A stretch of DNA of 40,498 nt from assembly GCA_913056355.1 (NCBI GenBank), contig CAJXMX010000004.1, positions 1-40,498 of the forward strand, written 5' to 3'. Source of the DNA: an uncultured Opitutales bacterium (GTDB lineage: Bacteria > Verrucomicrobiota > Verrucomicrobiia > Opitutales > Oceanipulchritudinaceae). The notes under the pieces were generated by a model. It had not been told where the DNA came from, did no database searches, and worked only from the letters and a program-made list of their open reading frames with translations. Of the stretch, positions 1 through 40,498 are shown piece by piece. The position numbers were made by a program, and so were the translations under genes. Each line of letters starts with the position of its first letter. Within the stretch, counting starts at the first letter, position 1.

Positions 1-2
1 GC

Positions 3-2174
3 CGCAACGGCACCGCCGAGCCGCTCTATGGTATCGATTCCCTCGGCGATGCTCTGAACACCACCATCGACACGCCGGGCAACGTCATGGAGGCCATCAT
101 CAACGTCAGCGGCGCCTTGAAGAAGACCGCCATCCTGGAGCCCTTCAACCTGGCCGCCAGCGACATCGACTTCACCGGCGGCGGCACGGTCGCCTCGGAC
201 GACATTCTCTTCGGTGGCCTGGGCAACGACGCCATCCACGGCGGGCCGGGCGATGATGCCATCTCCGGCACCGAGGCCCTGGCAATTTACTACACCGTGG
301 CCCTCAACGGGGACCTCGTCACTCCGGTCAATCCCGGCGACATTCTCAGCTACAACAATCCGCGCGCCGGCGAGTTCGCCGCCTACGACGAGTACAATCC
401 GCTGCGCAAGGTCTATGTGGATGAAAACGGAATCTTCACCGATTCAGGAGCGGAATTCATTCTCAACTTTGATGATTTCGACGGTGACGGAAACGACGTC
501 CTCTTCGGCGATCTCGGCAACGACTGGATCGTCGGCGGCGAGGGCCGGGACCACCTCTACGGGGGCTGGGGCGACGACCTGATGAATGCGGATGACGTCC
601 TCGGCACCAACGGCGGTGAAAACGACGAGCCGGATACAGGCTCCAATTACGAGGACATCGCCTTTGGCGGGGCCGGTCGCGACATCCTGATCGCCAACAC
701 CGGTGGGGACCGCCTGGTTGACTGGGCCGGCGAGTTCAACAGCTACCTGGTTCCCTTCGCGCCCTTCGGACTGGGTACCGTCAGCCGCTCCCTGCAGCCG
801 CAGTTGGCCGACTTCCTTTACGATCTCTCCGAGAGCGACGGGGCCGATCCCACGCGCGTCACCAAGACCGGTGCCGATGCGGACCGCAACGGCGAGCCGG
901 AAGGCGAACTGGGCCTGGTCCGGCAGCAGGATCCCTGGTGGCAGGACCAGACCGGTGCCCCGGATGATCCGCAACCCGGCAACGTCCCCGGAGGCAAGCG
1001 CGATGTCATCCAGGCGGCCAGCTTCAACAGTGGCGACACCAACGGTTTCTTCATCGACAGCGGCGTCTGGACGGCCAATGCCGGCAAATACCTCGTCGCG
1101 CCGCTGATCAAGGGTGGGGACGCCCTCAGCGTCTATCATGTCGATGACTATATCCCGGCCTACTTCGAGATGAACGCCACCATCCGTCCGGAAAAGCCGG
1201 TGGCCGGCTTCAAGTCCAATGCCTATATCGTCTTTGATTACCAGAACGAACTGGATTTCAAGTTTGCCGGAATCAACGTTTCCACCAACAAGCTGGAAAT
1301 CGGCCATCGTGATGTCGACGGATGGCATGTCGATGTGCAGGGAGTCTACAAGGGTTCCCTCAAGGCCGATACCGCCTACAATGTTTTCCTCTCCCTCAAC
1401 GGGACCACGGTCACCCTGATCGTCAACAACCAGACTGTCCTCGACCACGTTTATGCCCCCCGGGTTGATGAGTACGGCATTCTGCACGGCTTCAACGACG
1501 GGCTGGTCGGTCTCGGCGCCAACAATGCCTTCGCTTCCATCGACAACCTGATGGTCCAGAAGCTGGCCCCGGAAGTTACCTTCACGAATCTGGAAGACTT
1601 CTCCGACGCGGAAACGAATCTTCTCCTGGCCCCCGAATCCGGCGCCTGGGCCCTCAACGGGGCCGCTTACCTGGGATCCGCCGATCCCGATGTGGCCGTC
1701 ACTCTCCTCAGCCCGCAGGTCGAGGCCGATTCCGTCATCCGCCTGACCGGTACGTTCGAGACTACCGGTGAAGCGGGTTACGTCTTCGACTATTACGGCC
1801 CGACTGACTACAAGTACGTCAGCGTTTCCGCCGGTTCGGGCGAGATCACCCTCGGGCACCGGACCTCCAGGGGTTGGTATACGGATGCCACCTTCCAGGA
1901 CGATTCCATCAGCCAGGGCGGTGTGGAGGACTTCAGGCTGACCCTCAAGGGCCGCACCGTCAGCGTCGAGTGGAAAGGACAGCCGGTCATCGGTTATGCC
2001 TACAACGCACTCGTCTCCGACGGGGCCACCGGCCTGCTCAGTGTCTACGGCGACAGTTCCTTCGACTCGATCCTTTACGAGACCAGCGACGGGAACCCGA
2101 TCCTGCCCACCCTTCGTCCCCTCGATGACTCCGGCCCCTCCTACCTGAGCATCTTTGACGTGAGCGAGCTTTAG
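3..2174 (+). CDS. RTX-repeat extracellular protein, C-terminal part (5' end outside window)
   Basis: The reading frame is open from base 3, so the N-terminus lies outside the window and the first ATG (87) is not a real start. Three glycine/aspartate-rich RTX-type blocks are visible: around bases 190-280 (GGLGNDAIHGGPGDDAISG), 480-600 (FGDLGNDWIVGGEGRDHLYG) and 655-720 (FGGAGRDILIANTGGDRL). They match the hemolysin-type calcium-binding nonapeptide pattern, which folds as a beta-roll on calcium binding outside the cell. After a linker (bases 720-1010), two tandem copies of a roughly 180-residue jelly-roll-like unit follow (about 1020-1560 and 1590-2150). Both copies carry the order 'FDYxxxxDxKxxxxxxxxxxxxxGHR...GW'. 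Such proteins are secreted adhesins or large surface proteins; the specific role cannot be told from this end. The next gene lies 130 bp away behind a hairpin. Confidence 0.85.
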   Translation, partial: RNGTAEPLYGIDSLGDALNTTIDTPGNVMEAIINVSGALKKTAILEPFNLAASDIDFTGGGTVASDDILFGGLGNDAIHGGPGDDAISGTEALAIYYTVALNGDLVTPVNPGDILSYNNPRAGEFAAYDEYNPLRKVYVDENGIFTDSGAEFILNFDDFDGDGNDVLFGDLGNDWIVGGEGRDHLYGGWGDDLMNADDVLGTNGGENDEPDTGSNYEDIAFGGAGRDILIANTGGDRLVDWAGEFNSYLVPFAPFGLGTVSRSLQPQLADFLYDLSESDGADPTRVTKTGADADRNGEPEGELGLVRQQDPWWQDQTGAPDDPQPGNVPGGKRDVIQAASFNSGDTNGFFIDSGVWTANAGKYLVAPLIKGGDALSVYHVDDYIPAYFEMNATIRPEKPVAGFKSNAYIVFDYQNELDFKFAGINVSTNKLEIGHRDVDGWHVDVQGVYKGSLKADTAYNVFLSLNGTTVTLIVNNQTVLDHVYAPRVDEYGILHGFNDGLVGLGANNAFASIDNLMVQKLAPEVTFTNLEDFSDAETNLLLAPESGAWALNGAAYLGSADPDVAVTLLSPQVEADSVIRLTGTFETTGEAGYVFDYYGPTDYKYVSVSAGSGEITLGHRTSRGWYTDATFQDDSISQGGVEDFRLTLKGRTVSVEWKGQPVIGYAYNALVSDGATGLLSVYGDSSFDSILYETSDGNPILPTLRPLDDSGPSYLSIFDVSEL

Positions 2175-2208
2175 GCTGGCTTCTCCCCGCATACTGCCAG
2201 CTCAGTCG

Positions 2209-2227
2209 CCTGATAGTGTCTATCAGG
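2209..2227 (+). terminator. Hairpin after the RTX protein, possible terminator
   Basis: A perfect 8-bp stem, CCTGATAG / CTATCAGG, with a TGT loop lies 35 bases after the stop codon of the RTX gene. It is followed by an AT-rich run (AATATTTT at about 2237) rather than a clean U-tract, so it may be a weak terminator or an mRNA 3'-end stabiliser. Confidence 0.5.
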
Positions 2228-2261
2228 TCAGCTTCAATATTTTGCCGGCTCCTTCCGTCCC

Positions 2262-2295
2262 TTGACGAACGACATTTGTCGAATTATAACGACAT
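2262..2295 (+). promoter_or_regulatory. Promoter with BlaI-type operator
   Basis: A sigma-70-like promoter is readable: -35 TTGACG (2262-2267), a 17-bp spacer, and -10 TATAAC (2285-2290). Inside the spacer sits a perfect palindrome, CGACA-TT-TGTCG (2270-2281). A second half-site, AACGACAT, at 2288-2295 repeats the word at 2268-2275 exactly 20 bp away. BlaI/MecI/CopY repressors are known to bind ACA/TGT-type dyads over their own promoters. The placement here therefore suggests autorepression by the gene that starts at 2305. That assignment is inference from position and sequence. Confidence 0.7.
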
Positions 2296-2304
2296 CCATA
2301 GAAC

Positions 2305-2712
2305 ATGAAGGAAGAAGCGAAGCGAGGGAAGGCGATTGAGCGCGAGCTGACGGATGCCGAATGGGAAGTCATGGGGATCATCTGGGACCGCGGATCCTGT
2401 ACCGCGGGGGACGTCCGGGAGGCGCTGGCGGAGCGGCGCGGCTGGGCCTACAGCACGGTCAAGACGACGATGGACCGGATGGTCCGGAAGGGAATCCTGA
2501 GGTTGCAGCGGATTCGCAACCTGCAGGTCTTTTCGGCCCGGATAAGCCGTTCCGAGGTGGCGGGCACGGAAGTCCGGCGGCTGTTGCACCGGGCCTTTGA
2601 CGGTGCGGTGGCCCCGATGGTGAACCACCTGGTCGCGAATGAGAAATTAACCCCGGAGGACCTTGAAGCACTCCGGCAGCTGATTGAGCGAACGGCAGCG
2701 GACAATCCCTAG
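2305..2712 (+). CDS. BlaI/MecI/CopY-family transcriptional repressor
   Basis: A 135-residue protein of typical family length. Residues about 11-75 form the winged helix: 'LTDAEWEVMGIIWDRG' then 'WAYSTVKTTMDRMVRKGIL', the recognition-helix region characteristic of BlaI-type repressors. The C-terminal helical part would dimerise. In known systems the repressor is released from DNA when a partner M56 membrane protease (BlaR1/MecR1) is activated. The gene 42 bp downstream encodes exactly such a protease, so the two form a repressor/sensor pair. The upstream promoter carries a matching dyad. There is no beta-lactamase or PBP gene next to it, so the controlled function is unknown. The ATG at 2305 is the first in the frame after the promoter; no strong Shine-Dalgarno is visible. 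Confidence 0.92.
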   Translation: MKEEAKRGKAIERELTDAEWEVMGIIWDRGSCTAGDVREALAERRGWAYSTVKTTMDRMVRKGILRLQRIRNLQVFSARISRSEVAGTEVRRLLHRAFDGAVAPMVNHLVANEKLTPEDLEALRQLIERTAADNP

Positions 2713-2754
2713 GGACACTGCCATGCCTGTACACCCCAAAACCAAACCGGCTCG

Positions 2755-4737
2755 ATGAAAGTAATCCTCTTCACGACATTCAATGACTGGTCGGAGCGAG
2801 TTGTCTCCCTGGGCTGGTCGCACTTTCTGCAGTTGGTGATCCTGGTGATCATCCTGCTCCTGATTGATGCCACCCTCGGCAAGCGCGTGGGCCCGCGCTG
2901 GCGGAGTGCCCTGTGGTTGATTTTCCTGGTCAAATTATTCCTCCCGCCGGGTCTTTCCCTCCCGACCAGCCCGGTTTACTGGTGGCCTGCGGAGACCGCC
3001 GCTGACCAGCCCCCGGCGGTGTCTCAGAATATCTCCCTGACCGGGCAGACGAACGGGGAGCATTGGAACACCGGCGATGATGCTTTAGCGGGTACCGCCG
3101 CCGCAGGGGCAGATTCCGGAGAAAGTGGAATTACCCCGGTCGTCAGTTGGCAGTCGGTCCTGGTCGGATGCTGGATAACCGGGGCGACGGTCCTTGGAAT
3201 CCTGACCATCCTCCGCCATCGGCGGCTGGTCAATTCCCTGGAGCTGTCGAGGCCTGCTGATTCCCGCCTGCGGGCAATCCATGCAGGAGCCTGCCGGGAC
3301 GCAGGCCTGGGATCGCCGGTAGACCTGCGGTTGACCCGGAACAAGCAAGGTCCCATGGTCGCCGGCATTTTCCGGCCCGTCATTTACCTGCCGGAATCCC
3401 TGGCCCGTCAGTATTGTGAGGAGAAGCTGTACGCGGTATTGCTCCATGAGGCCTTCCATGTGAAACGGGGAGACTTGTGGGTGGCCCTGGTCCAGGAAGT
3501 GGCCCGGGTTCTCTTTTTCCATCATCCCGCTGTCTGGTGGGTCAACGCCCGCTTGACTGCTCTCCGCGAAGAGGCCGTGGACCAGGCCGTCTTGTCCAAT
3601 CCACGGGTGGGGCGACAGGCCTACAGCATGTCCCTGGTTGAAGCGGCTGCCCAGAGCCTCTCCCCTCGTCAGCATTTTGCCATCGGTGTCGTCGAAACAA
3701 AAACACAACTCAAACACCGGATAGAAATGATCCTGCATCAATCCCGTCCCCGCCGCGTCAATCTCGGATACCGGGGCACCCTGTCCATACTGCTCATCGG
3801 CCTGGTACTGGTCCCGATGATGCCCGCCATCGCGGTGGTCGCCAAGACCACCGCTCCATCCAGCGAATTCCGGGAAATCGACCCGGCTCCGCTGAAGGAG
3901 CGCATCGATGCCACCGTTTCCGGCATCATGGATACCTTCAACCAGCGTGACCTCGATGGTTTTGTGAATTACTTCGACGACAAGCCCTTTGTCCTGGCCG
4001 AGGGATCGCCGCTCATCTCGGGCCGGGAAGGGGTGACGGAAATGTATCTCCAGTCGCGCAGTTCGATCTACGAGCCGATGCAACTGGCCGATCGCGGCTT
4101 CTACCGGATCGGGGACTGGATCGTCGAGACCGGCCTGTCCGGATTCAACTTCCGGCTCAGTCCCTCCGCTCCGGTCATGACGGATCCACGACAATTCATC
4201 ACCTTGTGGGAAGAGCAGGCTGACGGATCCCTGAGGGTCAAGCTGCTCTCCTGGAACAAGCTGGCCGACACGGGGAAATTGAATTCCCCGGGCCAAGCTG
4301 AAGGATTCGAGACAACCGGCAAGGAGGCTTCCTACTCGACCCAGGGAGACTTCGGTGAGGTGCTGGAAGCGGAGGAACTCTTTCATCGGGCCTTTCCCGA
4401 ACGCGACTTCGCCACCGCAGCCAGCTATTACGCGGATGGGGCCACCCTGGTCCTTCCGGAAAGGCTCCCCTTGCACGGTCGGGAGACCATTCTGGCCCAC
4501 CTCAAGGCCCAACTGCCCCAGGAAATCGCCGTCCGGGTGGAAAGGCAGCCGGTCCATGTCGAGGGAAACGGTCGTCACGTCCTGGTCATCAACCTCTTCC
4601 GCTGGACCTTTCAGCCCCCGAATGCCGCCCCTCCGGTAACCTTCACTGGCAAGGGCGTCCACATATGGGAACGCGGGGGGGACGGGTCGTGGAAGATCCT
4701 CTTTGACCTGCCCAATGGTACCGGTCCGGCCGGATGA
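2755..4737 (+). CDS. M56 (BlaR1-like) membrane metalloprotease with two C-terminal NTF2-like domains
   Basis: A 660-residue protein. Hydrophobic segments lie at about residues 22-41, 50-70, 128-152 and 342-364, bracketing a zinc protease domain with HEAFH (H231 and H235) and a downstream 'LREEAVDQAV' that should supply the third zinc ligand. This is the BlaR1/MecR1 layout, in which the protease faces the cytoplasm and inactivates the partner repressor, here the BlaI-like protein just upstream. The unusual part is the C-terminal region after the last membrane segment. In place of a penicillin-binding domain there are two SnoaL/DUF4440-like (NTF2 fold) segments, at about residues 380-505 ('DTFNQRDLDGFVNYFDD') and 533-655 ('HRAFPERDFATAASYYADGA'). 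Their presumably extracytoplasmic position suggests ligand sensing, but the ligand is unknown. The 3' end converges on the GH74 gene with a 130-bp gap in which I see no clear terminator. Confidence 0.85.
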   Translation: MKVILFTTFNDWSERVVSLGWSHFLQLVILVIILLLIDATLGKRVGPRWRSALWLIFLVKLFLPPGLSLPTSPVYWWPAETAADQPPAVSQNISLTGQTNGEHWNTGDDALAGTAAAGADSGESGITPVVSWQSVLVGCWITGATVLGILTILRHRRLVNSLELSRPADSRLRAIHAGACRDAGLGSPVDLRLTRNKQGPMVAGIFRPVIYLPESLARQYCEEKLYAVLLHEAFHVKRGDLWVALVQEVARVLFFHHPAVWWVNARLTALREEAVDQAVLSNPRVGRQAYSMSLVEAAAQSLSPRQHFAIGVVETKTQLKHRIEMILHQSRPRRVNLGYRGTLSILLIGLVLVPMMPAIAVVAKTTAPSSEFREIDPAPLKERIDATVSGIMDTFNQRDLDGFVNYFDDKPFVLAEGSPLISGREGVTEMYLQSRSSIYEPMQLADRGFYRIGDWIVETGLSGFNFRLSPSAPVMTDPRQFITLWEEQADGSLRVKLLSWNKLADTGKLNSPGQAEGFETTGKEASYSTQGDFGEVLEAEELFHRAFPERDFATAASYYADGATLVLPERLPLHGRETILAHLKAQLPQEIAVRVERQPVHVEGNGRHVLVINLFRWTFQPPNAAPPVTFTGKGVHIWERGGDGSWKILFDLPNGTGPAG

Positions 4738-4867
4738 CGCGGGGGCCTGACCGTTCGATTGCCCAAGCCTTTGTTCGACACCATATGGCACGGTGCGCCG
4801 GCATGCCTGGTGCAGTCGGCGCGCCGCCTGCTCTTTCCGCTCACGGGGTGATGGATAGACCGGAAAG

Positions 4868-7039
4868 CTATTCCGCCTCCGGGTCCCCGTAGAAGATGCC
4901 GCGGCCTCCCGTGCCCACGTAGACCCGGCCGAATACATTCTGGTCCGCGGCGATGGCCTTGAGGAGGTGGAACTGCAGGGCGTCGCTGTTGATGCGGACC
5001 CATGTAGTGCCCTGGTCGATACTGCGGAAGACGCCGTACTGGCCCGCCACCTCGCCTCCGAGGTAGAGGGTGGGGTAGTGGAAGGCCCGGAGCGGCTTGC
5101 CGAAGGCGATGCGGGTACCGGTCACTTCGCCCGGGGCGATGGCGGTCCACGTGCCGCCCCCGTCGGTGGAGCGCAGCAGTCCCGAGGGGCAGATCCGCCA
5201 CAGGTGGCCGGGTTGCCCCTGCACCGCGCGCAGGTCCCCTTTGCCGGGCAGGGTTTCGCCGACAACTTCAAACTGCTTCCCGTCGTCCGTGCTGCGGTAA
5301 ACTGTCCCGCTATCCGGATCCAGGGCGTAGAAGCGGTCCGGCAGGTAACGGTCGGAGCGGACCAGCACCCTTTCCGGAAGCCCCGCGCAGGTTTCCCAGG
5401 TCCGGCCGCGGTCCCGGGTCACGATCGATCCGGATTCCCGCGGGGTCCAGATCCAGGTGGCGCCGCTGGAGGATACCGCCACCTTGCCTTCCCCGGTCGA
5501 GCTCCCGGGGGCCTCGAAAACGGTCCAGCTGCGGCCGTTGTCTTCCGACCAGGCGCCGTTTTTCCCGGAGATGCGGACCACGATCTGCGGGTCCAGTTCT
5601 GCGTAATCCAGTCCGGTGGTATGCCCGAAGTGCGGCTGGAAGGAGCCGGCCTGCGGGCTGGTATCCAGATTTTCATGACGAAAGCCGCCGGTGTCCCACA
5701 TGGAGCTGAGCAGCGGCGCGCCCGAGGCCGGGGAGCACAGCTCGTTGATCACCGTCTCCTCGATGCCCCGGGCCCGGACGGTCCAGTGGGTGGGCCGCTC
5801 CTCGTCGGCAGCCGTCAGGTCGTCGGTTCCCCAGATGCCCATCCCCGTGATGTAGAGCGCATGGTCGGAATCAAAGGGGTCGATCCCGACGTCCCCGATC
5901 CAGTGTCCCAGTTCCACCTCCGGCTTGCCGAACTTGATGAACTGCACCTCTCCCTCGTCGTGCTCGGCGGTCGGCCCGAGCCGGGTCCAGGACTCCCCGC
6001 CATCGGTGCTCCTGAAGAGCTCGTCATGGTACTTCCAGCGACAGATGGTGCTCACCAGAAGGGTGCCCGGGCGGAGCTTGTCGATCCCCAGGCCGGCGTA
6101 GCCAAACCGGTCGTCGCGGGCCGGAACCAGCGGGGTGATGTTGGTCCACGCCTCCGTCGACGGATTGTACTTCCAGACGGCCCCGTAGATGATGTCGTTC
6201 GGCCCCGCTCCGCTGGAGTAGGTGATATAGAGGTTCCCGTCCGGGCTGAAGCCCGTCTGGTGCGGAACCAGTCCCTTGGGCTGGCCCTCGACCTGGCTCC
6301 AGCTGGTTCCGTTGTCGTCGCTGCGCCAGAGGGCCCCGTCCGGACTGGAAACGACCACCCACACCGCATCGCTCTCCGGGGAGAATTCAATGTCGATCAA
6401 ACCCACCCCCCCGGTGTCCACCGGGATGGGAAAGGATTCCACCTGGCTCCAGCTGGCTCCGTGGTCAACGCTCCGCCACAACCCGTCGTGCCGGGTGCCC
6501 AGGTACAGCTCCTCCGGCCGGGCCGGGTTCACCGCCAGACGCTCCCCGTTGGACCGGCCCGGCTCGTTGGCACCGAACTTGAAGGGCATCGGCGTCCGCT
6601 TCCAGGTCGCCCCGCGGTCCTCGCTGCGCAGGATGGCCCCGTTGCCCGACCAATCGTTGGTGTAGGAGCCCGCCGCCAGGTAGACCCGGTCCGGATCCGC
6701 GGGGTCCAGGGCCAAACTCTCGATCCCGGTCAGCGTCCAGTCCTCTTCCGAAAGGTCGTCGTTGAGGGGAATCCAGCGTCCGCCCGCTCCATCCCAGCGG
6801 TAGGCCCCCCCGACGTCCGTCCGGGCATAGACCAGGCCGGGCTCGGCGGGATGGAAAACAATCCCGGTGACAAATCCGCCGCCGGTGATGGTCACGTTCT
6901 TCCAGGCATAGGGGATCGCCTCCACCGGGTCCGCTTCCGCCTGCCCGGAGGCTGGCGCCCCGGCCGTCAGGATGATTGCCGCCGCCAGTGCCGTCAGGGC
7001 CGTGCAGACCCGTTTCACGATCGCATGTTGCCTCTTCAT
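4868..7039 (-). CDS. Exported GH74 xyloglucanase / xyloglucan-specific endoglucanase
   Basis: A 723-residue protein beginning at the ATG at 7037-7039, which has an AGGA Shine-Dalgarno about 7 bases upstream and is followed by a signal peptide (MKRQHAIVKR, then a hydrophobic run to about residue 33). Longer in-frame starts up to 7147 would put a charged tail before the signal peptide and are rejected. The protein is built of sialidase/BNR-like 'S.D.G.TW' repeats, as in the two seven-bladed propellers of GH74. Both catalytic regions are present: 'ARTDVGGAYRW' (D75) and 'WDTGGFRHENLD' (D449), matching the general base and acid of characterised GH74 enzymes. GH74 enzymes cut the beta-1,4-glucan backbone of xyloglucan. 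The gene is divergent from an alpha-xylosidase, which supports xyloglucan as the substrate. Endo versus exo mode cannot be decided by eye. Confidence 0.93.
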   Translation of the reverse strand: MKRQHAIVKRVCTALTALAAAIILTAGAPASGQAEADPVEAIPYAWKNVTITGGGFVTGIVFHPAEPGLVYARTDVGGAYRWDGAGGRWIPLNDDLSEEDWTLTGIESLALDPADPDRVYLAAGSYTNDWSGNGAILRSEDRGATWKRTPMPFKFGANEPGRSNGERLAVNPARPEELYLGTRHDGLWRSVDHGASWSQVESFPIPVDTGGVGLIDIEFSPESDAVWVVVSSPDGALWRSDDNGTSWSQVEGQPKGLVPHQTGFSPDGNLYITYSSGAGPNDIIYGAVWKYNPSTEAWTNITPLVPARDDRFGYAGLGIDKLRPGTLLVSTICRWKYHDELFRSTDGGESWTRLGPTAEHDEGEVQFIKFGKPEVELGHWIGDVGIDPFDSDHALYITGMGIWGTDDLTAADEERPTHWTVRARGIEETVINELCSPASGAPLLSSMWDTGGFRHENLDTSPQAGSFQPHFGHTTGLDYAELDPQIVVRISGKNGAWSEDNGRSWTVFEAPGSSTGEGKVAVSSSGATWIWTPRESGSIVTRDRGRTWETCAGLPERVLVRSDRYLPDRFYALDPDSGTVYRSTDDGKQFEVVGETLPGKGDLRAVQGQPGHLWRICPSGLLRSTDGGGTWTAIAPGEVTGTRIAFGKPLRAFHYPTLYLGGEVAGQYGVFRSIDQGTTWVRINSDALQFHLLKAIAADQNVFGRVYVGTGGRGIFYGDPEAE

Positions 7040-7120
7040 GGGGCCATTCCTAATCAAACCGGCTCCCGGAACGCAACCCCGGCTTCGCCGATGTTCCCAC
7101 TTGTTCCTCCCGTGGCGGTG

Positions 7121-7176
7121 ATTTTTGTTTGACTTTAAAGGGATCACGAAGCTTTGATTTAACCTTAAATTTTGAA
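7121..7176. promoter_or_regulatory. AT-rich divergent promoter zone between GH74 and GH31 genes
   Basis: The 209-bp gap 7040-7248 separates the divergent GH74 and alpha-xylosidase genes. Its middle holds an AT-rich patch in GC-rich surroundings. It contains TTGACT (7129-7134), the palindrome CTTTAAAG (7133-7140) and three TTTGA words starting at 7128, 7153 and 7171. These are plausible promoter or operator parts for both directions, but no confident -35/-10 pair with 17-bp spacing was found. No regulator gene lies in the cluster. Confidence 0.35.
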
Positions 7177-7248
7177 CGGGGGAAGGACCTGTCGAGAGGA
7201 TCCGGACCCCGGCTCCCGAGACCCAACCCCACCCAGAACCAGACGCCC

Positions 7249-9522
7249 ATGAAATTCACCGATGGCCAGTGGTTGCACCGACCCGGAATCACCGCACATT
7301 ATCCAGCGGAAGCCTATGACATCAGCGCGGAAAAGGACCGTCTGGTCATCCACGCGCCGACGCGGCCGATCAAGCACCGCGGGGACACCCTGCAGGGACC
7401 GCTGCTGACGATCACGCTGAGTTCCCCGCTGGAGGGGGTGATGCGGGTCCGGATCGAGCATTTCACGGGCGGGGCGCAGGCGGGGCCGGAGATTCCCCTG
7501 CAGGTGACGGGCGATGCCGGAGTCCGCATCGAGCGGGACGAGGAGTCGACCCGGATCCACTCCGGGGAGTTGTCGGCCCGGGTCTCGCAGAAGAACGGCT
7601 GGGAGCTGAGCTTCGAGTCCGGGGGCGAGCTGCTGACCAAAAGCGCCTGGCGGGGCATGGGCTACATCCAGCACGAGGACGGGGGCACCTATGTCCATGA
7701 GCAGCTTTCCATCAGGGTCGGGGAATCCGTCTACGGGCTGGGCGAGCGTTTTACGGCATTCGTGAAGAACGGCCAGGTCATCGAGAACGACAACAAGGAC
7801 GGGGGGACGGGTTGCGAGCAGGCCTACAAGAGCGTGCCCTTCTACATGACCAACCGGGGCTACGGGGTCCTGGTCAACGAGACCGGTCCGGTTTCCTTTG
7901 AGATCGCCTCTGAGAAGGTATCCCGGGTGCAGTTCAGCATTCCCGGGGAAAGCCTGGAATATTTTGTCATCGCCGGCCCCACGCCGAAGGACGTGCTGCG
8001 CCGCCTGACGGCGCTGACCGGACGTCCGGCGCTGCCCCCGGCCTGGTCCTTCGGCCTGTGGCTCTCGACCTCCTTCACCACCAACTACGACGAGGCGACC
8101 TGCACGAAGTTCATCGAGGGGATGGAGGAGCGGGACCTGCCGGTGCACGTGTTCCATTTCGACTGCTTCTGGATGCGGGAGTTCGACTGGTGCAATTTCG
8201 AATGGGATCCGCGGGTCTTCCCGGACCCGGGCGCCATGCTCAAGCGGTTCCACGAACGCGGCCTGAAGATCTGCGTCTGGATCAATCCCTACATCGGGCA
8301 GCGCTCGCGGCTCTTCGCCGAGGGGGTGGAAAAGGGCTACTTCATCAAGCGGACCGACGGCGGGGTCTGGCAGACGGACCTCTGGCAGCCGGGCATGGCC
8401 ATTGTGGACTTCACCAATCCGGAGGCCAGGGAATGGTATGCCTCGCACCTGCGCGGTCTCCTGGAGATGGGCGTGGACGCGCTTAAAACCGACTTTGGCG
8501 AACGCATTCCCACCGAAGGGGTGGTCTACCATGACGGCTCCGACCCGGTGAAGATGCACAACTTCTACAGCATTCTCTACAACGAGTGTGTCTTCGACCT
8601 GGTCCGCGAAATCCGCGGCGAGGGCGAGGCGGTGCTCTTTGCCCGCTCCTCCTACGCTTCCGGACAGCGCTTCCCGACCCACTGGGGAGGCGACTGCTGG
8701 TCCAATTTCGAATCCATGGCCGAGAGCCTCCGCGGCGGCCTCTCCCTCAGCCTGTGCGGCTTCGGCTTCTGGAGTCACGACATCGGCGGCTTCGAGGGAC
8801 CCTCCCCGGCCAGCACCTACAAGCGCTGGGCGGCCTTCGGCCTGCTCTCCTCCCACAGCCGTTTGCACGGCAGCACCAGTTACCGCGTGCCCTGGGTCTA
8901 TGATGAGGAAGCCAGCGACGTGCTGCGCCTCTTCACCAAGCTCAAGTGCCGCCTGATGCCCTACCTGTGGGCGGCCGCGGTCACGGCCCATCGGGAAGGG
9001 ATCCCGACAATGCGGGCCATGATGCTGGAGTTCCCCGGCGATCCGGCCTGCGACAATCTGGACCGGCAGTACCTGCTGGGCGGTTCGCTGCTGGTGGCCC
9101 CGGTTTTCTCGGAGGACGGATCGGTCGATTACTATCTGCCGGCCGGTCGCTGGACCCATCTCCTGACCGGCGAGGTCCGGGAAGGAGGCCGCTGGTACCG
9201 GGAGACTTATGAATGCCTTTCGCTGCCCCTGTTTGTCCGGCCCGGCACCGTCCTGCCGATGGGGGGTTGCGATGACCGTCCCGACTACGAATACAGCAAG
9301 GAACTGACCCTCCGTCTATATGAACTGGAGGATGGACAAAGCGCCTCCTGCCAGCTGCACGACCTGCAGGGCCGGCCATCGGCCACTGTCACGGCCACCC
9401 GCAAGTCCGGCAAGGTGGTCCTCGATATCGAGGGGAACCTCAAGGGGGCCACCGTGGAAATCGTCGGCGGGCCCAGCGCGCAGTTGCCAGACGGCGCCAA
9501 ACAGTTTGAATTGAACCTCTAA
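7249..9522 (+). CDS. yicI: GH31 alpha-xylosidase (YicI-like), cytoplasmic
   Basis: A 757-residue protein starting at the ATG at 7249; an upstream in-frame ATG (7129) would add 40 residues of non-conserved sequence lying in the promoter zone. There is no signal peptide, so it acts in the cytoplasm. The nucleophile motif 'KTDFGERIP' places Asp at residue 415, and the acid/base motif 'GGDCWSNFESM' places Asp at 482, almost the same numbering as E. coli YicI (D416 and D482). The N-terminal beta-sandwich precedes the (beta/alpha)8 barrel from about residue 260, and C-terminal beta domains follow. YicI-type enzymes release alpha-1,6-linked xylose from isoprimeverose and xyloglucan oligosaccharides. 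The next gene, a GH3 enzyme, starts 42 bp downstream, so they are probably one operon with the symporter. Confidence 0.93.
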   Translation: MKFTDGQWLHRPGITAHYPAEAYDISAEKDRLVIHAPTRPIKHRGDTLQGPLLTITLSSPLEGVMRVRIEHFTGGAQAGPEIPLQVTGDAGVRIERDEESTRIHSGELSARVSQKNGWELSFESGGELLTKSAWRGMGYIQHEDGGTYVHEQLSIRVGESVYGLGERFTAFVKNGQVIENDNKDGGTGCEQAYKSVPFYMTNRGYGVLVNETGPVSFEIASEKVSRVQFSIPGESLEYFVIAGPTPKDVLRRLTALTGRPALPPAWSFGLWLSTSFTTNYDEATCTKFIEGMEERDLPVHVFHFDCFWMREFDWCNFEWDPRVFPDPGAMLKRFHERGLKICVWINPYIGQRSRLFAEGVEKGYFIKRTDGGVWQTDLWQPGMAIVDFTNPEAREWYASHLRGLLEMGVDALKTDFGERIPTEGVVYHDGSDPVKMHNFYSILYNECVFDLVREIRGEGEAVLFARSSYASGQRFPTHWGGDCWSNFESMAESLRGGLSLSLCGFGFWSHDIGGFEGPSPASTYKRWAAFGLLSSHSRLHGSTSYRVPWVYDEEASDVLRLFTKLKCRLMPYLWAAAVTAHREGIPTMRAMMLEFPGDPACDNLDRQYLLGGSLLVAPVFSEDGSVDYYLPAGRWTHLLTGEVREGGRWYRETYECLSLPLFVRPGTVLPMGGCDDRPDYEYSKELTLRLYELEDGQSASCQLHDLQGRPSATVTATRKSGKVVLDIEGNLKGATVEIVGGPSAQLPDGAKQFELNL

Positions 9523-9563
9523 TCCGGGCGCCTTACCTGACGGCGCACAAGACACGACTCACC

Positions 9564-12134
9564 TTGGCTCCCCCACCGGCAGACTCCTCATCCATCCACC
9601 TCCATCTGGAGGCTCGCGTCGCCGGTGTCGATGCCGCAGCCCTGGAGCGGGCCAACGCGGCCCTGGCCCGGTTGTCCCTGGAGGAGAAAGTGACCTTGCT
9701 GGCCGGCAACGGCACGATGTGTATCGCCGCCCATCCGCAGGTCGGCCAGGAAGAGGAATTCTGGTTCAGTGACGGCCCCCATACCGTGCGCCACGAGCTG
9801 GACCGCCATAATTTCAATTCCGCCCACCGGGACGACGATCATTGCACGGTCCTGCCGACCCTGTCCGCCCTGTCCGCAACATGGGATGTGAACCTGGCCC
9901 GACGCTTCGGGGAAGTCCTCGGGAGCGAGGCCCGCGACCGGGGCAAGGACGTGCTTCTCGGCCCCGGGGTCAACCTCCAGCGCACACCGCTCAACGGCCG
10001 CAACTACGAGTACATGGGCGAGGACCCCTGCCTGGCCGGAAAAATGGCCGCCGCCTACGTGCGGGGGCTGCAGTCGATGGATGTGGCCGCCTGCGTCAAG
10101 CACTGGGCCGGTAACGAGCAGGAGCTGGAGCGCAGTTCCGTCGACATCCACATGGACGAACGCGTCCTGCGCGAGCTCTATGCGGCTCCCTTCGAGGAGG
10201 CCGTCATTGAGGCCGGGGTCCTGACCGTGATGAACGGTTACAACCGGTTTCGCGGGGAGTACTGCAGCCACAATGCCGCCCTCAATAACGATCTTCTCAA
10301 GGGAGAGTGGGGCTTTCCGGGTTTCGTTGTCAGCGACTGGGGAGGCCTGCACGACACCCTGCTGGGAGCCTTGGGCGGCCTCGACGTGGAGATGCATGCC
10401 GGCGAGGCCATCCGCTATTTCAAGCAGCCCCTGGTTGAAGCCGTCCGGGACGGACGGGTGCCCGAGTCCGTCATCGACGACAAGGCGCGCCGGGTTCTCT
10501 ATGTCATGGCCAGGATCGGCAAGCTGGGCGGACGCAGCCGGGCCGGGGGCGCCCGCAACACCCCGGAACACCAGGCTTTCGCCCGCGAGGTGGCGGCCAA
10601 GTCGATGGTGTTGCTCCGCAATGAGGACGGGGTCCTGCCGCTGGACCGGAACCGTGTCCGGCGCCTCCTGCTGATTGGTGCCAATGCCAATGCCCGGCAT
10701 GCCGCCGGCGGCTGGAGTGCGGAAGGCAAGCCTCCCTACGAGACCACCCCCCTGGAAGGGCTCACGAGCTACCTTGGTGAGTCGGTCGAAATCGAATATG
10801 TCCCGGGTCCCTTTGCCGAGATCCATGAGGGCCTTGAGGAATCTGTCATCGAGACCATCAACACCGGCGACCTCGAACACGGAGCGGCCCAGAAGGGCTG
10901 GGAGGCGGAATACTTCAGCGGTCAGGAGCTCGAGGGAGACCCCGTTGCCCGCGGATTCTTCCACCACCTGGACATCAGCTGGCAGAACTTCATCCCGGCT
11001 GCGAACCTCCGCAAGGGGGATTTCTCCGTCCGCTGGTCGGTGGAGATAACGGCCCCGGAAAGCGGGACCTACAGCTTTTCACTGACTCATGACAGCCGCG
11101 CCCGCCTGACGGTGGACGGGGACTGCATCCTTGATGGCTGGGAGGCGGGCGAAGTCCGCACGAACACCGTGACGGCTGACCTTGAGGCCGGCAGGCGCCA
11201 CCGGATTTGCGTGGAGTACGTTCCCGGGCCGCGCACGGCGCGCATGGCTTTCGGCTGGCTTCTGCCCTCGATGCATCCCGTCCGGCCCGCGGAGCTGGTT
11301 GATCGCAGCCGGGGCGCGGATACCGTCATCTTCATGACCGGCAACATGGTCGGCCACGGCCGCGCCCACGAGAGCGAGGGCGGGGACCGGCCCTCAATGG
11401 CCCTTCCGAAAGGGCACGATGCCGCCATCGCCGCCGTCCTGGAAGCCCGCCCGGACACGGTGATCATCGTCCAAAGCGGTTCGCCGGTGGAGATGCCGTG
11501 GTCGGGAAGGGCGCGGACGCTGCTGCATTATTGGTTTTCCGGGATGGAGGGCGGAAACGCCCTGCCGCAAGTCCTGTTCGGTGAAGTCAATCCGGGCGGC
11601 AAGCTGCCGTTCAGCATTCCCCACCGGCTGGAGGACACGCCCGCCCACGCGCTTGGCAATTATGGCCCGGACCGGGTGGAATACAAGGAGGGCGTCCTTG
11701 TCGGATACCGCTGGCACGACGCCCGCGGCGTGGAGCCGCTCTTCCCCTTCGGCTACGGATTGAGCTACACCCGCTTTGCCATCCAGCCGCCAATCCTTTC
11801 CGCCACGGAGATTTCCATCGGCAGCAGCCTCACGGTCCGGACCCGGGTAACCAATACCGGCCGGCGGTCGGGGACCGAAGTCGTCCAACTTTACCTGGGC
11901 GCGGAGAATCCAGCCCTCCCGCGTCCTCCGCGGGAGCTGAAGGCATTCCGCAGGGTGCAGCTCAAGCCCGGCCAGACGGAGGAGATCGAGTTTGCCCTTT
12001 GTCCCCGTGATTTCGCAGTCTGGGATACGGCGGCCGGAAAATGGCGCGTCGATGCCGGCCGCTACCATGTCCAGGTCGGCAGCTCCTCGAGATGCCTGAC
12101 CGATCCCGCCCACCTCCGCCTCCGCCACCTTTAG
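9564..12134 (+). CDS. GH3 beta-glucosidase with PA14 insert
   Basis: An 856-residue protein. The only plausible start is TTG at 9564; no in-frame ATG or GTG precedes the conserved 'LSLEEKVTLLAGNG' region. There is no signal peptide, which implies a cytoplasmic location. The N-terminal GH3 barrel shows 'KHWAGNEQE' and the nucleophile motif 'VVSDWGG' (D258). A PA14 domain is inserted at about residues 446-567 ('WEAEYFSGQELEGDP' onward), as in many GH3 beta-glucosidases. The acid/base region 'HESEGGDRPSM' follows it, and a fibronectin-III-like C-terminal domain starts near residue 753 ('RVTNTGRRSGTEVVQLYLG'). It would remove glucose from oligosaccharides unmasked by the alpha-xylosidase encoded just upstream. 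Specificity (glucose versus xylose) is not decidable from motifs. Confidence 0.9.
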   Translation: MAPPPADSSSIHLHLEARVAGVDAAALERANAALARLSLEEKVTLLAGNGTMCIAAHPQVGQEEEFWFSDGPHTVRHELDRHNFNSAHRDDDHCTVLPTLSALSATWDVNLARRFGEVLGSEARDRGKDVLLGPGVNLQRTPLNGRNYEYMGEDPCLAGKMAAAYVRGLQSMDVAACVKHWAGNEQELERSSVDIHMDERVLRELYAAPFEEAVIEAGVLTVMNGYNRFRGEYCSHNAALNNDLLKGEWGFPGFVVSDWGGLHDTLLGALGGLDVEMHAGEAIRYFKQPLVEAVRDGRVPESVIDDKARRVLYVMARIGKLGGRSRAGGARNTPEHQAFAREVAAKSMVLLRNEDGVLPLDRNRVRRLLLIGANANARHAAGGWSAEGKPPYETTPLEGLTSYLGESVEIEYVPGPFAEIHEGLEESVIETINTGDLEHGAAQKGWEAEYFSGQELEGDPVARGFFHHLDISWQNFIPAANLRKGDFSVRWSVEITAPESGTYSFSLTHDSRARLTVDGDCILDGWEAGEVRTNTVTADLEAGRRHRICVEYVPGPRTARMAFGWLLPSMHPVRPAELVDRSRGADTVIFMTGNMVGHGRAHESEGGDRPSMALPKGHDAAIAAVLEARPDTVIIVQSGSPVEMPWSGRARTLLHYWFSGMEGGNALPQVLFGEVNPGGKLPFSIPHRLEDTPAHALGNYGPDRVEYKEGVLVGYRWHDARGVEPLFPFGYGLSYTRFAIQPPILSATEISIGSSLTVRTRVTNTGRRSGTEVVQLYLGAENPALPRPPRELKAFRRVQLKPGQTEEIEFALCPRDFAVWDTAAGKWRVDAGRYHVQVGSSSRCLTDPAHLRLRHL

Positions 12135-12179
12135 CCATTTCATCAACCATATCACTTCCGATCCTTAACCCCTCAACCC

Positions 12180-13688
12180 ATGGAACCTCAAACTCCCCAT
12201 CTTACCCCTGATCAAGTCAGCAAAGCCTCCGACCGGGTTCCCATTCCGCAGAAGGTCACTTACGGCCTTGGGACCTTCCTCGATATGTGGGGGCAGTGGC
12301 TCTACAACTCGCTGGCCTTCCAGGTTTTCAACATTTTCCTGCACCTCAATCCCGGGCTGGTCAGCACGGTGCTGATGATCAACCGGCTCTGGGATGCGGT
12401 CACCGATCCGCTCTTCGGCTGGCTTTCCGACAATACCCGGACGCGCTGGGGCCGGCGTCGCCCCTATATCCTCATCGCCGGGGTCCTGGCCGGGGTCTGC
12501 ATGCCGGTCCTTTACGCGGTGGGGGTCGGCTGGTCGCCGCACCATTACTTCTTCTACATGATCTTCAGTTCGGCCTTCTACATCTGCATCACCTCCGCCT
12601 TCATGATGCCGTGGAACAGCCTTGGACTGGAGATGACTCCCAGCTACAACGAGCGCACGGTGGTCATGGGGGTCCGCAACGCCATCCAGAAGGCTCCCGA
12701 GCTGGCCATGTTCTTCGCCGGCCAGTTCACCACTTTGGCGGTCTGGGACGGGGCCAATTTCGAGAACCTTTCGGACCGGCTCTGGATGCTGCTGACCAGC
12801 AGCGACGCCTGGGCCCACGGCAAGGGGGAAAACATTCTCCTCGGCGCACAGGTCTACGCCACGGTGCTGGGCCTGATCATGGCCGGTTTCGCCATCATCA
12901 TGTTCCTGGTCCTGCGCGAGCGCTACTACAAGAACGTCATTTCCCGCCACCAGGAACGGGTCAAGATTATCGAGACCATCTTCAAGGCGCTCAGCTGCAA
13001 GCCGTTCCGGTACCTGCTGGTCATGGTCCTGGCCTACGGTCTGGGAACCAGCATGGTCGGTGCCCTCGGTTACTACAACACGATCTACTATGTCTGTGGT
13101 GGTGATGTCGGCCTGGGCGCGGCCTGGAACTTCAAGATGGGCATCTCGGGCATGCTCTTCGGCTTTTGCGGCATCCCCTTCTACGGCCTGATTTCCGGTT
13201 GGGTCGGCAAGCGCCACGCCATGGGTCTGGTCCTGATCATGGCCATCTTCGCCTTCATCGGGGACTGGTGGTTCTACAATCCGGATATCCCCTGGCTGCA
13301 GATTTTCGCCTCGGGCTTCGTCGCCTTCACCGGGGCCGGATTCTGGATGCTCTTCAATTCCCTCCTGGCCGACGTCATTGATTATGACGAACTGGAGACC
13401 GGCAAGCGCCGCGAAGGTTCGTTCGCGGCCTGCCAGTCCTGGATCCTGAAATTCGGCCTCGCCCTCGGTGCCGGGGCCTCCGGCTGGATCCTGGCCGCCA
13501 CCGGCTTCGACGCCGACCTTGGCGGGGACCAGAGCGCGCACGCCATCTTCTACATCCGCTTCATGCTTTCCGCCATCCCGGTGATCTTCCTGGTCGGGGC
13601 CCTCTTCGCCCTCTACAAGTTCCCCCTGACCAAGGAGGCCATGGCCGAGCTGCGGCTGAAGCTGGAAGACATGCGCGGGGAGGTCTAG
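12180..13688 (+). CDS. GPH-family (MelB-type) sugar:cation symporter
   Basis: A 502-residue polytopic membrane protein with about twelve hydrophobic segments. The GPH signature is clear near the N-terminus: 'LWDAVTDPLFGWLSDNTRT' followed by 'RWGRRRPYI', the conserved Asp and basic loop of the glycoside-pentoside-hexuronide symporters. It sits 45 bp downstream of the GH3 gene and on the same strand as GH31 and GH3, so it is likely the last gene of that operon. Context suggests it imports xyloglucan-derived oligosaccharides such as isoprimeverose, driven by H+ or Na+. The substrate assignment is inference. The cluster contains no TonB receptor of its own, so outer-membrane passage must use another route. 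Confidence 0.9.
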   Translation: MEPQTPHLTPDQVSKASDRVPIPQKVTYGLGTFLDMWGQWLYNSLAFQVFNIFLHLNPGLVSTVLMINRLWDAVTDPLFGWLSDNTRTRWGRRRPYILIAGVLAGVCMPVLYAVGVGWSPHHYFFYMIFSSAFYICITSAFMMPWNSLGLEMTPSYNERTVVMGVRNAIQKAPELAMFFAGQFTTLAVWDGANFENLSDRLWMLLTSSDAWAHGKGENILLGAQVYATVLGLIMAGFAIIMFLVLRERYYKNVISRHQERVKIIETIFKALSCKPFRYLLVMVLAYGLGTSMVGALGYYNTIYYVCGGDVGLGAAWNFKMGISGMLFGFCGIPFYGLISGWVGKRHAMGLVLIMAIFAFIGDWWFYNPDIPWLQIFASGFVAFTGAGFWMLFNSLLADVIDYDELETGKRREGSFAACQSWILKFGLALGAGASGWILAATGFDADLGGDQSAHAIFYIRFMLSAIPVIFLVGALFALYKFPLTKEAMAELRLKLEDMRGEV

Positions 13689-13731
13689 GCGGGCCTGACC
13701 GGCCTCTATTATTCCTCCGCTTCGAAGCCGC

Positions 13732-15084
13732 TTAGGGCTCCGTCGACAGGAACTGTCCGGTCTGCCAGCTTGCCTCTGTCCCGTTCCACCAGTAGCTGAC
13801 GGGGAGGATCGCGCCGTGGACCGGGGTCAGGAAGGCGTCGGCATTGAAGTGGAAAATCCATTCCCCTGGTTGCGGAAAATCGTGCCCGGCGGGACCGGGT
13901 TCGACGGGCTGCATCCACCCGCTGAAGGGGGAGTGGTAATGCGTGTTGTCGGCGTTGTAGAGGCTGCCGAAAAAGCGGTTGCTCCCGGACTCGCCGGGAT
14001 GCAGCTGGTAGCGCGGAAGCTCCACCCCGTAGTAGTCCAGTTCATCGCCCAGGGATTCGCGCAGGGCGGCCTCCTCCTCGGCCGAGGGCCGGCTTTCCTC
14101 GTAGTAAAGCTCCTCGATGATGTCCCCGATGATATCGGTTTCCGTGGGCCGGAAAATCCATGTGTTGGCTTCCACCCGCTCGGCGGTATGCCACTGCAGG
14201 ACCGCCACCATGTCGCTTTCCTTGTCGCAGGATTCGTCCATGTCATGGGCGAAGGTGGACTGGATCCGGATATCCGAGGTGGGCGGGCGTTCCTCGATCT
14301 CGTTGTCCTCGTTGAGGTATCCGATGTCGTAATCGCTCCAGCCCCCGATCTCGATTCCCAGGGAACGGTCTGAGGAAAAGATCAGGCAGGGATAGATCCA
14401 GCTGGGAACCGTCTCCCGAGGCATCAGGAAGTCGCCGGCCATGAAGGTGTCGGCTCCGATCATGACCATTTCGGAATTGAAGACTTCCCGGAAATCCTCC
14501 GCGGTACGCAGGCCGAACCGGCAGTCCACGATGTCGATGTAACGCGCGCTGCCCTTGATAGTCATTTCCCGGTCGCCCAGGCCGACAAACCAGGTCCGGT
14601 CGAAGATGTAGTTCTGTCCGCGCACGATGTCCGCCGCATCCTCGCTCGCGGAGGCGGCGACCAGACGGCAATCCCGGACCACCACGTTGGCGCAGGCGGA
14701 AAACTTCAGGGCCTCCTCGACCTCGTGGGCATAGAGGTCCAGCCGCTCAATGAGGACATTCTGCACATTGAAAAAGCTGAGGGTATGCTGGTCCCCCTCG
14801 AGGGACCCCAGGGGTTGCTCCGGCCCGGTCGACTGGAACAGGATACCGTCCGGCTCCACCCGCCAAAGGCCGTCGTCCCGGTCGCTGATGACCAGGCGCT
14901 GCACCCCGTCCTGCATGTAGGTGACAAAGGGATGGTCCGTCATGGTCCCGATGGTTTCCGGATTCAGGACAAGGTCATATTGCTGGTGCGATTCCAGCCA
15001 GCGGGCCTCCTCCGTGAGATCGGCTGAAAGGCTCAATCCGCCGGTCAGGGACAGGAGCAGGTATGGCAGTTGGCAAGGTTTCAT
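13732..15084 (-). CDS. Exported parallel beta-helix-like protein of unknown function
   Basis: A 450-residue protein with an N-terminal signal peptide (MKPCQLPYLLLSLTGGLSLS). The middle part (about residues 95-205) has short repeated strands of the type 'NVLIERLDLYA', 'NVVVRDCRLVA', 'YIFDRTWFVGL' and 'YIDIVDCRFGL', the pattern of right-handed beta-helix or pectate-lyase-like folds. The C-terminal half is acidic and rich in Tyr and Trp, with no motif I recognise. It faces the GPH symporter gene tail-to-tail with a 43-bp gap and is divergent from the next gene. Beta-helix proteins are often polysaccharide lyases or hydrolases, but I see no diagnostic catalytic signature. Function is unassigned. 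Confidence 0.75.
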   Translation of the reverse strand: MKPCQLPYLLLSLTGGLSLSADLTEEARWLESHQQYDLVLNPETIGTMTDHPFVTYMQDGVQRLVISDRDDGLWRVEPDGILFQSTGPEQPLGSLEGDQHTLSFFNVQNVLIERLDLYAHEVEEALKFSACANVVVRDCRLVAASASEDAADIVRGQNYIFDRTWFVGLGDREMTIKGSARYIDIVDCRFGLRTAEDFREVFNSEMVMIGADTFMAGDFLMPRETVPSWIYPCLIFSSDRSLGIEIGGWSDYDIGYLNEDNEIEERPPTSDIRIQSTFAHDMDESCDKESDMVAVLQWHTAERVEANTWIFRPTETDIIGDIIEELYYEESRPSAEEEAALRESLGDELDYYGVELPRYQLHPGESGSNRFFGSLYNADNTHYHSPFSGWMQPVEPGPAGHDFPQPGEWIFHFNADAFLTPVHGAILPVSYWWNGTEASWQTGQFLSTEP

Positions 15085-15233
15085 AACCGGCCCGGGTTGG
15101 GTTTCAACGGGAGAGAGATTCTAAAGGATACACCCGGATTCAAAGGGAATCAACCGGCGGCCGGCTTTCCTCCCCCGCGACCGACAATTCCCCCGCCCGG
15201 TTGCGTGGATTACCGGCTGGGATAAACTGTCGC

Positions 15234-16133
15234 ATGTCGCAATTTCCAGACGAACAATCGGAAAATGGTTCATTCGAACGCCAGGAGGACGCCTTTCGCG
15301 AATCCATCGGGGAGCCGGAGCCGGGACGTTATCATCTCTACGTCTGCAAGGCCTGTCCCTGGGCCCACCGGACCTGGATTGTCCTCCGCCTGATGGGTTT
15401 GGAGAAAGCCGTCAGCGTCAACTTCCTCGATCCCATCCGCGATGAGCGGGGCTGGGCCTTCCGGGAAGGGGAGGGCCATGGCCCGGATGAGGTGGAGGGA
15501 TTCCGGTTCCTCTCGGAGGCCTACCGCAGGACCGATCCTGATTTTGATGGCCGGGTCACGGTGCCGGTGCTCTGGGACAAGCGGGAAAAGCGCATCGTCA
15601 ATAATTCCGAGGACGACATTTGCCGCATGCTGGCCGTCAATTTCCGATCCCTGGCGGAGCATCCCATCGATCTCTTTCCCGCGGAGTTGGACCTGGAGCA
15701 GGATGCGCTCAGCCGGAAGATTTACGAGACGGTCAACAACGGCGTCTACAAGGCCGGTTTCGCCACTTCCCAGGAGGCTTACGCGGCCGCCTTCCGGGAA
15801 TTGTTCGGGACCCTCGACAATCTCGAGATGCGCCTGGCCGAATCGGGCCCGTGGCTCTTCGGGGAGAATCTTGTCGAGACCGACTGGCGCCTTTTCTGCA
15901 CCCTGATCCGCTTTGATGCCGTGTACCACGGTCACTTCAAGTGCAACCTGCGGAAGATCTCCGAGTACCCGGCCCTGCAGGATTACCTCCAGCGCCTGTA
16001 CTTCCTCCCGGGCATCGCGGAAACCGTCAACTTCGACCACATCAAGCGGCATTACTACGTGACGCATGATGATATCAATCCCACCCGGATCTATCCCGAA
16101 GGGCCCGACCTTTCCTGGGCGGGAAGGGGCTGA
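15234..16133 (+). CDS. Glutathionyl-hydroquinone reductase (Xi-class GST, YqjG/ECM4-like)
   Basis: A 299-residue protein; the ATG at 15234 is preferred to a TTG at 15201 that adds eleven non-conserved residues. The thioredoxin-like N-terminal half has 'CKACPWAHRT' with the catalytic Cys at residue 41, the CPWA motif typical of glutathionyl-hydroquinone reductases. The helical C-terminal domain contains 'YETVNNGVYKAGFATSQEAY' and 'TDWRLFCTLIRFDAVYHGHFKCN', a family hallmark. These cytoplasmic enzymes reduce glutathionyl-hydroquinones with glutathione. It looks monocistronic: divergent from the beta-helix gene and convergent with the PHP gene. A link to neighbouring pathways is not evident. The call implies that the cell makes or imports glutathione. 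Confidence 0.93.
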   Translation: MSQFPDEQSENGSFERQEDAFRESIGEPEPGRYHLYVCKACPWAHRTWIVLRLMGLEKAVSVNFLDPIRDERGWAFREGEGHGPDEVEGFRFLSEAYRRTDPDFDGRVTVPVLWDKREKRIVNNSEDDICRMLAVNFRSLAEHPIDLFPAELDLEQDALSRKIYETVNNGVYKAGFATSQEAYAAAFRELFGTLDNLEMRLAESGPWLFGENLVETDWRLFCTLIRFDAVYHGHFKCNLRKISEYPALQDYLQRLYFLPGIAETVNFDHIKRHYYVTHDDINPTRIYPEGPDLSWAGRG

Positions 16134-16169
16134 TCCCGGCCTGCTGCTTCCCTCTGCAAAAGGCTGGTA

Positions 16170-17339
16170 CTAGTTTTTTTCCGGTGAAATTTCCACGACC
16201 AGGTGCTCGCTTCCGGAGATGTAGGCATTTTTCACTACATATCGGGCGGTTCCGGAGCGGGACCTGAATTCCAGGGTCTGGCTGCTTCGCGGATTCAGGG
16301 TGATTGTCTCCGGCCAGCCCTTCAGTCCGCTGTCGGCCAGTGCGAGGTCGAAGGATAGATCGCTGTTGTTCCGGATCTCCGCGTAGGCAATGCCTTTTTC
16401 ATCATGATGATAAATGCCGCCAACCGCCACGGAAGCCTCGTAGAGGGCGCGGACCCACTTTTCCCGGCCGGCCAGATGGCGGGTGGACCAGGCCACCGAA
16501 CGTCCGGCCTCAAGGGCCTCGCGAACCCCTTGCAAGGACCGCTCCTCGACGAAGAGCAGGGTCATGCTCCGGTGCACCCCGTGTTCCATGTCGTATCGGT
16601 TGGCGATGATATTGTGGATATCTGAAGTGCCGAGGACCGCCAGGTCGTGTTCCAGGGCCCAGTCCAGGGCTTTTCGGTGGAGATCCAGGTCGTTGATGAC
16701 CTCAATCCCATGGAGCTTCCCTTCCTTGTGGATTTCTTCCACGAAAGGGATCCAATCGTAGGATCCTTCAATGCTCCCGACCTTCCAGCCGGGATGGTTC
16801 CAGGTAATGAAAGCGTCCTGCGCGGCGGCGCGGTCAATGGCTTCCTTGTCCAGTTCCGGATTTTTCCTTTCCCGCACCTTTACGAATTCCGAGGCATCCT
16901 TGACGAAAATGGCGTTGAAATGGCCGGGTGGCGTGTACCGGGTAATCTCACTGCCCTTGATCAGGAGAATGTCCTTTTCGGCGGCCATTTCGCCCGCGAT
17001 CTCATAGGGGCGGTTCGGGTTGAAGGGAATGTCCTCGAGGTGGGGCTGGTATTCAATGTGGTCCGTGATGGCGATGACATCCAGGCCCTCCTGCCAGGCC
17101 TCCTGGACCCGGATGGTGGGCCAGACCAGGCCGTCGGAAAACACGGTGTGCATGTGCAGGTCGGCCTTCAATGTCTGGTAGCCATCGATGTCCGGGACAT
17201 GAAGCAGGGTGCGCTCGCTTGGGCGGCGGTACTCCGCAAGGGAGGTCATGCCATCGTCATGGAGCGAGTGGCCCCGAACCGGGGCCATCCCGAACAGAAG
17301 GGCGGTGGATAAAAGGACTATCTGGTGTCTTGGGATCAT
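16170..17339 (-). CDS. Exported PHP-family phosphodiesterase-like protein
   Basis: A 389-residue protein with a signal peptide (MIPRHQIVLLSTALLFGMAP). PHP metal-binding motifs are intact: 'DLHMHTVFSDG' (H62, H64, D69), 'AITDHIEY' (D93, H94), 'KGSEITR', 'TWNHPGW' and 'LGTSDIHNI'. PHP proteins use three metal ions to hydrolyse phosphoesters. Exported members related to the Sphingobium organophosphate diesterase act on phosphodiesters, and this protein resembles that type in size and layout. It lies 99 bp downstream of glpT on the same strand, so it is probably the third gene of a glpQ-glpT-PHP operon and likely makes another glycerol-phosphate or phosphodiester accessible. Its true substrate is unknown. 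An A7 run on the coding strand sits just before the stop codon. Confidence 0.85.
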   Translation of the reverse strand: MIPRHQIVLLSTALLFGMAPVRGHSLHDDGMTSLAEYRRPSERTLLHVPDIDGYQTLKADLHMHTVFSDGLVWPTIRVQEAWQEGLDVIAITDHIEYQPHLEDIPFNPNRPYEIAGEMAAEKDILLIKGSEITRYTPPGHFNAIFVKDASEFVKVRERKNPELDKEAIDRAAAQDAFITWNHPGWKVGSIEGSYDWIPFVEEIHKEGKLHGIEVINDLDLHRKALDWALEHDLAVLGTSDIHNIIANRYDMEHGVHRSMTLLFVEERSLQGVREALEAGRSVAWSTRHLAGREKWVRALYEASVAVGGIYHHDEKGIAYAEIRNNSDLSFDLALADSGLKGWPETITLNPRSSQTLEFRSRSGTARYVVKNAYISGSEHLVVEISPEKN

Positions 17340-17356
17340 AATAATGCTTAGTGTTG

Positions 17357-17382
17357 GCTTATCCTCTGGCCAGGGAATAAGC
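17357..17382 (-). other. Intercistronic hairpin between glpT and the PHP gene
   Basis: GCTTAT (17357-17362) pairs with ATAAGC (17377-17382) around a core containing CTGGCCAG, giving a nearly continuous stem. No U-tract follows it in the direction of transcription, so it is more likely an mRNA processing or stabilising element, or an attenuator, than a full terminator. Confidence 0.4.
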
Positions 17383-17438
17383 TATTCTGGAGTCAACGGT
17401 CTGGTGTGGGGCAGGAGCCGAATGCGCGCGGATGTGAT

Positions 17439-18758
17439 TTAGCCCTTGGCCTTGACGTTCCAGAGCAGGCTCAGGAGCAGTATGGCCATGACGGCACAGA
17501 CCACGGAGACCAGGAGCGCCGCGTTCCATCCGTAGTGCTGGGCCGTGAAGCCGAGGCCGAAGCCCTGCAGGACCCGTCCCACGTATCCAAAAAATCCTAC
17601 AAATCCGGCGGCGGTTCCCACGGCCTTCTTGGAGGTCAGGTCCAGCGACATGACCCCCGAAAACATGACCGGGACATAGACCAGGAACCCGATCACCGCA
17701 AAGAGCATCATTTCCAGCCAGTACATGTCTGCCGGGACCAGCTTGAGGGCGTAGAACACGAAGGGGAGGGGCAGCAACGCGACCACGCTGACCCTGGCCC
17801 GGTAGCCACCCAGTTTGTCAGAAAGCCAGCCCATGGTCAACATGCCGAGGGCTCCGGAAAACTCGATGACGAGGGTGCTCATGCCCCCGGCCATGATGGT
17901 CGCCCCCTTCATCTCCTTGAGGTAAGTCGGTCCCCAGTCCAGCATGGCATAGCGGGAGACATAGACGAAGATGTTGGCCAGGGCCAGGATCCAGAGCATC
18001 TTGTTGGGGAGGATGTACTTGAACATCATCTCCCGCAGGCCGAGCTCGGTCTCGTGTTCCTCCTCCTCTCCAGGGGGCCAGTCGTTCTTGTATTCCTCGA
18101 CCGATGGCAAGCCGACGGACTGCGGGGTGTCCCGCATCCTGAAGAAGAGGTAGATTGCGCCGAGGCTGCAAAGGGCTCCGGGTACATAGAAAGCCGACGG
18201 CCAGCCCCACATCTGGGCGCTCTTGGCCGCCAGGAGGCCGGCCATGCCGCCGCCCAGGTTGTGGGACATGTTCCAGAGACCGAATATCGAGCCGCGCTCC
18301 CGGAAGCTGTACCAGTGCGACAAGCCGCGGCAACAGGGTCCGTATCCCATCCCCTGGATAAAGCCGTTCAGGGACCAGAGGAGGAAATGGAGCCAGTAGG
18401 TCTCGGTCGACCCGAAGATGAAATTCACCATGGAGGTGGCCAGAAGGCCGGTCGCCACGTACTTCCGGGCATCACACTGGTCGGCCAGGAAGCCCATGAC
18501 AAACTTGCCCGTGCCGTAGGAAATGGCGGTTCCCGCCATGATCAGTCCCAGCATGGACTTGTCGTACATCAGGGCGTCTCCCATTTCCTTGGCCACCGGG
18601 GAAAGGTTGTTCCGGACCATGTAGAACATGGCATAGGCCAGGAATGCCGACTCAAAGACGCGCCACCGGTTGCGCCTGTAAACCTTGTCTATCTGATCGG
18701 CGGGGATCCGGGGGATGGGAGGAGCGGGCTTGTACCAGTTGATTATTTTTCCGAGCAT
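17439..18758 (-). CDS. glpT: Glycerol-3-phosphate:phosphate antiporter GlpT
   Basis: A 439-residue twelve-helix protein of the organophosphate:phosphate antiporter family. It aligns by eye along its whole length with E. coli GlpT. The phosphate-binding arginines are conserved in 'FYMVRNNLS' (R49) and 'FVYVSRYAMLDW' (R269, the same number as in E. coli), and the transport histidine in 'WNMSHNLGGG' (H166). The central loop 'MRDTPQSVGLPSVEEYKND' is also GlpT-like. It would exchange cytoplasmic phosphate for periplasmic glycerol-3-phosphate. The upstream gene (43 bp away) is a glycerophosphodiesterase that produces this substrate, and a glycerol-3-phosphate dehydrogenase is encoded on the other strand at 28095. 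UhpT-type alternatives are less likely given these motifs and neighbours. Confidence 0.95.
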   Translation of the reverse strand: MLGKIINWYKPAPPIPRIPADQIDKVYRRNRWRVFESAFLAYAMFYMVRNNLSPVAKEMGDALMYDKSMLGLIMAGTAISYGTGKFVMGFLADQCDARKYVATGLLATSMVNFIFGSTETYWLHFLLWSLNGFIQGMGYGPCCRGLSHWYSFRERGSIFGLWNMSHNLGGGMAGLLAAKSAQMWGWPSAFYVPGALCSLGAIYLFFRMRDTPQSVGLPSVEEYKNDWPPGEEEEHETELGLREMMFKYILPNKMLWILALANIFVYVSRYAMLDWGPTYLKEMKGATIMAGGMSTLVIEFSGALGMLTMGWLSDKLGGYRARVSVVALLPLPFVFYALKLVPADMYWLEMMLFAVIGFLVYVPVMFSGVMSLDLTSKKAVGTAAGFVGFFGYVGRVLQGFGLGFTAQHYGWNAALLVSVVCAVMAILLLSLLWNVKAKG

Positions 18759-18801
18759 TTTCCGGTGGGTCAGGGTTGGACGGGGTGCGGTGCGCTTGTC
18801 G

Positions 18802-19707
18802 TTATTCCTTCAGCGTGGCCATGGCTTTCCAGATCAGCCCGGCATTGTTGGTGATCAGGCCATCCACACCCGCTTCAAGGAATTGCTGCGCCGGTTCCAG
18901 CTCATTGACGGTGTAGACCACGATCTTGATCCCTTTCCCATGAGCGTATTCCAACGCCTCCTCATTCACCTGCTGGTTCCAGACCACCAGGCGGGCCCCC
19001 GTCTCCAGGGCCCGGTCAATCCACTCCGGGCTCAGTTCCCGATCCTCCTTTTCCAGCTTTTCACCTTCCCAGTACTTTTGGGGCCCCAAGGCCCACAGGA
19101 CCTGGTCCGGCTGCAGGGCATGGACCTCTTTCAGGTAATCCCAGTCGAAGGACTGCAGGACCACCTGGTTGATCAGCTTCCTGTCCTTTAAAAATTCCAC
19201 AATGTGCGCCGGCGCTCCCCCTTTCCGCTCAATCAGGCACATCCCCCCGTCGGCCTGGATCAGGTTCAGGGCCTCCTCCAGGGTCGGCAGCTTCGTTCCC
19301 GCATAACGGGGATCATACCAGCTTCCGGCATCCAGGTGGCTGACCTCAAGGGCCGACTTGTCCTCCAGGCGTACCTCCTCCTGACCCCACTGGGCCACCG
19401 AATCGGTTGTCCGGTCCAGGGTCGCGTCGTGGATCACGACGGCCACCCCGTCCCGCGTCACATGGTAGTCCAGCTCCACCATGTCCGCCCCCATCAGCTT
19501 GCCCAGCGCAAAGGCCGGCAGGGTGTTTTCCGGGGCGATGGCCGGATAACCCCGGTGCGCAATGACCAGCGGTCGGTCCTTCTCCATCACCCGCTCCGCC
19601 GGCGTCGTCGCCGCCATTGCTTGGGTCAGGCTCATGACTCCAATCAGAAGCATTATCCACTTCGCGGAAAGCCTTTTTCTTCGCTCCAGGTTCTCTCTCT
19701 TCGGCAT
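18802..19707 (-). CDS. glpQ: Exported glycerophosphodiester phosphodiesterase (GDPD, GlpQ-like)
   Basis: A 301-residue protein with a basic N-terminus followed by a hydrophobic run and an 'AMA' cleavage-like site near residue 32, so it is exported. The GDPD core is complete: 'IAHRGYPAIAPENTLPAF' (H51 and E60), 'ELDYHVTRDG' (E78, D80) and 'VIHDATLDRTTD' (H93). The family hydrolyses deacylated phospholipids (glycerophosphocholine, -ethanolamine and others) to glycerol-3-phosphate plus an alcohol. The product matches the GlpT transporter encoded 43 bp downstream. It is at the head of the minus-strand operon; the 236-bp gap upstream is shared with a divergent HAD gene and holds a TTGTAAC/CAAATG element. 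Confidence 0.93.
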   Translation of the reverse strand: MPKRENLERRKRLSAKWIMLLIGVMSLTQAMAATTPAERVMEKDRPLVIAHRGYPAIAPENTLPAFALGKLMGADMVELDYHVTRDGVAVVIHDATLDRTTDSVAQWGQEEVRLEDKSALEVSHLDAGSWYDPRYAGTKLPTLEEALNLIQADGGMCLIERKGGAPAHIVEFLKDRKLINQVVLQSFDWDYLKEVHALQPDQVLWALGPQKYWEGEKLEKEDRELSPEWIDRALETGARLVVWNQQVNEEALEYAHGKGIKIVVYTVNELEPAQQFLEAGVDGLITNNAGLIWKAMATLKE

Positions 19708-19776
19708 GGTGCTCTTTCTCGATTTGAATGGGTTGCCCCTGTCCGGTGAATTCCTTTTTTCACTGGAGGATTACTC

Positions 19777-19799
19777 TTGTAACACGGGGTTGACAAATG
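19777..19799. promoter_or_regulatory. TTGTAAC / CAAATG element in the glpQ-HAD divergent region
   Basis: Within the 236-bp divergent gap 19708-19943, TTGTAAC (19777-19783) is followed by CAAATG (19794-19799), about 70-90 bases upstream of the glpQ start. The same two words recur upstream of the TonB receptor (20815-20844) and the SorC regulator (26890-26928). A TTGACA hexamer (minus strand, about 19822-19827) could be a -35 for glpQ, but its -10 is poor. The rest of the gap shows nothing I can name. Confidence 0.4.
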
Positions 19800-19943
19800 A
19801 TTTCGGGGCTCCGGCTCCTTTTGTCAAGATATCTCAGGAACCGTCACCAGATTGCCACAAGGCCTCCCGGAAAATGGATTGCCACGCTCCTGAAACATTT
19901 GCATGGCTAAGTATCCAATTGTTCTTGAGAGCAGATTTACGGT

Positions 19944-20747
19944 ATGCAGCCCTTCGATTTGATTAAAGACCAGGACCTGGCCCGGATACGGGTGGTGATG
20001 ACGGATATCGACGACACCCTGACACGGGACGGACGCCTGCCGGCGAGAAGCCTGGAGTGCATCGAGCAGCTTTCCGCGGCGGGAATCCTGGTCATTCCGG
20101 TGACGGGGCGTCCGGCCGGCTGGTGCGACCTGATTGCCCGGATGTGGGATGTGGCGGCCGTGGTCGGGGAAAACGGGGCCCTGTATTTTTCCTACGACCG
20201 GGCAAACCGGAAAATGCGGAGCTGGTACCGGAAGGACGAGGGGGCGCGCCGGGAGGACCGGCAGGCCCTGACCGAGCTTGCGGAAAAGGTCCTGCGGGAG
20301 GTTCCGGGGACCAAGCTGGCCTCCGACCAGGCCTACCGGGTTTCCGATGTGGCCATCGATTTCAACGAGGATGTGCCGTCCCTGCCTGCAGTCGAGGTGG
20401 CCCGCATCAAGTCGATCTTCGAGAGTGCCGGGGCCACCGCCAAGATCAGTTCCATCCATGTCAACGCCTGGTTCGGTGAGTTCGACAAGCTGTCCACCGC
20501 CCGGCAGTGCCTGCGGGACCTTTTCTCGATCGATCTCGAGACCGAGGCGGACGCGGTCCTCTTTGTCGGGGACTCTCCTAATGATGAGCCCATGTTCTCC
20601 TACTTCAGGAATTCCGTCGGGGTGGCCAATGTCCGGGACTTCAAGCTGGAACTGCCTCCCCAATGGATCACCTCGGGAAGGAGCGCGGACGGCTTTTCCG
20701 AGGTCGCCCCCCGCCTTCTGGAGGCCCGGTCCGCCCGGCCCGGCTGA
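19944..20747 (+). CDS. HAD-superfamily (type IIB/Cof-like) phosphatase
   Basis: A 267-residue cytoplasmic protein. Motif I is 'MTDIDDTLTRDG' (nucleophile D21, acid/base D23), motif II is 'PVTGRPAGWCD' and motif IV is 'VGDSPNDEPMF' (D210, D214). A C2-type cap is inserted between motifs II and III, as in Cof-type HAD-IIB enzymes. These hydrolyse sugar phosphates or related small phosphoesters with Mg2+. It is the first plus-strand gene after the glpQ divergent region and is followed 79 bp later by a TonB receptor. A role in releasing phosphate from a compound handled by the island is plausible, but the substrate cannot be read from the sequence. Confidence 0.88.
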   Translation: MQPFDLIKDQDLARIRVVMTDIDDTLTRDGRLPARSLECIEQLSAAGILVIPVTGRPAGWCDLIARMWDVAAVVGENGALYFSYDRANRKMRSWYRKDEGARREDRQALTELAEKVLREVPGTKLASDQAYRVSDVAIDFNEDVPSLPAVEVARIKSIFESAGATAKISSIHVNAWFGEFDKLSTARQCLRDLFSIDLETEADAVLFVGDSPNDEPMFSYFRNSVGVANVRDFKLELPPQWITSGRSADGFSEVAPRLLEARSARPG

Positions 20748-20814
20748 GTGGGCGGGATCCGTTTCCCGGACTCTGAATTCGCTTGCCAAGAAGATTTTAA
20801 AACCCCAATATTTT

Positions 20815-20844
20815 CATTTGTAACAAATGCGTCACTTTTGTAAC
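20815..20844 (+). promoter_or_regulatory. Palindrome and 20-bp-spaced repeats at the TonB receptor start
   Basis: CATTTG-TAA-CAAATG (20815-20829) is a dyad with perfect 6-bp arms. The word TTTGTAAC occurs at 20817-20824 and again at 20837-20844, exactly 20 bp apart (two helical turns). The dyad's last three bases are the ATG of the TonB receptor gene. This looks like a regulator binding site overlapping translation initiation; the regulator is unproven, and the SorC-type protein at 27083 is the nearest candidate. Confidence 0.5.
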
Positions 20845-23800
20845 CCACTCCTGCCAAAGCGTCACCTCTTCGTTATATTTGCCTTGCTCGGGGCCGCAAC
20901 CTTGGCTTCCGGGGCGGAGATCCGCGGGCGCGTCTATGATTCCACCAACGCCATCTACCTGGAAGGCGCGCGAGTCGTCCTCCGGGAGACGGGGGCCCAG
21001 ACCACATCGGAGCGCTCGGGTTACTTTTCCTTCGGAGGGCTTGATGCCGGAATCTACACGGTCACGGCCTCGGCGGTGGGATATCCGCAGACCAGCAAGA
21101 CGGTCAGCCTTTCCGAAGACGTCAACGTGACCGACCTGGTCATCGACATCGGGGACGAGACGGTCTTCGAGATGGAAGCCTTTGAAGTAACGGGATCGGT
21201 TGTCGGCACGGCCAAGGCGCTGAACCAGCAGCGCACGGCCGACAACCTGCAGAGCATCGTCTCCTCGGACGCCTTCGGGCAGTTTGTCGACCGCAACGCG
21301 GCGGAAGCGCTGCAGCGCCTGCCGGGGGTCACCGTGGAGGACAGCCAGGGGGAAGGGAAGTACCTGATCATCCGCGGGGCCAATCCGACTTGGAGCACGG
21401 TCAGCATCGACGGGATCGAGCTGGCCACTCCGGATGAGAACGGCCGCTCCATCGGCCTCAACATCATCACCGTGGACCAGCTGGAATCGGTCGAGGTGAC
21501 CAAGAGCTGGACCCCCGACATGAAGGCCGGATTTGTCGGCGGCAATGTCAACATGAAGACCCGCTCGGCGCTGGACAGCGGCCGGATGTTCGCCTCCATC
21601 GAGGGAGCCTACGGATTCTACGACATCTCGGAGGAGGAAAGCTGGCGGGGCTCGGCGACCTTCGGGGATGTCTGGGAATTCGGGTCGGGCAAGCGCGCCC
21701 TGGCCTTCCAGGTCTCCGTCAACCAGTCGGAGGACAACCGGGGCTCGGATTCGCTGACCCACGGCTGGTCGCTGATCACCGATTACCCGCTGGATGACGC
21801 TCCCTGGGGCCTGGCCGTCAGTTCCACCGACATGGAGGACTACCGCATCAAGCGCGAGCGGATCGGGGTCAGCAGCAAGGTTGAATTCAGGATCGCCCCG
21901 GGCCATGTCATCAGTGCCTCCATCAGCTACAACAAGTTCGATGACAAGGAAATCGTCCAGGAGGCGAATTTGAGTTCGCCCATCTCGCCGGTAAATTTCC
22001 GGGGCAACGCGCGCCTCACCGAGGCCATCGCCATCCAGTTGGGGCTGGATCCCGAATCGCCGGAAGTGGCCTCCCGGATCAACTCCACGGACAATTGGGA
22101 GCTCCGTTTCGAGGAATCGATCGCCATCGGGGAGACCGCCTACGACTGGGACACCCGTACCTACACCTACGGGAAACAGTGGGACGGCAGCATTGGCCGG
22201 CGGTTTGAACACAATGTCACCAATGACGAAATCCTGACCTATTCACTGGGCGGCGTTCACAATTTCTCTTCCTTTTTCAAGGCGGAATGGAAAGCCTATT
22301 CCACCGAGGCGGACAAGACAAACCAGGAACTCGGATTGAGCTTCGGGGGCCGGCAGGTGACGACCATCCGCGTTGCCGGAGACGATCCGGAAGTTGCCCG
22401 GCTGTTCCTGCCCGGGGAACACCTCGAATACTTCACGGATCCGGAGAGCTACTATATCACCAGGACCCTGGGTACCCTGCTGGACAACAGTTACCACAGT
22501 ACGGACCAGCGCGAGGGCGGTGACCTGGACCTGACCTACATTCTCGACGTTGGCTCGGCCAACCTGTCCACCCGGATCGGGGCCAGTTACGATGCCCGGG
22601 ACAAGTCCTACAACCGCGATTTCTCAAGGCTTTCGGGAAACAAGATCCTCGACCGCGACCTTTATCCCAACGGGGAATTGCGCCTCAGTCAGGTTGATCT
22701 CTATGCGGGCCAGCTCGATGATTTCCTGTATGATTACGGTTCCGGTGACGGATACGAGTTCGGGCCGAGCTTCGACGACCAGCGGATGCTGGACTTTTTC
22801 GAAGACCCTGCCTCCTACGGAATCGAATTCGGGCAGAACAACAGTGACGTCACCTATCAGGTCACCAACGCCGTGCTGCGGGATTACCTGGCCACGGAGG
22901 ATATCCTCGGGGCGTACTTCATGGAAACCTTCGACTGGAAGGGCTGGACCCTGATTCTCGGGGTCCGCTACGAGGAGACGGAGAACAGCTTCACCAATAA
23001 CGAGATCATTACCCGGACGGAAACCGGAGCCTTCATCAGGCCCAGCAGCTGGCCCTACCGCCCGGTCGAGACATACTCCCAGCCCGTTACTTCGACCAAG
23101 AAGTATGACCACTGGCTGCCGGCTGTTCATCTGAAAAAGACCTTCGGCGAGGACTGGGTCTTCCGGGCCAGCGTCACCAAGACCCTGACCCGCCCGCTCT
23201 TCACCGACCTTGTTCCCAGCGAGATCCCGTCGTTTACAAGTAGTTACAATTTCAGTACAAGTGTCGAGCTCCCGAATTTCGAGCTGCGCCCGATGGAGTC
23301 GGTCAACTACGACCTTTCCCTGCAAAAGTATTTCGAGAATGTCGGATACCTGAACGTGTCGGTCTTCTACAAGGACCTGGACGGGGCCATTTATGATGAG
23401 ACCCGCGAGGTGGAGCCGGGGGAGGAGACACGGCCCTATTACGAGAAGTACGACAGCCTGAGCACTGACCCCAACCATAGTGACAACGACCGTTGGAATT
23501 TCTCCCGCAAAGCCAATACCGGGGCCGGGCAGTTGTACGGGATCGAGCTGGCCTTCGACCGCAATTTCGATTTTCTCGGCACCTGGGCGGAGGATTTCGG
23601 ATTCAGCACCAATTTTACCCTCATGGAATCCGAGGTGGAATTGACCTTGAAGGAGCGCCTGGGCGAAAAAGTCCCACTCTTCAAGCAGCCTGACAGCATT
23701 TTCAATTTCTCCATTTTCTACGAGACCAAGAAGATCTTTGCCCGCCTGAGCTACAATCTCCGCGGCAAGTACCTGCAAAGTGTCCGGGGAGGATCCTTGG

Positions 23801-24042
23801 TCAAGGAACTGGAGGGTCCCCAGATGGAGCTCACCCCCGACGCCCTGGACACCTGGGTCGACGATTATGGCCGCCTGGACTTCAACATCCGCTGGAAGGT
23901 CACCAAACACTTCCAGATTTTTGCAGAAATCACCAACATCACCAACGAGCCCATCCAGCAGTTCCGGGGGAGCGAAATCCGACCGACCCTGGTCCGCTAC
24001 ACCGGTCCCATCTACTTCATCGGGGCCAAGTGGAACCTTTAA
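20827..24042 (+). CDS. TonB-dependent receptor with N-terminal carboxypeptidase-regulatory-like domain
   Basis: A 1071-residue outer-membrane receptor. Residues 1-29 are a signal peptide (the hydrophobic stretch ends at 'LASGA') and about 31-105 form a CarboxypepD_reg-like beta domain ('IRGRVYDSTNAIYLEGARV'). A TonB-box-like 'FEMEAFEVTG' lies at 114-123, and the plug spans about 130-250 ('RNAAEALQRLPGVTVED', 'IIRGANPTWSTVSIDGIEL'). The 22-strand barrel follows and ends in 'GAKWNL'. An in-frame TAA at 20821 makes ATG 20827 the first possible start; there is no Shine-Dalgarno and the ATG sits in a palindrome. No SusD-type partner follows; instead a lamin-tail protein starts 18 bp downstream. 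Lying between glpQ/glpT and glpD, it probably imports a phosphodiester or larger precursor, but the ligand is unknown. Confidence 0.93.
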   Translation: MRHFCNPLLPKRHLFVIFALLGAATLASGAEIRGRVYDSTNAIYLEGARVVLRETGAQTTSERSGYFSFGGLDAGIYTVTASAVGYPQTSKTVSLSEDVNVTDLVIDIGDETVFEMEAFEVTGSVVGTAKALNQQRTADNLQSIVSSDAFGQFVDRNAAEALQRLPGVTVEDSQGEGKYLIIRGANPTWSTVSIDGIELATPDENGRSIGLNIITVDQLESVEVTKSWTPDMKAGFVGGNVNMKTRSALDSGRMFASIEGAYGFYDISEEESWRGSATFGDVWEFGSGKRALAFQVSVNQSEDNRGSDSLTHGWSLITDYPLDDAPWGLAVSSTDMEDYRIKRERIGVSSKVEFRIAPGHVISASISYNKFDDKEIVQEANLSSPISPVNFRGNARLTEAIAIQLGLDPESPEVASRINSTDNWELRFEESIAIGETAYDWDTRTYTYGKQWDGSIGRRFEHNVTNDEILTYSLGGVHNFSSFFKAEWKAYSTEADKTNQELGLSFGGRQVTTIRVAGDDPEVARLFLPGEHLEYFTDPESYYITRTLGTLLDNSYHSTDQREGGDLDLTYILDVGSANLSTRIGASYDARDKSYNRDFSRLSGNKILDRDLYPNGELRLSQVDLYAGQLDDFLYDYGSGDGYEFGPSFDDQRMLDFFEDPASYGIEFGQNNSDVTYQVTNAVLRDYLATEDILGAYFMETFDWKGWTLILGVRYEETENSFTNNEIITRTETGAFIRPSSWPYRPVETYSQPVTSTKKYDHWLPAVHLKKTFGEDWVFRASVTKTLTRPLFTDLVPSEIPSFTSSYNFSTSVELPNFELRPMESVNYDLSLQKYFENVGYLNVSVFYKDLDGAIYDETREVEPGEETRPYYEKYDSLSTDPNHSDNDRWNFSRKANTGAGQLYGIELAFDRNFDFLGTWAEDFGFSTNFTLMESEVELTLKERLGEKVPLFKQPDSIFNFSIFYETKKIFARLSYNLRGKYLQSVRGGSLVKELEGPQMELTPDALDTWVDDYGRLDFNIRWKVTKHFQIFAEITNITNEPIQQFRGSEIRPTLVRYTGPIYFIGAKWNL

Positions 24043-24060
24043 CATCAAACCCGATCCAAC

Positions 24061-26817
24061 ATGAAAACCAACCGCCTAATACACACAGCCTTAGCCTTTG
24101 CCGGACTGGGAGTCGCCTCCCTCCAGGCACAGGATATCGTCCTGAAACTACAGGAAAGCTTTGAAACGGACGGACTCCTGGAGAACCCGCCCAGGTATAC
24201 CGTCGAGAATATGAACACCGAGAGCAGCAACAGCCGCTATTTCGAGCGCCGCATCATTCCCTCGGAAGGGGTTGGCGCCAGCGGCGGCGTCTACGATGGC
24301 GACTACATCTGGGGCGGCCGCGGCATCAACTACGGCACCGTCGAGGACCTGAGTGCCAACGAGGGCCGCATCACCTTTCCCGTGATCGACATCAGCGATG
24401 TGGGAAACGTCTTCGTTGAAATCGCCGTCGCCGAAGGCGGGGCGGAATTTGAAGGCAACAATATCTTCTACCTCGAGGCCAGTGTCGACGGGGCTCCCTG
24501 GCAGGTCATCGGCGGATTCCGCTCCACGGGAACGAATACCTCGGCGAGGTATTTCCAGGGGGACGAAACCGTGGTCACGACTCTGGACGATCCCCGGCTT
24601 TCGACGACCTTCTACGATTTCGGATGGGACCTCTTCGAGTCCGGCAACAGCCTGCAGCTCCGGATCATGATCAATGTCAATGCGATCGCCGAGCAGTACT
24701 ACTTTGACAATATCCGTGTCTACGGGGACGCCAGCCTGACCAACCTGAACGCTTCCACCGACGCTTCCGAGTATGCCGAGCCGGCTGGAGACGGAAGCAC
24801 TCCGGCCACGCTGACCCTGACCCTGGGCAAGCCCGCTCCGGCTGGGGGCCAGTCCATCAACCTGATCCTCGATGGCGAGCTGATGCGCAGTACCGACCTC
24901 CCGGAATCCGTGATGGTCAACGAAGGGGAAACAAGCCTTCAGGTGCCCTTCAATATCCTTCAGGACGGCCAGTACACCGGCCAGAAGAAGATGATCCTGC
25001 AATTTACCGGCGAAGGTCTTGGCCGCGAACAGGTCACTTTCTACGTCAACAATTCGACCCCCCGGCCCGATGTGATTGTCACGGAAATCCTCAGTGCGCC
25101 TCCGTCCGATGGCGGTGGCACCCCGGATGACCTTTCCGGCGACACCAATGGGGACGGCGTCCGTGACGGTTCCGGTGACGAATTTGTGGAAATCGTCAAT
25201 TTTGGATCCGAGCCCGTCGACATTTCCGGCTACACCCTGGCCGACGCGCTGCAGATCCGCCATGTATTTCCCGAAGGAACGATCCTCAAACCGATGCGCT
25301 CAGCCGTTGTGTGGGGGTCCGGCAATCCGGTGGGCGTCTTTGGCGGGGCCCAGACCTTCGTCGCCGACGCCGGCAGCCTGGCGCTGAACAACTCCGGTGA
25401 CACGCTCACCTTCTCCGCCCCTTACGGACAGGTTATGGAAACCAAGGTCTTCGACGCCACCTGGGGCCAGGCGCCCCTCGGTTCGCGCCACCGCGGCAAC
25501 ACCCTGGAATCGGAATTCGTCCTTCACCAGGACATTCCAGAGGCCAACGGGGCCGCCTTCTCCCCGGGAACCCTTCCTTCAGGAGAACCCTTCGGCACCT
25601 TCGCCAACACCCTCACGATTCAATTGGACGCAAATGAACTGGAAGAGTCGGCCGCCCCCATCATGGGAACGGTCCAGCTCCAGTCCCCGGCCCCTGCGGG
25701 CGGGCTGGTCATCCAGATAAATACGGACGGCTGGATTCTCCAGGGTGATGGAACTTATGTGCCCGACGAGTTATCCCTCTCCACCACTGAATTGATGGTC
25801 CCTGAAGGACAGAGTTCGGCCAGCTTCGAGATCACGCCATTTGATGACGGGATTCTCGACGGGGACAAACTGGTCCGGATCGTCGCCTCGGAAAGCGACG
25901 ACGTTCTTCCGGGATTGGTCACCCTCACCATCCTGGATGTTGCCCCCAATCCCTACAACCTGGTTATCAACGAAATCCTCTCGGATGTGGAAGGCACCGG
26001 CCTCGATCCCAATCTCAACGGCGTCTTTGAAGAGACCCTTGAGGACCAGTTCGTGGAAATCCTCAACCTGGGGACCGACCCGGTGGACCTGTCCGGATGG
26101 GCCCTGCACGCCCGGAGGCTGTCTGACGTTTCCGGCAACACGCTCGCCCACGTATTCCCGGCCGGAACGATCATGGCCGGTGAAAGCGCCATGGTCATTT
26201 TCGGGGGAGGGGATATGATCGGCGATGAGCCGAATTCCAACCTGGTCCCGGATTCATTCGGGGGCGCCTATGTCCAGACCGCCAGGATCGCCAATGGGAA
26301 TGCCAACGTCAACGGCGTCAATCTTCCCACTGGAGGACCGGAAATGTACCTCGAACTGATGAATCAGCATGGATTCGTCATCAACCGCCTGGACCTGGTT
26401 GAGGGAATGACCAACCAGGGAAGCTCGGTCGTCCTCTATCCTGAGGGAACCGGGGAACCGGCCCTGCACTTCGGGGTTTCGCAATCCTTCTCGCCGATGA
26501 GTCCGGGCCTGGATCTCAGCGACAGTCCCTTCCCGGGATCCAACGACACCTACTTCTGGATGAATGCGGCCTTCCCGGGAATCGCCCTCACCGGCGAGGC
26601 TCCCCTCGATGCCGGGGTCTTCGGGTTTGTCACGGTCGGCATGTATCCCTACGTGTACATGCACAGCACCGATTCATTCTGGTACATCTACGGGGATGTC
26701 GGCGGCACTTTCTATGCCTACGACTTCACCGCCGGGGAATGGATTGCCACCGGCGACGATTACTTCCCCTACGCCTATCTCCTCGAGACCGGCGACTGGA
26801 TGTATCTGGGCCACTAG
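24061..26817 (+). CDS. Exported double lamin-tail-domain protein with aromatic C-terminal module
   Basis: A 918-residue protein with a signal peptide (MKTNRLIHTALAFAGLG then 'SLQAQ'). Order of parts: a jelly-roll-like region (about 25-225); a Calx-beta/Ig-like segment (about 228-330); a first lamin-tail domain (about 335-455, 'DVIVTEILSAPPSDGGG', 'DEFVEIVNFGSEPVDISGYTL'); a second Calx-beta-like segment (about 520-628); a second lamin-tail domain (about 630-775, 'YNLVINEILSDVEG', 'DQFVEILNLGTDPVDLSGW'); and an aromatic tail (about 860-918) with two units of the type 'YPYVY......W'. Bacterial lamin-tail domains occur on secreted nucleases and phosphatases, but this protein has no catalytic domain I can see. 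It starts 18 bp after the TonB receptor and ends before a strong terminator, so the two are co-transcribed. It may be a surface-bound ligand-capturing partner of the receptor; that role is inference. Confidence 0.82.
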   Translation: MKTNRLIHTALAFAGLGVASLQAQDIVLKLQESFETDGLLENPPRYTVENMNTESSNSRYFERRIIPSEGVGASGGVYDGDYIWGGRGINYGTVEDLSANEGRITFPVIDISDVGNVFVEIAVAEGGAEFEGNNIFYLEASVDGAPWQVIGGFRSTGTNTSARYFQGDETVVTTLDDPRLSTTFYDFGWDLFESGNSLQLRIMINVNAIAEQYYFDNIRVYGDASLTNLNASTDASEYAEPAGDGSTPATLTLTLGKPAPAGGQSINLILDGELMRSTDLPESVMVNEGETSLQVPFNILQDGQYTGQKKMILQFTGEGLGREQVTFYVNNSTPRPDVIVTEILSAPPSDGGGTPDDLSGDTNGDGVRDGSGDEFVEIVNFGSEPVDISGYTLADALQIRHVFPEGTILKPMRSAVVWGSGNPVGVFGGAQTFVADAGSLALNNSGDTLTFSAPYGQVMETKVFDATWGQAPLGSRHRGNTLESEFVLHQDIPEANGAAFSPGTLPSGEPFGTFANTLTIQLDANELEESAAPIMGTVQLQSPAPAGGLVIQINTDGWILQGDGTYVPDELSLSTTELMVPEGQSSASFEITPFDDGILDGDKLVRIVASESDDVLPGLVTLTILDVAPNPYNLVINEILSDVEGTGLDPNLNGVFEETLEDQFVEILNLGTDPVDLSGWALHARRLSDVSGNTLAHVFPAGTIMAGESAMVIFGGGDMIGDEPNSNLVPDSFGGAYVQTARIANGNANVNGVNLPTGGPEMYLELMNQHGFVINRLDLVEGMTNQGSSVVLYPEGTGEPALHFGVSQSFSPMSPGLDLSDSPFPGSNDTYFWMNAAFPGIALTGEAPLDAGVFGFVTVGMYPYVYMHSTDSFWYIYGDVGGTFYAYDFTAGEWIATGDDYFPYAYLLETGDWMYLGH

Positions 26818-26843
26818 GTTCGCCTCAGCGAGCCCGTTTTTCA

Positions 26844-26879
26844 GCGCTCTCCCGGCATCCCCGGGAGGGCGCTTTTTTT
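26844..26879 (+). terminator. Rho-independent terminator after the TonB receptor operon
   Basis: A 12-bp stem, GCGCTCTCCCGG (26844-26855) with CCGGGAGGGCGC (26861-26872) and one G-T wobble, has a 5-base loop and is followed directly by seven T (26873-26879). It closes the HAD / TonB receptor / lamin-tail transcription unit and separates it from the SorC-glpD-EEP unit. Confidence 0.93.
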
Positions 26880-26889
26880 AGCCATAAAA

Positions 26890-26942
26890 CAAATGTAATT
26901 CTTAATTTCCACTTGTAATTTTCATTTGAAGTACAATATTTA
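26890..26942 (+). promoter_or_regulatory. AT-rich promoter/operator region of the SorC-glpD-EEP operon
   Basis: Right after the terminator an AT-rich stretch contains CAAATG (26890-26895), TTGTAA (26913-26918) and CATTTG (26923-26928). The same words are found at the glpQ and TonB receptor promoters. TTGTAA with an 18-bp spacer to TATTTA (26937-26942) is a possible -35/-10 pair; TACAAT at 26932-26937 is an alternative -10. The leader from there to the start at 27083 is about 140 bases, with no clear fold. Confidence 0.45.
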
Positions 26943-27082
26943 CAGAAGTCAATGGAATGGCGTATGGTCATCGATAAAGCCGCTGGAAGCCGCCCCCAGG
27001 GAGTGTCCGCAGAGAACACCACTGGAGGGCTGCCATGATCCGGCTGTCGACAATCAAATCCAACCGAGAAAAGGAAGAGCAA

Positions 27083-28060
27083 ATGGCCAGTCCGTCCACC
27101 GTTGACGTAGCGCAGGAGGAACGCTTCCAGGCGAAAATCGCCTGGATGTACCACTATGAAGGAATGACCCAGGGGGAGATCGCCGCGCACCTGGGGGTGA
27201 CCCGCCTGCGGGTCAATCGCTCCCTGGGGGAGGCCCTGAAGAACGGAATCATCCGGATCCACATCTGTTCGCCGCATGCGCCTTGCTTTGAGTTGGAAAA
27301 GGAATTCCAGGAGCGCTACGGGCTGGAGGAGGTCACCATCGCCCCCAAGCCGGTGCACGAGGAGAATATCCAGGATTTCGTGGGCGCTGAGCTGGGACGC
27401 TACCTGTCGAACCTGCTCCGGGAACCGGAAATCAAGCTCTTCGGGATCAGTTGGGGGACTTCAATCGACGCTGCCCTGCGCAGTATGAATCCCTGCAGCC
27501 GGCCGGACCTGGAAGTGGTCTCCATGATGGGAGGGGTGCCCAAGGGTTCCAGTGTCAGTTCATTTTCGATCACCACCCGGCTGGCCGAGCTTTGTTCAGC
27601 CGACCGGACCTATTTCACGGCACCGCTTTACGCCAGCACCAAGAAGTCGCGGGACACGATCCAGGTGCAGGAGGTCTTCCAGGAAACGTTGGACAAGCTG
27701 CGCCGGGCGGATGCCCTGGTGATGGCCGTGGGCGCGGTTTCCGACAAGTCGTTGAACACCCGCGAAGGGCTGCCCAGCGACATATCCAAGGAGAGCCTGG
27801 TCGAGGCGGGAGCTGTCGGGGACCTTCTGGGGTATTTCATCAACAAGGACGGCGGGCTGATCAAGCATCCGGTCAACGACCGGGTAATCGGGCTCAATCC
27901 GCTCGAGTTGAAGGACCGGCCGCGGGTCATCCTGGCCTCGGGCGGGGACTACAAAATTCCGGTTATCTCGGCAGCCCTGAAGATGGGCATTTTCAAGGTA
28001 TTCATAACAGACCAAGAGACGGCTGAGGCCGTCCTCGCCCACGACGAATCCGGAAAGTAA
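27083..28060 (+). CDS. SorC-family sugar-phosphate-responsive transcriptional regulator
   Basis: A 325-residue protein. The ATG at 27083 is chosen because AAGGAAG ends 5 bases upstream, the best Shine-Dalgarno of this operon; an earlier in-frame ATG (27035) lacks one. The N-terminal helix-turn-helix covers about residues 28-50 ('MTQGEIAAHLGVTRLRVNRSL'), and the rest is the SorC/DeoR-type effector domain with 'GISWGTSIDAAL' and 'SMMGGVPKGS'. SorC-type domains bind phosphorylated sugars. Its position 34 bp upstream of glpD suggests it responds to glycerol-3-phosphate or dihydroxyacetone phosphate and controls the island, taking the place of a DeoR-type GlpR. This target assignment is inference from neighbourhood and from the repeated TTGTAAY/CAAATG words. 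Confidence 0.9.
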   Translation: MASPSTVDVAQEERFQAKIAWMYHYEGMTQGEIAAHLGVTRLRVNRSLGEALKNGIIRIHICSPHAPCFELEKEFQERYGLEEVTIAPKPVHEENIQDFVGAELGRYLSNLLREPEIKLFGISWGTSIDAALRSMNPCSRPDLEVVSMMGGVPKGSSVSSFSITTRLAELCSADRTYFTAPLYASTKKSRDTIQVQEVFQETLDKLRRADALVMAVGAVSDKSLNTREGLPSDISKESLVEAGAVGDLLGYFINKDGGLIKHPVNDRVIGLNPLELKDRPRVILASGGDYKIPVISAALKMGIFKVFITDQETAEAVLAHDESGK

Positions 28061-28094
28061 TTTCGGGACGGTTTGTTGGCGGGATCCCTTTATC

Positions 28095-29684
28095 ATGAAT
28101 AGAAACGATTCGATTCAATCCCTCCGTCAACAGACCAAGCCTTACGACCTCATTGTCGTGGGAGGCGGATCCACCGGCTTGGGGGCCGTGGTGGAGGCGG
28201 CGGCCCGGGGCCACCGGACCTTGCTGGTCGAGCAGGCGGATTTCGCCAAGGGAACCTCCAGCCGGAGCACCAAGCTGGTCCATGGCGGAGTCCGCTACCT
28301 CAAGCAGGGGAATGTGCACCTGGTCCGGGAGGCCTTGCAGGAACGGGGCCGCCTGGCCCGCAACGCGCCCCACCTGGTGCATGACATGGCCTTTGTCATT
28401 CCTTCCTACACCACCTTCAACAAGGGATTCTATGGGATCGGGCTGAAGGTCTATGACGCCATGGCCGGCAAGCTGGGCCTGGGCCGCTCGCGGGTCCTGA
28501 GCCGGGATGAGGCCATCGAGCACCTGCCCACCGTGCGAACGGACAAGCTGAAGGGTGGGGTCCTTTACCACGACGGCCAGTTCGATGATTCCCGGCTGGC
28601 CGTGAACCTGGCCCAGACCGCCGTCGACCACGGGGCGGATGTCGTCAACTACATGCGTTGCACCGGGCTTCTGAAGCGGGGAGGCAGGGTGGCCGGGGTC
28701 AAGCTGGAGGATGTCCTGACCAACGAGGCGATCGAGGTCCGGGGCAAGGTGGTCATCAATGCCACCGGGGTCTTCGTGGACCAGCTGATGAGCCTCTCGA
28801 CCGGTCAGGACTCGAATCTGGTCGCCGTCAGCCAGGGCATCCACCTGGTCCTGCCCCGTAAGTTCCATCCCGGCACCGCGGCCCTGATGATTCCCAAGAC
28901 CGAGGATGGCCGGGTCCTTTTCGCGGTTCCCTGGCATGACGTGGTGATCCTCGGGACCACCGACACGCCCGTCAGCAAGGCCGAACTTGAACCCAGGGCC
29001 TTGCGGGAGGAGAGGGATTTCATCATATCCCATGCCCGGAAGTACCTTTCCAGTCAGCCCACCGGGGAGGACGTCCTCTCGGTCTTTGTCGGCCTGCGGC
29101 CCCTGGTCCGCTCCGGCGCCTCGGCCAGGACCGCATCCCTGTCCCGGGACCACACCATCCTGGTGGATGAAAACGGCCTGGTCACCATCACCGGCGGCAA
29201 GTGGACCACCTATCGCCGGATGGGCGAGGATGTCATCAACCGGGCGGAAACGGTGGCCGGAATTCAGGCCCGCCCGTGCCCGACCCGGGAAATGAAGATC
29301 CACGGCTGGTGCGAGACGCGCGATGAGGATCCTTTCCTCGCGGTCTACGGTTCGCAGGCCAGGAAGGTCCGGAAGCTGCTGGAAAATCCCGAACTGGAGC
29401 AGACCATACACAAGTCCCTGCCTTACCGGAAAGCGGAGGTGGTCTGGCATGTCCACAACGAAATGGCCCAATCCGTCGAGGATGTATTGGCCCGCCGAAC
29501 CCGCTCCCTCATCCTCAACGCCCAGGCCAGCATTGAAGCCGCCCCGGTGGTGGCGCGAATCATGGCCAGCGAGATGGGGCAGGACCTGGTCTGGGCGGAG
29601 AACCAGGTCGAGCGATACACCGAATTGGCCAAACGTTACATCTTCGAGAATCCGGCCAGTTGCCTTGACTGCAAAGTGTCATGA
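28095..29684 (+). CDS. glpD: FAD-dependent glycerol-3-phosphate dehydrogenase GlpD
   Basis: A 529-residue protein. The FAD-binding Rossmann motif 'YDLIVVGGGSTGLGAVVEAA' (G23-G25-G28) is followed by 'FAKGTSSRSTKLVHGGVRYL', the diagnostic GlpA/GlpD segment. The C-terminal half contains 'VFVGLRPLVRSG' and 'ITGGKWTTYRRMGEDVI', also typical. The enzyme oxidises glycerol-3-phosphate to dihydroxyacetone phosphate at the inner membrane and passes electrons to quinone. No glpK is present in the window, which fits a supply of ready-made glycerol-3-phosphate through GlpT rather than free glycerol. The stop overlaps the start of the next gene (ATGA at 29681-29684), implying translational coupling. Confidence 0.95.
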   Translation: MNRNDSIQSLRQQTKPYDLIVVGGGSTGLGAVVEAAARGHRTLLVEQADFAKGTSSRSTKLVHGGVRYLKQGNVHLVREALQERGRLARNAPHLVHDMAFVIPSYTTFNKGFYGIGLKVYDAMAGKLGLGRSRVLSRDEAIEHLPTVRTDKLKGGVLYHDGQFDDSRLAVNLAQTAVDHGADVVNYMRCTGLLKRGGRVAGVKLEDVLTNEAIEVRGKVVINATGVFVDQLMSLSTGQDSNLVAVSQGIHLVLPRKFHPGTAALMIPKTEDGRVLFAVPWHDVVILGTTDTPVSKAELEPRALREERDFIISHARKYLSSQPTGEDVLSVFVGLRPLVRSGASARTASLSRDHTILVDENGLVTITGGKWTTYRRMGEDVINRAETVAGIQARPCPTREMKIHGWCETRDEDPFLAVYGSQARKVRKLLENPELEQTIHKSLPYRKAEVVWHVHNEMAQSVEDVLARRTRSLILNAQASIEAAPVVARIMASEMGQDLVWAENQVERYTELAKRYIFENPASCLDCKVS

Positions 29685-31387
29685 TTCCGACGGAGCGACT
29701 TTGTAAGATGATGACCCGCCTGTTGAAAAACCTTCTTGCCGTTGGACTGGGACTGGTACCGTGTCTTTCCCCGGGGTTACCGGTGATTGACGGTTCCTTC
29801 GAGGATTGGGAAGGCATCACCGGGGTGGAGGATGCCGTCGGGGACGGTTCCGTCGGCGGAGTGGATTTCCTGACCATCAAACACGCCCTGTCCGATGATG
29901 AACTTCTGGTTTACCTGCGTACGGCCGCTCCCATCGACTGGCGGGACAGTGATATCAACCTGTATCTTGATGCCGATGGAAACGCCTCGACCGGGCTTGC
30001 CCTGGGGAGCCTGGGGGCGGATTACGTATGGGACTTTTCGGTGATCTTTGGAAGGGGTACCTATTACGGATTGGGAAGCTCCATGCCCCTCCACAAGGGA
30101 TCGCTGATCGCCTCGGGTGCCCCCATCGGCTTGTCCGACCAGCTTGAGTTCTCCATTCCTTATTCCGTCTTCGCCAACGGTTCCGGCCAGCCAACCAAGG
30201 CCCGGCTTTTCCTGAAAGCCAACACCACCGGGGACCTGATCCCTCAAGTTGACGGTTTCCTCCAGGTCTCCATTCCTCTCCATCAACCGCCCAGCCGGAT
30301 CCGTCCGGACTGGGGCAAGCTGGTGGATACCGATGTCCGTATTATCAGCTGGAACGTCCTGCAGGACGGACCCTATGCCCCCGATGCCGATCCGGCCGCC
30401 TTCGGACGTCAACTGCAGGCCATCAATCCGGATATTATCCACTTCCAGGAACTGTACGATGCCTCGACGACCTGGGTCCGTGGCTTTCTGGAGGAGTATG
30501 TTCCGGCCCCGGAGGGCAAGTTCTGGTATGTCATCAAACAGCACGACTGCATCACCGCCAGCCTGTATCCGATTGTCCGTTTCTGGCCCACCGACAACAA
30601 CCTGATCCTGGAGGTCAATCTGCAAAGCGTCTGGGGCCGGAACGCCATCATGATCAACGCCCATACCCCCGCCAGCGACAACGAGGCCGGCCGCATCACC
30701 GAAACCACCCACATGCTGGACTGGATCGGTGCCGCCCGGGAGAACGGGGCCTTCGCTCCGGAAATGCCGCTTTTCTTCATTGGTGATTTCAATTCCGGGA
30801 CCATCACTCCGGAAATCATCTCCATGCGAACCGGCCTGTATCCGGATGCCAGCGGCCGGCAGGTGGAACTGGTGCCGGGCTTTGGAGAACTCAGGGACCT
30901 GGCCCCGGTCCAGCTGGACAGCCCCCTCCTGTACACTTGGCGAAGCAGCCCCACATCCACCCGGGCCCGCTTTGACTATATCTACTTTCCACCCGAACAG
31001 CTCTGGGCACCGCAGTCCTTTATCCTCGCCCCGGAAATGCTCTCTTCCGCCAGCCGGGAGCGCACGGGCATCATGCCCCTGAACGACTATGACGCCGACC
31101 ACAAGATAGTCGGCGGGGATTTTCGTCTCCTTGACGGTGGCTTACCGGGATTTCCGGAGCCCCGCATGCCCGAGTATCTCCGGAATGCCTGGTACTCCCT
31201 CAACCGGCTCCACCAACCCTGGGTCCGCGCTTACGGTATCGGCTGGCTGTGGACCGTGCCGGATTCGTCCGCTCCGGTCGATGGCGCTTTCTGGATGTAC
31301 CATCTGCAGAAGGGCTGGCTTTACAGCGCCAAAGAGATCTGGCCCTGGGTATGGAGCCCTGTCAACACTTCCTGGGTACTGCTTTGA
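29681..31387 (+). CDS. Exported endonuclease/exonuclease/phosphatase (EEP) enzyme with DOMON/CBM9-like domain and aromatic tail
   Basis: A 568-residue protein. It starts in the ATGA overlap with glpD; ATG codons at 29708 and 29711 are alternatives that also leave an intact signal peptide ('LLKNLLAVGLGLVPCLS'). Residues about 35-205 resemble a CBM9/DOMON beta-sandwich ('VIDGSFEDWEGI', 'DINLYLDADGNASTG'). The EEP core, about 215-485, keeps all expected residues: 'SWNVLQD' (N225), 'HFQEL' (E257), 'IGDFNSG' (D369, N371), 'RFDYIYF' and 'DADHKIVGGDF' (D473, H474). EEP enzymes hydrolyse phosphodiesters or phosphomonoesters (DNases, sphingomyelinases, inositol phosphatases). Coupling to glpD points to release of a glycerol-phosphate unit outside the cytoplasm. 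The last 75 residues form an aromatic-rich module like that of the protein at 24061. Confidence 0.88.
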   Translation: MIPTERLCKMMTRLLKNLLAVGLGLVPCLSPGLPVIDGSFEDWEGITGVEDAVGDGSVGGVDFLTIKHALSDDELLVYLRTAAPIDWRDSDINLYLDADGNASTGLALGSLGADYVWDFSVIFGRGTYYGLGSSMPLHKGSLIASGAPIGLSDQLEFSIPYSVFANGSGQPTKARLFLKANTTGDLIPQVDGFLQVSIPLHQPPSRIRPDWGKLVDTDVRIISWNVLQDGPYAPDADPAAFGRQLQAINPDIIHFQELYDASTTWVRGFLEEYVPAPEGKFWYVIKQHDCITASLYPIVRFWPTDNNLILEVNLQSVWGRNAIMINAHTPASDNEAGRITETTHMLDWIGAARENGAFAPEMPLFFIGDFNSGTITPEIISMRTGLYPDASGRQVELVPGFGELRDLAPVQLDSPLLYTWRSSPTSTRARFDYIYFPPEQLWAPQSFILAPEMLSSASRERTGIMPLNDYDADHKIVGGDFRLLDGGLPGFPEPRMPEYLRNAWYSLNRLHQPWVRAYGIGWLWTVPDSSAPVDGAFWMYHLQKGWLYSAKEIWPWVWSPVNTSWVLL

Positions 31388-31530
31388 GCCGGTCGCCCCG
31401 GACCTTCCCCATTAGATCCCTTAACCGGCAGCCCTCGTTTCATGTAATTCACTTATATGTCACCCCGTCTTCAATTGTATAAAATTAATTACACTTGCAT
31501 TCCCCGGGCAGGGAATTAGAAATTGCCCTT

Positions 31531-32226
31531 ATGCAGACCAGATACTCATTCCTCTTCACCACTTTTGCGGTAATCCTCATGGCCGTACCGGGTTTCGGCC
31601 AGATCATGATCACCGAAATCATGTACAATGCAGCCGGCACGGACACCGGCTTTGAATGGGTTGAGGTCTTCAACGCCGGGCCCTCCGCGGAGGATATCAG
31701 CGGGTGGAAAATTCGCGACGAGGATTCCAACTCTGCAAACTGGGGCGAGTTTCCGGCCAGCACCATGTTGAATCCCGGACAAGTCCTGATCATGACCCAG
31801 TCCAGCGAGGCGGACTTCAAGGCCGCCTGGCCCACCGCCACTGACGCCATCATTTACACAACTGCCGACTGGGGTTCCATCGCCAACACGGTGGACACCA
31901 TCGACAATGAAGTCCTGACCCTGCTCGATGATCTCGACGCCACCGTTGACGTCGCCAATTACCTGACCATTTCCCCATGGCCGGAAGGGGTCAACGGTTC
32001 TTCCATCTATGTCATTCCGGGGGCGATCGATCCGACCAGCAACGACGACGGGGCCAACTGGCTGGCTTCCGTGGTCGGTATGGACGGCGCGGTCAATCCG
32101 GTGGCGATTTACGACCTGGGCAACATCGGTTCCCCGGGCGTCGTGGTCGTTCCTGAGGTTTCCACGTACGCCCTTCTGCTGGGACTCTTCTCCCTGGTTG
32201 GAGTAATGATTCGCCGTCGCCGTTGA
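31531..32226 (+). CDS. Lamin-tail-domain protein with PEP-CTERM sorting signal
   Basis: A 231-residue protein; ATG 31531 is preferred since it opens directly into a signal peptide (MQTRYSFLFTTFAVILMAVP). A single lamin-tail domain spans about residues 25-170 ('MITEIMYNAAGTDTGFEWVE', 'FNAGPSAEDISGWKIRDED'). The last 25 residues are a PEP-CTERM tail: 'VPEVSTY', a hydrophobic helix and 'RRRR'. PEP-CTERM proteins are processed by exosortase and are usually surface or exopolysaccharide-associated. The 143-bp gap 31388-31530 upstream is AT-rich with a possible -10 TATAAA (31478-31483) but no convincing -35, so it is probably its own transcription unit. It is closed by a strong terminator. Function beyond the surface location is unknown. 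Confidence 0.88.
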   Translation: MQTRYSFLFTTFAVILMAVPGFGQIMITEIMYNAAGTDTGFEWVEVFNAGPSAEDISGWKIRDEDSNSANWGEFPASTMLNPGQVLIMTQSSEADFKAAWPTATDAIIYTTADWGSIANTVDTIDNEVLTLLDDLDATVDVANYLTISPWPEGVNGSSIYVIPGAIDPTSNDDGANWLASVVGMDGAVNPVAIYDLGNIGSPGVVVVPEVSTYALLLGLFSLVGVMIRRRR

Positions 32227-32257
32227 AACAGCCTGCGACGCTGATTGAGTGTTGATT

Positions 32258-32289
32258 ACGGCCCCTGGGATTTTCCGGGGCCGTTTTTT
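32258..32289 (+). terminator. Rho-independent terminator after the PEP-CTERM gene
   Basis: A perfect 8-bp stem, ACGGCCCC (32258-32265) / GGGGCCGT (32277-32284), with an 11-base loop, is followed by a T6 run (32284-32289). It separates the PEP-CTERM gene from the oxidoreductase that starts at 32297 and argues against an upstream start of that oxidoreductase at 32249. Confidence 0.92.
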
Positions 32290-32296
32290 ATATGCC

Positions 32297-33682
32297 ATGA
32301 ACCATATGACACGCAGAGAAATGCTCAGGGCCATGGGCCTGATCTCGGCCGGCGGCCTGGTCCGGGCCAAAGCCGTTGGCAGCATTCCCGTTAATGAGAT
32401 TCACGATAATCCGGAGCCGCCCCTGAAATTCGAGGGAAAGACGGTTACGGCGATTACCTTGGGCGCCGGTAACCGGGGCAATGTCTACGGCAACTACGCG
32501 CTCAAGAATCCCGGCCAGCTCCGGATTGTCGGTGTGGCTGAGCCGATTCCGTACCGGAACCAGCGCTACGCGGAGAAGCATTCCATTACGGATGCCAACC
32601 GCTTCACGACCTGGGAACAGGTCTTCGAACGCCCCAAGTTCGCGGACGCCATTATCATTACCACGCCCGACCACCTGCACTACGGACCGGCCATGAAGGC
32701 CCTGGCAATGGGGTATGACCTCCTGCTCGAAAAGCCGATCGCCCAGAGCTGGGAGGAGTGCCGGGACATCCTGGACCAGGCCAACCGCTACAGCCGCATC
32801 GTGGCGGTGTGCCACGTCCTCCGCTACGCCCCGTATTACCGGAAAGTCAAGGAGGTGCTGGAAGCGGATACCCTGGGAACATTAACCAGCATCTCCCACA
32901 TGGAACCCATCCAGCACGAGCACATGGCCCACAGCTATGTTCGGGGGATCTGGCGGCGTGAGGAGGACGGGGTGCCCATTCTGCTGGCCAAGTCCTGTCA
33001 CGACCTGGACATTCTCCGCTGGTGGCTGGACCGTCCCTGCCGCTACGTAACTTCCTTTGGCTCCCTGACCTGGTTCAAGGAAGAGAACGCCCCGGACGGC
33101 AGCCCTGCAAGGTGCGCGGACGGTTGTCCGATCGAGGCTTCCTGCCCCTATTCGGCCCTCCGGATCTACCTCCGGGAGCACAAGCATCTCGGTCACCTGG
33201 ATGTTCCCGGACGGGGCGACCCGCGCCGGGACGAGGTTATTTTGCAACGCCTCCGCGAAGGACCTTATGGCCGCTGCGTTTACCGGTGCGACAATACCGT
33301 GAACGACCATCAGGTGGTCTCGATGGAGTTTGCGGATGGCATTACGGCCAATTTCAACATGGAGGCCTTCACCAGCTATGCGGGCCGGCGGACCCGGATC
33401 ATGGGAACCATGGGTGACCTTGTCGGCGACGAGGATGAGCTCTACATCGCCGACTTCCGGACCGGCACCATCGACAAGTGGGTGACCCGCGATAACGTCT
33501 CCATCCAGTCCGGCCACGGGGGCGGGGACTGGGGACTGGCCCGCAGCTTCGTCGAGGCGGTCTCCCATCAGGACAAGAACCTTCTCAGCTCCACCCTGGA
33601 AGCCTCCATGGAAAGCCACCTGATGGGCTTCCTGGCCGAGAAGAGCCGGCACCAGCGGACCGTGGAACGGGTGCAGCTCTAA
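32297..33682 (+). CDS. Gfo/Idh/MocA-family oxidoreductase with Tat-like leader
   Basis: A 462-residue protein. ATG 32297 is chosen, with ATG 32306 as an alternative; an in-frame start at 32249 would read through the terminator. The N-terminus has a twin-arginine motif, 'TRREMLR', then a hydrophobic stretch ending 'RAKA', suggesting Tat export of a folded, cofactor-loaded enzyme. The Rossmann segment is 'VTAITLGAGNRGNVYG', the family motif is 'LLEKPIAQSWEEC', and the substrate-domain signature is 'SCHDLDILRWWLDRP'. A cysteine cluster 'RCADGCPIEASCPYSA' plus a later 'CVYRC' could bind a metal; similar clusters occur in part of this family. The reaction is an NAD(P)-linked oxidation or reduction of a sugar or cyclitol; the substrate is unknown. 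Confidence 0.9.
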   Translation: MNHMTRREMLRAMGLISAGGLVRAKAVGSIPVNEIHDNPEPPLKFEGKTVTAITLGAGNRGNVYGNYALKNPGQLRIVGVAEPIPYRNQRYAEKHSITDANRFTTWEQVFERPKFADAIIITTPDHLHYGPAMKALAMGYDLLLEKPIAQSWEECRDILDQANRYSRIVAVCHVLRYAPYYRKVKEVLEADTLGTLTSISHMEPIQHEHMAHSYVRGIWRREEDGVPILLAKSCHDLDILRWWLDRPCRYVTSFGSLTWFKEENAPDGSPARCADGCPIEASCPYSALRIYLREHKHLGHLDVPGRGDPRRDEVILQRLREGPYGRCVYRCDNTVNDHQVVSMEFADGITANFNMEAFTSYAGRRTRIMGTMGDLVGDEDELYIADFRTGTIDKWVTRDNVSIQSGHGGGDWGLARSFVEAVSHQDKNLLSSTLEASMESHLMGFLAEKSRHQRTVERVQL

Positions 33683-33711
33683 GCCCTTTTCCGGTTCAGT
33701 CCCCATTTGTC

Positions 33712-33724
33712 ATTGACAGTCAAT
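33712..33724. promoter_or_regulatory. Small palindrome before the AraC-type gene
   Basis: ATTGAC-A-GTCAAT is a perfect dyad of 6-bp arms ending 12 bases before the ATG at 33737. It could be an operator or overlap a -35 (TTGACA). The evidence is limited to its symmetry and position. Confidence 0.35.
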
Positions 33725-33736
33725 CCGCCATCGGTA

Positions 33737-34567
33737 ATGAGACTCAATCTCATGGAAGTGGTGAAGATTGAATGCCTGGAGGAAGGGCCTGGCAGGAGGC
33801 GGCCGGGAGACGGCGGGCTGGACCTGTTGCTGGTCCTGAAGGGGCGTGTGGATTGGATCATGCCGGAGTTGGGGCATCGGCGGCAGCTGGCTGGGGAGTG
33901 GAGCCTGCACACCTCGGCGAGGATGGAGTCCCGGATTGAATGCGGCCAGGTGGAAGGAATCCGGATCGGCGCTGAGTTGGGACCGATGGATCGGATGCAC
34001 CTGGAGGGGAGGGGCCTGCCGCCGCGGCTGGCCTGCCTGGCCTGTCCACAGCGGGACCCGGTTTTTCATGTCGGGGGCAGGGCCACCCTGGAGATGCGGC
34101 AGGTGGTATGCGAACTGGTGAAACCACCATCGGGAAGGCTGGGCAACCAGCTCATGCGGAAGGCCTGGGCCCTTGAACTGCTGGCCCGGGTCATGGAGAG
34201 CCCGGAACTGCAGGGGAAGCCGCCTTGTGGGGCCTGTCAGGCAGGCAAGGACCAGGAAGCCCTGCAGTCCGTGGCCCGGTATCTCGAGGAAAACTTTGGC
34301 GAGTCACATTCCATCCCGGGCCTGGCCCGGCGGCATTATATCAACGAATTCAAGTTGAAGAAAGGCTTCCGGGAGAATTTCGGGACGACTGTTTTCGCCT
34401 ATTTGCGGCAGGTGCGGATGCGGGAGGCGCACCGCTTACTGGCCCGGGACCGGGCCACGGTGATCGAGGCCGCGAATGCGGTGGGTTACACCAATCCCAG
34501 CCACTTCGCCCGGGCCTTCCGGAGCCAGCACGGGATTAATCCCGGTGAGCTGCTTCGGGAGGTGTAG
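33737..34567 (+). CDS. AraC-family regulator, PchR/YbtA-like
   Basis: A 277-residue protein from ATG 33737; TTG 33707 would extend it by ten residues across the palindrome and is less likely. The C-terminal 95 residues hold the two helix-turn-helix units. The segment 'INEFKLKKGFRENFGTTVFA' with 'LRQVRMREAHRLL' and 'AANAVGYTNPSHFARAFR' is characteristic of PchR-type regulators of siderophore uptake. The N-terminal half would bind a ferric-siderophore-like ligand. It converges on a PepSY membrane protein gene (32-bp overlap of the 3' ends), which is followed by a TonB receptor. The three genes form an iron-uptake unit in which this protein probably activates the receptor promoter near 37760-37800. 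Confidence 0.9.
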   Translation: MRLNLMEVVKIECLEEGPGRRRPGDGGLDLLLVLKGRVDWIMPELGHRRQLAGEWSLHTSARMESRIECGQVEGIRIGAELGPMDRMHLEGRGLPPRLACLACPQRDPVFHVGGRATLEMRQVVCELVKPPSGRLGNQLMRKAWALELLARVMESPELQGKPPCGACQAGKDQEALQSVARYLEENFGESHSIPGLARRHYINEFKLKKGFRENFGTTVFAYLRQVRMREAHRLLARDRATVIEAANAVGYTNPSHFARAFRSQHGINPGELLREV

Positions 34568-35717
34568 TGGCTCGATCGCGACCCACGGCTTTGCTGCCGG
34601 GGACGAGTCTCCTCCAGGCGAGGGCGAACCCGGTGTAGACCAGGACCAGGGCGGCTGCCGAGGCCAGGGAGGCGAGGATCTTGCCGTTCAGGCCGAAAGC
34701 CTCACCGGTATGGAGAAAGCGGATCCAGACCCGGGCCCGGATGCCGCGGCTGCGGTCAGAAAAGGAAACCGACTGTAGTTCCTCACCCGATACAGGATCA
34801 AGGTGCAGCATGACCCGGCCCGCCGTGGCGAAGGGGGCCGGCTCGAAGACCGTCACGTCCAGCGGCGCGGCCTGTTCCCCGGGAAAATTGAAGAGGATGG
34901 CCTCCCAGTCCGGATGACCGGCCTTGACCCTGGCCAGGACCTGGTCCGGCTCCAGCAAGAGTGTCGGGGCATTATGCTTGGGCAGTTCGGGCGGCCGGAC
35001 CATCATCATGCGGAAGTCGCGGTACTTCGGGGGCTCCTCACCGGAGAGGTAAAAGACCAGCCGGTGGGCCCAGTCGAAGGAAATGACCACCCCGGTGCCG
35101 ATGACTATCAGCAGGACCGGGAGGGACCAGAACCCGAAGACATTATGCCAATTGAAATCCCTGGCCTTGGAGCGACGGGTGCGGACAAACCAGAGCGAAC
35201 GCCGCAGGACAGCCCGGCTCCAGCGGCGGGGAAACCACAGGTAGAGGCCGGTCAGGCAGAGACCGAGGAATGCGAGGTTGCTGATTCCCGTCACCAGGCG
35301 CCCGGCACCCCGGTTGTGATCACCGGCCCCGAGCCAGCGATGCCAGTCCTCGAGCGTGTGCAGGATGTCGTGGGCCTTCCCGGACTGCGGCTCGCTGATC
35401 CTTCCGGAGTAGGGATTGACATAGAGGCTTTCCGACCTTCCGGCCATGAACCGGTAGGCCTTGCCGGGATCGCGGGAAAGGTGAACCGCTGTCGGATGGA
35501 AAGCCGGCCTTTCCGCTTTGAGGATCTCCCGCAGTTCGGCCAGTTGATAGGGACTTTGACCTTCCTTGTAGCTGCTGGCCGCGGCCTCACGATCAACCCA
35601 ATCCAGGATCTCTTGCTCGAAGGCGATGGCGATACCGGTGGCCGACATGACGGCGATCACGATACCGGTGGCCAACCCGAAGCAGAGATGTATCCAGAAA
35701 ATGATACGACGGAACAT
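34536..35717 (-). CDS. PepSY-associated transmembrane protein (iron uptake type)
   Basis: A 393-residue membrane protein. It opens with 'RRIIFWIHLCFGLATGIVIA', the N-terminal helix typical of PepSY_TM proteins, followed by a periplasmic PepSY-like region (about 50-110) and conserved 'HTLEDWHRWLG'. Further helices lie at about 145-165, 195-220 and 355-375. Such proteins are commonly encoded beside siderophore TonB receptors, and several act in ferric-siderophore reduction or iron release at the inner membrane. Here it starts 10 bp after the stop codon of the TonB receptor gene on the same strand, so they form one operon. Its 3' end overlaps the AraC-type gene by 32 bp tail-to-tail. Confidence 0.9.
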   Translation of the reverse strand: MFRRIIFWIHLCFGLATGIVIAVMSATGIAIAFEQEILDWVDREAAASSYKEGQSPYQLAELREILKAERPAFHPTAVHLSRDPGKAYRFMAGRSESLYVNPYSGRISEPQSGKAHDILHTLEDWHRWLGAGDHNRGAGRLVTGISNLAFLGLCLTGLYLWFPRRWSRAVLRRSLWFVRTRRSKARDFNWHNVFGFWSLPVLLIVIGTGVVISFDWAHRLVFYLSGEEPPKYRDFRMMMVRPPELPKHNAPTLLLEPDQVLARVKAGHPDWEAILFNFPGEQAAPLDVTVFEPAPFATAGRVMLHLDPVSGEELQSVSFSDRSRGIRARVWIRFLHTGEAFGLNGKILASLASAAALVLVYTGFALAWRRLVPGSKAVGRDRATTPPEAAHRD

Positions 35718-35727
35718 GGATCAGGCC

Positions 35728-37734
35728 CTAGAAATCGCAGGAAAGGCTGACACGGACATCGCGGCCCGGAGCCGGAAGGCCTGCGACCCGCTGCAACTGG
35801 GAGTTGTACCCGGAGGTCGTCTGGTCGACATAGGCCTTGTCGAAGAGGTTGTTCACGGTGAGGTTCAGGGTCAGGTAATCCAGCGGATTCCAGCCCAGTT
35901 GCAGACCATGCACTACATAGCCGGCCTTGGCCGGGATTCCATCCGGAACGTCATCGAATCTCTCGGCGATCTGCACCGTCCAGGCCATGGAGATCGGCAA
36001 GCTGGGCAACTGATAGGCCAGGGATCCCGCCCACATGCGTCCATAAGAGGTGCCAAGGCCGGTACTGTTGTCATTCAGGGCCTGCCCATTCAGTTCCGGA
36101 TTGGATTCGCTGACGGCAGCGCTGGCAGTGAAGTCCCCCAAGGCCAGGAGCGCGGTCAGGTCGTAACCCTCGACCACCAACTCCCCGCCATTGCCCCGGT
36201 AGTCCTGGTCGTCAAGGCTGCTGTTGACGATCACATCGTCTATTTCCTGCCGGTAAACCGTTGCCTCGAGGTGCAGCGGACCGGTCCTCCAGGAAATTCC
36301 CAGCTCCGCATTGGTGGCGATTTCCGGGTCAATTTCGTCAGCGTTGGTGATGGTGCCTTCATTGGCGGTGATGGCGTCGATGACCGTTGGACCGCGGAAT
36401 GCCAGACCGTAGGAGGCGTTCAGGTGCAGGTCCCCGGTCAAGGCATAAGACAAGCCGGCGAAGGGGCTGATCCCGTCGTCCTGGTAGGACTTGCCGTCCT
36501 TGTCGGTGTAGTCGTAGTGGTCGAAGCGGGCTCCGAAGGCAGCCTCCAGGTCTTCACTGATCTGCCACTGGTCCTGGAGATAGACACCGAAAATATCGAG
36601 ATTCTCATCGGGAATGGTTTGGTAGACGAGCGTGCGGGCAAATCCGGTAACCGAACCCTTTCCAATGAAGCCTAGGGTATCTTCACGGTAGTCGATCCCA
36701 TAAGTGACGCTGTGGGCGTCCTCGCCATAGACGGCCCCATAGCGGAGATCAAAGCCGAGGCTGGCGTAATCCATTTCATACTGTTCCCGGCGGTCCACCC
36801 CGTTGTCCGTGTAGTAGGCCCTGGCCGACAATCCGCGACGGGAGTCGGCTGGCGACTGTTCGTAGCTGGCCACCAGGGTCTCGCGGCTGAAGACCATGTT
36901 CACCGGATCGTTGGGCGCGACGGGGTGGTTGAACCAGCCGGCAAAGTTCGGACGGTGCCGGAAGGTTCCCTCATCCTCGATCCATTCGTAGGAGAGCGAA
37001 AAAGCGTGTCCGCCTTCCGCTGTTTCCCCGGTTCCCTTGAGGAATGCCCGCTGCTGGGTGTGCCCGGTGTAGTCGACAACGTTTCCATCGCCGTCCGTGT
37101 AATCCCCGACATCGAACCAGCTGAAGGAACCAAGGACGGTCATGTGCTGGCCGATCCGGGTGTAGGGAGCCGTGGTCAGGCGGACACCATCCCCGTTGGA
37201 GAAATAACTGGCCTTGTTGAACCAGCCAGCCGGCTCATCGGGCCCGAGGAAATCCGTAGCATCCCTGGTCACAAAACGGATGGCTCCGGCCAGCGCTCCG
37301 GGACCTTGCAGGGCCCCGCCTGGACCCGGCTCCACCTCGATGTAGCGCAGCAGCGCGGGCTCGATGGTGAACTGCCCCTGGTGGTGGGAGAGATAGCCTC
37401 CCTGAGGAGCACCGTCGATGGAGATGTTCAGCAGCTTGTCCTCGATACCACGGACGTAGATTTTCTCCGCCCTTGGGTGTCCTCCACCCACCTGCACCGA
37501 GGGAGTCGTGCCAAAAATGTCCGTCAGGCTCACCGCCTGCAGTCGTGAAATGTTCTCCTCGGAAATCAGAACCACCTTCTGGGCCCCGAATGTATAGCTC
37601 TCCCCGGTGACGGTGAAGGGAGCCATCTCGATGACTGGCTCCTCCGTGTCATCCGTTGTCTGGGCCATAGCGGTTGTCCAGCAAAGGCCCGCCATCAGGC
37701 TGCAATAGTTCAATCGTTTCAAGTTCGGTCGCAT
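35728..37734 (-). CDS. TonB-dependent siderophore-type receptor
   Basis: A 669-residue outer-membrane receptor. ATG 37732-37734 is chosen because it starts a signal peptide (basic MRPNLKRL then a hydrophobic run to 'AMAQ'), while longer starts add a charged tail. The TonB box region is 'VIEMAPFTVTGE' (about 34-45), and the plug contains 'DIFGTTPSVQVGGG', 'KIYVRGIEDKLLNISIDGAP' and 'IEVEPGPGGALQGPGALAGA'. The barrel ends in 'DVRVSLSCDF' with the usual terminal Phe. Its smaller size, its plug and its PepSY and PchR-like neighbours distinguish it from the large receptor at 20827. The likely ligand is a ferric siderophore or similar iron/copper chelate; the exact compound is unknown. Confidence 0.93.
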   Translation of the reverse strand: MRPNLKRLNYCSLMAGLCWTTAMAQTTDDTEEPVIEMAPFTVTGESYTFGAQKVVLISEENISRLQAVSLTDIFGTTPSVQVGGGHPRAEKIYVRGIEDKLLNISIDGAPQGGYLSHHQGQFTIEPALLRYIEVEPGPGGALQGPGALAGAIRFVTRDATDFLGPDEPAGWFNKASYFSNGDGVRLTTAPYTRIGQHMTVLGSFSWFDVGDYTDGDGNVVDYTGHTQQRAFLKGTGETAEGGHAFSLSYEWIEDEGTFRHRPNFAGWFNHPVAPNDPVNMVFSRETLVASYEQSPADSRRGLSARAYYTDNGVDRREQYEMDYASLGFDLRYGAVYGEDAHSVTYGIDYREDTLGFIGKGSVTGFARTLVYQTIPDENLDIFGVYLQDQWQISEDLEAAFGARFDHYDYTDKDGKSYQDDGISPFAGLSYALTGDLHLNASYGLAFRGPTVIDAITANEGTITNADEIDPEIATNAELGISWRTGPLHLEATVYRQEIDDVIVNSSLDDQDYRGNGGELVVEGYDLTALLALGDFTASAAVSESNPELNGQALNDNSTGLGTSYGRMWAGSLAYQLPSLPISMAWTVQIAERFDDVPDGIPAKAGYVVHGLQLGWNPLDYLTLNLTVNNLFDKAYVDQTTSGYNSQLQRVAGLPAPGRDVRVSLSCDF

Positions 37735-37759
37735 GATGGCCCCACCATATCGGATTCCG

Positions 37760-37800
37760 GACCGCCTCGACCGCTCCGGGAAGGAGCATGACCGCTCCTT
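37760..37800 (-). promoter_or_regulatory. GACCGCTCC direct repeats and hairpin upstream of the siderophore receptor
   Basis: GACCGCCTC (37760-37768), GACCGCTCC (37769-37777) and GACCGCTCC (37790-37798) lie 26-66 bases upstream of the receptor start. The last two copies are exactly 21 bp apart, the spacing often used by AraC-family dimers, which makes the PchR-like protein at 33737 a good candidate. The right part is also a stem: AAGGAGC (37781-37787) and GCTCCTT (37794-37800) with a 6-base loop. Confidence 0.5.
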
Positions 37801-37804
37801 GCGG

Positions 37805-37816
37805 GATAAAGATACC
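37805..37816. promoter_or_regulatory. Possible Fur half-site
   Basis: GATAAA followed directly by GATACC resembles two tandem copies of the GATAAT hexamer of Fur boxes (5/6 and 4/6 matches). It lies in the divergent region between the siderophore receptor and the epimerase gene. The match is partial and could be chance. Confidence 0.3.
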
Positions 37817-37873
37817 AGTACCTCCCCCTGATTGGGTTGCCGAGGCGCCTGGATACCTCTAAAAGGTGGATCC

Positions 37874-39175
37874 ATGAATTGGAATGGATGGTCCCGGATT
37901 CACCTGCTTGGGCTTGTGCTGTTTCCCGTTGCACTGCACGGAATGGATGAAAGCCGGGACGGGATGGCGGTCGCCGCGGTCCTACAGGAGTGGAGACCGG
38001 CCGTCGAGCAGGAGCTGACCGGCAACATCCTGCCGTTCTGGAAAAAGATTGAGAAGCCGGGTGGGGGATACGTTGGGGGGATTCGGAATGACCTCACCGT
38101 GGTGGAGGATTCCCCGGTCAGCCTGCTGCTGGTGACCCGCCTCATGTGGGCCTATTCCCATGCGTACTTGGAAATTCATGACACCGACTATCTCGGAATG
38201 GCCAGCCGGGCATATCCGTACCTGAATGAACACTTCGGGGATGTTCAGCACGGCGGTTACTTCTGGATGCTGGATTCCGAAAGCAATCCGCTGAACCGGG
38301 ACAAATACGTCTACGGCCAGGCCTTCGCCATTTACGCGCTTTCCGAATACTACCGGGCCAGCGGGGACCGCACGGCCCTGGACCGGGCCATGGGGCTCTT
38401 TGCCCTGCTTGAGGAAAAGGCCTGGGAGCCGGACGGCGGGGGCTACTGGGAAGCCTTTTCCGAGGACTGGGGACCTTTGCAGGACCTGCGCCTGAGCAGC
38501 AAGGACTTCAACACTCCCTTCACCATGAACGCGCACCTGCATGTCCTGGAGGCCTATACCAATCTTTACAGGGCCTCGGGGGATGAGCAGGTCGGGGCGG
38601 CCACGCGCAAGGTCCTCCGGGTCATGCTGGATCATGTGGTGGTCCCCGACCGGAGCCACTTTGGTTTGTTCTTCGACGCCGACTGGAAGCGGCTCGACCG
38701 GATTGTCTCCCCGGGACATGACATCGAGGGAAGCTGGCTGATGTGGGAGACCGCGAACCTGCTGGGGGACCCCGCTTTGTTGGAGGAGGTCCGTGCCGTC
38801 TCGGTGGCCATGGCCCGGCATACCCTGACCCACGGCATCGGTCCCGGGGGACAGGTTCTTGAGGAGTTCGAGGAGGGACATCCGGCAAACCACGGCACCA
38901 GCTGGTGGTCCCAGGCGGAAGGGATGGTGGGGTTCCTCAATGCCTGGCAGATGACCGGGGATCCGGCATTCCTCAAGGCCTCGCATCGCGTATGGGAGTA
39001 CATCCAGTCCTCCATCGTGGACCACGAAGATGGCGAATGGTTTGCCGGTCGAGATGCCGATGGAAAAATCCTCTCCCGTGACAAGGTTGGGCCCTGGAAG
39101 GCCCCCTACCACAACACACGGGCCTGCCTGGAGGTTCTGGAGCGAACCGTGAAGATGCTCCCGGATTCGCCTTAG
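37874..39175 (+). CDS. Exported AGE-family (cellobiose 2-epimerase-like) epimerase
   Basis: A 434-residue protein; ATG 37874 follows GGTGGA by 3 bases and opens a signal peptide ('IHLLGLVLFPVALHG'). An earlier ATG at 37832 lacks this arrangement. The body is an (alpha/alpha)6 barrel of the N-acylglucosamine/cellobiose 2-epimerase family. It has 'GGYFWMLDSE', 'KYVYGQAFAIYALSEYY', 'SPGHDIEGSWLMWE' (H282), 'SWWSQAEGM' and 'GPWKAPYHNTRACLE' (H413), with the catalytic histidines in their expected motifs. Family members invert C2 of the reducing-end glucose or mannose of disaccharides. Known cellobiose 2-epimerases are mostly cytoplasmic, so the leader is unusual. The gene is divergent from the siderophore receptor and upstream of a cupin and GH51. 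Confidence 0.87.
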   Translation: MNWNGWSRIHLLGLVLFPVALHGMDESRDGMAVAAVLQEWRPAVEQELTGNILPFWKKIEKPGGGYVGGIRNDLTVVEDSPVSLLLVTRLMWAYSHAYLEIHDTDYLGMASRAYPYLNEHFGDVQHGGYFWMLDSESNPLNRDKYVYGQAFAIYALSEYYRASGDRTALDRAMGLFALLEEKAWEPDGGGYWEAFSEDWGPLQDLRLSSKDFNTPFTMNAHLHVLEAYTNLYRASGDEQVGAATRKVLRVMLDHVVVPDRSHFGLFFDADWKRLDRIVSPGHDIEGSWLMWETANLLGDPALLEEVRAVSVAMARHTLTHGIGPGGQVLEEFEEGHPANHGTSWWSQAEGMVGFLNAWQMTGDPAFLKASHRVWEYIQSSIVDHEDGEWFAGRDADGKILSRDKVGPWKAPYHNTRACLEVLERTVKMLPDSP

Positions 39176-39199
39176 GTCCGGATTTGTGTAAATTGTTCC

Positions 39200-39520
39200 A
39201 TGAAGCAACATACCCGCGCAGAAAACCTGGCCGACCTCATCGGGTACCAGGACGGAGCAGTGGTCAGCATGACCCTTGTCAAGGAAAGCTCGGGCTCGGT
39301 CACCTTGTTCGCCTTCGACGAGGACCAGGGCCTGAGCGAGCACAGCGCGCCTTACGATGCCATGGTCCATATTCTCGACGGCGAAGCGGAAATCACGGTC
39401 GGGGGAGAGGCCAGGACGCTTCGCAACGGGGGCATGCAAATCCTGCCGGCCAACATTCCCCACGCGGTCAAGGCCCACCAGCCCTTCAAGATGATGCTGG
39501 TCATGATCCGGGCTGACTGA
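39200..39520 (+). CDS. Small cupin-domain protein
   Basis: A 106-residue single-domain cupin with no signal peptide. Cupin motif 1 is 'LSEHSAPYDAMVHILDGEAE' (His and the later Glu as potential metal ligands) and motif 2 is 'LPANIPHAVKA' (His). Such small cupins bind metal ions or sugars and often serve as stress or sensing proteins; no reaction can be assigned. It starts 24 bp after the epimerase stop and may be co-transcribed with it. The 3' end faces the GH51 gene with a 24-bp gap. Confidence 0.88.
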   Translation: MKQHTRAENLADLIGYQDGAVVSMTLVKESSGSVTLFAFDEDQGLSEHSAPYDAMVHILDGEAEITVGGEARTLRNGGMQILPANIPHAVKAHQPFKMMLVMIRAD

Positions 39521-39544
39521 ATTACGCCCCGCCAAGCCAGTCCA

Positions 39545-40498
39545 TCATCTTTCACCCCGGAGGGCAATGATGACCAGCGAATGGGGCGGCAGTTGCCTTT
39601 TGACGGTGGGCCCGTCCAGCGGCACCGATTCGTCCACCGGCTGGACCGACGCGTCCCGGCCGGGCTCGTTGACCGCGTCCGGGTCGCCGGCCAGGGTGGT
39701 GATGGTCGCTGAATCGGGGAGGGCGGCGTTTGAATCGAGGATCAGGTTCAGTACCACCGGCTCGCTGGCCGGGTTGACCAGCTTGATGAAGCGATTTCCG
39801 GACCTGCTGTCGCGGACGACTGAAAACATAGGGCCGGCCCCCCTGATGTCCGTGGTGGCGGCCAGCAGTTGATCCCCGCGGCTTTCGGCGAAGAGCTGCT
39901 GCACCGTGTAGCTGATCGTTGGATACACCGATTCGTTGTCGAAATAGACAAGGTCGGGATTCCACTGGGTGCGGCCGATCTTGCCCAGCAGGGGCGCGTA
40001 GGAGGCCATGCGGACGATGTCCCCGTTGCGTTCCAGGGCGGTCATGAAGGCCGCCTCGGCCAGGGCCGCCCGCAGGGTGCGGCGGCGGTGATCATCATGG
40101 GCCGCATACTCGCCGAGGTAGACAGCCGGGCCGGAGCGGTCGTAGCTGTCGTAACGCCCGAGGTTCTCGAGGAACCACTGGGGATCGCGGTAGAAATGCT
40201 CGTCGACCATTTCCAGGTCCAGCTCGCGGGCGATCCGCCAGCCCTTCTCGAAGTCCTCCCCGTCCGGGAAGGGACCGACGGTGCCGATGACGACGATCTC
40301 GGGATGCGCTTTCTGCAAGGCGTCGTAAATCATCCGGAAACGTGTCTTGAATCCGGGTGTGATCTTGTCCTCGTTGCCGACGCCGAGGTACTTGATTCCG
40401 AAGGATTCAGGGTGGCCGGACGCCGCGCGGACGGAGCCCCACTGGGAGTCGGCCGGCCCGTTGGCCCACTCAATCAGGTCCAGGAGATCCTGAATATA
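39545..40498 (-). CDS. GH51 alpha-L-arabinofuranosidase, C-terminal part (N-terminus outside window)
   Basis: The minus-strand frame is open to the right edge of the window (at least 317 residues), so the ATG at 40333 is internal. The visible part begins inside the catalytic barrel: 'WANGPADSQWG' then 'IKYLGVGNEDK', the GH51 acid/base motif with Glu. 'VYLGEYAAHD' follows, carrying the nucleophile Glu. The C-terminal jelly-roll domain ends 'LPPHSLVIIALRGER'. GH51 enzymes release alpha-L-arabinofuranose from arabinoxylan, arabinan or arabinosylated xyloglucan. It converges on the cupin gene. Whether the enzyme is exported cannot be seen, since the N-terminus is missing. Confidence 0.92.
   Translation of the reverse strand, partial: YIQDLLDLIEWANGPADSQWGSVRAASGHPESFGIKYLGVGNEDKITPGFKTRFRMIYDALQKAHPEIVVIGTVGPFPDGEDFEKGWRIARELDLEMVDEHFYRDPQWFLENLGRYDSYDRSGPAVYLGEYAAHDDHRRRTLRAALAEAAFMTALERNGDIVRMASYAPLLGKIGRTQWNPDLVYFDNESVYPTISYTVQQLFAESRGDQLLAATTDIRGAGPMFSVVRDSRSGNRFIKLVNPASEPVVLNLILDSNAALPDSATITTLAGDPDAVNEPGRDASVQPVDESVPLDGPTVKRQLPPHSLVIIALRGER

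Follow-up and report, generated by a model that had tools for sequence, protein, structure and literature searches.

The BlaI-M56 gene pair and its control region

The window analysed in this study is the entire contig C4 (40,498 nt) of a draft genome of 4.3 Mb in 425 contigs, 96.8% complete, and it carries near its start a pair of genes on the forward strand. The first, at 2305-2712, encodes a BlaI/MecI-type winged-helix repressor of 135 amino acids (Penicillinase_R, PF03965, 8.8e-34; 116.7 bits against a cut-off of 22.6), which aligns over its full length with Staphylococcus aureus BlaI (1sd4, 6e-14) and also with 1okr; the BlaI-type repressor that the initial annotation had placed ahead of the protease is indeed there. 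After the stop codon and 42 bp, the second ORF (2755-4737) encodes an M56 protease of 660 amino acids with a tandem NTF2-like tail, as identified by Pfam and by a full-length homologue in Opitutaceae bacterium EW11. Profile searches of the 4.3-Mb draft returned one BlaI and one M56 protein in total; a second, weak M56 match proved by its sequence to be an HtpX/M48-like protein and so was not counted as M56.

Upstream, the window harbors an RTX-repeat ORF (87-2174, forward strand, 695 aa) with calcium-binding nonapeptide repeats (HemolysinCabind 2.3e-16), which ends about 90 bp before the operator, and downstream lie a convergent BNR/sortilin-like repeat gene and then a GH31 glycosidase (4868-9522). 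Together with a PA14-bearing GH3 gene and an MFS sugar transporter farther along, and an arabinofuranosidase fragment at 39548-40333, the genes at 4868-9522 make up a carbohydrate-use region. A TonB-dependent receptor with a carboxypeptidase-regulatory domain is found at 20827-24042, followed by Lamin Tail Domain proteins at 24061-26817 and 31495-32226 and by an endonuclease/exonuclease/phosphatase-family protein. The idea of an adjacent effector was rejected, as the flanking genes are the RTX-repeat ORF and the convergent BNR/sortilin-like gene and neither is present beside the EW11 pair; this agrees with the earlier remark that no obvious effector gene adjoins the protease. No conserved partner gene was found beside the pair in the neighbourhoods of the window genome and EW11.

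A putative operator precedes the repressor gene. Dyad 1 (CGACATTTGTCG, 2270-2281) reads CGACA-TT-TGTCG, with an ACA-N2-TGT core at the repressor's own promoter, and has a counterpart upstream of blaI in EW11 (TTCGACAAATGTCGAA). A degenerate dyad 2 (CGACATCCATAG, 2290-2301), agreeing at 7 of 10 positions, lies 20 bp from dyad 1, and its EW11 counterpart (CTACCTATGTCG, 8 of 10 positions) keeps the identical 20-bp offset and was also found at three mismatches. Read by eye, a candidate promoter on the forward strand (2262-2290), which we treat as a lead, consists of TTGACG (2262-2267) and TATAAC (2285-2290) on either side of a 17-bp spacer filled by dyad 1; the consensus promoter scan omits it because that scan demands T as the last -10 base, and no equally good -10 was seen at the corresponding place in EW11. 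Since TACA-N2-TGTA dyads occupy this position in the other BlaI-M56 pairs that we surveyed, the window operator appears to be an ordinary BlaI operator with one base changed per half-site.

The genome search for CGACA-N2-TGTCG proposed in the initial annotation gave a single perfect copy (CGACANNTGTCG) in the 4.3 Mb, namely dyad 1 at the pair. With the extended pattern TTCGACAWWTGTCGAA, no further site was found in the same genome at up to two mismatches, and at three mismatches 22 more places were obtained (reversed-pattern control, 11), the majority within genes. A three-mismatch site that closely precedes a PhoD-like phosphatase gene (L082) has no EW11 counterpart and was treated as chance. 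A second perfect site in EW11 lies within a long ORF, and two perfect sites in G006, a genome of the window's family, lie within long open frames; these were likewise set aside. Because the sole perfect dyad stands at the pair, with dyad 2 only 20 bp away and a layout alike in EW11, the operon is most likely autoregulated, with the putative operator confined to the pair. The regulon had been expected either elsewhere or limited to the pair itself; the one perfect site speaks for the latter, whereas the former found no convincing sites, and the operator pattern search of the 4.3-Mb draft detected no regulon beyond the pair. Any wider regulon would need weaker sites, and a target could also be missing from the 425-contig draft.

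The protease core and its C-terminal tail

The M56 domain (residues 24-326; 2824-3732, forward strand) was recognized by the Pfam profile Peptidase_M56 (PF05569) at E=1.1e-37 and 130.3 bits, against a curated cut-off of 31. The zinc-binding and catalytic residues H231-E-A-F-H235 and E272-x-x-x-D276 (3445-3582, forward strand) lie in invariant columns of the alignment with 42 M56 relatives, among which the equivalents of H231, E232, H235, D240, E272, D276, Y290 and R322 never vary. These motifs match H201EXXH and E242XXXD of the BlaR1 cryo-EM structure, in which Tyr261 and Arg294 are the equivalents of Y290 and R322 (PMC9834060), and F308, in the loop ahead of R322, is possibly the counterpart of the BlaR1 autocleavage residue Phe284. 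Four membrane segments stand out by hydropathy, at about residues 24-42, 51-69, 135-153 and 345-363, of which the fourth lies beyond the M56 domain, and the flanks hold four Lys/Arg after segment 1, none after segment 2, four after segment 3 and five before segment 4. From hydropathy and these positive-inside charges, we predict a BlaR1-like topology with the N-terminus outside, the protease inside and the C-terminus outside. With intact catalytic residues and this charge pattern, the BlaR1-like character first ascribed to the zinc protease and its membrane segments holds, while the NCBIfam BlaR1 equivalog model (NF000326) gives 86.7 bits and does not reach its cut-off of 400.

The C-terminal ~280 residues consist of two NTF2-like domains, as had been claimed from the outset in terms of two SnoaL/DUF4440-like folds. 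Domain 2 (residues about 530-656; 4342-4722, forward strand) is NTF2-like by its sequence: in the whole protein, Pfam places DUF4440 at 536-648 (E=1.9e-15, in two stretches), the halves of the tail searched separately with DUF4440 gave 1.4e-12 for the C-terminal and 0.0083 for the N-terminal half, and domain 2 by itself scored 48.4 bits with DUF4440 against a curated cut-off of 25.2 and 8e-9 with SnoaL_2. The tail profile matched 3hx8 in the PDB at 2e-8. Domain 1 (residues about 378-507; 3886-4275, forward strand) is weak by sequence, and its modelled NTF2 fold is supported by hhalign against domain 2 (E=9.4e-5, probability 59%), by the match of the first-half profile to the ketosteroid-isomerase-like chain 3d9r (4e-4), and by a tail model, built on two sequences, in which domain 1 has a pLDDT of about 70-86 over most of its length with its elements in NTF2 order. 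Residues 1-133 of this model, that is, domain 1 only, matched known structures of the NTF2-like fold with Z reaching 15.0 (129 residues, rmsd 2.7), and CaMKII-hub and G3BP1 structures were among the matches. Structure prediction of the tail thus bore out the expected fold for domain 1, but the domain 2 model is poor (pLDDT about 50-60) and was barely covered by the structure comparison, so that its fold assignment is made by sequence. An AF2 model of the full 660 residues from one sequence had a pLDDT of 37 and was set aside.

Neither KTG nor KSG was found in the tail sequence, and the sole SxxK (499) is not conserved, so that nothing points to a sensor acylated in the penicillin-binding manner. 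In place of the class-D-beta-lactamase-like sensor with SxxK and KTG that characterizes BlaR1/MecR1, the tail is DUF4440/NTF2-like, which upholds the claim that the penicillin sensor is missing. Its proposed position outside the cytoplasm is likewise supported, being predicted from the positive-inside topology and from a stand-alone homologue of the tandem whose start resembles a signal peptide.

NTF2-like domains may serve as enzymes or in dimerisation, and not just as sensors. The tail might dimerise or dock proteins in the manner of NTF2 proper and the CaMKII hub, and what it senses would then be a partner protein or the state of the envelope and not a small molecule. NTF2-like folds are often hubs, two such structures (the CaMKII hub and G3BP1) appear among our structural matches, and BlaR1 acts as a dimer (PMC9834060), but no conserved partner gene lies beside the pair in either genome and a fold match cannot separate a pocket from an interface; we regard this reading as distinctly improbable.

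Relatives of the fusion and the range of M56 tails

A genome-collection scan disclosed a full-length relative in EW11, with 46% overall identity (43% across residues 5-660, its best segment), which is likewise preceded by a BlaI gene, so the search for further M56 proteins with the same tail succeeded. The presence of the same full-length protein in EW11 shows that the fusion did not arise through misassembly. The two BlaI proteins share 60% identity, and for the M56 proteins identity is 48% over the protease core, 44% over the first NTF2 domain and 53% over the second, by which the tail appears to be conserved about as well as the protease across two genera. Divergent from the EW11 pair, with some 300 bp between it and the operator, lies a gene for a small lipoprotein-like TonB_C protein (L010:4847-5224, reverse strand).

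Comparatively few other genomes carry anything similar. The full-length profile, with the best three or fewer candidates scored per genome, gave end-to-end matches in 2 of 388 genomes of the phylum, those of the window and EW11 (G176), and with the tail profile 4 of the 373 genomes searched in the order matched, one of them through a single short domain, as did 3 of 368 in the phylum. A weak tail match in G001 was a 130-aa single-domain DUF4440-like protein and was rejected as a relative of the fusion. The pair is absent from three congeners and from most of the family and order searched, and no relatives of the tail were found in the viral contigs and plasmids scanned. This patchy spread, with the unshared neighbours, fits transfer or repeated loss. 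Patchiness would also suit a decaying or silent remnant that has no current function, but the frames are open, the catalytic residues are intact, tail and protease are equally conserved across two genera, and the operator is conserved in EW11, which leaves a remnant very improbable.

In G006, the tandem tail stands alone as a protein of 349 aa (L026:8638-9687, reverse strand; 47-49% identity), encoded between quinone-reductase-like and maltose O-acetyltransferase-like genes. Its hydrophobic, signal-peptide-like start can be aligned to the fusion's last membrane helix and reads RNPMILHLRA against RIEMILHQSR before that helix in the window. The stand-alone tandem may have been excised from a fusion, although the direction is not proved, and it lends independent support to a module that would work outside the cytoplasm. 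Profile searches of this genome, in which the best three or fewer M56 candidates were scored, found no BlaI and no fused M56 protein.

These observations bear on the strongest of the rival explanations, in which the tail is an output and not a sensor: a module shed by signal peptidase, or a membrane binding protein or enzyme, with BlaI-M56 proteolysis doing no more than metering its own expression. The sole convincing operator is the pair's own, the tandem in G006 begins with what resembles a signal peptide in a genome where neither BlaI nor a fused M56 was found, and so would have a use of its own, and an AxA-like stretch follows the last helix in EW11, while BlaR1 is cut by signal peptidase just past its last helix (PMC9834060). 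However, most M56 proteins have an extracytoplasmic tail and that of BlaR1 serves as a sensor, no enzymatic function was identified for the tail, and the tandem on its own in G006 may serve a different purpose. We consider this explanation unlikely. A variant, to which we give somewhat less credence, is that the NTF2 tandem is an exported binding protein tethered to its own switch, in which case a single polypeptide would combine the roles of protease, sensor and, when severed beyond the last helix, effector; its only target would be the BlaI operon, and elsewhere the module would be used as a free secreted protein.

Tails other than penicillin sensors are widespread on M56 proteins. The Pfam tails of the 42 relatives, from Verrucomicrobiota and some others, include CarboxypepD_reg (6), GWxTD (6), a penicillin-binding transpeptidase (3 of 42) and many other types once each, and DUF4440 was present in EW11 only; most proteins of the verrucomicrobial set lack a penicillin sensor. 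In the acidobacterial M56 proteins (n=126, loci L092-L221), tallied for the best 25 of 48 and 49 families, commonest first, TonB_C was found in 36 of the 126, and SLT transglycosylase, TPR, HEAT and DUF3738 were among the families listed. TonB_C, being the commonest acidobacterial tail among those families, may be compared with the divergent TonB_C gene in EW11, and this acidobacterial range is apparently little described. Our tail profiles gave one weak match among the same 126 proteins, and outside the 25 families listed a single NTF2-tailed protein may be present. Exchange of the M56 C-terminal module is therefore usual in Verrucomicrobiota and Acidobacteriota, and because non-penicillin tails are usual, what sets this protein apart is the NTF2 identity and the rarity of its tail. 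The initial annotation had seen the oddity in NTF2-like domains replacing a penicillin sensor; the tandem itself merits this description (2 of 388 genomes), but the loss of the sensor does not, as it is usual in both phyla. The tandem NTF2 tail on a BlaI/M56 pair is thus rare and of moderate novelty.

Proposed signal relay and comparison with known systems

We favor, with moderate confidence, a signal relay of the BlaI/BlaR1 type that is confined to one autoregulated operon and has a different receiver; with the two NTF2-like domains in place of a penicillin sensor, the pair probably answers to a different, presumably non-beta-lactam signal. In this relay, a BlaI dimer would hold the operon down until a ligand, probably a small molecule, enters one or both NTF2 pockets; the ligand-bound tail would then shift the last membrane helix, by analogy with the action of a beta-lactam in BlaR1, and the shifted helix would free the cytoplasmic protease. 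The protease would cut BlaI near His108-Leu109, a candidate site in the BlaI C-terminal domain, and this cleavage would derepress the operon. The first output would be more of the sensor pair, because a convincing operator stands at no other gene.

With regard to the cut site, BlaR1 directly cleaves BlaI between Asn101 and Phe102 after the sensor moves towards the membrane, and the Phe is described as almost invariant (PMC9834060). The staphylococcal Asn101-Phe102 position corresponds to His-Leu, with Leu as the P1' residue, in the window BlaI (His108-Leu109) and in the EW11 BlaI, and the repressor alignment reveals that Phe is kept there in many verrucomicrobial BlaIs. By group, this position reads His-Phe in many verrucomicrobial repressors, and most of those from Acidobacteriota and planctomycetes have x-Ala-Leu. 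The Leu in place of a near-invariant Phe, though many verrucomicrobial BlaIs have Phe, counts against the relay, as do the enzymatic and dimerisation roles open to NTF2-like domains; moreover, without a second target the switch lacks a clear purpose.

To our knowledge, BlaR1-type receptors have nearly always been treated as antibiotic sensors. The pair, together with the wide range of M56 tails, presents the protease-cuts-repressor module as a general chassis with exchangeable receivers, and its compactness, one clear operator, defined extracytoplasmic module and soluble homologue make it a tractable case for a non-beta-lactam signal.

In common with BlaR1/BlaI and MecR1/MecI of Staphylococcus aureus and Bacillus licheniformis, the window pair displays a BlaI-fold repressor, an M56 gluzincin with HExxH and ExxxD, a predicted four-helix N-out/C-out membrane arrangement, an extracytoplasmic C-terminal module and promoter dyads. 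It differs from them in that the tail consists of two NTF2-like domains with no penicillin-binding sensor, no beta-lactamase or PBP gene lies beside the pair, the half-site is CGACA and not TACA, and the mapped BlaI cut position holds Leu and not Phe. The verrucomicrobial and acidobacterial M56 proteins (TonB_C, TPR, HEAT, SLT, CarboxypepD_reg, GWxTD, DUF3738) likewise have an extracytoplasmic and mostly non-penicillin tail, and those examined for neighbours adjoin a BlaI-type gene as in the window; their tails are of other folds, however, the tandem NTF2 tail having been seen only in the window and EW11. No description of an NTF2-like/M56 fusion was found in the literature searched, the coverage of which was partial. 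In the part of Eberhardt et al. 2013 considered here (PMC3924330), DUF4352-M56 proteins are reported, in which an extracellular putative ligand-binding domain is joined to M56, and ligand sensing is proposed for extracytoplasmic NTF2-like DUFs fused to signalling domains; DUF4352 is a different family from the window tail, and that part makes no mention of an NTF2-like/M56 fusion. Finally, the DUF4440/SnoaL-like proteins 3hx8 and 3d9r resemble the window tail domains in fold and sequence, but they are single-domain proteins, whereas the window protein carries two copies on a membrane protease.
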